Origin: Bacteroidota bacterium
GTDB taxonomy: Bacteria > Bacteroidota > Bacteroidia > 2-12-FULL-35-15
Length of the DNA stretch: 43,343 bases
NCBI GenBank assembly: GCA_947479085.1
Contig: CANJYB010000032.1
Coordinates: forward strand, 1-43,343
Reading direction: 5' to 3'
The position numbers and the translations under genes are program-made. Shown piece by piece: positions 1-43,343 of the stretch (its first letter is position 1; the number at the start of each line of letters is the position of its first letter). The notes beneath the pieces were generated by a model. The model ran no database searches. It had not been told where the DNA came from and worked only from the letters and a program-made list of their open reading frames with translations.

Positions 1-101
1 CCGATAACATATTAATATACGCAATAAAGATACTAAATAATCAATTAGCCATCAGCATTTAATTTAGATTCCACTCCCCTTTTTTCATCAAAAAAGTTCC
101 T

Positions 102-109
102 TATATTTG
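102..109 (+). promoter_or_regulatory. putative -7 promoter element
   Basis: TATATTTG fits the Bacteroidota -7 consensus TAnnTTTG and lies 41 bp before the ATG at 151. A T-rich stretch (about 80-85) sits where the -33 TTTG would be, but is not a clear match. It would drive the small ORF at 151-366. Prediction from consensus only. Confidence 0.45.
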
Positions 110-150
110 TATCTAATTTATTCGCTCACCGCCAGCCATTTACTTAGATT

Positions 151-366
151 ATGAAACAGCAGGTAGTTTATTTATTTAAAGGCATTCCTAACCTGTATGC
201 CGACCTGGATGGTAACTTTTTTTATTATGGTAAACCCGCCCGAAAGGTCTATAATAATGGTTCCATTTCTGTAAAGTGCGGAACTACGAAACGGGGTCTT
301 ATTAAATTACGAACTTTAGCTTATAAATCAACTATACTGGTTGAAGATGTTAATTTACCCTTTTAG
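151..366 (+). CDS. small hypothetical protein (71 aa)
   Basis: I do not recognise this protein with confidence. It is 71 residues, basic, with no signal peptide or membrane segment. The order 'IPN-YADLDGNFFYYGKPARKVYNNGSISV' followed by 'KLRTLAYKSTI' faintly resembles the compact beta-hairpin NUMOD4/HNH-associated fold, in which a short strand pair is followed by a helix starting V/L-x-x-L-A-x-x-F. That is only an impression. A TAnnTTTG promoter lies upstream and a large repeat region starts just after the stop. It may be a solitary small gene or the remnant of a mobile gene. Confidence 0.45.
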   Translation: MKQQVVYLFKGIPNLYADLDGNFFYYGKPARKVYNNGSISVKCGTTKRGLIKLRTLAYKSTILVEDVNLPF

Positions 367-476
367 TCTCGCACGTGCGGGATTCCCCCTGCTTCCCAAA
401 TTTCCAATTTTCCCCTTTGAGCCTGTGATTTTAACCCCCTTCTCCGGCATTGGGATTAAAAATTTCAACCCGCAAA

Positions 477-878
477 TTGTTCATTTTAAGGCAAAATAGC
501 CTGTTTCGGGAATCGGAGACCTCAGTCCGGGAATCGGAGACCTAAACCTGGGGAAATGCTCTCCGATTTCGGGAGTCGGAGACCTTAATCCGGGAAAATG
601 CTCTCCGATTTCGGGAGTCGGAGACCTAAACCTGGGGAAATGCACTCCGATTTCGGGAGTCGGAGACCTTAATCCGGGAAAATGCTCTCCGATTTCGGGA
701 GTCGGAGACCTTAGCCGGGGAAAATGCTCTCCGATTTCAGGAGTCGAAGAGCATAGTCGGGGAAAATGCTCTCCGATTTCGGGAAAATGCTCTCCGATTC
801 CCGAAATGAGAAATAAAATGCCTGAAAAGCAAGATGTGGAAACAAAAAAGAGGATTCCTCTATTCATTTGAGAAGCCT
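477..878. repeat. compound repeat element, copy 1 (42-bp units)
   Basis: The leader at 477-520 holds a small AGGC/GCCT hairpin and the left inverted repeat 504-519. The array has 42-bp units starting at 533, 575, 617, 659, 701 and 743, with half units near 512 and 785. Each 42-bp unit is two 21-bp halves, one with GTCGGAGACCT and one with GCTCTCCGATTTCGG, which can pair as GGAGA/TCTCC and CTCCGA/TCGGAG stems. The array closes with the right inverted repeat 791-806, a perfect 16-bp complement of the left one, then a degenerate trailer to about 878. Open frames across it exist because 42 divides by 3; I treat it as noncoding. Confidence 0.85.
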
Positions 879-881
879 TGG

Positions 882-1270
882 TTGTCAATTTTAAGGCAAA
901 AAAGCCTGTTTCGGGAATCGGAGACTATATTTGCGAAGTCGGAGACGACTTTCATCAAAAGTCCTCTCCCATTTGTGAAGTCGGAGACGACTTTCATCAA
1001 AAGTCCTCTCCCATTTGTGATGTCGGAGACGATTTTCATCAAAAGTCCTCTTCCATTTGTGGTGTCGGAGACGATTTTCATCAAAAGTCCTCTTCCATTT
1101 GTGAAGTCGGAGACGACTTTCATCAAAAGTCGTCTTCCATTTGTGAAGTCGGAGACGACTTTCATCAAAAGTCGTCTCCGATTCCCGAAATGAGAAACAA
1201 AATGCTTGTTAAGCTATAGATTGAAACAAAAAAAAGAGGCTTTCTCTTTTAATTTGAGAAGCCTCTTATT
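882..1270. repeat. compound repeat element, copy 2 (42-bp units)
   Basis: This copy has the same layout as the element 405 bp to its left, and the two leaders are nearly identical. The terminal inverted repeats are 909-925 and 1174-1190, a perfect 17 bp. Six units begin at 938, 980, 1022, 1064, 1106 and 1148, exactly 42 bp apart with no indel although bases differ. The last unit folds into a 12-bp perfect stem (1151-1162 with 1168-1179, loop CATCA); the others have the same arms with one to three mismatches. The unit sequence differs from copy 1 except for the shared TCGGAGAC core, so the frame of the element is kept while the unit has been replaced. Confidence 0.85.
1228..1265 (-). terminator. 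terminator after AraC-type gene
   Basis: GAGGCTTTCTC (1236-1246) pairs with GAGAAGCCTC (1256-1265) with one bulged base. On the minus strand the hairpin is followed by eight T. It lies 65 bp past the stop of the AraC-type gene. A degenerate copy at about 843-878 ends repeat copy 1, so the hairpin is also part of the repeat element trailer. Confidence 0.7.
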
Positions 1271-1330
1271 GAAATTACAGTGATTGAATCCCACACGTGC
1301 GGCATTAAAACTTAACCCGAAATAATACTC

Positions 1331-2233
1331 CTACTCTATAGGAATACACAAATCCACAATACATTTTTTTTCAGGATGTTCTTCCGGGTTGTTGTAATAA
1401 ATTTCGAACGGGTTTTGTTTCCCTTTTTTATATCCTTTTTCGCTCATCCAAACAAATAAGCCGTTCCATGAATTTTCAAACTCCATGGGTACAATCTCAA
1501 AACGACCCACAATGTGTTTACCCTTTTCTATTTTAGTAAGCCCCACTTCCCCCTCCGCTTTGATGGTCGGGTTTACAATAACGCCAATACTCATACGTAC
1601 CTTATCAGCATCCGTAATTTTAAAACTATCGTGAAATATTCGAACCAAATCAGCACCGCTATCTTCCAGCAGACCTTTTGGCCGGGCCCATTTCAGTATT
1701 TTTCCAAAAGCTTGTTCCACACCTTCGGCACCTATGTGGGTTACGCAAGCCACATTCATTTCCGGCAATTCTTTAATTTCAATTTTTGCATTCATGGTTA
1801 TCCAGTTTTTAAGATTAATAATGTTGCAAAGGTATTCGTCAGTAATGTAACCGGCTTTACCCTTCTTGCTATCTGTTTTACTAATCTTGCTCAGATTATT
1901 AAGGTTGGCCGCTCTGAAATCGGTTGGGCTTTGTCCGTAAAGTTTGTTAAAAGTCCGGGTAAAAACCGAATGACTGTTAAAGCCGTTTTGCAGAGCTATT
2001 TCCGAAACCGTCAGCTCCTTATTATGTATCAGCTGCATGGCTGCCCTTTCAATGCGTTTCCGGGTAATGTAATTGTTCAGGGTTTCGTTGGTAATGGCTT
2101 TAAACAACCGGTGCAAATGAAAAGGCGAATAAAAAGCCATTTTCGACACGCTTTCCAACGACAATTCGGTATGTAAATTATCATCAATAAAAGCAAGGAT
2201 GGTATTTATTCGCTTTATATAGTCCTCGTTCAT
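1331..2233 (-). CDS. AraC family regulator with GyrI-like effector domain
   Basis: This 300-residue cytoplasmic protein has two parts. Residues 8-106 form the double helix-turn-helix of AraC/XylS regulators, with LSLESVSKMAFYSPFHLHRLFK and ending in the family signature around IALQNGFNSHSVFTRTFNKLYGQSP. Residues 148-300 match the GyrI-like / SOUL-type small-molecule binding domain (start IEIKELPEMNVACVTHIG), the arrangement of the Rob/SoxS-like BmrR-type multidrug and stress regulators. The ligand is unknown. It stands alone between a repeat block and an intergenic element, has its own putative promoter (TAGGTTTG on the minus strand) and ends at a hairpin terminator. Family call is secure, target genes are not. 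Confidence 0.9.
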   Translation of the reverse strand: MNEDYIKRINTILAFIDDNLHTELSLESVSKMAFYSPFHLHRLFKAITNETLNNYITRKRIERAAMQLIHNKELTVSEIALQNGFNSHSVFTRTFNKLYGQSPTDFRAANLNNLSKISKTDSKKGKAGYITDEYLCNIINLKNWITMNAKIEIKELPEMNVACVTHIGAEGVEQAFGKILKWARPKGLLEDSGADLVRIFHDSFKITDADKVRMSIGVIVNPTIKAEGEVGLTKIEKGKHIVGRFEIVPMEFENSWNGLFVWMSEKGYKKGKQNPFEIYYNNPEEHPEKKCIVDLCIPIE

Positions 2234-2262
2234 GGCTGCTTGTTAATTATCATTTGCGCCTG

Positions 2263-2270
2263 CAAACCTA
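2263..2270 (-). promoter_or_regulatory. putative -7 element for AraC-type gene
   Basis: On the minus strand this reads TAGGTTTG, a full match to TAnnTTTG, 30 bp before the ATG at 2233. No clear -33 TTTG is visible at the expected distance. Confidence 0.45.
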
Positions 2271-2299
2271 TAAAAAATAAAAACATAAATAAAAATTCA

Positions 2300-2486
2300 T
2301 TGGGCGTGCCCCCTCGATGAAAAATCTCGGGGTCGGGCTTTCCGCTCTAATCTTTTTTCGCCCCCGCTTTTACACTCTGCCTGTTAAAAGCCAACGCAAA
2401 AAAAGGATTTTCGCTACAAATGGAGCTTTGCGGAATTCATTCATTCCAAAAAGAAATATTATTGCATGGATAATCCCTCACGCTGC
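2300..2486. repeat. palindromic intergenic element in 2234-2756
   Basis: The 523-bp gap between the AraC-type gene and the macroglobulin gene holds no convincing gene. It contains an element running from GGGCGTGCCCC (about 2302) to ATCCCTCACGC (about 2473-2483). Inside, AATCTTTTTTCG is complementary to CGCAAAAAAAGGATT further on, giving a long imperfect hairpin. From memory, blocks with GTCGGGCTTTCCGCT and ATCCCTCACGC ends recur in intergenic DNA of many Bacteroidota; I cannot confirm that here. An open frame through it is most likely chance. Confidence 0.45.
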
Positions 2487-2756
2487 GCTTCCTGGCGGTT
2501 GGAGTTTGCTCCACTTTCTCACAAAGAACTTTATATCCCTCACTTGCTGGACTCGCATCTCCGGAATATGTCCCGTGCAATTCGGGAGTGAAGTAACTAA
2601 AAACCAAAAACAACAAGCTACAAACCATCCACCCCATGCCAAACTCACGAAAAAAAAATATTTTTTACCACTTTAAAACAGAATGATTTTTTGATATACA
2701 TTTACACCATAAAACATCACACCCATAAATTTAACTCCTAAAAACTTCTTAAACAA

Positions 2757-5700
2757 ATGTCAAAACGACTGTTATTAATCATAATTGGGCTTGTAGTCCT
2801 GGCTTTGGTGGCACTTACTGTAATCAGTAAAACAAAAAACTCCTCTTCCGAAATCAAGGAAAACCCTGCATTTACTGCGTATATCAGCGCATACACTTCA
2901 GGAATGATTTCGAGCGAATCAACCATTCGCATTTTATTAACCAATGAAATGGAAACACCCGTAGAAATTGGTAAGCCGGTTGACAAAAAACTTTTTGATT
3001 TTTCTCCTTCCATAAAAGGAACCACCGTATGGATTGATAACCGAACGCTGGAGTTCCGGCCGGAAAAGGCTTTGCCGGGCAATACCAATTACAAGGCAGA
3101 ATTTTATTTATCGGAACTGATGAAAGTTCCGAACGATATGGAAACATTTGAATTCGATTTTCAAACCATCCATCAGTCGTTTGAAGTGATGATAGATGGA
3201 ATGACCACTACTGATAAAAAAACATTGCGCAGCCAACGACTCGATGGAACACTTGCTACAGCTGATGTTGCAGACCCGAAACAAATTGAAAAAATTGTAA
3301 CTGTAACTCAGAATGGAAAAAATCTTTCGCTTACATGGACACACGATGCAAATAAAACCACTCATAAGTTTTCGGCTGATGGTGTGGAACGTACTGAAAA
3401 AGCAGGCGTTGTGGAAGTAAGCTGGAATGGCAGCCCGATAGATGTAGATTTGATTGACAAAAAAATAATTGATATTCCTGCACTCGGAGATTTTAAAGTG
3501 GTGGATGTAAAAGTAATTCAAAGCCCGGAACAATATGCAGTATTGCAGTTTTCGGACCCACTGATGGAAAAACAAAACCTGGATGGATTAATTTCATTGA
3601 CCGGATGTTCAGGATTAAAATACATTATTGAAGACAATGAAGTAAGAGTATATCCGCAATCGAGACAAGCGGGAGCACGCACCATTACAGCCGAAACAGG
3701 AGTTAAAAATATTCTTGGAATGCCATTGAAAGAAAAATATTCGATGGAACTGATGTTTGAAGAACTGAAACCGGAAGTGGAATTAATTGGCAAAGGAGTT
3801 ATACTTCCAAATTCCAACGGGCTTATCTTTCCTTTCAGGGCGGTAAGTTTAAAAGCAGTGGATGTAAAAATATTAAAGATATACGAAAAAAATATTCCTC
3901 AGTTCCTTCAGGTTAATTCGCTGGATGGAGACCGCGAACTGAGAAGAGTAGGAAAAGTGGTAATAAAGAAAACCATTCCGTTGACCCAGAAAAGCAAATT
4001 CGATTTGGGAAGATGGAATACCTATTCGCTGGACCTTGCTCAATTAATAAAGACAGAACCGGGTGCTATATATAAAGTAATCATCGGTTTCAAAAAAGAA
4101 TATTCCACCTATCAATGTACCGAAGCTGCCAAAACAGAAGCCAATAGAAACAGTGATAGCGATGAAACAGATGAAGAAGATGGCGGTGATGAAGACATGC
4201 AATCGGTTTCGAACAACGGTAGCGATGAGGAAGAGCGTGATTGGGATTATTACGGAGATTATTATTCGGATGATGATTACCGCTACTATAATTATAACTA
4301 CAGTGAACGCGATAACCCTTGCAGCAATTCTTATTACAGAAACAGAAACCTGAGCCGTAATATTCTTGCTTCCGATTTAGGATTGATAGCCAAACGCGGA
4401 ACGGATGGTTCGATGCATTTTGTGGTTACTAATTTAATAACCACCAAACCTGTTTCAGGAGCTACTATTGAGTTGCTTGACTACCAGCTGCAGCTGATGA
4501 AAACATTGCATACCAATGGAGATGGAATGTGTGAAGGCATATTTAAAAAGAAACCATTCCTGATGGTGGTGAAAAGTGGCAGTCAGCGAGGTTATTTAAA
4601 ACTGGATGATGGTTCGTCACTTTCACTTTCGGCATTTGATGTATCGGGTGAGCAAGTGCAGAAAGGTATAAAAGGATTTATCTACGGGGAACGTGGAGTA
4701 TGGCGGCCGGGAGATACCATCTTCCTTTCGTTTATACTGGAAGACAAACTGAACACCTTGCCAAAAAATCACCCGGTGGAGTTTGAATTGCTTAATCCGC
4801 AGGGGCAGGTATTCCGTAAAATGGTTAAAACTTCGGGGCTCAATGGCTTCTACCAGTTTACAACCACTACGGATAAGAGTTCGCCAACAGGTAACTGGAC
4901 AGCCAATGTAAGAGTGGGCGGTGCTTTCTTCTCTAAAACATTGAAGATAGAAACCGTGATGCCAAACCGGTTGAAAATTAAACTGGACTTTAAGTCTGAT
5001 AAACTTTCTATAACAAGAAAAGATGATGCAGGAACGCTGGAAGTAAAATGGCTGGCAGGTGCCATTGCAAAAAATCTGAACGCAAAAGTGGAAGTTACCT
5101 TGAACCAGATGTCAACCGAGTTTAAGAAATACGAAGAATATAATTTTGATGACCCTGCAAGAAGTTATTCTTCGGATGCGCAAATGATATTTGATGACAA
5201 GACCAATGATAAAGGTATTGCCATGGTGAAACCTAATATTAATGTAAAAGATGCTGCACCGGGAATGCTTCGCGCAAGCTTTAAAGTACGGGTATTTGAG
5301 CAGGGCGGTGCATTCAGTGTCGACCAGTTTTCGATGCCGTACTCTCCTTACAAATCTTATGTGGGTATGAAAGTGCCTGAAGGAAATAAGTTTACAGGCA
5401 TGCTGGTAACGGATACCAATCATATTGTAAAAATAGTAACTGTGGATGATAACGGGAAACCAATATCGCGCAAGCACCTGAAAGTTCAGGTATTTAAAGT
5501 ATCGTGGCGCTGGTGGTGGGATAGTTATGATGGCGACCTTGCCAATTATACCGGAAGTAATTCAAAAGAATATTACCAGGCCATGGATGTTTCGACAGCA
5601 GGCGATGGTAAAGGACAATTTGTTTTGCGTGTTAACCGTCCGGATTGGGGTCGTTTTTATGTGCGCGTAACAGATGAGGAAAGCGGGCATTGCACCGGGC

Positions 5701-8390
5701 AAACAGTTTATATTGACTGGCCTGCATGGGTAGGTTCTTCTCCGAAAGGAAATGAAGGCGCTACTTTATTATCTTTCAGCAGTGATAAAAAGAATTACAA
5801 TGTAGGCGATGATGTTAAACTGACCATTCCATCATCAGATGAAGGCCGTGCATTGGTAAGCGTGGAAAGTGGTTCAAAGGTGATTAATTCGTATTGGGTA
5901 GAAACTAAAAAGGGACAAACCGAATACTCATTTAAAGTTACACCGGATATGACACCAAACGTGTATGTGAATGTAACCCTTATTCAGCCGCATGCGCAAA
6001 CGATAAACGATTTACCAATCCGTTTATACGGAGTTATTCCTATTTCAGTAGAAGACCCTGCAACACATTTATATCCTGTGGTTACTACACCTGAAAAATG
6101 GAGTCCTGAAACAAAATCAACATTGACTGTTTCGGAAAAGAATGGTAGAGAAATGACCTATACCATTGCAATTGTGGATGAAGGATTGCTGGACCTTACC
6201 CGATTTAAAACACCCGACCCATGGTCTGCCTTTTATGCGAGAGAAGCACTTGGTGTTAAAACCTGGGATATGTTTGATATGGTGATTGGCGCTTTCAGTG
6301 CCGAGTTAACGCGATTACTTGCCATAGGTGGTGATGGTGACATCAATAACAAAGGAGGAAAAAAAGCCAACCGTTTTAAACCAATGGTGAAATTTATGGG
6401 ACCTTATTTGCTTAAAAAAGGAGAAACCGCTCACCTTGAATTTATGATGCCGCAATATGTAGGTTCGGTAAGAACCATGATAGTGGCGGGTAACAAAGGA
6501 GCTTATGGTTCGTCTGACAAAACAACACCTGTTCGTAAACCGTTGATGATACTTGGTACATTACCTCGCGTGGTGGGTCCGGGAGAAGAAGTGGATTTGC
6601 CGGTGAATGTGTTTGCCATGGAAAAACAAATTAAAAATGTGAAAGTGGATATACAGGTAAATGGTATGTTCACTGCATTGGATGGAACTTCCAAAGGAGT
6701 TACGTTTACAGAAGTGGGTGATGAAGTGGTGAATTTTAAATTAAAAGTAAATTCCGCCCTAGGTATAGGAAGAGTAAAAATAGTGGCTACCAGCGGAACA
6801 GAGAAAGCAAACTACGATATTGAAATCGATGTTCGTAATCCGAATCCAAAGGTGGTAAACGTGATAGAAACAGTGGTGGAAGCTGGAAAAACATGGAGCT
6901 CTCCGTATACTCCTCCAGGCATGAGTGGCACCAACAAAGGAACTATTGAGTTATCCTCCATCCCTCCTATCAATCTAGGAGAACGATTGAAATACCTGAT
7001 TGAATATCCGCATGGTTGTATTGAACAGACGACTTCTTCCGTATTTCCGCAGTTATATCTTGGCGATATCATGGAACTGAACAGTGATTTCAAAATTGCA
7101 ATTGATAAAAACATCAAGGCAGGTATTGAACGTATAAAATTATTCCAGACTGCAAGTGGTGGCATGAGTTACTGGGCAGGACAATACGATGCTGATGATT
7201 GGGGAACTTCCTACTCCGGCCATTTCCTGTTGGAAGCAGAAGGAAAAGGATATTCACTTCCTCCGGGCATGCTTGAAAACTGGAAACGATACCAGCGCAA
7301 TACTGCCAATGCTTGGGTTCCTCGGTCGAGAGATAATTATTACTACTATAATAATGACCTGACACAGGCCTATCGTTTATATACATTGGCATTGGCCAAA
7401 GCGCCAGAACTGGGCGCCATGAACAGGTTAAAAGAATACCAGCTACTTTCTGTTGCAGCTAAATGGAGATTGGCGGCAGCCTATGTAAAAGCAGGGCAAC
7501 CGGAAGTAGCAAGGAATTTAATTTCCAACTTAACAACCGCTATTCCGAGGTATTGCGAAATGGGCTGGAGTTATGGTTCCAATGACCGTGATGAAGCAAT
7601 GATTTTAGAAACCATGACTTTGCTGGATATGAAGGCAAAAGCTGGACCATTGGTAAAATCAGTTTCCAAAGCATTGAGTTCGCAAAGCTGGATGAGTACA
7701 CAAACTACAGCTTATTGTTTAATTGCGGTATCTAAATTTGCAGGTTCATCGGGTGCTTCGGGAGAAATGAGATACAATGTTAAAATCAACAGTGATGCAC
7801 CGATTGCCCTGAATACTAAGTTGCCTGTCAAACAGATTGACATGAAATTAAAAGGCGCTTCGGCAGGAAACGTTTCTGTTACCAATAGTGGAACAGGAAT
7901 TATGTTTGCCCGTGTTATTATGGAAGGTATTCCTGAAACAGGCGATAAGACCGAGGTGGACAATGACCTGAAAGTAAACATTAACTATACAGACATGCAG
8001 GGCAACAGCATGGATATAACCAAACTGGAACAAGGCACGGATTTTATTGCAGAAGTGCAGATTAAAAACCCGGGCACAAGAGGTGAATACCTGCAAATGG
8101 CATTGACACAGATATTCCCGAGTGGATGGGAAATTCATAACACCAGGATGGATGATGCTGAAAGTACCATCAAGAGTGATTATCCGACTTACCAGGATGT
8201 GCGTGACGACAGGGTGTATACATACTTTAATATCTCCCCTTACAAAACAAGTACTTTCCGGATTGTATTGAATGCTGCTTACGTAGGAAGGTATTACTTA
8301 CCTACCATCTATTGCGAAGCAATGTATGATAATACCATTAACTCGAGAAAGCCGGGCAAATGGTTGGAAGTAGTGAGGTCAGGGCAATAA
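2757..8390 (+). CDS. alpha-2-macroglobulin family protein with thioester motif
   Basis: This 1877-residue protein would sit in the periplasm, held by an N-terminal hydrophobic segment (about residues 4-23). There is no lipobox cysteine, unlike the E. coli lipoprotein YfhM. It has the large beta-domain series of the bacterial macroglobulin family, with the conserved core near GFIYGERGVWRPGDTIFLSF (MG2/bait side) and the alpha-helical thioester domain near its end. The motif GCIEQ, Cys1421 to Gln1424, matches the CLEQ/CGEQ thioester bond, so it should be able to trap proteases covalently. An odd Asp/Glu- then Tyr-rich stretch (about 454-524) interrupts the early MG domains. No pbpC partner is in the window. 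A bidirectional terminator follows. Confidence 0.93.
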   Translation: MSKRLLLIIIGLVVLALVALTVISKTKNSSSEIKENPAFTAYISAYTSGMISSESTIRILLTNEMETPVEIGKPVDKKLFDFSPSIKGTTVWIDNRTLEFRPEKALPGNTNYKAEFYLSELMKVPNDMETFEFDFQTIHQSFEVMIDGMTTTDKKTLRSQRLDGTLATADVADPKQIEKIVTVTQNGKNLSLTWTHDANKTTHKFSADGVERTEKAGVVEVSWNGSPIDVDLIDKKIIDIPALGDFKVVDVKVIQSPEQYAVLQFSDPLMEKQNLDGLISLTGCSGLKYIIEDNEVRVYPQSRQAGARTITAETGVKNILGMPLKEKYSMELMFEELKPEVELIGKGVILPNSNGLIFPFRAVSLKAVDVKILKIYEKNIPQFLQVNSLDGDRELRRVGKVVIKKTIPLTQKSKFDLGRWNTYSLDLAQLIKTEPGAIYKVIIGFKKEYSTYQCTEAAKTEANRNSDSDETDEEDGGDEDMQSVSNNGSDEEERDWDYYGDYYSDDDYRYYNYNYSERDNPCSNSYYRNRNLSRNILASDLGLIAKRGTDGSMHFVVTNLITTKPVSGATIELLDYQLQLMKTLHTNGDGMCEGIFKKKPFLMVVKSGSQRGYLKLDDGSSLSLSAFDVSGEQVQKGIKGFIYGERGVWRPGDTIFLSFILEDKLNTLPKNHPVEFELLNPQGQVFRKMVKTSGLNGFYQFTTTTDKSSPTGNWTANVRVGGAFFSKTLKIETVMPNRLKIKLDFKSDKLSITRKDDAGTLEVKWLAGAIAKNLNAKVEVTLNQMSTEFKKYEEYNFDDPARSYSSDAQMIFDDKTNDKGIAMVKPNINVKDAAPGMLRASFKVRVFEQGGAFSVDQFSMPYSPYKSYVGMKVPEGNKFTGMLVTDTNHIVKIVTVDDNGKPISRKHLKVQVFKVSWRWWWDSYDGDLANYTGSNSKEYYQAMDVSTAGDGKGQFVLRVNRPDWGRFYVRVTDEESGHCTGQTVYIDWPAWVGSSPKGNEGATLLSFSSDKKNYNVGDDVKLTIPSSDEGRALVSVESGSKVINSYWVETKKGQTEYSFKVTPDMTPNVYVNVTLIQPHAQTINDLPIRLYGVIPISVEDPATHLYPVVTTPEKWSPETKSTLTVSEKNGREMTYTIAIVDEGLLDLTRFKTPDPWSAFYAREALGVKTWDMFDMVIGAFSAELTRLLAIGGDGDINNKGGKKANRFKPMVKFMGPYLLKKGETAHLEFMMPQYVGSVRTMIVAGNKGAYGSSDKTTPVRKPLMILGTLPRVVGPGEEVDLPVNVFAMEKQIKNVKVDIQVNGMFTALDGTSKGVTFTEVGDEVVNFKLKVNSALGIGRVKIVATSGTEKANYDIEIDVRNPNPKVVNVIETVVEAGKTWSSPYTPPGMSGTNKGTIELSSIPPINLGERLKYLIEYPHGCIEQTTSSVFPQLYLGDIMELNSDFKIAIDKNIKAGIERIKLFQTASGGMSYWAGQYDADDWGTSYSGHFLLEAEGKGYSLPPGMLENWKRYQRNTANAWVPRSRDNYYYYNNDLTQAYRLYTLALAKAPELGAMNRLKEYQLLSVAAKWRLAAAYVKAGQPEVARNLISNLTTAIPRYCEMGWSYGSNDRDEAMILETMTLLDMKAKAGPLVKSVSKALSSQSWMSTQTTAYCLIAVSKFAGSSGASGEMRYNVKINSDAPIALNTKLPVKQIDMKLKGASAGNVSVTNSGTGIMFARVIMEGIPETGDKTEVDNDLKVNINYTDMQGNSMDITKLEQGTDFIAEVQIKNPGTRGEYLQMALTQIFPSGWEIHNTRMDDAESTIKSDYPTYQDVRDDRVYTYFNISPYKTSTFRIVLNAAYVGRYYLPTIYCEAMYDNTINSRKPGKWLEVVRSGQ

Positions 8391-8403
8391 TCAAACTAAA
8401 AAA

Positions 8404-8430
8404 GCCGAAACAAATTGTTTCGGCTTTTTT
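8404..8430. terminator. bidirectional terminator between convergent genes
   Basis: GCCGAAACAA pairs with TTGTTTCGGC, with A runs on the left and TTTTTT on the right. It lies 14 bp after the macroglobulin stop and also faces the minus-strand gene ending at 8491. Confidence 0.85.
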
Positions 8431-8440
8431 ATTCTATTAG

Positions 8441-8469
8441 CCCTGTCAGGGTTTAGAACCCTGACAGGG
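8441..8469. repeat. dispersed palindrome CCCTGTCAGGGTT, copy 1
   Basis: A perfect 13-bp inverted repeat (8441-8453 with 8457-8469, loop TAG). A degenerate copy is at 12683-12713. Both lie near gene ends. It looks like a dispersed palindromic repeat that may also act as an extra terminator or mRNA end protector. Confidence 0.75.
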
Positions 8470-8490
8470 GTATGAAAATTCATTTAAAAT

Positions 8491-9459
8491 CTATTTCTGA
8501 AAATCATACACCACATCCACCTTGTATTTATATTTAGGAATACCACCAACAGGGTATGAAAACATTGGTAAAGGCTGATTGTTTTGATCGGTAATATTAA
8601 AAGTCATATCGTTCAGTATATCCGATTTCTTTATAAACTGAATATCAAAGGAAGTGTTTTTTTCATCCTTAGTAATATCTGCTTTGTTTACTTCCCAGTT
8701 CCCTTCTCCGGAAAGAGAAAGCGGATGCTGATTTTTATTTAAAGAAGTTAAACGTATGTATCCGTCTTTGTCAAAATCATAATTATTTAATTTAACGCTT
8801 GTGGAGGTATTATCAATCAATGGAAACAAGTGGCCGGTTTCTCCTGCTTTACTTTTCAACCTGAAACTGATTTCATAAGAAAAAGCATTGCTTCCGCTTA
8901 CAGCCACATTTGAATTTTTATCGGTACTAAAAAAGAAACGATACATATTTCCATCATCCCCTTCAAGACCTTCCACCACTATTTTAAAAATGGTTGCATT
9001 AAGCGTTTTATCAAATTCTCCATCTTGAGGATTGAAAGGACCGAAGGTATACCAGTTATTATCCAGTTTTGAATCGGCACCGGTAAATGTTTTTGTTGCT
9101 AATTGATTACCGCTTTTATAATTCCCTGTTGGGTTCACTCCTCTTGCATCTTTATTGGAATAAGTACCCGCGCCACCATATACACTGAACCGGGTGGTTG
9201 AATTCAATTCAATATTAAGCATATCATTTGTTCCGCTTACTTCTGGGTCAAACACGCGCAGGTAAAAAGGAGTTTTGCTTCCGGCAGGTATTTCAAAAAA
9301 GTAAATCTGAACATGGTCATCATCTCCCCAAGTGTTATTCGCTGTTTTGCTGAACGTCACCAGGTAATCCATATTTTCAGCATCAGAAGGGACTGCCTGC
9401 GAAAACGCAATGCTATGAATGGTTAATAAAAAACTAATTCCAAAAAAAATATTTTTCAT
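8491..9459 (-). CDS. secreted protein of unknown function (322 aa)
   Basis: I do not recognise a family. The first 20 residues form a signal peptide (KNIFFGISFLLTIHSIAFS, cut before Q), so the protein is exported. The rest is rich in short polar beta strands, with WGDDDHVQIYFFEIPAG near the start and a final stretch (PKYKYKVDVVYDF) that looks like an edge strand. It has no C-terminal T9SS signal, no lipobox and no transmembrane barrel pattern I can name. It starts 11 bp after the stop of the TPR/PD40 gene on the same strand, so the two are very likely co-transcribed and may work together in the envelope. Confidence 0.8.
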   Translation of the reverse strand: MKNIFFGISFLLTIHSIAFSQAVPSDAENMDYLVTFSKTANNTWGDDDHVQIYFFEIPAGSKTPFYLRVFDPEVSGTNDMLNIELNSTTRFSVYGGAGTYSNKDARGVNPTGNYKSGNQLATKTFTGADSKLDNNWYTFGPFNPQDGEFDKTLNATIFKIVVEGLEGDDGNMYRFFFSTDKNSNVAVSGSNAFSYEISFRLKSKAGETGHLFPLIDNTSTSVKLNNYDFDKDGYIRLTSLNKNQHPLSLSGEGNWEVNKADITKDEKNTSFDIQFIKKSDILNDMTFNITDQNNQPLPMFSYPVGGIPKYKYKVDVVYDFQK

Positions 9460-9470
9460 TTTCTACTTGT

Positions 9471-11321
9471 TTAAGGTCTCCTTTTATCTCGTCTGTTATA
9501 TTCTAAAACTGTTATGTTTTTTGAAAAACAATAACTTTCATTTTCCTTGCAGTTGTTGCATTTAAAATCCACCTGCATTTTTATGGTATACGTTCCGGGA
9601 TTTTTAAAAATATAATAAGTTGAACTTCCTCCGTTACCAAATCCTGCCTCCCCTATTTTCCATGTGTATTTTGAAGCAGTTTTATTTGGAATTACCGATG
9701 ATGAACCATCCAGTTTTACTGTGTCATTCTGATAAACCGCATCGGGACTGGTAAATTCCACATGCAATGCATTTTCAATAACCACGCTTACAAAAGCTTC
9801 ATTTGTCAGTTTCCTGTTTGTTAGTGAATCGATTGAAGTAAGAATCACATCATAAGTTCCGGGACGTTTGTAAACATGTGTAAATTTAGTACCATATTCC
9901 CTTGTACCATCATCCATGTTCCATTCATACTTCAACTTAACACCTTCCGGGTCTATTGATTTGGTGGCATCAAATGAAACAGGATAGGTTTTATTCACCA
10001 GTGTTTTACAATCAATATTCTCTACTTTTTCTACTTTATAAATATCCATATCTCCAAAGCCTTTAGGTCTACCGGAAGAAAAATAACCGATATCACCGGC
10101 TTTATTAAATTTCAAAAATAAATCATCAGCCGAAGAGTTAAACGGACGACCCATGTTTACAGGTATTCCAAGCTTTCCATCTTTTACGGTACTTTTATAA
10201 ATATCAAATCCTCCAAAGCCAACATGTCCCTTTGAAGAAAAATAAAATGTTTTTCCATCTCCTGACATTGAAGGTCCCTCTTCATCAAAAGGAGTATTGA
10301 TATCTTTCCCAAGGTTAATAGCCTTTCCCCAACTACCGTTTTTCTGCATTTCACATTTGTAAATATCCAGCCCCCCATAACCACCGGCATTGTTCAAAGC
10401 AAAATAAATTGTGTTTCCGTCAGGAGAAAGAAATGCATGATTCTGCCCGAAACCGGCATTAACCGAATCGCTCATTATAACGGGTATTCCCCAGATAGTA
10501 TCCTTTCCTTTTGATTCATAAATTTTATCATCCTTGCAAACGAAAAATCTTGAGTTGTCAAACGAAATAGAACCTGCTGCAATATTTTTGCTTCCGAATT
10601 CTAAACTGTCGAAAATATGATAACGATGAGGTTTAGCAAAGCTTCCCTGTTTTTTGGTTACAAGGTAAATGTTCTGATAAGCCTCTTCACTTGGGGTATC
10701 CGAGCCATCCTCATTTGCAAATCGCATGGATGTAAAAAACAAATTGTTGTCACCTTCCACAGGCACCGGGTCAAATTCAGGAAGGGCTGTATTTACAGCC
10801 GGCCCTGCATTGGTAAAACGTATATCTTTTGCACTTTTAGCATTATCCTGCGCAAACATACATTCTTCAATATACCTATCCGTAGTTTTTTTCATGGCAT
10901 TACCGCCATCATTGTCTTTTAATTGTTTTTTAAAGGCTTCATAAAAAGTAATTGCCTTGTCGTAATTTTCAACAAACTGGTAACATTGGCCCAATGCATC
11001 GCATACTTCAGGAACAGTATCCTTCTTTTTACGTCCTTTCTGAATGGCCTTTTCCAGATTGGGAATAGCCCCTTCTTTTTTCCATAAAAAAGTAAACTGC
11101 ATCATCCCTAATTCGTAATAGGCTGTTGCATTGGTAGTATCTCTTGAAATATAAGATTTATAAGTAGCCTCAGCCTGATCGTAATAAGCCTGTTCAGCAT
11201 AGGCCCTGGCCAGCTTCAATATTTTTTTGGGGGAGGCTTTAGATACATCTAACTGCGCATTCGAACAAAAACTAATAACCAATAATAGAATTACTAAAAC
11301 CTGTGTACTTCTTATCCTCAT
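9471..11321 (-). CDS. TPR / PD40 beta-propeller / PKD envelope protein
   Basis: This 616-residue exported protein has a signal peptide (about 1-22, ending NAQ), then TPR-like helices (about 30-130, with AYYELGMMQF and YDKAITFYEAF), then four to five PD40/WD40-like blades (about 150-425) with the repeated pattern GGYGGLDIYK, GFGGFDIYK, GFGDMDIYKV. Two PKD domains follow (about 440-520 and 525-610), one ending FTHVYKRPGTYDV and one ending YYIFKNPGTYTIK. The order resembles PorE-type proteins of the T9SS, but the C-terminal OmpA peptidoglycan-binding domain is missing. It is the first gene of a unit with the exported protein that follows. A structural or scaffold role at the outer membrane is inferred. 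Confidence 0.85.
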   Translation of the reverse strand: MRIRSTQVLVILLLVISFCSNAQLDVSKASPKKILKLARAYAEQAYYDQAEATYKSYISRDTTNATAYYELGMMQFTFLWKKEGAIPNLEKAIQKGRKKKDTVPEVCDALGQCYQFVENYDKAITFYEAFKKQLKDNDGGNAMKKTTDRYIEECMFAQDNAKSAKDIRFTNAGPAVNTALPEFDPVPVEGDNNLFFTSMRFANEDGSDTPSEEAYQNIYLVTKKQGSFAKPHRYHIFDSLEFGSKNIAAGSISFDNSRFFVCKDDKIYESKGKDTIWGIPVIMSDSVNAGFGQNHAFLSPDGNTIYFALNNAGGYGGLDIYKCEMQKNGSWGKAINLGKDINTPFDEEGPSMSGDGKTFYFSSKGHVGFGGFDIYKSTVKDGKLGIPVNMGRPFNSSADDLFLKFNKAGDIGYFSSGRPKGFGDMDIYKVEKVENIDCKTLVNKTYPVSFDATKSIDPEGVKLKYEWNMDDGTREYGTKFTHVYKRPGTYDVILTSIDSLTNRKLTNEAFVSVVIENALHVEFTSPDAVYQNDTVKLDGSSSVIPNKTASKYTWKIGEAGFGNGGSSTYYIFKNPGTYTIKMQVDFKCNNCKENESYCFSKNITVLEYNRRDKRRP

Positions 11322-11348
11322 ATATTATTCAGTCATTTTAAAGACGAG

Positions 11349-11364
11349 CAAAAATACAAAAATA
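11349..11364 (-). promoter_or_regulatory. two overlapping candidate -7 elements
   Basis: The minus strand carries TATTTTTG twice (11349-11356 and 11357-11364), 28-43 bp before the ATG at 11321 of the TPR/PD40 gene. No good -33 element is visible at 19-21 bp, so the call is weak. Confidence 0.35.
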
Positions 11365-11472
11365 TGAACGCAGAAAGAGAAAATTGTTTTTCAAAAAAGT
11401 AGAGAATAATTTCTGAGGAAGCTTATGAAAAAAAAGAATATTGATTTTGTAAAATTAGAGAATAATGGAAGC

Positions 11473-11505
11473 AAAAAAAACTTCAAGGTTTTGATAACCT
11501 TGAAG
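11473..11505 (-). terminator. carA terminator
   Basis: CTTCAAGGTT (11481-11490) pairs with AACCTTGAAG (11496-11505), loop TTGAT. On the minus strand eight T follow. It lies 38 bp after the carA stop. Confidence 0.9.
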
Positions 11506-11542
11506 ATTTAATCTTTTGAAAATAGCAATTAAAAAGTATAAA

Positions 11543-12667
11543 CTAATGAACCAATGTCTTTGTCTTAATAGTAGTCATCATACCAATAAAATCATCAAAT
11601 AAATATCGGGCATCGTAAGGTCCCGGGCAAGCTTCCGGATGGTACTGCACGGAGAATACATTTCTGTCAGTATATCTGAAACCTTCAATGGTATTATCGT
11701 TCAGGTTGATATGGGTCACCTCCATATTTTTTACTTTTGCCACATCTTCTGCTTTTACAGTAAAGCCATGGTTTTGTGAAGTAATTTCACTTTTGCCCGT
11801 TATCAGGTTCTTTACCGGATGATTAATACCTCTATGGCCCTTATGCATTTTATAAGTAGAAATACCTGATGCTTCTGCTATAAGTTGATGACCAAGACAA
11901 ATTCCAAATGTTGGCACACCTGAATCAATTATATTTTTAATGTTTGCAGCTTCTTCCTTCATCACACCCGGATCGCCAGGACCATTGCTAATCATAAATC
12001 CATCAGGTGCCCAATTCATCATTTCCTCCAATGTTGTTTTCTGCGGAAAAACTTGTAAGTAACAACCTCTTTCAACCAGCGACCGCAGGATATTTTTCTT
12101 TACACCTAAATCCAATACTGCAACCTTGTATTCGGAATTAACATCCCCGACAAAATAAGGTTTCTTTGTACTTACCTTTGACGAAAGCTCCAGGCCTGCC
12201 ATGGATGGAACTTTTGCAAGCTTTGCCTTTAATACCTCAATGTCGAGCGTTTCAGAAGAGATAATACAATTCATTGCCCCTTTATCCCTTATATATCGAA
12301 CAATAGCACGTGTATCCACATCAGATATAGCTACTATGCCATTATCAATAAAATAATCCTTCAGAGAGCCATCACTGCGTTTGCGTGAATGAAATTCTTC
12401 AAACTGCTTGCATATCAATCCCGCAATTTTAATGGAATCCGATTCTACTTCATCCTTGTTTACCCCGTAATTCCCAATGTGCACGTTTGTGGTAACAATA
12501 ATCTGCCCGAAATAAGAAGGATCCGTAAATATCTCCTGGTAACCGGTCATACCTGTATTAAAACAGATTTCACCTGTTGCGGTACCAATTGTTCCGGCAG
12601 CTTTTCCGTGAAACACTTTGCCATCTTCCAGTAACAATATGGCGGGTGATTTAGTTATATATTTCAT
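11543..12667 (-). CDS. carA: carbamoyl-phosphate synthase small subunit
   Basis: CarA is the glutaminase subunit that releases ammonia from glutamine and passes it to CarB for carbamoyl phosphate, the entry to pyrimidine and arginine synthesis. The 374 residues have the N-terminal CPSase_sm_chain domain (LLLEDGKVFHG, then GEICFNTGMTGYQEIFTDPS) and a class I amidotransferase domain from about 180. The catalytic triad is complete: Cys257 in FGICLGHQ, His343 and Glu345 in QYHPEA. It follows rplQ by 135 bp, as in many Bacteroidota, but a terminator and a palindromic repeat lie between them, so it may have its own promoter. carB is not in the window. Confidence 0.97.
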   Translation of the reverse strand: MKYITKSPAILLLEDGKVFHGKAAGTIGTATGEICFNTGMTGYQEIFTDPSYFGQIIVTTNVHIGNYGVNKDEVESDSIKIAGLICKQFEEFHSRKRSDGSLKDYFIDNGIVAISDVDTRAIVRYIRDKGAMNCIISSETLDIEVLKAKLAKVPSMAGLELSSKVSTKKPYFVGDVNSEYKVAVLDLGVKKNILRSLVERGCYLQVFPQKTTLEEMMNWAPDGFMISNGPGDPGVMKEEAANIKNIIDSGVPTFGICLGHQLIAEASGISTYKMHKGHRGINHPVKNLITGKSEITSQNHGFTVKAEDVAKVKNMEVTHINLNDNTIEGFRYTDRNVFSVQYHPEACPGPYDARYLFDDFIGMMTTIKTKTLVH

Positions 12668-12682
12668 ATATTTTATTTTTCA

Positions 12683-12713
12683 CCCCTGTCCGGGTTTGGA
12701 ACACTGACAGGGG
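12683..12713. repeat. dispersed palindrome CCCTGTCAGGGTT, copy 2 (degenerate)
   Basis: CCCCTGTCCGGGTT, three bases, then AACACTGACAGGGG: the same palindrome as 8441-8469 with two mismatching positions in the stem. It sits 15 bp before the carA start codon, between carA and the rplQ terminator, so it would fall in the carA leader if transcription begins upstream of it. Confidence 0.7.
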
Positions 12714-12740
12714 CATTCGTAAATATTAAAGTTAATCCAT

Positions 12741-12776
12741 AAAAAAAGGATAAAGCAAAAATACTTTATCCTTTTT
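12741..12776 (-). terminator. terminator of the ribosomal operon after rplQ
   Basis: AAAAAGGATAAAG (12743-12755) pairs with CTTTATCCTTTTT (12764-12776). The U-rich 3' arm on the minus strand completes an intrinsic terminator 26 bp after the rplQ stop. The stem may work both ways. Confidence 0.8.
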
Positions 12777-12802
12777 AAAGAACTATAATTTAGTCAAAAA
12801 AT

Positions 12803-13297
12803 TTATTCACCTTTTTTGCTGTCGTCTGTTGTTTCATCAATAGGTTCAACAGTTGTAGCGTCAATGTTTGTTGATTTCTTTTTTCCACCACGTCTTGCTG
12901 TTTTTGCTTTAGCAGGGGTTTTTCCTCCTATCATGTTTTCATTGTAGTCAACTAACTCAATAAAACACATGTCAGCATTATCACCTAAACGAGCACCGGT
13001 TTTCAATATCCTGGTGTATCCACCCGGACGGTCTGCAATTTTGGTTGATACTTCTTTGAACAACATATCCACCGCTTCTTTGTTACCCAAATAAGCAAAT
13101 ACTGTTCTTCTTGAATGTGTGGAATCTGTTTTTGATTTTGTCAAAAGAGGCTCTACATATATTCTTAATGCTTTCGCTTTAGCAACAGTAGTTGCAATAC
13201 GTTTATGCATAATCAATGAACTTGCCATGTTAGCAAGCATCGCCTTGCGGTGAGCAGTTTTTCTGCCTAAGTTATTTAATTTATCTCCGTGTCTCAT
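12803..13297 (-). CDS. rplQ: 50S ribosomal protein L17
   Basis: L17 binds 23S rRNA near the exit tunnel side of the large subunit. The start [20 protein letters not shown] is the family signature and residues 1-115 cover the usual fold. The protein is 164 residues against about 127 in E. coli; the extra C-terminal tail is rich in Lys, Thr and Asp and probably disordered. It is the last ribosomal gene of the unit, 68 bp after rpoA, and is followed by a terminator. The rpoA-rplQ spacer holds repeated AGAATT/CTAGAATT words. Confidence 0.97.
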
Positions 13298-13365
13298 ATC
13301 AATTGTTGATTTTTAGAATTCCAGAATTCTAGAATTATCCAACTCTAAAATTCTAAAACTATTTT

Positions 13366-14361
13366 TTACTCTCTATCTAATTTATATTTTGCTAAGTTCA
13401 TTCCAAAAGTTAAGCCTTTGTTTGCTACTAAATCTTCCAATTCAGTTAATGATTTTTTACCAAAGTTACGGAACTTCAATAAATCATGTTTTGCGTAAGA
13501 AACCAATTGAGCCAATGTTTCAACATCTGCTGCTTTAAGGCAATTTAATGCACGAACAGATAAATCCATATCAGTTAATTTAGTTTTCAATAACTGGCGC
13601 ATGTGTAAAGATGTTTCATCAAATTCTTCAGTTGCCATTTTTTCTTCAGTATCCAATGTAATGCGTTCGTCAGAGAACAACATAAAGTGGTGAATCAAAA
13701 TTTTAGCTGCTTCTTTTAATGCTTCTTTCGGATGAATAGAACCATCAGTAACAATATTCATGATTAATTTTTCATAATCCGTTTTTTGCTCCACACGAAA
13801 ATTTTCGATGCTGTACTGAACATTTTTAATCGGAGTATAAATAGAATCGATTGGAATAACACCTGCATGAGCGTTAGAAGGTTTGTTTTCTTCAGCTGGA
13901 ACATAACCACGACCTTTGTCAATGGTAATTTCCATTTTTAATTTCACGCTTGATTCCATGTTACATATAACAAGGTCAGAATTCAACACCTGGTAACCAT
14001 TAGTGAATTTGCCAATATCTCCTGCAGTTAATTGATTTTTTCCGGCAACAGTCACAACTACTTTTTCAAAGTCAAGACCACCGTCAATTTGCTTTTTAAA
14101 ACGAATCTGTTTTAAATTTAATATAATTTCAGTTACATCTTCTGTAACCCCTTTTATTGTTGAAAACTCGTGATTAACACCTTCAATACGTACAGTTGTA
14201 ATTGCATGTCCTTCAAGCGATGATAACAAAATTCTTCTTAACGCATTTCCTACTGTTATGCCATATCCCGGTTCCAACGGTCGGAATTCAAACTGTCCTT
14301 CAGTATCGTTTGAATTAACCATTATTACTTTATCGGGTTTTTGAAAAGCTAAAATTGCCAT
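13366..14361 (-). CDS. rpoA: RNA polymerase alpha subunit
   Basis: RpoA dimerises to start core RNA polymerase assembly and its C-terminal domain contacts UP elements and activators. The 331 residues hold the N-terminal dimerisation and insert domains (about 15-235, with [20 protein letters not shown]) and the helix-hairpin-helix C-terminal domain (about 255-320, with [18 protein letters not shown] and [14 protein letters not shown]). Both are full length. It lies between rpsD and rplQ in the canonical alpha-operon order. The partly conserved A/T-rich sequence upstream of the two ribosomal promoters here could be contacted by this C-terminal domain. Confidence 0.98.
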
Positions 14362-14425
14362 GTTTTATTTTTGATTTAAGTTATTATTATTTTATTCTTT
14401 TGACTAAATACTTTTGTCTCAATTA

Positions 14426-15031
14426 CTATTTAGAGTAAAGCTCGACAATAAGTTGCTCCTTAATATTCTCAGGAATCTGAGCTCTTTCAGGAATTGCAAT
14501 AAATTTTCCAGTCATTGATGTTTTATCAAAATCAATCCACGGATAAACGTTAGCAGCTTTTGCAACAGAAACAGTTATTACTTCCATTGTTTTTGAACGC
14601 TCACGAACTGCAACCACGTCACCTGCTTTTAATATATAAGAAGGAATATTAACCACTTTATCATTCACTGTTATGTGACGGTGACTTACCAATTGGCGGG
14701 CTCCGCTACGTGTTGGTGCAATACCCATACGGTAAACAACATTATCAATACGTGATTCGATCAATTGCAACAATACCTCACCGGTAACACCGTGTGCACG
14801 TTGAGCCATGTGATAAATTTTTTCGAATTGACGCTCCAAAATACCATAAGTATATTTCGCCTTTTGTTTTTCCTGCAACTGCACTGAATACTCAGATTGT
14901 TTAGCACGTTTTTTTGACAAACCGTGCATTCCCGGAGGGTAATTCTTTTTTTCTAATGTTTTGTCATAACCAAAAATTGGTTCTTTAAACTTTCTTGCAA
15001 TTCTTGATTTCGGACCTATGTATCTTGCCAT
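14426..15031 (-). CDS. rpsD: 30S ribosomal protein S4
   Basis: S4 is a primary 16S rRNA binder that starts assembly of the 5' domain. The 201 residues begin [21 protein letters not shown] and include the S4 RNA-binding domain (about 90-155, with [23 protein letters not shown]). The N-terminal zinc-binding cysteines seen in some species are absent. In E. coli S4 represses its own operon; no leader structure is obvious here. The 86-bp spacer to rpsK holds AATTCATAATTCAT words. Confidence 0.97.
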
Positions 15032-15117
15032 TGTTACTAATTATAAATTATAAATTTTGTATTATAAATATTTTTTTGTTTTGAAGATGAATTCATAATT
15101 CATCATTCATAATTTTA

Positions 15118-15528
15118 TTATACTCTTCTTCTTTTAGGAGGACGACAACCATTGTGAGGTATCGGAGTAATATCCATAATTTCACTTACTTCAATTCCTG
15201 CTCCAGCAATAGTACGAATAGCCGATTCACGACCAGCTCCAGGTCCTTTTACAAAAACCTTCACTCTTCTTAAACCCAAATCGTGAGCCACTTTAGCACA
15301 ATCTGTAGCAGCTAACTGAGCTGCATATGGAGTGTTCTTTTTTGAACCACGAAATCCCATTTTACCAGCGCTTGACCAGGAAATAACCTGTCCCGCATTA
15401 TTGGTTAATGAAATAATGATGTTATTAAAAGTAGCGTTGATATGAGCTTCGCCCACTGCATCTACTTTCACAACTCTTTTTTTCGCAACCGCTTTTGCTG
15501 CTGTAGTTGCCTGATTTGTTTTTGCCAT
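15118..15528 (-). CDS. rpsK: 30S ribosomal protein S11
   Basis: S11 sits on the platform of the small subunit near the mRNA exit. The 136 residues have an Ala/Lys-rich N-terminal extension, then the fold starting [16 protein letters not shown] and the standard end [15 protein letters not shown]. It lies 47 bp after rpsM and before rpsD, the usual order of the alpha operon. Nothing unusual apart from the somewhat longer N-terminus. Confidence 0.97.
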
Positions 15529-15575
15529 CTTTTATTTAAATAAATCGTTAACTGTAACGTTAACCTTTTAGTTTA

Positions 15576-15953
15576 CTATTTAGTTACTTTTTTCTTGTTT
15601 GCAACGGTTTTACGTTTACCTTTTCTGGTACGTGCGTTGTTTTTTGTAGTTTGCCCGCGAACCGGTAAACCTAAACGGTGACGGATACCTCTGTAAGAAC
15701 CAATATCCATTAAACGCTTAATGTTTAACTGAACTTCAGAACGCAATGCACCTTCCAGCTTGTATTTTTCTGTCAGAATGTTACGAATGTCAGTTAATTG
15801 TTTATCGTCCCAATCCTGAACCTTGGTATTGAAATCAATACCTGCTTCTGTTAAAACTTTGCGCGCTGTGCTGCGACCTATACCGAAAATATAAGTTAAG
15901 CCAATTTCACCTCTTTTGTTGTTTGGTAAATCAATACCTGCAATTCTAGCCAT
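15576..15953 (-). CDS. rpsM: 30S ribosomal protein S13
   Basis: S13 forms the head of the small subunit and intersubunit bridges. The 125 residues begin [20 protein letters not shown], have the helix-two-turn-helix region ([14 protein letters not shown]) and the basic C-terminal tail with [19 protein letters not shown] that reaches the P-site tRNA. It follows rpmJ by 13 bp. Confidence 0.97.
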
Positions 15954-15966
15954 TGTTTATCTGATT

Positions 15967-16083
15967 TTATTTTTGTCTTTGTTTGAATTTTGGATTCTTC
16001 TTGTTGATTACATACAAGACTCCGTTTCTGCGCACGATTTTACAATCCACGCTTCTCTTTTTAACTGATACTCTTACTTTCAT
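15967..16083 (-). CDS. rpmJ: 50S ribosomal protein L36
   Basis: A 38-residue protein read from ATG at 16083 to TAA at 15967: it begins [19 protein letters not shown] and ends NPKFKQRQK. This is the zinc-free L36 form: only one cysteine remains of the Cys3-His ribbon. L36 binds 23S rRNA helices close to L6 and L16. It lies between infA (34 bp) and rpsM (13 bp), its canonical place. Confidence 0.95.
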
Positions 16084-16117
16084 CTTATTTAACTTTTAAC
16101 TAATTACTTTATACTTC

Positions 16118-16336
16118 TTATTTGTACCTGTATGAAATTCTTCCCTTTGTTAAATCGTATGGAGACATTTCCACCTTTACTTTATCACCGGTCAGAATTT
16201 TTATATAATGCATCCTCATCTTACCGGAAATATGTGCTGTAATAACGTGACCGTTCTCAAGCTCCACACGAAACATTGCATTTGACAATGATTCTAAAAT
16301 TGTTCCGTCCTGCTCAATTGACGCCTGTTTTGCCAT
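16118..16336 (-). CDS. infA: translation initiation factor IF-1
   Basis: IF-1 blocks the A site of the 30S subunit during initiation. The 72 residues form one S1/OB-fold domain, with the family motifs [40 protein letters not shown] and the end GRISYRYK. It starts 9 bp after the map stop and precedes rpmJ, the normal Bacteroidota order. Confidence 0.98.
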
Positions 16337-16345
16337 TCTTTACTT

Positions 16346-17134
16346 CTAATTTTTTTTTCTTAATGCTTCTTCTATGTATTCAAAAGATGATAATATATCC
16401 GCTTTTTCTTTTCCGATAGCCACTGTATGTTCAAAATGTGCTGATGGCAACCCGTCTGCTGTAACGATGGTCCATCCGTCACTTTCGTGTTTCACTCCCT
16501 TCTTACCCATGTTTATCATCGGTTCGATTGCAATTACTAACCCTTCCTGTAGCTTCAATCCCGTTCCCCGTTTACCGTAATTTGGTACTTCCGGATCTTC
16601 GTGAAGATTTCTGCCAATTCCATGTCCTACCAACTCTCTTACCACACCGTAACCATTTGCTTCTGCCCATTCCTGAACTGCAAATGCGATATCTCCTATT
16701 CTCTTTCCAACCACTGACATTTCAATGCCTTTATAAAGGCTTTGTTTTGTAATCTCCAAAAGGTGCAAAACTTCTGCTTTAACTTCTCCTATTGCAAAGG
16801 TATATGCTGAGTCTCCAAAAAAACCATTTTTAACTACTCCGCAATCTACTGATACAACGTCCCCGTCTCTTAATTCGTATTTACCTGGTAATCCATGAAC
16901 CACTGCATCATTTACTGAAATGCACAATGAATTAGGAAAACCATTGTAATTCAAAAAAGCAGGTACTGCTTGATTATCCTTAATAAACTCGAAAGCTACT
17001 TTATCTAATGATAAAGTGGTAACTCCGGGTTTAATAACTTTTGCAACTTCGGCTAAAGCTTTTCCAACAAGTAAAGAACTTTCTCTTAATAATTCTATTT
17101 CGTCTTTGGTCTTATAATACAATCCTTTCGACAC
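16346..17134 (-). CDS. map: methionine aminopeptidase, type I
   Basis: Map removes the N-terminal methionine from new proteins as they leave the ribosome. The 262 residues form a single pita-bread domain. All five metal ligands are visible: Asp97 in VSVDCGV, Asp108 in FFGDSAY, His171 in VGHGIGR, Glu204 in IEPMINMG and Glu235 in HFEHTVAI; His80 is the extra catalytic histidine. It lacks the N-terminal zinc finger or SH3-binding extension of other types. It sits between secY (21 bp) and infA (9 bp). Confidence 0.97.
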   Translation of the reverse strand: MSKGLYYKTKDEIELLRESSLLVGKALAEVAKVIKPGVTTLSLDKVAFEFIKDNQAVPAFLNYNGFPNSLCISVNDAVVHGLPGKYELRDGDVVSVDCGVVKNGFFGDSAYTFAIGEVKAEVLHLLEITKQSLYKGIEMSVVGKRIGDIAFAVQEWAEANGYGVVRELVGHGIGRNLHEDPEVPNYGKRGTGLKLQEGLVIAIEPMINMGKKGVKHESDGWTIVTADGLPSAHFEHTVAIGKEKADILSSFEYIEEALRKKN

Positions 17135-17155
17135 TATCCCTTTCCCCTCTTTGTA

Positions 17156-18496
17156 TTAAGCAGTGGTCATGCTCATGGAAGAACGACCTTTGATTCTTCC
17201 TGATTTCATTAATCCATCGTAATGACGCATTAATAAATGACTTTCTATCTGTTGTAATGTGTCCAATACCACACCCACCAAAATCAGCAATGAAGTCCCT
17301 CCGTAAAAGTGAGCAAACTCCTGTTGTATATTCAATTTTATCGCAAATGCAGGTAAAATAGCAATCAGTGCAAGGAAAATAGAACCGGGCAAAGTGATAC
17401 GTGACATTACAGTATCAATAAATTCAGCTGTCTTTTTACCTGGTTTTACTCCCGGTACAAAACCTCCATTCTTTTTCATGTCTTCTGCCATTTGATTAGG
17501 ATTAACCGTAATAGCAGTATAGAAATAAGTAAACACGATAATTAATAAAGCAAATATAACATTGTACCAGAAACCATAATGGTTAGAGAATGTTCCAATA
17601 AATCCTGCCATTGTTTCTGATTGAGAAAAACCTGCAACAGTTAAAGGAATAAACATAATAGCCTGGGCAAAGATGATTGGCATAACACCTGCAGCATTCA
17701 CTTTTAAAGGAATGTACTGGCGAACTCCACCTACCTGTTTGTTACCTACTATCTTTTTAGCAAATTGTACAGGAATTTTTCGTGTACCCTGAACCAGCAT
17801 GATAGATCCAACAATAACTAATAATAAAAGAACCATTTCGATTAACAACATAATCAAACCACCACCTTCATCGTTTACACGTGAAGCAAACTCAGTAGTA
17901 ACAGCGTATGGCAAACGAGCAATAATTCCTATCATAATGATTAATGAAATACCATTACCAATTCCTTTATCAGTAATTTTTTCTCCTAACCACATTACAA
18001 ACATTGTTCCTGTAACCAATATTAATACTGATTGCATCCACCAGAAAGAACTTGGGTCAGAAACAACACCTGCTTTATTCGTAACTTGTGAAGCTATATA
18101 ACCCGGAGCTTGGAACAACGTAATAATTACTGTTAAGAAACGGGTAATCTGATTTATCTTTTTACGTCCGCTTTCTCCTCCTTGTTGCAATTTACGGAAA
18201 TAAGGCAAAGCCATACCTAATAATTGAACCACGATGGAAGCAGAAATGTAAGGCATGATGCCTAATCCAAATACAGATGCGCGTGAAAACGCACCCCCTG
18301 CAAAAATATTAATAAGTCCTACTATTCCTTCATTAGCCCCAGTATTTGCCTGTGCTAAAGCATCGGCATTAACCCCCGGAAGTACTATATACGAACCCAA
18401 ACGGTAAATTAAAATAAATCCAAGAGTATTAAGAATCCTTGTTCTCAGATCTTCAATTTTCCAGATGTTGCGTAGTGTATTTATTAAGTTTTTCAT
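17156..18496 (-). CDS. secY: preprotein translocase subunit SecY
   Basis: SecY is the channel of the Sec translocon in the inner membrane and exports the many signal-peptide proteins seen here. The 446 residues show about ten hydrophobic helices, with family motifs near GIMPYISASIVVQLL (TM2), GNGISLIIMIGI, and the cytoplasmic loops around TRKIPVQFAKK and YFYTAITVNPNQMAEDMKKN. It lies between rplO and map with 21-22 bp gaps. Confidence 0.98.
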   Translation of the reverse strand: MKNLINTLRNIWKIEDLRTRILNTLGFILIYRLGSYIVLPGVNADALAQANTGANEGIVGLINIFAGGAFSRASVFGLGIMPYISASIVVQLLGMALPYFRKLQQGGESGRKKINQITRFLTVIITLFQAPGYIASQVTNKAGVVSDPSSFWWMQSVLILVTGTMFVMWLGEKITDKGIGNGISLIIMIGIIARLPYAVTTEFASRVNDEGGGLIMLLIEMVLLLLVIVGSIMLVQGTRKIPVQFAKKIVGNKQVGGVRQYIPLKVNAAGVMPIIFAQAIMFIPLTVAGFSQSETMAGFIGTFSNHYGFWYNVIFALLIIVFTYFYTAITVNPNQMAEDMKKNGGFVPGVKPGKKTAEFIDTVMSRITLPGSIFLALIAILPAFAIKLNIQQEFAHFYGGTSLLILVGVVLDTLQQIESHLLMRHYDGLMKSGRIKGRSSMSMTTA

Positions 18497-18518
18497 AAAC
18501 CAGTTTTACTGTATTTAA

Positions 18519-18983
18519 TTAAGCTTTTTCTTTTTCTATTGATTCTGCTGTTCCGCCTTTCGCTTCAATTGCTGTTTTAGCAGTAGCTGAAAATGCGTGA
18601 ACTTTAATTTCTACTTTTGATTTTAACTCACCGCGACCAAGTATTTTCACTTTATCGTTTTTATGAGCCAATCCTTTTGAAATAAGGAAAGCACAATCAA
18701 TTGTACTTACTTTATTGTCATCCATTAATTTCTGGATAACATCAAGATTAACACCACGGTATTCCTGGCGGTTAATGTTTTTGAAACCAAATTTAGGAAC
18801 ACGTCTTTGTAATGGCATCTGACCTCCTTCAAATCCTCTTTTTGCAGAGTATCCTGAACGTGACTGAGCACCTTTATGACCTTTTGTTGAAGTTCCACCT
18901 TTACCTGAACCTTGTCCTCTACCTATACGCTTTTTAGCATTCTTTACAGAACCTTCAGCCGGTTTTAAATTACTTAAATTCAT
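18519..18983 (-). CDS. rplO: 50S ribosomal protein L15
   Basis: L15 binds 23S rRNA with a long basic N-terminal arm. The 154 residues include the Gly/Lys-rich stretch KKRIGRGQGSGKGGTSTKGH and the motif GFEGGQMPLQRRVPKFGF. The globular end (about 75-145) is normal. It starts 7 bp after rpmD. Confidence 0.97.
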   Translation of the reverse strand: MNLSNLKPAEGSVKNAKKRIGRGQGSGKGGTSTKGHKGAQSRSGYSAKRGFEGGQMPLQRRVPKFGFKNINRQEYRGVNLDVIQKLMDDNKVSTIDCAFLISKGLAHKNDKVKILGRGELKSKVEIKVHAFSATAKTAIEAKGGTAESIEKEKA

Positions 18984-18990
18984 CTTTTCC

Positions 18991-19167
18991 TTATTTTATA
19001 ACTGTAACTAAATGTTCTACTTTTTTCAACATTCCCAAAATCTGAGGAGTTGCTTCTTTATCCAGTACCTGGTTCATTTTAGTAAACCCTAATGCTCTAA
19101 GCGTACGTTTTTGACGCTCCGGACGATTGATACCGCTTTTTGTTTGTTTTATTTTTATTGTTGCCAT
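18991..19167 (-). CDS. rpmD: 50S ribosomal protein L30
   Basis: A 58-residue protein read from ATG at 19167 to TAA at 18991, beginning MATIKIKQTKSGINRPERQK and then containing LRALGF, MNQVLDKEATPQILGML and the end HLVTVIK. These match L30, including the usual length. It lies between rpsE (76 bp) and rplO (7 bp), its canonical place. Confidence 0.95.
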   Translation of the reverse strand: MATIKIKQTKSGINRPERQKRTLRALGFTKMNQVLDKEATPQILGMLKKVEHLVTVIK

Positions 19168-19243
19168 TTCTTTTGTAATTATGAATTTTGAATTCTAAAT
19201 TATGAATGTCATTTATAATTCATAATCTATAATTTATAATTTT

Positions 19244-19762
19244 TTACCCGTTAAATACTTTTTCCATTGAAATACCTCTTTGCTGAGCTACTGTAGCTGC
19301 ATCACGCATTTTTATCAATGCATCCATGGTAGCTTTTACCACGTTGTGAGGGTTTGATGATCCTTTTGATTTCGCCAAAACGTCAGTTACACCAACGCTT
19401 TCCAAAACTGCACGCATCGCACCACCGGCTATAACACCTGTTCCGTGAGCTGCCGGTTTCAAGAAAACCAGTGAACCACTGTATTTTCCGTATTGTTCGT
19501 GAGGAACAGTACCTTTTACAATAGCTACTTTTATTAAGTTCTTTTTAGCATCGTCAATACCTTTAGTAATTGCATCAGTAACCTCTTTTGCTTTTCCTAA
19601 ACCGTACCCAACAATTCCTTTTTCGTTACCAACTACCACGATAGCTGAAAACGTAAAGTTTCTACCCCCTTTAGTAACCTTGGTTACACGTTGAATGCTT
19701 ACCAGCTTATCTTTTAATTCGATATCGCTTGATTTTACTCTTTTTATGTTTGCGTTTGACAT
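19244..19762 (-). CDS. rpsE: 30S ribosomal protein S5
   Basis: S5 shapes the mRNA entry site and affects decoding accuracy. The 172 residues contain the double-stranded-RNA-binding-like N-domain ([20 protein letters not shown]) and the C-domain with [21 protein letters not shown]. It lies 23 bp after rplR. The spacer to rpmD holds AATTATGAATT-type words. Confidence 0.97.
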
Positions 19763-19785
19763 TATTGAATATTAATTATTAACGA

Positions 19786-20142
19786 TTAAAACTTTAAACC
19801 TGCTTCACGGGCACCTTCTGCCAATGATTTAACACGACCGTGGTATAAATACCCATTTCTGTCAAAACGAACTGAGGATATACCTGCAGTTGTTGCTTTT
19901 TCAGCTATGGATTTACCCACCATCTTTGCCTGGTCCATTTTGTTCACTTTTGCATCAGCAATTCCTTTATCAGCCGAACCTGCTGCCACAAGAGTTTTTC
20001 CTGTTACATCATCTATCAACTGAACATAAATTCCTTTATTACTTCTGAAAACAGTAAGTCTTGGACTTTGAGCATCTCCCGCAACCACCTTGCGGATACG
20101 TTGCTTAATTCTGTTTCTTCTAAATTCTTTTGTTACTGGCAT
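19786..20142 (-). CDS. rplR: 50S ribosomal protein L18
   Basis: L18 carries 5S rRNA into the large subunit with L5. The 118 residues have a basic N-terminus (EFRRNRIKQRIRK), the core SPRLTVFRSNKGIYVQLIDD and the end FDRNGYLYHGRVKSLAEGAR. It lies 53 bp after rplF and 23 bp before rpsE. Confidence 0.97.
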   Translation of the reverse strand: MPVTKEFRRNRIKQRIRKVVAGDAQSPRLTVFRSNKGIYVQLIDDVTGKTLVAAGSADKGIADAKVNKMDQAKMVGKSIAEKATTAGISSVRFDRNGYLYHGRVKSLAEGAREAGLKF

Positions 20143-20195
20143 TTTTTTTACTTATTGCTATCGGTTTTGGCCGATAAATTTGAATTGTTTACTTA

Positions 20196-20750
20196 TTATT
20201 TACCTGCTGATTTACCTGCTTTTCTTCTTAATATTTCACCGGTAAACTTAATACCTTTTCCTTTGTATGGTTCAGGTTTACGTAACGAACGTATTTTTGC
20301 AGCTACCATTCCTATCAATTGCTTATCGGCACTTTCAAGGATAATAGTAGGATTTTTACCTTTTTCAGTAACTGTAGTTACTTTTATTTCTGAAGGTAAA
20401 TCAAACGATACGTTGTGAGAGTAACCTAATGTTAATTCTAACAAATTTCCTTTGTTGGCAGCACGGTAACCCACACCCACCAATTCCTGTTCTGTTTTAT
20501 ATCCATCAGAAACACCTTTAACCATAGATGCGATTAACGCACGGTACAAACCATGCATTGCTTTATGACGTTTCTGATCAGTTGCACGGGATACTGTTAA
20601 AATGCCATCTTCGTTTTTCAACGTAATAGCAGAATCCATTTGCTGTGTCAGCGTTCCTTTAGCTCCTTTTACAGTTACTAAGTTTTTATCCGAAACATTT
20701 ACTTCTACTCCCTTAGGAAGCGTGATTGGTAATTTACCTATTCTTGACAT
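20196..20750 (-). CDS. rplF: 50S ribosomal protein L6
   Basis: L6 lies near the factor-binding centre of the large subunit. The 184 residues comprise two similar alpha-beta domains, beginning MSRIGKLPITLPKGVEV, with the C-terminal signature KPEPYKGKGIKFTGEILRRK. It follows rpsH by 20 bp. Confidence 0.98.
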   Translation of the reverse strand: MSRIGKLPITLPKGVEVNVSDKNLVTVKGAKGTLTQQMDSAITLKNEDGILTVSRATDQKRHKAMHGLYRALIASMVKGVSDGYKTEQELVGVGYRAANKGNLLELTLGYSHNVSFDLPSEIKVTTVTEKGKNPTIILESADKQLIGMVAAKIRSLRKPEPYKGKGIKFTGEILRRKAGKSAGK

Positions 20751-20770
20751 CTTATTTTCTTCTTAAAATA

Positions 20771-21166
20771 TTAATAAACGAAACACAAAACTTCTCCACC
20801 CACTTTTTGAGTTTTTGCTTCTTTATCAGTCATTACCCCTTTAGAGGTAGAGATGATAGCAATACCCAAACCGTTTAAAACTCTTGGCAACTCGGTTGAC
20901 CCGGCATACTGACGTAAACCCGGTGAACTGATACGTTGCAAGCTTTTAATAGCCGACTGTTTGCTGATAGGATGATACTTCAAAGCAATTTTGATAGTGC
21001 CTTGAGTAGTCGAATCTTCAAATTTATAACTTAGGATGTACCCTTTTTCTAAAAGAATTTTGGTGATTTCTTTCTTAAGATTTGATGCAGGAATTTCTAC
21101 AATTCTGTGGTTTGCTTTAATGGCATTTCTTACTCTGGTAAGATAATCCGCAATGGTATCTGTCAT
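20771..21166 (-). CDS. rpsH: 30S ribosomal protein S8
   Basis: S8 binds the central domain of 16S rRNA, and in E. coli also represses the spc operon by binding its mRNA. The 131 residues run from [18 protein letters not shown] to the conserved end [23 protein letters not shown]. Here it is the first gene of a separate transcription unit: rpsN, which normally precedes it by a few bases, lies 5.2 kb away behind a terminator. A promoter very like that of rplC and a leader with two small hairpins stand directly upstream. Confidence 0.97.
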
Positions 21167-21184
21167 TTTTTTTAGTTTTATATC

Positions 21185-21251
21185 TTATCCCGCACGCAGG
21201 ATAATTATACGTTAATACTATCCCTTAATCATAACATTTTTCACCATGTTA
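21185..21251 (-). promoter_or_regulatory. rpsH mRNA leader with two hairpins
   Basis: Between the promoter and the rpsH ATG lies a leader of about 95 nt. It can form TTATCC/GGATAA (21185-21190 with 21199-21204) and TAACAT/ATGTTA (21232-21237 with 21246-21251). As S8 autoregulates spc mRNA in other bacteria, a control site is possible, but I see no convincing copy of the S8 rRNA target. Confidence 0.35.
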
Positions 21252-21317
21252 TTTTTTTAGGGACGGCAAAGGTAAAAAACTATTTAATATAAACAACATA
21301 CAGTTGAAAATATTTTT
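21252..21317 (-). promoter_or_regulatory. promoter of the rpsH-rplQ unit (copy of rplC promoter)
   Basis: The minus strand carries TACCTTTG (21267-21274) as -7 element, with TTGTT about 20 bp upstream in the -33 place and an A/T-rich AAAAATATTTTCAAC (21303-21317) further up. The 66-nt block aligns without gaps to 33371-33436 at 57 positions by eye, including CCGTCCCTAAAAAAA just after the -7 box. The match to the upstream region of rplC is much too long for chance. Confidence 0.85.
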
Positions 21318-21338
21318 TATTGGTGGAGAATGAAATAT

Positions 21339-21346
21339 TATCTTTG
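21339..21346 (+). promoter_or_regulatory. putative -7 element for the BRO-N gene
   Basis: TATCTTTG fits TAnnTTTG, 65 bp before the ATG at 21412. The -33 match is poor. It is divergent from the rpsH promoter and only about 20 bp from its upstream A/T-rich block, so the two could affect each other. Confidence 0.5.
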
Positions 21347-21411
21347 TTGCAGAAATACCCTTGTAAAGGCAAAATCAGACTCGTTTTTATATATAAATCG
21401 GAATTAAACCT

Positions 21412-22242
21412 ATGAGCAACCTTAAATTATTTGAAAGTAAGAAAATCCGCTCTTCATGGAATGAAGAAGAAGAGAAATGGTATTTTTCTGTTGTGGATAT
21501 TATTGAAGTTTTAACTGATAGCCCACGTCCCAGAAAGTATTGGAATGCATTAAAAACAAAATTGGATGAGGAAGGAAGTGAACTGTCCCATAATATGGGA
21601 CAGTTGAAAATGGAAGCCGAAGATGGTAAAATGCGAATGACTGATGTAGCCGATACCGAACAAATCTTCCGTTTAATTCAATCCATACCCTCACCAAAAG
21701 CGGAACCTTTTAAACAATGGTTGGCAAAAGTAGGTTATGATAGAATAGAAGAATCTCAAAACCCTGAACTTAGCATTGACCGGGCTATGGAGAATTATAT
21801 GAAGCTAGGGTATTCAAAAGATTGGATTAACCAGCGGTTAAAAAGTATTGAAGTAAGAAAAGAACTAACAGATGAATGGGAGAGCAGAGGAGTAAAAAAA
21901 GGACAGGAGTTTGCCACACTTACCGATATTATTACACAGGCTTGGAGCGGAAAAACAGTAAAACAATACAAACAGCATAAAAACCTGAAGAAAGAAAACC
22001 TTCGTGATAACATGACCAACCTGGAACTGGTACTTAATATGCTTGCCGAAGCCACCACCTCCGAAATATCGAAAGAAAAGAAACCCGCCACTTTGGAAGA
22101 AAACAAAAAGATTGCACATCAGGGAGGCACCATATCCGGAAATACCCGTAAAGAAATAGAAGCCAAAACCGGTAAGAAAATAGTAAGTTCTACGAATGCT
22201 GAAATTTTGCAGGAGAAAAAGGAAGTAAAGAAATTGAAGTAG
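21412..22242 (+). CDS. BRO-N domain protein (phage antirepressor-like)
   Basis: The 276 residues begin with a BRO-N domain (about 5-110: IRSSWNEEEEKWYFSVVDII, LTDSPRPRKYWNALK, then VADTEQIFRLIQSIPSPKAE), the DNA-binding module of phage antirepressors and DinD-like proteins. The rest (about 115-276) is helical and highly charged, with RAMENYMKLGYSKDWINQRL and the end GNTRKEIEAKTGKKIVSSTN. This two-part form occurs as a stand-alone chromosomal gene in many bacteria; its function is not settled. It is the only plus-strand gene inside the ribosomal cluster and sits at the break between rpsN and rpsH, which suggests it came in with a mobile or recombining segment. No integrase or other phage gene is nearby. 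Confidence 0.88.
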   Translation: MSNLKLFESKKIRSSWNEEEEKWYFSVVDIIEVLTDSPRPRKYWNALKTKLDEEGSELSHNMGQLKMEAEDGKMRMTDVADTEQIFRLIQSIPSPKAEPFKQWLAKVGYDRIEESQNPELSIDRAMENYMKLGYSKDWINQRLKSIEVRKELTDEWESRGVKKGQEFATLTDIITQAWSGKTVKQYKQHKNLKKENLRDNMTNLELVLNMLAEATTSEISKEKKPATLEENKKIAHQGGTISGNTRKEIEAKTGKKIVSSTNAEILQEKKEVKKLK

Positions 22243-22293
22243 ATTTCAATTTTTAAAAGCCAATTTCTAAAAAGTAAAATGTTTATACACCTA

Positions 22294-22567
22294 TTATTGG
22301 CTTATCTGCTCATTAAACTACCTGATGGTAAGCCGTTCGAATAAAAAACGGATATCTATAGTTTCAGTCGAAAACAGTTCAATTGTAGCTGTCAGCTGGT
22401 TAGGGTTTAGCTTTCTTCTGATGAATTAAATTTTTACCATAAAAGGACACTTCCAAATTTTTACTGTTATACCACTTAATCTTTGAAGCCAGCAGTTCTT
22501 TCATTCTTTTCACTTCTTGAATTTCCTCCGCTGGCGGGCATATAACAATAGAATACAGTTTCTCCAT
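22294..22567 (-). pseudogene. decayed 2'-5' RNA ligase (LigT-like) gene
   Basis: From ATG at 22567 the frame reads MEKLYSIVICPPAEEIQEVK, then KELLASKIKWYNSKN, which is the normal start of small Bacteroidota 2'-5' RNA ligase family proteins. After that the sequence jumps to EVSFYG and stops at 22400. The next frame continues with IELFSTETIDIRF and RLTIR, stop, FNEQISQ, resembling the C-terminal end of the family with an AAG-like codon turned into TAG. Both HxT/S catalytic motifs are missing. It therefore looks like a gene with an internal deletion, a frameshift and a nonsense change. It is 20 bp downstream of the SBBP gene on the same strand. The family match is from memory. Confidence 0.6.
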
Positions 22568-22587
22568 ATACTAGTTTTACAGGTTTC

Positions 22588-25500
22588 TTATTGAACTACT
22601 ATTTTTCTCCTCACCACCTGTTCCGGGTTATTGAGCCGGTCGAAATATACCTCCACAAAATACACCCCTGCTCTCATTTCTCCTTTTTCTATCACACATT
22701 TTTTACCAATGCAATTGATGGTCTTTATTTCCCTGCCTAATACATCAGTTATTTTTATGATGCGATGGGTTGCTGAGCTTGACGAAGTATTTTGTTCTTC
22801 AGTAAAAGAAATGGTGGTTTGTTCTGTAAATGGATTCGGGTAAATAATTATTCCATTTTCTTCTTTTGGTATTTCATGAGTTCCTACAGTTGGTGATGCA
22901 CCATCGCTGTAACGGGCAATAAAAGCTCCTCCTGTATTATATGGGCACAATAAATTTGAAACTCCGGCATCCGGATTAAAATCTGCAGTGCCTGAAAAAT
23001 ATCCTGTAATACAGATGCTCCCTTTACCATCAGAAGAAAGTGAATTGACGTAATCGTTATTAGTACCTCCAACAAGTTTTGCAACTACATAATTTCCTAA
23101 AGAATCATATTTTGCAAAATAGACATCGTTATTTCCTACTGAAGTTAAATTTACAACTCCTGCCCCAGGATCAAAATCTTGAGAAACTCCAAAAGATAAA
23201 TAACCTGTAATATAAGCATTTCTTTTAGCATCAAGGGCTATTGTCATTGGGTTTCCTCCGACACCTATTGCATAAACATAATTACCAATAGCATCATATT
23301 TTGCAATAAAATCAACACCAGAACTTAAATTACTAACACTAGCACTAGGATCAAAATCTACCGTTCCCGAAAACTTTCCAGTAACATAAGCATTACCATC
23401 TTTATCGATTGCAATAGAATGCCCTTCGCAAGTGGCAGTACCGCCTATTCCTCTGGCATAAATATAATTACCCATCGGATCATATTTAGCATAGAAAATA
23501 TAGGCAAAACCAACTGCTGTTAAATTGGCAACTCCTGCATTTGGGTCAAAATCTACAATATCTTTAAAATATCCTGTAATATATGTATTACCTATAGAAT
23601 CAACAGCAATAGAAAAACCTTGATCGCCTTGCAATCCACCAATACTTTTGGCATAAACATAATTACCTAATGCGTCATATTTAGCAAAGAAAATATCCTG
23701 ACCTCCATTTGATGTTAAATTTGCAACACCTGCTCCAGGGTCGAAATCACAGGTGCCATCATAATATCCGGTAATAAACGTATTTCCTAAACTGTCTACT
23801 GCGATACCTTTAATTACTCGATATGTTGCACCTATGCCGATTGCTTTTGCAAACACATAATTCCCGAATGCGTCATATTTTGCAATAAACATACCTCCTC
23901 CATACAAAAATACATTATTGGGACCCGGATCAAAATCGTGCATACCTCCATATTCTCCCGCAATGTAAACATTCCCGCTATCATCGATGGCTAAAGATGC
24001 GCCCGGACCACCAGCTCCATTTGTTCCAATAATTCCTTTTGCATAAATATAATTACCAAGTGAATCATATTTTGCAATAAAAAAATCACTAACAAGCGCG
24101 GTTAAGATAGCAACACCAGGTCCCGGATCAAAATCAACTCTCCCTTTAAATAAACCAAGAACATAAACATTTCCAGATTTGTCTTGTTTTATACATAATC
24201 CATCTTTTGCCGGAGGAGTTACACTGTTACCACCAATTGCACTTGCCCAGATATAATTACCTATGTTATCATATTTAGCTACGAAAGCATTCGCCTGTCC
24301 TTGCGCAGAAATTAAATTTGCATAATTCGGCCCTGGGTCAAAATCGGAAATAAAACCAAAATCGCCTGTTACATAAACATTACCGCTCGCATCAATATTT
24401 AACGCATAATATGGATAAACAGTGGTACTACCTGCACCAGGCAATTGAGCAATAGTAAATGCATTAATATAATTTCCTGCTGCATCATATTTTGCAATAA
24501 AAATACTCGGATTAGGTGATTGTGCGAATAAATTTGCAACACCTGCACCAATATCAAAATCAGTAGTATCATGAAAAAGTCCCATTATATATACATTTCC
24601 ACCGGCATCAGTTGTTATGGCATCACCTTCTGCATAGCCAACTCCTCCGGCACGCATTGCATAAATATAACTACCTGTGGAACTATATTTTGCTAAAAAC
24701 ATATCACGGTTGATCCCAGTTGCTACTAAATTTACGATACCTGCACCCGGATCAAAATCAACGGTATTTTTAAATGAACCTGTTAAGAGTACATTGCCTG
24801 CAATATCTGTTGTAATTGAATATCCCTCATCATTACCTGTGCCACCAATTTTATTTGCAAATAAATAATTGCCGGAAATATCATATTTAGCTAGAAAAAT
24901 ATCATCCAATCCATTTGAAATTAAATTAGCAACTCCTGCACTTGGGTCAAAATCTGCTGCACCGCTGAACGACCCGGTAATAAATATATTGCTCGAAGCA
25001 TCTATGGCAATAGAATAACCTGCATCGCTATTACTACCGCCTATATTTTTTGCGAAAATATAATTTCCGCTTCCACTATATTTGGCAATAAATGCATCGT
25101 AGTTGCCGGCAGTTACAATATTTGCTATTCCAACTCCAGAGTCGAAATCGGCTGTATCATTAAAATACCCTGAAATGTAAATGTTATTTGCAGCATCCAT
25201 TACAATTCCATTAGAAACATCATCCCCGTTTCCTCCTATACTTTTTGCCCAAATGTAATTGCCCACGGCATCAAATTCCGCAATAAAAACATCATTACCT
25301 CCCATAGGGGTTAAATTTGCATTACCAACTCCCGGGTTAAAATCGGCAGTAGTTGAATAATTTCCTGTAAAGAAAATATTGCCACTATTGTCTAATACAA
25401 GTCCATTGCCTCTGTCATCACCTGTTCCTCCAATACCTTTTGCAAATACCAAATTACCTATACTATTATACTTGGCTAAAAAAATATCGTAACTACCTGC

Positions 25501-25725
25501 AGAAGTTAAATTCATTACAACATCAGTAGGATCAAAATCAGCAGTTCCCTGAAAAAATCCGGTAACATAAGTATTCCCCAAAGCATCCGATTTAATAGAA
25601 GTGCCAACAACATCACCTCCCGGAGCATAAATACTTTCAGGGTTAAAAGCCCATTGATAGTTTAATTGAGCATTTGCATTAATACCAACCAGTACAAGTA
25701 ATAAAAAAATCAATTTTGTTTTCAT
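22588..25725 (-). CDS. SBBP-repeat surface protein with T9SS sorting domain
   Basis: I chose ATG 25725 (1045 aa) because it opens directly on a signal peptide, MKTKLIFLLLVLVGINANAQ; the frame extends 29 codons further up but that part is hydrophilic. The body holds about 14 SBBP (beta-propeller) repeats of about 60 residues with the core DFDPGAGVANLTS and the frame FIAKYDALGNYVYAKSIGG. The last 90 residues are a T9SS type A sorting domain (IIYPNPFTEQTTISF, ITDVLGREI, GVYFVEV, KIVVQ), so the protein should cross the outer membrane by the Por system and be anchored or released. A repeat array lies 205 bp upstream. It sits inside the split ribosomal cluster. Ligand unknown. Confidence 0.92.
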   Translation of the reverse strand: MKTKLIFLLLVLVGINANAQLNYQWAFNPESIYAPGGDVVGTSIKSDALGNTYVTGFFQGTADFDPTDVVMNLTSAGSYDIFLAKYNSIGNLVFAKGIGGTGDDRGNGLVLDNSGNIFFTGNYSTTADFNPGVGNANLTPMGGNDVFIAEFDAVGNYIWAKSIGGNGDDVSNGIVMDAANNIYISGYFNDTADFDSGVGIANIVTAGNYDAFIAKYSGSGNYIFAKNIGGSNSDAGYSIAIDASSNIFITGSFSGAADFDPSAGVANLISNGLDDIFLAKYDISGNYLFANKIGGTGNDEGYSITTDIAGNVLLTGSFKNTVDFDPGAGIVNLVATGINRDMFLAKYSSTGSYIYAMRAGGVGYAEGDAITTDAGGNVYIMGLFHDTTDFDIGAGVANLFAQSPNPSIFIAKYDAAGNYINAFTIAQLPGAGSTTVYPYYALNIDASGNVYVTGDFGFISDFDPGPNYANLISAQGQANAFVAKYDNIGNYIWASAIGGNSVTPPAKDGLCIKQDKSGNVYVLGLFKGRVDFDPGPGVAILTALVSDFFIAKYDSLGNYIYAKGIIGTNGAGGPGASLAIDDSGNVYIAGEYGGMHDFDPGPNNVFLYGGGMFIAKYDAFGNYVFAKAIGIGATYRVIKGIAVDSLGNTFITGYYDGTCDFDPGAGVANLTSNGGQDIFFAKYDALGNYVYAKSIGGLQGDQGFSIAVDSIGNTYITGYFKDIVDFDPNAGVANLTAVGFAYIFYAKYDPMGNYIYARGIGGTATCEGHSIAIDKDGNAYVTGKFSGTVDFDPSASVSNLSSGVDFIAKYDAIGNYVYAIGVGGNPMTIALDAKRNAYITGYLSFGVSQDFDPGAGVVNLTSVGNNDVYFAKYDSLGNYVVAKLVGGTNNDYVNSLSSDGKGSICITGYFSGTADFNPDAGVSNLLCPYNTGGAFIARYSDGASPTVGTHEIPKEENGIIIYPNPFTEQTTISFTEEQNTSSSSATHRIIKITDVLGREIKTINCIGKKCVIEKGEMRAGVYFVEVYFDRLNNPEQVVRRKIVVQ

Positions 25726-25743
25726 AAGTTTCAATTTCTCCTG

Positions 25744-25751
25744 CAAATATA
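25744..25751 (-). promoter_or_regulatory. putative -7 element for SBBP gene
   Basis: The minus strand reads TATATTTG, 18 bp before the ATG at 25725. It fits TAnnTTTG and supports the shorter start, since it lies inside the longer reading frame. No -33 match is seen. Confidence 0.5.
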
Positions 25752-25824
25752 ACTTATTTCCATTTCCCTGTATCTTTTCCACCATTTTCTGTCTGGGCAG
25801 ATTAATAGACAAGCTTAAAATAAT

Positions 25825-25881
25825 TTATGCTTCCTTGTTTGCCAAAAAAGGATGCTAAAAAAAAATTATGCTTACTTGTTT
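25825..25881. repeat. direct repeat 41 bp apart
   Basis: TTATGCTTCCTTGTTT (25825) and TTATGCTTACTTGTTT (25866) differ at one base and start 41 bp apart, the same spacing as double units of the array that begins 50 bp further on. Confidence 0.6.
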
Positions 25882-25929
25882 TACTAATTTACTTCCCAAA
25901 AGGAGCATTTGAGAGGTATAAAATAGTTT

Positions 25930-26110
25930 AAGGAACCAAAAAATAAAAATAGGCTCTCAAAAACTAATTAAAGGTTCCTTAAATAGTTTTAAGGAACCTT
26001 AAATTAAACTAAGGAACCAAAAAGGTGAAAGAAGTAACCATAAATAAAAAAAAGGAACCAAAAAAGAGAAAGAAGTAACCATAAATAAAAATAAGTAACC
26101 AAAAAAAAAT
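25930..26110. repeat. 20/21-bp periodic array upstream of SBBP gene
   Basis: AAGGAACC or AAGTAACC and relatives begin near 25930, 25950, 25971, 25991, 26011, 26032, 26052, 26073 and 26093. Spacing alternates 20 and 21 bp, so the double unit of 41 bp (26011-26092) is repeated almost exactly. A perfect 11-bp hairpin is included: AAGGTTCCTTA (25971-25981) with TAAGGAACCTT (25990-26000). Runs of A recur in phase. The stretch 26110-26257 shows nothing I can name. The array lies 205 bp before the SBBP start codon. Confidence 0.8.
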
Positions 26111-26257
26111 TTATGGTCGTCAGTCCTATCGACTTTGAAACAGGGACAAAAGAAGAACATAGTGTTTAACCTTTAAAATCAATACTATATGGGAAAAGAA
26201 AGAAAAGAAAAATTAGTTAGAATCAGTTAATTAAATGATTAATAATCAGTTCTGCAA

Positions 26258-26283
26258 GATTGCTTTGTTGCTCGCAAAGACGT
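26258..26283. repeat. dispersed repeat word (TTGCGAG type)
   Basis: AGATTGCTTTGTTGCTCGCAAAGACG is a variant of the common noncoding word whose complement has the form GTC-TTGCGAG-NN-CGAAGCAATC. Recognition from memory of that widespread repeat; only one copy is in this window. Confidence 0.45.
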
Positions 26284-26313
26284 TTGCTATAAAATTATCT
26301 AATGGATAGAAAC

Positions 26314-26354
26314 AAAAAAGTCCTGTTCTTCAATATGAAGAACAGGACTTTTTT
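26314..26354. terminator. terminator after rpsN
   Basis: GTCCTGTTCTTC (26320-26331) pairs perfectly with GAAGAACAGGAC (26337-26348), loop AATAT, flanked by AAAAAA and TTTTTT, so it can work in both directions. It lies 55 bp after the rpsN stop and ends the rplC-rpsN unit, cutting it off from rpsH. Confidence 0.93.
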
Positions 26355-26366
26355 CAATAACTATTG

Positions 26367-26400
26367 CCCCTCTCCTTTGGAGGGGGATTAAGGGTGAGGT
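26367..26400. repeat. dispersed repeat word CTCCTTTGGAGGGGG
   Basis: CCCTCTCCTTTGGAGGGGG followed by ATTAAGGGTGAGG, with a short CTCC/GGAG palindrome. From memory this word is frequent in Bacteroidota intergenic DNA. It lies 9 bp after the rpsN stop, between it and its terminator. Confidence 0.5.
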
Positions 26401-26409
26401 GCTTTTAAA

Positions 26410-26679
26410 CTACCAGCTTGACTTGGTGATTCCCGGAATCATGCCATCTAAAGCCATTTCGCGGAAAGTGTTACGGGAAAGACCGAACTGACGCATATAC
26501 CCTCTGGAACGACCGGTTAATTTGCAACGGTTACGCTGACGGGTTGGAGAAGATGCTCTCGGAAGTTTTTGCAAACCTACTGAGTCACCTGCTGCTTTTA
26601 ATGCTTTTCTTCTTTCTGCATAAAGGTCCGCAAGTCTCTTGCGCTTTACCTCTCTTGCTTTCATTGATTCTTTTGCCAT
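26410..26679 (-). CDS. rpsN: 30S ribosomal protein S14
   Basis: S14 completes the head of the small subunit. The 89 residues are the long zinc-free (C minus) form: [20 protein letters not shown] at the start, then [14 protein letters not shown] and the end [17 protein letters not shown]. It follows rplE by 38 bp. In the normal spc order rpsH comes next; here a dispersed repeat, a terminator, a repeat array and two foreign-looking genes follow instead. Confidence 0.97.
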
Positions 26680-26717
26680 TCTCTTTTTTTTATATTTTTA
26701 ATATGTTGAGTTTCTTA

Positions 26718-27281
26718 TTACGCTTTTTTAGCTTGATTTCTGAACGGTAAACCAAATTCTGCCAACAAAGCCAATGCTTCGTCATCATTAGCTGCAGACG
26801 TTACAAAAGTAATGTCCATACCCATGATTTTGTTGATCTTTTCAATATCAATTTCCGGGAAAATGATTTGCTCAGTAACACCAAGAGTGTAGTTTCCGTT
26901 TCCGTCAAAACCTTTTTCGTTGATTCCTCTGAAATCGCGGATACGAGGCAATGCCACAGAAATTAATCTGTCCAGAAATTCATACATGGTATCTCCTCTC
27001 AAAGTTACTCTTACCCCGATAGGAACTCCTTTACGAAGTTTGAAGTTAGAGATATCTTTTTTAGAAATAGTAGCAACGGCTTTTTGTCCACTGATAGTGG
27101 TCATTTCCTTGATTGCCCCTTCTATTAATTTTTTATCAGAAACAGCATCACCAACTCCCTGGTTAAGGCATATTTTCTTGATTTTTGGTACCTGCATTGA
27201 ACTGCTGTAACCAAATTTTTTCTGTAACGCAGGCACTACGTCTGCTGAATACTTGTCTTTTAAGCGTGGTGAATAAGCCAT
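26718..27281 (-). CDS. rplE: 50S ribosomal protein L5
   Basis: L5 binds 5S rRNA and contacts the P-site tRNA. The 187 residues include [19 protein letters not shown], the loop [20 protein letters not shown] and the end [10 protein letters not shown]. Its ATG overlaps the rplX stop by one base (TAATG), indicating translational coupling. Confidence 0.98.
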
Positions 27282-27607
27282 TATTTAATTACCTCCCCTG
27301 ATTTTTTAGAATAACGAGTTAACTTGTTTGTTTTTTCATCTAATTTACGACCAACACGGGTAGGTTTACCAGTTCCCGGTTCAATCAGCATCAGATTAGA
27401 AAGATGAACGGAAGCTTCCTGCTTCACAATTCCGCCCTGTGAGTTTGATGCGCTTGGTTTGGTATGTTTAGATACCATGTTAACGCCTTCCACAAAAGCT
27501 CTGTTTTTTGTTTTGTCCACAGAAAGCACTTTACCTTCCTGGCCTTTAGAATCACCGGCAAGAACTTTTACCGAATCTCCTTTTTTGATATGTAATTTTG
27601 TTGACAT
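27281..27607 (-). CDS. rplX: 50S ribosomal protein L24
   Basis: L24 is an early assembly protein near the exit tunnel. The 108 residues start with a KOW motif ([20 protein letters not shown]) and include [20 protein letters not shown]. The stop overlaps the rplE start by one base; rplN lies 43 bp upstream. Confidence 0.97.
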
Positions 27608-27650
27608 TTTCTATTTTTGTATTTTGACTTCTATCTTCTTATTACTTTAA

Positions 27651-28019
27651 TTAAAGTACTTCCGGTGCCAAAGAAATTATTTTCATAAAGTTCTTATCTC
27701 TCAGTTCACGAGCCACAGGTCCGAAAATACGGGTTCCTCTTAACTCGTCAGTAGCATTTAATAATACCACTGCATTGTCGTCAAAACGAATGTATGAACC
27801 ATCAGCACGGCTGATTTCTTTTCTTGTTCTTACCACTACTGCTTTTGACACAGCACCTTTTTTAATATTTCCTGAAGGCAAAGCGTGTTTTACTGTAACC
27901 ACCACTTTATCGCCAATAGAAGCATATCTTTTTTTGGTTCCTCCAAGTACACGGATAACAAGTACTTCTTTTGCACCGCTGTTATCAGCTACTAATGATC
28001 TTGATTCTTGTTGTAACAT
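27651..28019 (-). CDS. rplN: 50S ribosomal protein L14
   Basis: L14 forms an intersubunit bridge and is where silencing factor RsfS binds. The 122 residues begin [19 protein letters not shown] and contain [20 protein letters not shown] and [20 protein letters not shown]. The 87-bp spacer to rpsQ carries an exact 16-bp tandem duplication (28071-28102). Confidence 0.98.
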
Positions 28020-28070
28020 CTTATTTTAATTTCTAATTAATTTCTAATTTCTAATGGAGTTCTACTGCAA

Positions 28071-28102
28071 TCTGCACATTGGTAAATCTGCACATTGGTA
28101 AA
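28071..28102. repeat. 16-bp tandem duplication in rpsQ-rplN spacer
   Basis: TCTGCACATTGGTAAA occurs twice head to tail. A related 16-bp tandem pair is in the rplP-rpsC spacer at 29147-29178. Confidence 0.85.
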
Positions 28103-28106
28103 TCAT

Positions 28107-28364
28107 TTATTTCACTTTCTCCAGAACTTCAACCAGTCTCCAGCATTTGTTTTTGCTGATAGGACGGGTTTCCATAATTTTTACGGTATCACCTATGCTG
28201 CATGTGTTAGCATCATCATGGGCAATAAACTTGGTAGTTTTTTTCACGAATTTACCGTATTTCGGGTGTTTCACTTTACGTTCCACCGATACTACAATTG
28301 ATTTGTCCATTTTGTTGCTGGTAACCAAACCAATTTTTTCTTTTCTTAAATTTCTGTCTTCCAT
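28107..28364 (-). CDS. rpsQ: 30S ribosomal protein S17
   Basis: S17 is an early 16S rRNA binder with an OB fold. The 85 residues begin [20 protein letters not shown] and have [19 protein letters not shown] and the end [16 protein letters not shown]. It lies 78 bp after rpmC; that spacer holds a 14-bp tandem AGAATTTAGATTTT. Confidence 0.97.
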
Positions 28365-28442
28365 TTTTTTTAGAATTTAGATTTTAGAATTTAGATTTTA
28401 GATTCGGAAACCATCCAATATCTAACATCCAACATCCATTGT

Positions 28443-28646
28443 CTACTTTTTTGTTTCTGCTATTTCTCTTGCACGAAGTTCTGTTTGTAATCTTGCTACT
28501 GTTTTTCTGCCATAAGTAATTTTAGCAGGATTTTCAACAGGAGACACCGCATGGTTCAATTTTAATTTAGCCAATGCCGATTTTTCTTCTTTAATTCTTT
28601 CTACTAAATCTTTGGTAGAAAGTTGTTTTATATCTGTTTGTATCAT
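28443..28646 (-). CDS. rpmC: 50S ribosomal protein L29
   Basis: L29 is a two-helix protein at the exit tunnel where trigger factor and SRP dock. The 67 residues include LSTKDLVERIKEEKSALAKL, then NPAKITYGRKTVARLQTELR. It lies 26 bp after rplP. Confidence 0.96.
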   Translation of the reverse strand: MIQTDIKQLSTKDLVERIKEEKSALAKLKLNHAVSPVENPAKITYGRKTVARLQTELRAREIAETKK

Positions 28647-28672
28647 TTTGTTACTATTCTTTTATCTAAATA

Positions 28673-29101
28673 TTAATTGTTGTCAGCAGCGTAGTCTCTT
28701 CTAACGATAAACTTGGTAGTTACCGGTAATTTAGCAGCAGCCAAACGCAACGCTTCTTTTGCAATTTCCATTGGCACACCTTCCGCTTCAAACATAATAC
28801 GACCTGGTTTTACCACCGCAACCCAATACTCCGGGCTACCTTTACCTTTACCCATACGAACCTCTGCAGGCTTTTTGGTAATCGGTTTATCAGGGAAAAC
28901 ACGAATCCATATCTGACCTTCACGTTTCATGAAACGGGTCACTGCAACCCTTGCAGCTTCTATCTGACGTGCTGTTACCCAGCATCCTTCAGTAGCTTTT
29001 AGTCCAAATGAACCGAATGAAAGTTGATCTCCACGCTTTGCGTTTCCTTTCATCTTCATTTTGTGCATCTTTCTAAACTTGGTTCTTTTCGGCTGTAACA
29101 T
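28673..29101 (-). CDS. rplP: 50S ribosomal protein L16
   Basis: L16 helps to shape the A site and is needed for late assembly of the large subunit. The 142 residues begin [20 protein letters not shown] and include [20 protein letters not shown] and the 81-loop region around [19 protein letters not shown]. It lies 84 bp after rpsC. Confidence 0.98.
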
Positions 29102-29146
29102 TGTATTTAATTTCTAATTATTATAATTTCTAATTTCTTCTTTTCA

Positions 29147-29178
29147 ATTGGTACATCTGCACATTAGTACATCTGCAC
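29147..29178. repeat. 16-bp tandem duplication in rplP-rpsC spacer
   Basis: ATTGGTACATCTGCAC and ATTAGTACATCTGCAC lie head to tail, one mismatch. They share the TCTGCACATT-GTA word with 28071-28102 in another spacer of the same operon. Confidence 0.8.
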
Positions 29179-29185
29179 ATCAAAT

Positions 29186-29983
29186 TTAAGCTCTTGGCTC
29201 TCTTCTCTCACCGCTTTTTCCGCCTCTTGGTCCACCCGGTCCGCGTTTATCAAACTTTCTGTCTCCTCTTTCTCTGTCTCCGCCTTTTCCTCCAGGTCCG
29301 CCTTTACCATCTTTTGGTCCTGCTGTTGAGCTGCCAATGTTTGGAGATAAATCTCGTTTACCATATATTTCGCCTTTGCAAATCCATACTTTTACACCTA
29401 TACGGCCATAAGTAGTATGTGCTTCTGCCAATGCATAATCAATATCAGCACGCAATGTATGTAATGGAGTACGTCCTTCCTTGTATCCTTCCACACGTGC
29501 CATCTCTGCTCCTGCCAAACGACCTGAACATTTTACTTTAATCCCTTCAGCTCCCATTCTCATGGTAGATGCAACCGTCATTTTCATTGCTCTACGGAAA
29601 GAAATACGTCCTTCAATCTGGCGGGCAATGCTGTCTGCTACTAAACGAGCATCCAACTCTGGTCTTTTTATTTCAAAAATATTAATCTGAATATCTTTTT
29701 TAGTGATCTTTTTTAACTCTTCTTTGATTTTATCAACCTCTGAACCACCTTTTCCAATAATAATTCCGGGACGGGAAGTATTAATAGTTACAGTAATTAT
29801 TTTAACTGTTCTTTCAATAACAATTTTTGAAATACTAGCTTTCGCCAAACGTGCTTTCAAATAAGTTCTGATTTTAAAGTCCTCTACTAATTTGTCAGAA
29901 AAATCTTTTCCTCCGTACCAGTTAGAATCCCATCCTTTTATGATTCCTAAACGTAAGCCTATTGGATTTGCTTTTTGTCCCAT
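29186..29983 (-). CDS. rpsC: 30S ribosomal protein S3
   Basis: S3 forms the mRNA entry tunnel and acts as helicase there. The 265 residues have the KH type II domain (about 40-110, with [19 protein letters not shown]) and the C-domain with [22 protein letters not shown]. The last 45 residues are a Gly/Arg/Asp-rich, probably disordered tail ([17 protein letters not shown]). It starts 11 bp after rplV. Confidence 0.97.
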
Positions 29984-29994
29984 TAATTATATTT

Positions 29995-30426
29995 TTATTT
30001 TGTTGTTTCTTCCTGTTTATTATTTTCAACAGCAATCTTTTTGCTGTCAACTACTATGGTAACGTGGTTCGAACGTTTTCTGATTCTGTTCGCACGACCC
30101 TGAGGAGCAGTTCTCAAACGTTTCATTTGAAGCGCGCTGTCCACAAAAATTTCTTTTACTATCAGGTTGCTGTCTTCAGGGCGTTGTCCTGTTTTAGCTT
30201 CAAAGTTGGAAATAGCTGAAGTCAACAATTTCTCTAATCTTCCGGAAGCTTCTTTAGGATTGAACTTTAAAATATTCAAAGCCATAAATACTTCTTTACC
30301 TCTGATTAAGTCGGCAAGCAATCTCATCTTACGAGGAGATGTAGGGCAATTTCTCAACTCAGCAAAATATCTGCTTTTGTTGGCCTCTTTGCGTGCGTCC
30401 GCTGCATTTTTTTTTCTAACACCCAT
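29995..30426 (-). CDS. rplV: 50S ribosomal protein L22
   Basis: L22 reaches into the exit tunnel with a long beta hairpin. The 143 residues include [20 protein letters not shown] and, in the hairpin, [20 protein letters not shown]-like sequence. It has an N-terminal extension and a short charged C-terminal tail. The 151-bp spacer to rpsS is the longest within the unit and holds the word ATTTCGGATTTCGGATT (30431-30447). Confidence 0.97.
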
Positions 30427-30577
30427 TGTTATTTCGGATTTCGGATTGTTGATTTTGGATTTACCTTACCCAACTCTCCTTGTTTTATTTTATTCTTTCT
30501 ATTTAAAATTATAACTCTTATTTGGTTTGGGGTTCCGTTGCTTTAATACGCAATCGAAAATCCACATTCAGCAATTT

Positions 30578-30853
30578 CTATGATGCTTTATCTCTGTTTC
30601 CGGAGTGACCTCTGAAAGTTCTGGTTGGAGCAAATTCACCGAATTTATGACCTACCATGTTTTCAGTTACGTATACAGGGATAAATTTATTACCATTGTG
30701 AACTGCTACTGTCAAACCTACGAAATCCGGAGAAATCATTGATCTGCGCGACCAGGTTTTGATAACTGTTTTTTTACCTGATGCCTGAACTGCCATCAAC
30801 TTTTTTTCAAGTTTCCAATCTATAAAAGGACCTTTTTTTAACGAACGTGCCAT
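30578..30853 (-). CDS. rpsS: 30S ribosomal protein S19
   Basis: S19 pairs with S13 in the small-subunit head. The 91 residues begin [20 protein letters not shown] and include [20 protein letters not shown] and the end [14 protein letters not shown]. It lies 59 bp after rplB. Confidence 0.98.
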
Positions 30854-30912
30854 TTCTTATTTTTTTGTGTTGTGAACCCTTCTTTTCAGAAGCGCCAGTA
30901 AACTATATTAAA

Positions 30913-31737
30913 TTATTTTTTTCTTCTCTCAATAATGTATTTATTCGAAGCTTTCTTCGGATAACGTGTTTTGTAACCTTTAGATGGTAAACCTTTGCGT
31001 GAGCGCGGGTGACCTCCCGAAGCTCTACCTTCACCTCCACCCATAGGATGATCCACAGGGTTCATAGCTACCGGACGAGTTCTCGGTCTGCGACCTTGCC
31101 AACGGGTACGACCTGCTTTACCGCTTATCTCTAAGTTATGGTCAGCATTAGATACAGAACCGATGGTAGCCATACAGGTAACTAAAATCATACGGGTTTC
31201 TCCGGATGGCATTTTTACCACTGCGTATTTACCATCTCTTGCACTTAACTGAGCAGAAGAACCGGCACTACGAGCCATAATAGCTCCCTGACCAGGACGT
31301 AACTCAATATTGTGAATGGTAGTACCCAATGGAATATCAGACAAATACATTGCATTTCCGATTTCCGGAGTTGCTTCTCTGCCTGACATGATTTTTGCAC
31401 CTACTTTTAAACCGGTAGGAGCAACAATATAACGTTTTTCACCATCAGCATAAACCACTAACGCGATACGTGCAGTACGATTAGGATCGTACTCAATAGT
31501 TTTAACAGTTGCAGGGATTCCTGCTTTATCTCTTTTGAAATCTATAATACGGTATTGTTGTTTGTGACCACCGCCAATATAGCGCATTGTCATTTTACCT
31601 GTATTATCACGTCCTCCTGATTTTTTAACCGGAACCAACAAACTTTTTTCAGGTGTGTTGGTAGTAATGTCAGCGTTATCACTGACTAATTTAAAACGTT
31701 GCCCTGGTGTTAAGGGTCTTAACTTTTTTAAAGCCAT
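30913..31737 (-). CDS. rplB: 50S ribosomal protein L2
   Basis: L2 is a primary 23S rRNA binder close to the peptidyl transferase centre. I start at ATG 31737 (274 aa, [17 protein letters not shown]), which matches the usual L2 start; an ATG seven codons upstream would add a non-conserved tail. The His of [19 protein letters not shown], important for peptidyl transfer, is present. It lies 51 bp after rplW. Confidence 0.98.
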
Positions 31738-31788
31738 TTCAGTTTGTTTTATTATCACACCGACTGCTCGGTGTATAGTTACTAAATA

Positions 31789-32079
31789 TTAAATACTAGC
31801 GTAAAAATCAATTGTCTCACCTGCTTTCAGGGTAACAATCGCTTTTTTCGACTGGTTCACTCTTCCTATAGCGGTACCTTGAGTGGTATTACGGGTTTTT
31901 ACTTTCCCAACGTAATTTTGTGTATTTACAGATACCACAGATACTCCATACAATTTTTCAACAGCAGATTTAATCTGTACTTTGTTGGCAGTTTTATCTA
32001 CCACAAATCCATAGCGACTCATTTTCTCGCCCTGGGCTGTCATTTTTTCGGTTATTACCGGTTTAATTATTATGCTCAT
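31789..32079 (-). CDS. rplW: 50S ribosomal protein L23
   Basis: L23 is the main docking point for trigger factor and SRP at the tunnel exit. The 96 residues begin IIIKPVITEKMTAQGEKM and include YGFVVDKTANKVQIKSAVEK. It lies 4 bp after rplD. Confidence 0.97.
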   Translation of the reverse strand: MSIIIKPVITEKMTAQGEKMSRYGFVVDKTANKVQIKSAVEKLYGVSVVSVNTQNYVGKVKTRNTTQGTAIGRVNQSKKAIVTLKAGETIDFYASI

Positions 32080-32083
32080 TTTA

Positions 32084-32713
32084 TTATTTGCTTAATAAAT
32101 TTTCAATTTCCTTAACCGAACTTTCTACAAGCAATAAATTATTTGCATTTAGAATATCGTAGGTGTTTAAGTCCGAAGCAGTGATCACTTTTGCATTGGT
32201 CAAATTTCGGGACGACAAAAGTATGTTTTTATTCAATGCGCCCAACACCAATAGTGTTTTTTTATCTGCAAGCTTCAGGTTATTCATCAAATCAGCGTAT
32301 TTCTGAGTCTTTGGAGCATCAAAATTGAAGTCTTCAAGGATAGTAATGCTGCTTTCTTTAGCTTTATAAGCCAATGCCGACATACGGGCAAGGCGCTTTA
32401 ATTTCTTATTCAATTTAAAAGAATAATCTTTTGGACGAGGACCGAACATACGTCCACCACCTACTTTGGTACCAGATTTAATACTTCCTGAACGCGCACC
32501 TCCGCCTCCTTTTTGTCTTCCCAATTTCTTGGTAGAACCGGAAACTTCATTTCTTTCTTTTGCTTTATGTGTTCCCTGGCGTTTGTTAGCTAAATGTTGT
32601 TTAACATCTAAATAAATCGCATGGTCATTAGGGTCGATGCCAAAGATTGCATCGTTTAAGCTTACTTTCTTAGAAGTAGCTTTACCACTTATATTTGTTA
32701 CTGCTACTTCCAT
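32084..32713 (-). CDS. rplD: 50S ribosomal protein L4
   Basis: L4 lines the exit tunnel with a long loop and in E. coli also represses the S10 operon. The 209 residues include the loop (about 45-95) with [20 protein letters not shown] and [20 protein letters not shown]. It starts 1 bp after the rplC stop. Confidence 0.97.
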
Positions 32714-32714
32714 T

Positions 32715-33332
32715 TTATTTCTCGATTGTTACGTAAGAACCTTTTGCTCCTGCGATAGAACCTTTTATTATCAAAAGATTTTTTTCTGCAATCACCTTTA
32801 CTACTTCTAAATTTTGAATCTTAACACGGTCTCCGCCCATACGTCCGCCCATTCTCATTCCTTTGAATACGCGTGATGGCCATGAAGAAGCACCTAACGA
32901 ACCCGGTGCACGTAATCTGTCGTGCTGACCGTGAGTGGTACCACCTACTCCACCGAAACCATGGCGTTTTACAACACCCTGAAAACCTTTACCTTTAGAA
33001 GTTCCTGCTACATCCACGTAATCGCCTTCCACAAATAAATTAACATCAATAACTCCACCAAGAGTTTGTTCTGTTTCAAAATATTTGAATTCAGCTATTT
33101 TACGTTTTGGAGTAGTTTTAGCTTTAGCAAAGTGACCTTTCATTGCAGAAGAAGTATGTTTTTCTTTCTTCTCATCAAAAGCCAACTGAACTGAAGCATA
33201 TCCGTCTTTCTCCAAGGTTTTTACTTGCGTAACCACGCAAGGACCAGCTTCGATTACTGTGCATGGTATATATTTACCATTGGCACCGAAGATACTGGTC
33301 ATTCCTACTTTTTTACCTATTATTCCAGACAT
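32715..33332 (-). CDS. rplC: 50S ribosomal protein L3
   Basis: L3 is one of the two proteins that start large-subunit assembly. The 205 residues begin [20 protein letters not shown] and carry the conserved loop [20 protein letters not shown] with [18 protein letters not shown]. It is the first gene of the unit here. rpsJ, which normally stands directly before it, is absent and a well-formed promoter takes its place, followed upstream by the end of a T9SS protein gene. Confidence 0.98.
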
Positions 33333-33370
33333 TATTACTTAATTTATTTAATATAAAATTACCCTGTTTC

Positions 33371-33436
33371 TTTTTTTAGGGACGGCAAAAGTATAAAATT
33401 TATTTATATAAACAACAAATGGTTGAAAATATTTTT
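33371..33436 (-). promoter_or_regulatory. promoter of the rplC-rpsN unit
   Basis: On the minus strand: TTTG (33416-33419), then TACTTTTG (33386-33393), a full -33/-7 pair with 22 bp between (TTGTTG overlapping gives 19), then CCGTCCCTAAAAAAA in the first transcribed bases. AAAAATATTTTCAAC upstream could be an UP-like element. The same 66-nt block recurs before rpsH (21252-21317). Confidence 0.88.
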
Positions 33437-33467
33437 AAATATTCCTGCAAGAAGAGGGTAAAACGAA

Positions 33468-33494
33468 AGAAGTTCCGCAAAAAACGGAACTTCT
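33468..33494 (-). terminator. hairpin after LRR protein gene
   Basis: AGAAGTTCCG (33468-33477) pairs with CGGAACTTCT (33485-33494). It is 31 bp past the stop of the LRR gene. The T-tract on the minus strand is short, so termination before the rplC promoter may be partial. Confidence 0.65.
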
Positions 33495-33524
33495 CTCCTT
33501 AATAAAAAGTAAAAACAGAACTAA

Positions 33525-36200
33525 CTATTGCTTCACCACCCTTTCATTCATTGCTTGCTCCCCTCCTGTTACTCTTATAAAGTAAACTCCTTTTGGTTGG
33601 TTACTTAAGTCGATGTCTGAGGTTACATGTTGAATTTTTGATTGAAGAATTATTTCTCCTAATACATTCGTGACTTCTATACTTAATTTAGAAACATCTG
33701 TTCCTTCCGATAATTTTACAACAAATTTTCCGGTGCTTGGGTTTGGATAGATGGACATTTCGGATTTCGGATTCCTGATTTCGGATGTATTAATACTCAA
33801 CATAAATTCATTTGTTGTAGTATTTGTAACCACCGGTGCATTGTAATCAAAATAAATACTTGCTTTGTTATGTATCTGTGTTCCGGCTGGCAGGTTGGCT
33901 AATGGCTTGATGCGGTATTGAACATATCCTTGTGAGCCATTAAAATCTGTTGTGCTATCTGCTAATTGAATATTTGGAAAATTAAACGAAAGCTTATTTC
34001 CGGTTAGCATGGTGGTATTATAATGGCTGTAATTAACTACCTGGAAAGTATTCAAATCTAAGTTAGCATCCAGTGTATCCTGCAATTGGATATTAATTGC
34101 CGGTGCAGAACCTGTATTCTGAAAATGGATGGTGTAATAAAAGTAATCATTGTAGCCAGGCTGTACTTGTTCAGGATAAGTTTCTTTAAAGTTAGGGTCG
34201 AAGGAATTGGAAACTATATAACAATAATTAAAAGTATTGTTACTTGCATTGTTATCTCCCGCTGTAGGAGTAATCGAAACATTCACGAATATTTGATCTC
34301 CGTTTTGAGCTCCCGTATTGGTAAACATAATTAAACCAAATGAAGCCATAACATTGGTAGCACCAAAGTCTGCAACATTATAAGTAAATACATTTCCTGC
34401 AACAGATGGTGTTAGAGCCCCCAAAGTTGGACTAACATAGGTAACAGGACCTGTAACAATAATTACTACTTGTCCGCTCACTCCCGATGAACAATGAAGG
34501 TTATACCAGTTGCTAATATCACCTAAAACAAATTTTAATGAATGGGATTGGCCAGGTCTTATTGCACCCCCAAAATGACACACCGACTGAGCACCAATAT
34601 CAAAACCTGGTTTACAATCTAAAGCAAAGTTTACATTTTGCATTAATGGATTTGAAATTGTTAGTATTACGGTTGAATCTATTCCCGGATTTGCGCATTG
34701 TTCTTTAAATGGCATTCCAGTGGTATCTGTTTTTACAAAATAAGTTCCAGTTGGTTCCAGAAAATCATATACTCCATTAGTCAAAGTATAAGTCAATAAA
34801 ATTAAATTGCTATTATTATCGTAAAGTTCAATTGGGACATTATATAAAATATGATCTGCCCCTGTTTTTATACAATCTGAGTTAATATCATTGTATGAAT
34901 ATCCAATTATACCTTGTGCATTCGCACAATTATTTGGATTATTGATAGTATCTCCTGATATGCAAATTGGAAAAGCTAACGTAGTCGAATCCATTGCAAG
35001 TACATAGTTAGGTAAACAGTGGAATGGGTTGACAAGAATATTAAAATAAGAACTATTTTGAATGGTCAAAGAACTCGGAAGATTAGGGAAACATGAAATG
35101 CTATTATAATTACACATTAGCTTTGTTAAAGCACTAGGCAAAGCGGGTAAACCCGTTAACTGATTATAATTACAAACCAAACTGGTAAGAAAATTAGGTA
35201 GTGTGGGTAAGTTGGTTAGTTGATTAGCTCCGCAATCCAAACTAAGAAGCGAGTTGGGTAATGCCGGTAAACTTGTTAATTGATTGGCAGTACAAGACAA
35301 ACCTGTAAGCGAATTTGGTAAGGACGGTAAAGTGGCTATACCATAGTTAAACGAGCAACTCATGGTTTGAAGTTGGGTTGGCAAAGGAGGCAAACTCGTT
35401 AATTGATTTGAATTGCAATTTAAATATGTTAATGAACTTGGAAAAACTATTATATTAGTTAGTAGATTACTTGCGCAATCCAAATAGGAAAGTGAATTAG
35501 GTAGAGAAGGTAAATTTGTCAATAGATTAGATCTAAAATCTAAATGTGTTAGTGAGTTTGGAATAGAAGGTAAACTAGTTAATGTGTTAAAACCACATAA
35601 AAGCCAGGAAAGTGAATTTGGTAATACTGGTAAACTCGTTAATTGATTATGATCACAAGATAAAGATTGCAGCGTGTTATTTAATGATGGTAAAATACTT
35701 AATTGGTTATAGCCACAAGTTAAAGTTTGAAGGGTGTTATTTAATGATGGTAAAATACTTAACAGGTTGTTGTCACATGTTAAGGTTTGAAGCGCGCTTG
35801 GTAATGCTGGTAATCCTGTTAATTGATTATAACGGCAATTCAATAATGTCAGATTATAAGGTAAGATAGGTAAATTTGTTAATTGATTGTGGTAGCAAGT
35901 CAAAATCTGTAAAGAATTCGGCAATAAAGGCAAACTGCTTAGTTGGTTCCATGAACAATCTAATGTAACTAAATTGTGCCAATATTGCAATCCGGTCAAA
36001 TCAGAAATGTTTTTATTGCTAATATTAAGATAGGTATGACCCGCCACACAAGTGGTATCCATTTGATTGCCGCTCATGCATAATGGGAAGTTAGCTTGCA
36101 AATAAGCCACAAAATTCGCATCTGGAATGGTAACATACTGCGCTTTTGCGCTAAACGTTAATCCTAAGGCAAGGATAATAATTGCAATTTTTGTTTTCAT
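33525..36200 (-). CDS. LRR surface protein with T9SS sorting domain
   Basis: I use ATG 36200 (891 aa), which opens directly on the signal peptide MKTKIAIIILALGLTFSAKAQ. Residues about 70-395 hold 14-15 leucine-rich repeats of 20 residues with the pattern LPxLPxxLxxLxCxxNxLTx, close to the LPX type known from IpaH/YopM effectors and Bacteroidota surface proteins. A single beta domain follows (GYSYNDINSDC), then a DUF7619/DUF11-like region (FDPNFKETYPEQ, YFYYTIHFQNTGSAP, HNKASIYFDYNAPVVTN) and a T9SS type A domain (SIYPNPSTGKFVVKL, GVYFIRV). So it is exported over the outer membrane. Its linker before YPNPS is encoded by a dispersed noncoding word. A 21-bp array lies 160 bp upstream. Confidence 0.93.
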   Translation of the reverse strand: MKTKIAIIILALGLTFSAKAQYVTIPDANFVAYLQANFPLCMSGNQMDTTCVAGHTYLNISNKNISDLTGLQYWHNLVTLDCSWNQLSSLPLLPNSLQILTCYHNQLTNLPILPYNLTLLNCRYNQLTGLPALPSALQTLTCDNNLLSILPSLNNTLQTLTCGYNQLSILPSLNNTLQSLSCDHNQLTSLPVLPNSLSWLLCGFNTLTSLPSIPNSLTHLDFRSNLLTNLPSLPNSLSYLDCASNLLTNIIVFPSSLTYLNCNSNQLTSLPPLPTQLQTMSCSFNYGIATLPSLPNSLTGLSCTANQLTSLPALPNSLLSLDCGANQLTNLPTLPNFLTSLVCNYNQLTGLPALPSALTKLMCNYNSISCFPNLPSSLTIQNSSYFNILVNPFHCLPNYVLAMDSTTLAFPICISGDTINNPNNCANAQGIIGYSYNDINSDCIKTGADHILYNVPIELYDNNSNLILLTYTLTNGVYDFLEPTGTYFVKTDTTGMPFKEQCANPGIDSTVILTISNPLMQNVNFALDCKPGFDIGAQSVCHFGGAIRPGQSHSLKFVLGDISNWYNLHCSSGVSGQVVIIVTGPVTYVSPTLGALTPSVAGNVFTYNVADFGATNVMASFGLIMFTNTGAQNGDQIFVNVSITPTAGDNNASNNTFNYCYIVSNSFDPNFKETYPEQVQPGYNDYFYYTIHFQNTGSAPAINIQLQDTLDANLDLNTFQVVNYSHYNTTMLTGNKLSFNFPNIQLADSTTDFNGSQGYVQYRIKPLANLPAGTQIHNKASIYFDYNAPVVTNTTTNEFMLSINTSEIRNPKSEMSIYPNPSTGKFVVKLSEGTDVSKLSIEVTNVLGEIILQSKIQHVTSDIDLSNQPKGVYFIRVTGGEQAMNERVVKQ

Positions 36201-36303
36201 AGAAATTGGCATTTCGGTTAATATTCTTCAAAAATAGGTTTTTATATCTATTAAAAACATTTTTAATGACAAAATCTATTTTCTTTAAAGAATATGCTTT
36301 ATA

Positions 36304-36328
36304 GTTGATTATGTTCGTTACAATCAAC
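36304..36328. repeat. short inverted repeat beside the 21-bp array
   Basis: GTTGATT pairs with AATCAAC with 10-11 bases between. It lies between the LRR gene start and the tandem array and may be an operator-like site or a hairpin. Confidence 0.45.
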
Positions 36329-36359
36329 CTTCCCATTTTAAAACTATACCAATGTAAAG

Positions 36360-36654
36360 TTGTGTTATTGCAATGCTGAGTTTAGTTTTTGCAATGTAGA
36401 GTATTGTTTTCCCTATGTAAAGTTTAGTTATAGCTTTGTGGAGTATAGTTATCGCTCTGTGGAATATAGTTATTGCAATGTGAAGTATAGTTATCGCTTT
36501 GTTGAGTATAGTTATTGCAATGTGAAGTATAGTTATCGCAATGTGGGGTATAGTTATCCCTTTGTGAAGTATAGTTATCGCTTTGTTGAGTATAGTTATT
36601 GCAATGTGAAGTATAGTTATCGCAATGTGGAGTATAGTTATTACAATGTTGTCA
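36360..36654. repeat. 21-bp tandem array upstream of LRR gene
   Basis: Fourteen units of exactly 21 bp. The core TATAGTTA begins at 36423, 36444, 36465, 36486, 36507, 36528, 36549, 36570, 36591, 36612 and 36633, with three weaker units at 36360, 36381 and 36402. Units alternate loosely between endings TGCAATGTGAAG and CGCTTTGTTGAG, which gives a 42-bp higher order. Units vary in bases but there is no indel. Both strands are open in one frame because 21 divides by 3, giving heptad-like peptides; no start signal supports them. The array lies 160 bp before the LRR gene start. The stretch 36655-36785 shows nothing I can name. Confidence 0.9.
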
Positions 36655-36785
36655 TACACCCTTCGAATGTCACATAAATTAGTACAATTCAATAATATAA
36701 ATCATAAAATATCGCTCAAAAACCTTCGCTTAGCCTTCCTAAGTGTGCCAAAATGACATAAACCAACCCAATCTCAATACAAATA

Positions 36786-36822
36786 AAAAAAAGCCCCGAA
36801 CAAAACTGTTCGGGGCTTTTTC
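36786..36822 (-). terminator. strong terminator of a lost minus-strand gene
   Basis: AGCCCCGAACA (36792-36802) pairs with TGTTCGGGGCT (36807-36817), loop AAAC, with a long T run on the minus strand. It lies 20 bp after a decayed T9SS gene end and no intact gene now uses it. Confidence 0.85.
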
Positions 36823-36838
36823 TAAAAGAAATAATACG

Positions 36839-36945
36839 CTATTCCTTTATCATCGTTTGCGAAAGCAAAAGGTTGGAATAATATCCAGGTTAAATTCCTT
36901 TGTTGCCGGTTTAGGGAACAAACTTATTGGATTTCCTTCCTGATT
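36839..36945 (-). pseudogene. remnant of a T9SS sorting domain
   Basis: On the minus strand one frame reads LNQEGNPISLFPKPATKEFNLDI, close to the start of a T9SS type A domain (normally YPNPA then F-x-L/I). About 30 bp on, one frame shifted, it reads LLLSQTMIKE and stop, close to the usual last residues of such domains. The middle of the domain and everything upstream are missing. A strong terminator follows at the right distance. So this looks like the scar of a deleted secreted-protein gene. The rest of 36946-37086 holds nothing I can name. Confidence 0.55.
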
Positions 36946-37086
36946 TAATCAAACTCTGCGGATGACTGCAAAGCATGTTAATAGAAAGAATACCTTTACG
37001 GGGTAAAAAACTTTGTTCGCCATTCTATAAGTTTTTAATAAACTACTTGAACGAATAAAGCCCAAACATATAAATCTAAACAAACA

Positions 37087-38106
37087 ATGCTTAATAAACA
37101 ATTAGAATTAACCCATGAACAAACTTCTCCACTGTTCAGATTAATGTGGGAATATAATCCGAATGAACCTGAACGGAAATCGTTTGAAAACAATATCTGC
37201 GCTTTTCATATAGGGAATGGTTTTATTTTAAGTGTGGCGCATAATCTCAGAACGGAAGCGTTATTATTAAAATCCATTCCTGAAGAAATTTATATAGAAG
37301 AAATTTTACCAAAATTAAGTCCAGAGAATCATGCCATCATGAATCATGCTTATAAGCTGGATACAGAAACACATAAAAGATATCTGAATGGTTCTGCATC
37401 TCACTTGTTTCCAAATGTAATCAGTATTTTTAAAGAACTGAATTTTGATACCCGTTGGCTGAGGCTGATGCAGCGAAACATTTGCGCACCCAAATTAATT
37501 ATTCAGTTTAAAAATGATTTGTTCTACAATAATAAAAACCTCACCGCTCAGTTCAATGCCATAAATCACTTTAATGAACCTACTATTAACCGTCATACTT
37601 TTTTATTGGATGTGGAACTGGTGGAAGCTTTTTATAGCGGGGATATTGCTTTGTATAAAATAATAAATTGTGATAAGGAAATAATTAATAGTATTCCAGC
37701 ACTTGAAATGGATTTTTCTGTTCTGCCCGATAATGCAGAAAATTTTTATTGCCTGCAAAGCTCACCCAGCAGCGAAATTGGAAGGATGCTTAACCAGGGA
37801 AAAATAGAAGGTTACCTGGAACACTTCAATGTTTTTGTAGACCGGCTGGGAGGCAATTATACCTTCGAAGGATTAAGATACTTACTGGCGGGTTATTTCA
37901 GGTTTGGTTCTTCGGGTGCACCTTATATATTTTATGATGCTGAAAAAAACATGTTTAAAGTTAACGCTATACAAAGCGAAGCCTGTCCTATTCAGCTTTC
38001 CATTGAAAATAAAAGAGATGGCAATTTTCAATATGTGAAAGCACTCGCTTCTCCGCTGCATATTATTAAAGACAAACTGGAAAAACACTTATTGAAATCA
38101 ACCTGA
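37087..38106 (+). CDS. trypsin-like serine protease domain protein (cytoplasmic)
   Basis: The 339 residues carry the landmarks of a chymotrypsin-fold protease: His52 in GFILSVAHNL, Asp186 in YSGDIALYKI and Ser276 in FGSSGAP (GxSG[GA]P). The spacing between His and Asp is longer than in trypsin because of a helical insertion (about 60-165). There is no signal peptide, membrane segment or PDZ domain, so it should stay in the cytoplasm, unlike DegP. It could be a regulatory protease or part of a conflict system; nothing around it decides. It converges with the LytTR regulator gene with only 3 bp between stops. The triad is seen; activity is inferred. Confidence 0.75.
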   Translation: MLNKQLELTHEQTSPLFRLMWEYNPNEPERKSFENNICAFHIGNGFILSVAHNLRTEALLLKSIPEEIYIEEILPKLSPENHAIMNHAYKLDTETHKRYLNGSASHLFPNVISIFKELNFDTRWLRLMQRNICAPKLIIQFKNDLFYNNKNLTAQFNAINHFNEPTINRHTFLLDVELVEAFYSGDIALYKIINCDKEIINSIPALEMDFSVLPDNAENFYCLQSSPSSEIGRMLNQGKIEGYLEHFNVFVDRLGGNYTFEGLRYLLAGYFRFGSSGAPYIFYDAEKNMFKVNAIQSEACPIQLSIENKRDGNFQYVKALASPLHIIKDKLEKHLLKST

Positions 38107-38109
38107 TGG

Positions 38110-38844
38110 TTAATTAATGCCTAGTATTTTCATCAGCTCATCTTTGTAATTTTTTCCTATGCTCACTTTTTGCCCCTTAACTGATACCTCGGTAGGAAAA
38201 ACATTGTCAACCATTTTAATATTTATTACATAACTCCTGTGAACACGAATAAATAATTTCTTGTCCAATTGTTCAAGGAATTCACTCATAGTAAAACGCA
38301 CCATTATTTTTTTATCGCCAGCTAAATGAATGGTTACATAATTTGCATCGCTTTCGAGATAAAGTATTTCATTAAAAAAAACTTTCCTGAAAACATATCC
38401 ATCTTTTACAAAAAGAAAATCCTTAGGAAGATTAGCCACCTCAGAATTAACCGTGGCCTGATTCTCCTCATTATAATTACTGAACGCAATTTCGATAGCT
38501 GAATGTAATTGTTCCTTTGTAACAGGTTTTACAAGATAAGCGGAAGGTTTTACCACCTTTGCCTTTTCGATGGTTCCTGCATCAAGATTCGCAGTAAGGA
38601 AAATAAATGGAATGTGATAATTTTTGCGAATAGCTTCTGCCACATCAATACCTGTTTTGGGACCGAGTAAATTAATATCAAGTAAAATCAAATCAGGCTT
38701 TTCCGTTTCAATCATTGTTATGGCTTCGCTGTATCGCGAAGCAAATTCAGTTACCTCATACCCCACCTCCATCAACATGTCTGATAACACATTGGCTATA
38801 ATCATTTCATCTTCTACAATTCCTATTTTCAATTTCTTCGTCAT
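38110..38844 (-). CDS. LytTR-type response regulator
   Basis: The 244 residues hold a receiver domain (1-122; phosphoacceptor Asp56 in LILLDINLLG, Thr84 and Lys106 complete the pocket) and a LytTR DNA-binding domain (about 145-240, with EILYLESDANYVTIHLAGDK and FIRVHRSYVINI). LytTR proteins bind direct repeats spaced by about two helical turns, which matters beside the 21-bp arrays of this window. It begins 12 bp after the histidine kinase stop, so it is that kinase's partner. Targets unknown. Confidence 0.93.
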   Translation of the reverse strand: MTKKLKIGIVEDEMIIANVLSDMLMEVGYEVTEFASRYSEAITMIETEKPDLILLDINLLGPKTGIDVAEAIRKNYHIPFIFLTANLDAGTIEKAKVVKPSAYLVKPVTKEQLHSAIEIAFSNYNEENQATVNSEVANLPKDFLFVKDGYVFRKVFFNEILYLESDANYVTIHLAGDKKIMVRFTMSEFLEQLDKKLFIRVHRSYVINIKMVDNVFPTEVSVKGQKVSIGKNYKDELMKILGIN

Positions 38845-38856
38845 ACACCAAACTAT

Positions 38857-40890
38857 TTATATCATTTTATTTCTTGTATTTAAATCTTTTAAATTTAATT
38901 CAAACCGGCTTCCGTTGTCATCAGAGTATTTCATTATTCCGGCCAATTGCCTGCTTAGCTGGGTAATGAGTTTAAGCCCTAACGTATTTGAATTTTTAAC
39001 ATCAAAATCTTTTGGCATTCCTATTCCATTATCAGCATACACAAACAAATATTCTCCCTCAGCTTCTTTCTTCAATTCAATATTTATTTTCCCATCTTTC
39101 TTATTTTCAAATGCATATTTGTATGAATTGGTAAGCAATTCATTAATTATTAATCCCAAAGGCACAGCGGTATCGATGTCAAAAAAAAGCTCAGGAATAT
39201 TAAAACTAACATCAATATGTTTATCGGGCTTATCAAAAACATTTTTAATATGAGCTATTAATTCTCTTAAAAAACTACCAAACTCCACCTCTTTCATATC
39301 GTCCCGCTGATACAAATTCTGATGTATAAAAGCAATAGACAATACCTGGTTTTGGCTTTCCTTTATAGCCTTTTTAATATTCTCATCCTTGGTTCTGTTT
39401 CCTTTCATTTCAAGCAATCCCGAAATGATCTGCAAATTGTTTTTCACCCTATGATGAATTTCTTTAATCAACAATTCCCGTTCGCTTAATGCTTCCTTTA
39501 ACTGCTTGGTTCGTTTATCCACCGTAGTTTCCAGGTTTATTTTTTCCTTTCGCAACCTGGCAGAACGATACGCCAGTAAACTCACAAAAATAAGAACAAG
39601 TAAAATACTTGCCGCAATAATCAGGTTTTTTTGTTTAGTATCCAGTTCAATTAATTTGGCTTTCTGAAGTTCGATTTCCTTTTCCTTCTTTTCTGTTTCA
39701 TATTTAATTTCAAGTTCCTGTTGCGCTAATCGGGACCTTGCTTCCACGTTAGAAATACTCTGCTCCCTTGCTACTTTAAAAACACTGTCATTCCATGATT
39801 TGTAAAGTTCATAATAACGAAGGGCTTCCTCCGGTTTGTTCTTTAACTTAGCAATGTCAGACAAGGCTTTGTATCCATCGCGGATATATAATTTCGCATT
39901 CCGGAATTTTGCATCGGTCAGCATCCTGTTTGCATACTTTTCTGCTTTGCTGATGCTTTTTGTTTTTAAATAAATGTTGGTTATTACTGTGAGCGGGCGC
40001 ATTGCATTATCCGGCCGTTGCAGACTATCCATAATTCGTAAAGAGGAAATGGAATACTTTTCAGCCTCCTCCATATTTCCCATCGAATAAAAAGCAGATG
40101 CAAGCACATGAGAATTAGTTGCAAACTGATAATCATCTTTCCTGGCACGGTTGAGCATTTCGATAGAACGACTTAGTTCTTCCTTAGCCTTTTCCATTAA
40201 CCCGTGATTAATATATTCGACCACCAGGTTAGAAGAGTTCATAAATGCCAGACCCCAGTTTTCTATCTTCATGGAATTATCCAAAGCCATCTGAAAATAA
40301 TTTCTTGCTAAATCTGTTTCCCTCCCATCACTCTGATAGGACTCTGCAAGGTTATTACTCAAAGTGGCAATCATTGCAGCATCTCCCGATTTCTGTGCAA
40401 TTTCAAGTCCGTGACTATAAAACTCAATGGCTTTATGGTAATCTCCATGATCACCATACATGCCTCCCATCAGGCTATAACACGATGCCTGGTAATACAA
40501 ATTTCCTGAACGCTTGGCATAAACGAGGCTGGAATCATACAACATCATTCCTTTTTCCAGTTTTTCCTGGATAACGAGTATCAATGCTTTTATTCTATAT
40601 CCATCTGCAAGAAGCAAATAATCATGGTACTTATTTGCAATTATAATTTCCTTATCAGCGAGTTGTTCGGCTTCCTCTTTGTGCGTAAATTTAATTTCCC
40701 ACGCAAGCAATCCGTATAATCGCGCAAGGGTAGTATCATTGCTGGTTTTAGCTATCTGTTGCCGCAGTTGCTTACTTGTAAGACTTTCTTTTTGTGCATA
40801 CCCGGCAAAACCACTGACTAAAATACCGATTAAGATTGCAGGTTTGATTACAAAACTAAGAATACGAAATCCAAAGAGCAAACGAATCAA
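38857..40890 (-). CDS. TPR sensor histidine kinase (HisKA_2 type)
   Basis: The 677 residues start with a signal peptide (about 1-32, ending GYAQ). A TPR array follows outside the inner membrane (about 55-375), then a coiled coil, a membrane helix (LIIAASILLVLIFVSLLAY, 423-441) and a second coiled coil. The kinase part has the HisKA_2 motif EIHHRVKNNLQIISGLLEMK with phospho-acceptor His479, the N box NELLTNSYKYAF (583-594) and the G1 box DNGIGMP (620-626). It signals to the LytTR regulator encoded 12 bp downstream. TPR sensors of this kind respond to proteins or peptides in the periplasm, but the ligand here is unknown. Confidence 0.93.
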   Translation of the reverse strand: MIRLLFGFRILSFVIKPAILIGILVSGFAGYAQKESLTSKQLRQQIAKTSNDTTLARLYGLLAWEIKFTHKEEAEQLADKEIIIANKYHDYLLLADGYRIKALILVIQEKLEKGMMLYDSSLVYAKRSGNLYYQASCYSLMGGMYGDHGDYHKAIEFYSHGLEIAQKSGDAAMIATLSNNLAESYQSDGRETDLARNYFQMALDNSMKIENWGLAFMNSSNLVVEYINHGLMEKAKEELSRSIEMLNRARKDDYQFATNSHVLASAFYSMGNMEEAEKYSISSLRIMDSLQRPDNAMRPLTVITNIYLKTKSISKAEKYANRMLTDAKFRNAKLYIRDGYKALSDIAKLKNKPEEALRYYELYKSWNDSVFKVAREQSISNVEARSRLAQQELEIKYETEKKEKEIELQKAKLIELDTKQKNLIIAASILLVLIFVSLLAYRSARLRKEKINLETTVDKRTKQLKEALSERELLIKEIHHRVKNNLQIISGLLEMKGNRTKDENIKKAIKESQNQVLSIAFIHQNLYQRDDMKEVEFGSFLRELIAHIKNVFDKPDKHIDVSFNIPELFFDIDTAVPLGLIINELLTNSYKYAFENKKDGKINIELKKEAEGEYLFVYADNGIGMPKDFDVKNSNTLGLKLITQLSRQLAGIMKYSDDNGSRFELNLKDLNTRNKMI

Positions 40891-40953
40891 CTCATTGAAG
40901 AGATTTTTAACCTGAGAATAGTTACAGTAACGGATTTCATTTTACAAAGTAAC

Positions 40954-40999
40954 AAAAAAATCCCGCCCTTCCGATAAAGGAAGAGAGGGATTTTTTTTC
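40954..40999 (-). terminator. terminator after HYR/PKD protein gene
   Basis: An A run and ATCCCGCCCTTCC pair with GGAAGAGAGGGAT and a T run, with one or two mismatches. It lies 17 bp after the stop of the T9SS gene at 41016 and is followed by T on the minus strand. Confidence 0.8.
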
Positions 41000-41015
41000 A
41001 ATATTAATTTCATAT

Positions 41016-43343
41016 TTATTGCTTAATCACTGTCTGAGAGTGAATCACATTTGAATCAACATCTAACAATCTCACGAAATACATTCCGTTTTCAAAATCT
41101 TCAATGTTTGTTTTCATTGTGATTGTTCCGCTCACCAATTGGTGTTTTGCATGGATAACAAGATTACCCAACACATCATACACCTCAACAGTTACCTCCT
41201 GATTTTCGGTGGTTGAGCTTGTCGAAATCACATCTATTGTAAAGTCTGATGCTGTTGGATTTGGATAAATGTTTGAGAAGGTAGTACCTGTTGCTTCTAC
41301 TCCATTATTCATAGCTATACCATTGTGGCAATAGGTTACAGACATAGAACGATATAAACTTAAGAGTCCGCAAGAGTTTAAAGAACGAACTTGTACTTGC
41401 CCGGTTGACGTAGTACCAGAAGCTGGACCTACAGCAGTAATTGTTGTTGTTCCTTGTCCTGAAGTAATTGACCAACCAGCCATGGTTAAGCTCCAGTTAT
41501 AGGTGTAATTAGTACCAACAGATGCCACAGTCCATGAGGCTGTGCCCATACCACAAATACTTGTAGGTCCGCCTATAGCACCTGCTTGAATGGCAGCTAC
41601 TACTAAGTTCAGTGTTCTTGGAGTTCCGTTACCACACACGTTAGTGGAAGCACAAGAAATACTTCCGCCTGTAGTTCCATTTAAAGCAACGTTTACCGAT
41701 GTTCCGGTGTTTGAGCCAATAATAGTTCCAGCACCTGTTATTGTCCAGTTGTATCCGGTTGCACCTGCTACAGCTGAAATAGAATAAGATGCAGTAGTTA
41801 ATCCACAAACATTGGTAGGTCCTGCAATAGCAACAGGTGTTGACGGTACGTTACCTGTTACAGTTGACGCTGTTCCCGGTATGTTTCCACACGCATTGAC
41901 TGCTGACACTTTCACTTGTCCATATACAAAAGCAGAAGTCATACTTACATTGATAGATAATCCACCTTGCCCACTAGTTATGGTCATGTTAGCAGGTACT
42001 GTCCAAGCATAAGAAGTAGCTCCGAATACAGTAGCAATAGAGTAGGTAGCTGAAGTTAATCCACAAGTAGATGTAGGTCCTGATATTGCTCCTGGTGTTG
42101 CAGGTTTTTTGGTTACAGCCATTGATGTAGTTGGACTGTTTCCGCAATTGTTATGTGCAGTGCAGGTTACAAACCCTGTTACCGTTCCAGCAGTTATAGA
42201 AACAGTAATAGCATTTGTTCCTTGTCCGCCTGTAATGGTCATTCCGGTTACACCTGTTGGTACTGTCCAGATATAGCTCGTTGCTTCAGGTACTAAAGGA
42301 CAAGAATAAGTAGTAGTTGAAAATCCACACACTACCGATGGTCCTGAAATAACTGGTGCTGCAGGTGCTGCACCCACAGTTACAGTTGCTGTAAATGTTG
42401 CGCCAACGCATCCTCCTGGAGCAGTAGGTACAATAGAATATTGAACCACACCATGTACGGTTCCTATGTTGCTTAGTAGATCCGAAATAGTGGAAGTACA
42501 TCCAGAAGAACAAGACCCATTACCCATTACGGTTCCAGTGATAACTGCTGAAGTCCAAGTAAAGGTAGTTCCAACAATAGTCGAACTTAATGGTAAGTTA
42601 CTCGGGTCTCCATCGCATATTACTATGCTTGAAGCCGAACCAACAGGTGCTGAATTCACAATTACGTTTTGATTAGCTGTAGCCATATTACCTGCTCCAT
42701 CTGTTACAGTCCACATAACCACTGTTGTTCCTAAACCATAAGAACTGGAAGGGTGGTTGTTAGTAACAGATGCTACTGTACAATTGTCTGCCGTTACAGG
42801 TGTTCCTAAAACAACAGTGCTTCCGGTACATGTTGTAACATCTGCAGGTGCTGTAATGGTTGGAAGGGTAACGTCATTAATTATTACGTTTTGAGTAGCT
42901 GTAACTGACTGACCGTTTCCATCATCAAATGTCCAAGTGATAACATGTGTACCTTGTGTGGAGTACGAAAGAGCATCAGTAGTAGTTCCTGTTATTGTTC
43001 CAGTACAATTATCAGTAGTGGTAGGAGCAGTAGCAGTAGCTGAACATTCCCCAGTTACATCAGCCAAAGTTGGAGTAGCAGGAGCAGTAACATCATCAAC
43101 TATTACGTTTTGAGTGGCTGTAACCGACTGACCGTTTCCATCATCAAAAGTCCAGGTAATAACATGAGTTCCTTGTGTTGAATAACTCAAAGCATCAGTT
43201 GTAGTTCCGGCTATTATTCCGGCACAATTATCAGTAGTGGTTGGAGCAGTAGCAGTAGCTGAACATTCCCCAGTTACATCAGCCAAAGTTGGAGTAGCAG
43301 GAGCAGTAACATCATCAACTATTACGTTTTGAGTAGCTGTAAC
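41016..43343 (-). CDS. HYR / PKD-like adhesin with T9SS sorting domain (partial)
   Basis: The C-terminal 775 residues of a larger protein; the frame is still open at the right edge of the window. From that edge it shows HYR-like domains of 73 residues (ECSATATAPTTTDNC, YSTQGTHVITWTFDDGNGQS), two nearly identical copies and the start of a third further out. A shorter HYR domain, one Cys-rich domain and four PKD-like domains of about 85 residues (ISGP-CG--T-TYS) follow. The last 85 residues are a T9SS type A domain (SNIYPNPTASDFTIDVIS, VYDVLGNLV, GMYFVRLLDVDSN, QTVIKQ). This is the layout of large Bacteroidota adhesins and gliding-associated surface proteins. Ligand unknown. Confidence 0.92.
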   Translation of the reverse strand, partial: VTATQNVIVDDVTAPATPTLADVTGECSATATAPTTTDNCAGIIAGTTTDALSYSTQGTHVITWTFDDGNGQSVTATQNVIVDDVTAPATPTLADVTGECSATATAPTTTDNCTGTITGTTTDALSYSTQGTHVITWTFDDGNGQSVTATQNVIINDVTLPTITAPADVTTCTGSTVVLGTPVTADNCTVASVTNNHPSSSYGLGTTVVMWTVTDGAGNMATANQNVIVNSAPVGSASSIVICDGDPSNLPLSSTIVGTTFTWTSAVITGTVMGNGSCSSGCTSTISDLLSNIGTVHGVVQYSIVPTAPGGCVGATFTATVTVGAAPAAPVISGPSVVCGFSTTTYSCPLVPEATSYIWTVPTGVTGMTITGGQGTNAITVSITAGTVTGFVTCTAHNNCGNSPTTSMAVTKKPATPGAISGPTSTCGLTSATYSIATVFGATSYAWTVPANMTITSGQGGLSINVSMTSAFVYGQVKVSAVNACGNIPGTASTVTGNVPSTPVAIAGPTNVCGLTTASYSISAVAGATGYNWTITGAGTIIGSNTGTSVNVALNGTTGGSISCASTNVCGNGTPRTLNLVVAAIQAGAIGGPTSICGMGTASWTVASVGTNYTYNWSLTMAGWSITSGQGTTTITAVGPASGTTSTGQVQVRSLNSCGLLSLYRSMSVTYCHNGIAMNNGVEATGTTFSNIYPNPTASDFTIDVISTSSTTENQEVTVEVYDVLGNLVIHAKHQLVSGTITMKTNIEDFENGMYFVRLLDVDSNVIHSQTVIKQ
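42883..43343. repeat. 219-bp tandem repeats in the HYR coding region
   Basis: ATTACGTTTTGAGT begins at 42883, 43102 and 43321, exactly 219 bp (73 codons) apart. The copies are nearly identical, so the repeat number can change by recombination and the true length is not known from this window. Confidence 0.92.

Follow-up and report, generated by a model that had tools for sequence, protein, structure and literature searches.

Twin noncoding repeat elements in a Bacteroidota genome belong to a dispersed class of intergenic arrays with a two-turn register

Two adjacent noncoding elements near the start of a 43,343-nt stretch of Bacteroidota DNA (the window, contig C32 of the 4.28-Mb genome G000) belong to a dispersed class of arrays that keep a two-turn register, 21 and 42 bases corresponding to two and four turns of the DNA helix. 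This assignment is well supported and we make it with high confidence. More tentatively, and with a likelihood that we judge to fall somewhat short of even, we propose that the twins are tandem copies of one dispersed family of noncoding satellite cassettes (family D), each consisting of a leader, an array of 21-nt half units and a trailer, in which the units would turn over locally while being held to two helical turns; both the machinery and the function are presumed.

Element 1 occupies positions 417-878 and element 2 positions 882-1264, in tandem. The leader, the terminal inverted repeats and the trailer are common to both, while the 42-nt units differ. The parts of the pair are as follows:

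417-503, + strand: leader of element 1 (core 477-503), common to the copy on contig C40 (from 817) and to contig C203 of genome G005
504-797, + strand: array of element 1, built of 14 21-nt units that form 42-nt hairpin pairs
504-519 and 791-806: terminal inverted repeat of element 1, 16 bp, perfect, read from the sequence
798-878, + strand: trailer of element 1, with a terminator-like hairpin that is partly decayed according to the alignment of family copies
882-908, + strand: leader core of element 2, 98% identical over 44 nt to G005 C203
909-1190, + strand: array of element 2, built of hairpin units of 42 nt
909-925 and 1174-1190: terminal inverted repeat of element 2, 17 bp, perfect
1191-1264, + strand: trailer of element 2, with a terminator-like stem at about 1234-1264
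1265-1326, + strand: flank copied along with element 2, matching C40 up to 1322

The direct and inverted repeats and their coordinates agree with a preliminary description of this region, which reported adjacent twins with a common frame and differing units. Two of its details need adjustment. The leader that it began at 477 is indeed shared, but its true left edge lies at about 417 and is common to C40; the hairpin trailer that it gave to both elements is complete in element 2 and, by alignment, decayed in element 1. The leaders are 82% identical (477-541 against 882-946) and the trailers 81% (784-852 against 1168-1236). A trailer covariance model (R1) scores the trailers at 114.4 bits for element 1 and 134.5 bits for element 2, in both cases by construction, the element 1 sequence being in the model alignment. 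In both elements the 42-nt unit joins a sense and an antisense half unit of 21 nt, and each element holds 6.1 copies of 42 nt. Measured from the start of the core through the trailer motif common to all, element 1 spans 310 nt, element 2 and the C40 copy 289 nt each and G005 C203 246 nt, so that the core-to-core lengths of these four family-D elements differ by 21 and 43 nt, and those of the twins by exactly 21. The next gene after element 2 (1331-2233, opposite strand) encodes an AraC/GyrI-like regulator. A perfect 26-nt palindrome around CCGCACGTGCGG lies just after the C40 element (L013, 1281-1306), and similar motifs occur in the window at 362-384 and 1284-1306. Further along, at 2338-2419 on the - strand, the window contains a near miss to the Flavo-1 RNA (40.6 bits against a gathering score of 42, E-value: 1.5e-6); a full Flavo-1 match is present elsewhere in G000 (L258, 743-819).

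Family D extends beyond the twins. The third copy, at positions 877-1322 of C40, also in G000, is 93% identical over 447 nt to element 2 (window 882-1326). With element 2 as the query, four of 59 genomes gave a match (G000 itself, G005, G012 and G015), all of one genus. Because the G012 match comprises only the terminator-like stem, the relatives that carry an element are those of G005 (contigs C203, C107 and C224) and G015. The C203 element has a leader and trailer like those of the twins and quite different units. The genes that precede the C40 and the G015 elements are homologous to each other (73% identity over 639 nt); both elements lie past the 3' end of their gene and point in the same direction relative to it, and here too the units differ. 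The preliminary description had named the lack of a second locus in any genome as evidence against it; instead, copies exist at C40 and relatives in G005 and G015. Genome G005 additionally has a two-turn array with a different unit behind serS. No syntenic empty site was found for the cassettes, orthologous synteny being lost behind serS and before the POT transporter gene.

The exact 17-base core occurs 0 times in viral contigs, and phage and plasmid records contain no match to the elements, which leaves the phage link suggested in the preliminary description without support. A 14-base pattern gave at least 120 matches in public genome contigs; among those listed, a strong array surrounds only one (L069), while two further loci barely pass a 50% threshold and look unrelated. 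Following a search of 295 genomes of the class with the trailer covariance model, in which 12 candidates per genome were scored, nine had a match at E ≤ 0.01; the known carrier G005 is absent from the matches shown, probably because it was not sampled. The eight matching genomes other than G000 reach at most 39.9 bits, and their loci have no array above the detector threshold.

The pattern of fixed ends and exchanged units recurs in a second family, E (L256, L375 and a tandem pair at L367), in which the trailer and an outer stem are constant and the inner part is exchanged. Some interspersed elements also adjoin arrays. Among the 25 interspersed families listed, family 0 stands beside arrays, on one side only, at six of its eight loci (L246, L251, L258, L260, L261, L373, L377 and L382) and family 6 at three of three, while 17 families have no array near any copy. 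Family 0 is approximately 200 nt long with a hairpin CCGAATCCGG..CCGGATTTGG, followed at those six loci by a two-turn array; five of its eight loci were scanned against Rfam, with no match at gathering score. The window itself has additional noncoding repeats in two copies (28000-28104 with 29078-29173, and 21225-21317 with 33348-33436).

The wider class came to light when further 21-nt arrays with unrelated units were seen at loci fetched for another reason. It was surveyed in 20-kb stretches of G000 (42 stretches chosen by the analyst, 863 kb, 20% of the genome) using a detector that calls self-matches of 62% or more across 63 nt for periods of 9-64, with arrays counted as intergenic if an ORF of 150 aa or longer covers under half of their length. 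Of 62 intergenic arrays, 45 have a period of 20-22 or 41-43 nt: 24 at 21 nt, 13 at 42, four at 22, two at 41, and one each at 20 and 43 (two overlapping pairs are included, so that these are 43 separate stretches). The other 17 comprise eight at 14 nt and nine at other periods. Arrays inside ORFs numbered 14 (among them one at 21 nt and two each at 42 and 63), and sequence simulated for 22 of the 42 stretches with a first-order Markov model contained 0 arrays. Scaled up, the 45 arrays correspond to an estimated 220 two-turn arrays per genome (approximately 52/Mb), and roughly one noncoding array occurs per 19 kb of the stretches read. TRF analysis of the 45 gave a median copy number of 8.9, a median match of 75% and a median indel rate of 0%; 23 have no indel at all and the other 22 have up to 8%, while the eight arrays of other periods that TRF scored have a median of 2.5%. 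When 69 arrays were compared, 27 of the 45 from G000 matched no other (46 of 69 overall), and the 45 form 34 groups. The preliminary description was right to call the twins noncoding and unlike CRISPR, found no support for its phage link, and was silent on the genome-wide class with its 21-nt register.

Two more members of the class lie in the window, one of them with a flank that is shared elsewhere:

25960-26120, no strand assigned: array of period 20/41 nt, indels 8%
26121-26258, + strand: flank common to a 41-nt array at L259 (G000, contig C7), 84% over 162 nt among the matches listed (family 16)
36334-36677, no strand assigned: array of about 14 copies of the 21-nt unit GTTATCGCAATGTGGAGTATA, unrelated in sequence to the twins

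The last of these lies between divergent genes and shows no fold-back beyond its column permutations. Relative to array-free gaps of at least 200 nt (94 tandem, 22 divergent and 18 convergent), the gaps that hold arrays are less often flanked by co-directional genes (16 tandem, 15 divergent and 7 convergent; p = 0.003). The 20 proteins scanned in the flanks have no family in common; nine lack a Pfam match and three have Por_Secre_tail.

Within the genus, two-turn arrays were found in six of 14 sampled genomes, at densities per 100 kb of 5.2 (G000), 6.2 (G027, counting one 63-nt array as two-turn), 5.0 (G005), 3.7 (G015), 3.3 (G004) and 1.2 (G032). The stretches of G002, G006, G008, G009, G010, G011, G024 and G033 contained none (440 kb in total, with 20-80 kb from each genome). 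Arrays are also present at single loci of G014 and G034. Of 20 genomes from the other families of the class (336 kb, two of the twenty stretches, G037 and G046, being masked as N), three have one array each. In a sample of such other families, the commonest intergenic period is 14 nt (5 of 11 arrays; L283, L299 and L067 were noted). Among 119 stretches of other public genomes (895 kb), one of seven intergenic arrays is two-turn, of period 41/42 nt (L067, 6981-7269), and comes from a Capnocytophaga record, also Bacteroidota; four 21-nt arrays in these stretches lie inside ORFs.

Among known repeats, the arrays described here come closest to the prokaryotic satellite, defined in the available text of Subirana and Messeguer (2019, PMC6749651) as at least four repeats of a 10-200 nt unit with internal regularity, and going by that text they are a variant of it. 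Both twins have at least four tandem units within this size range. The satellites of that text are likewise noncoding tandem repeats, often with unique units, in short scattered arrays that are abundant in few species; the text describes neither a two-turn period class nor an exchange of units between fixed ends. It gives 23 satellites/Mb for the densest bacterial replicon (Table 1) and up to 89/Mb for Methanosarcina under a stricter search, figures to which the density in G000 is not directly comparable because our detector tolerates divergence. REP/BIME elements resemble the arrays in being intergenic palindromes clustered in varying orientation, but, in the available text on them (PMC3733652), REP share a tagged palindrome within a genome, whereas here the units are often private and the period fixed. 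The preliminary description held the elements to be unlike REP/BIME; the arrays of G000 do not share one palindrome family across the genome, 27 of the 45 being private. Nor are the elements a CRISPR array, since the units are contiguous without unique spacers. Plasmid iterons have periods near 20-22 bp and the sopC centromere repeat is 43 bp; such arrays are similar in having direct repeats in whole helical turns, dyads and about ten copies, and differ from the many loci seen here, which have no common unit. None of the 29 proteins scanned gave a match to a Rep or Par family. Type III toxin-antitoxin systems consist of a repeat RNA, a terminator and a toxin gene; no same-strand toxin gene lies immediately downstream of the twins, where the regulator gene is on the other strand. 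Beggiatoaceae also have many intergenic repeat sets in one lineage but, in the available text (PMC4679880), with the single heptamer TAACTGA throughout, and the available text on intergenic tandem repeats of Planctomycetota states no period (PMC9426551). No published description of a two-turn array class was found in the open-access literature.

The arrays fold well. Compared with dinucleotide shuffles, element 1 has a z-score of -8.37 and element 2 of -7.87, with none of 100 shuffles as good. When unit columns were permuted, which keeps the tandem repeat and destroys the dyads (20 permutations per array), the real array gave the best fold in 26 of 45 cases (about two expected; 25 on the opposite strand), among them 12 of the 13 arrays of period 42; the other 19 did not beat every permutation. 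An RNA function for the arrays is possible, and the elements may also be a protein-binding array. The specific reading of family D as a structured noncoding RNA gene, with a leader, a + strand chain of hairpins and a trailer terminator, we consider unlikely. It has in its favour, besides stable folding, a terminator-like trailer stem that is intact by eye in four of five aligned copies, a ratio of single G-T to A-C oppositions of 6 to 1 on the leader-to-trailer strand of six family-D elements, nine one-sided wobble cells (four G-U, five U-G; + strand only) in the element-2 type units, and better folding of the leader-to-trailer strand in element 1 (-160.5 versus -128.0) and in the G015 element (-64.8 versus -48.4). 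However, element 2 folds equally on both strands (-133.8 and -134.6), the C40 copy folds slightly better on the opposite strand, the terminator is decayed in element 1, and the opposition ratio is only 26 to 19 over 27 arrays (24 of the 45 with z below -3.5 and better than 20 of 20 permutations, plus three from other genomes). In the 13 element-2 type units, pairing holds in 87% of cells and fails in 22, but none of 13 pairs is altered on both sides; the compensatory stem changes that the preliminary description looked to did not appear, despite the nine wobble cells. Promoter and terminator scans were at chance (1 versus 0.8 and 2 versus 1.5), the former covering sigma-70 types only and the latter having a loop limit that seems to omit the element 2 stem. 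No Rfam family reached its gathering score anywhere in the window, and the weak matches over the elements are far below theirs; this also argues against an RNA gene and is in keeping with the earlier view that the twins belong to no nameable RNA family.

Other readings are less probable still, with one exception. That the arrays are peptide-coding repeats of seven or fourteen residues is hardly credible: long open frames do cross several arrays, and 37 arrays have 35 open frames against 23.5 after within-column shuffling, but no one frame of the six stays open across the four family-D elements that were compared and eight of the 45 periods (20, 22, 41 or 43 nt) are not multiples of 3, from which we conclude that the arrays are not coding; 3-periodicity of column variability was also seen in only two of 33 arrays at p < 0.05. 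Phased A-tract curvature predicts a 10.5-nt A/T harmonic, which reached p < 0.05 in two of 29 arrays against 1.5 expected, and simple phased bending is therefore not supported. As for a generating enzyme, G000 has no reverse transcriptase match, and counts of the Y1 transposase (PF01797), considered as a RAYT, do not track arrays: G000 has five matches and G002 also five, yet G002 has 0 arrays in 80 kb. This failure to separate array-bearing from array-free species also weighs against the twins being non-autonomous MITE- or REP-like elements moved by a transposase. Perfect terminal inverted repeats of 16 and 17 bp, dispersed copies with both ends and one copy directly behind another would suit such an element, but the inverted repeats sit inside the leader and trailer, and we regard it as very improbable. 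The exception is that the arrays are functionless minisatellites, made and homogenised between genes by a replication or repair process that favours duplications of about 21 nt. We think this unlikely on balance, with an appreciable chance of being correct. The often private units, the patchy occurrence between species, the absence of a single family among the flanking proteins and the scarcity of arrays between co-directional genes are all consistent with it; so is the apparent dispensability of arrays in the genus, as judged from the eight of 14 sampled species in which 20-80 kb each contained none. Constraint is suggested, however, by divergence of about 25% with a median of 0% indels, by dyads beyond the tandem-repeat null, and by leaders and trailers that are conserved across species.

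We favour the satellite-cassette explanation because conserved ends enclose different units at separate loci with length differences of 21 and 43 nt, because 45 of 62 periods are two- or four-turn with fewer indels than other arrays, because dyads exceed the permutations in 26 of 45, because family E repeats the pattern and interspersed elements stand on one side of arrays, and because array density differs sharply among sampled species of one genus. Under this explanation, a cassette, ends included, would be copied into another intergenic position, by a route that is presumed although copies at several loci are observed. Copy number might then change, and the units be homogenised, through slippage or unequal crossing-over by multiples of 21 nt; the outcome, seen in both families, is that the inner sequence is replaced and the ends persist. 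Finally, substitutions would be tolerated and indels purged, as expected if a putative DNA-level reader needs sites, often dyads, on one face of the helix. No such reader of the arrays was found, and the private sequences make a single sequence-specific protein unlikely. The G-U/A-C polarity hints at RNA rather than DNA reading, and the 19 arrays that fail the permutation test and the 22 with some indels count against the explanation as a whole. The register could be kept by a DNA reader, an RNA product or the duplication mechanism, of which we prefer the DNA reader with modest confidence.

Bacterial intergenic space is usually regarded as compact. Here a register of approximately 21 bp is kept as array sequence drifts; some species of a genus show this, and the stretches sampled from its other species contain no such array. 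This raises the question of whether a mechanism makes exact two-turn duplications or selection spares only those, and whichever proves right would, to our knowledge, be a novelty among bacterial minisatellites. The contrast between species offers a route to the responsible gene. Speculatively, and as a proposal that we ourselves hold to be doubtful, this Bacteroidota clade may have an unrecognised system for making or using noncoding arrays, hundreds in number and measured in double helical turns, in which unit sequence is free and spacing strict, leader and trailer mark the cassette, units are swapped as a block, and congeneric species have or lack the system.
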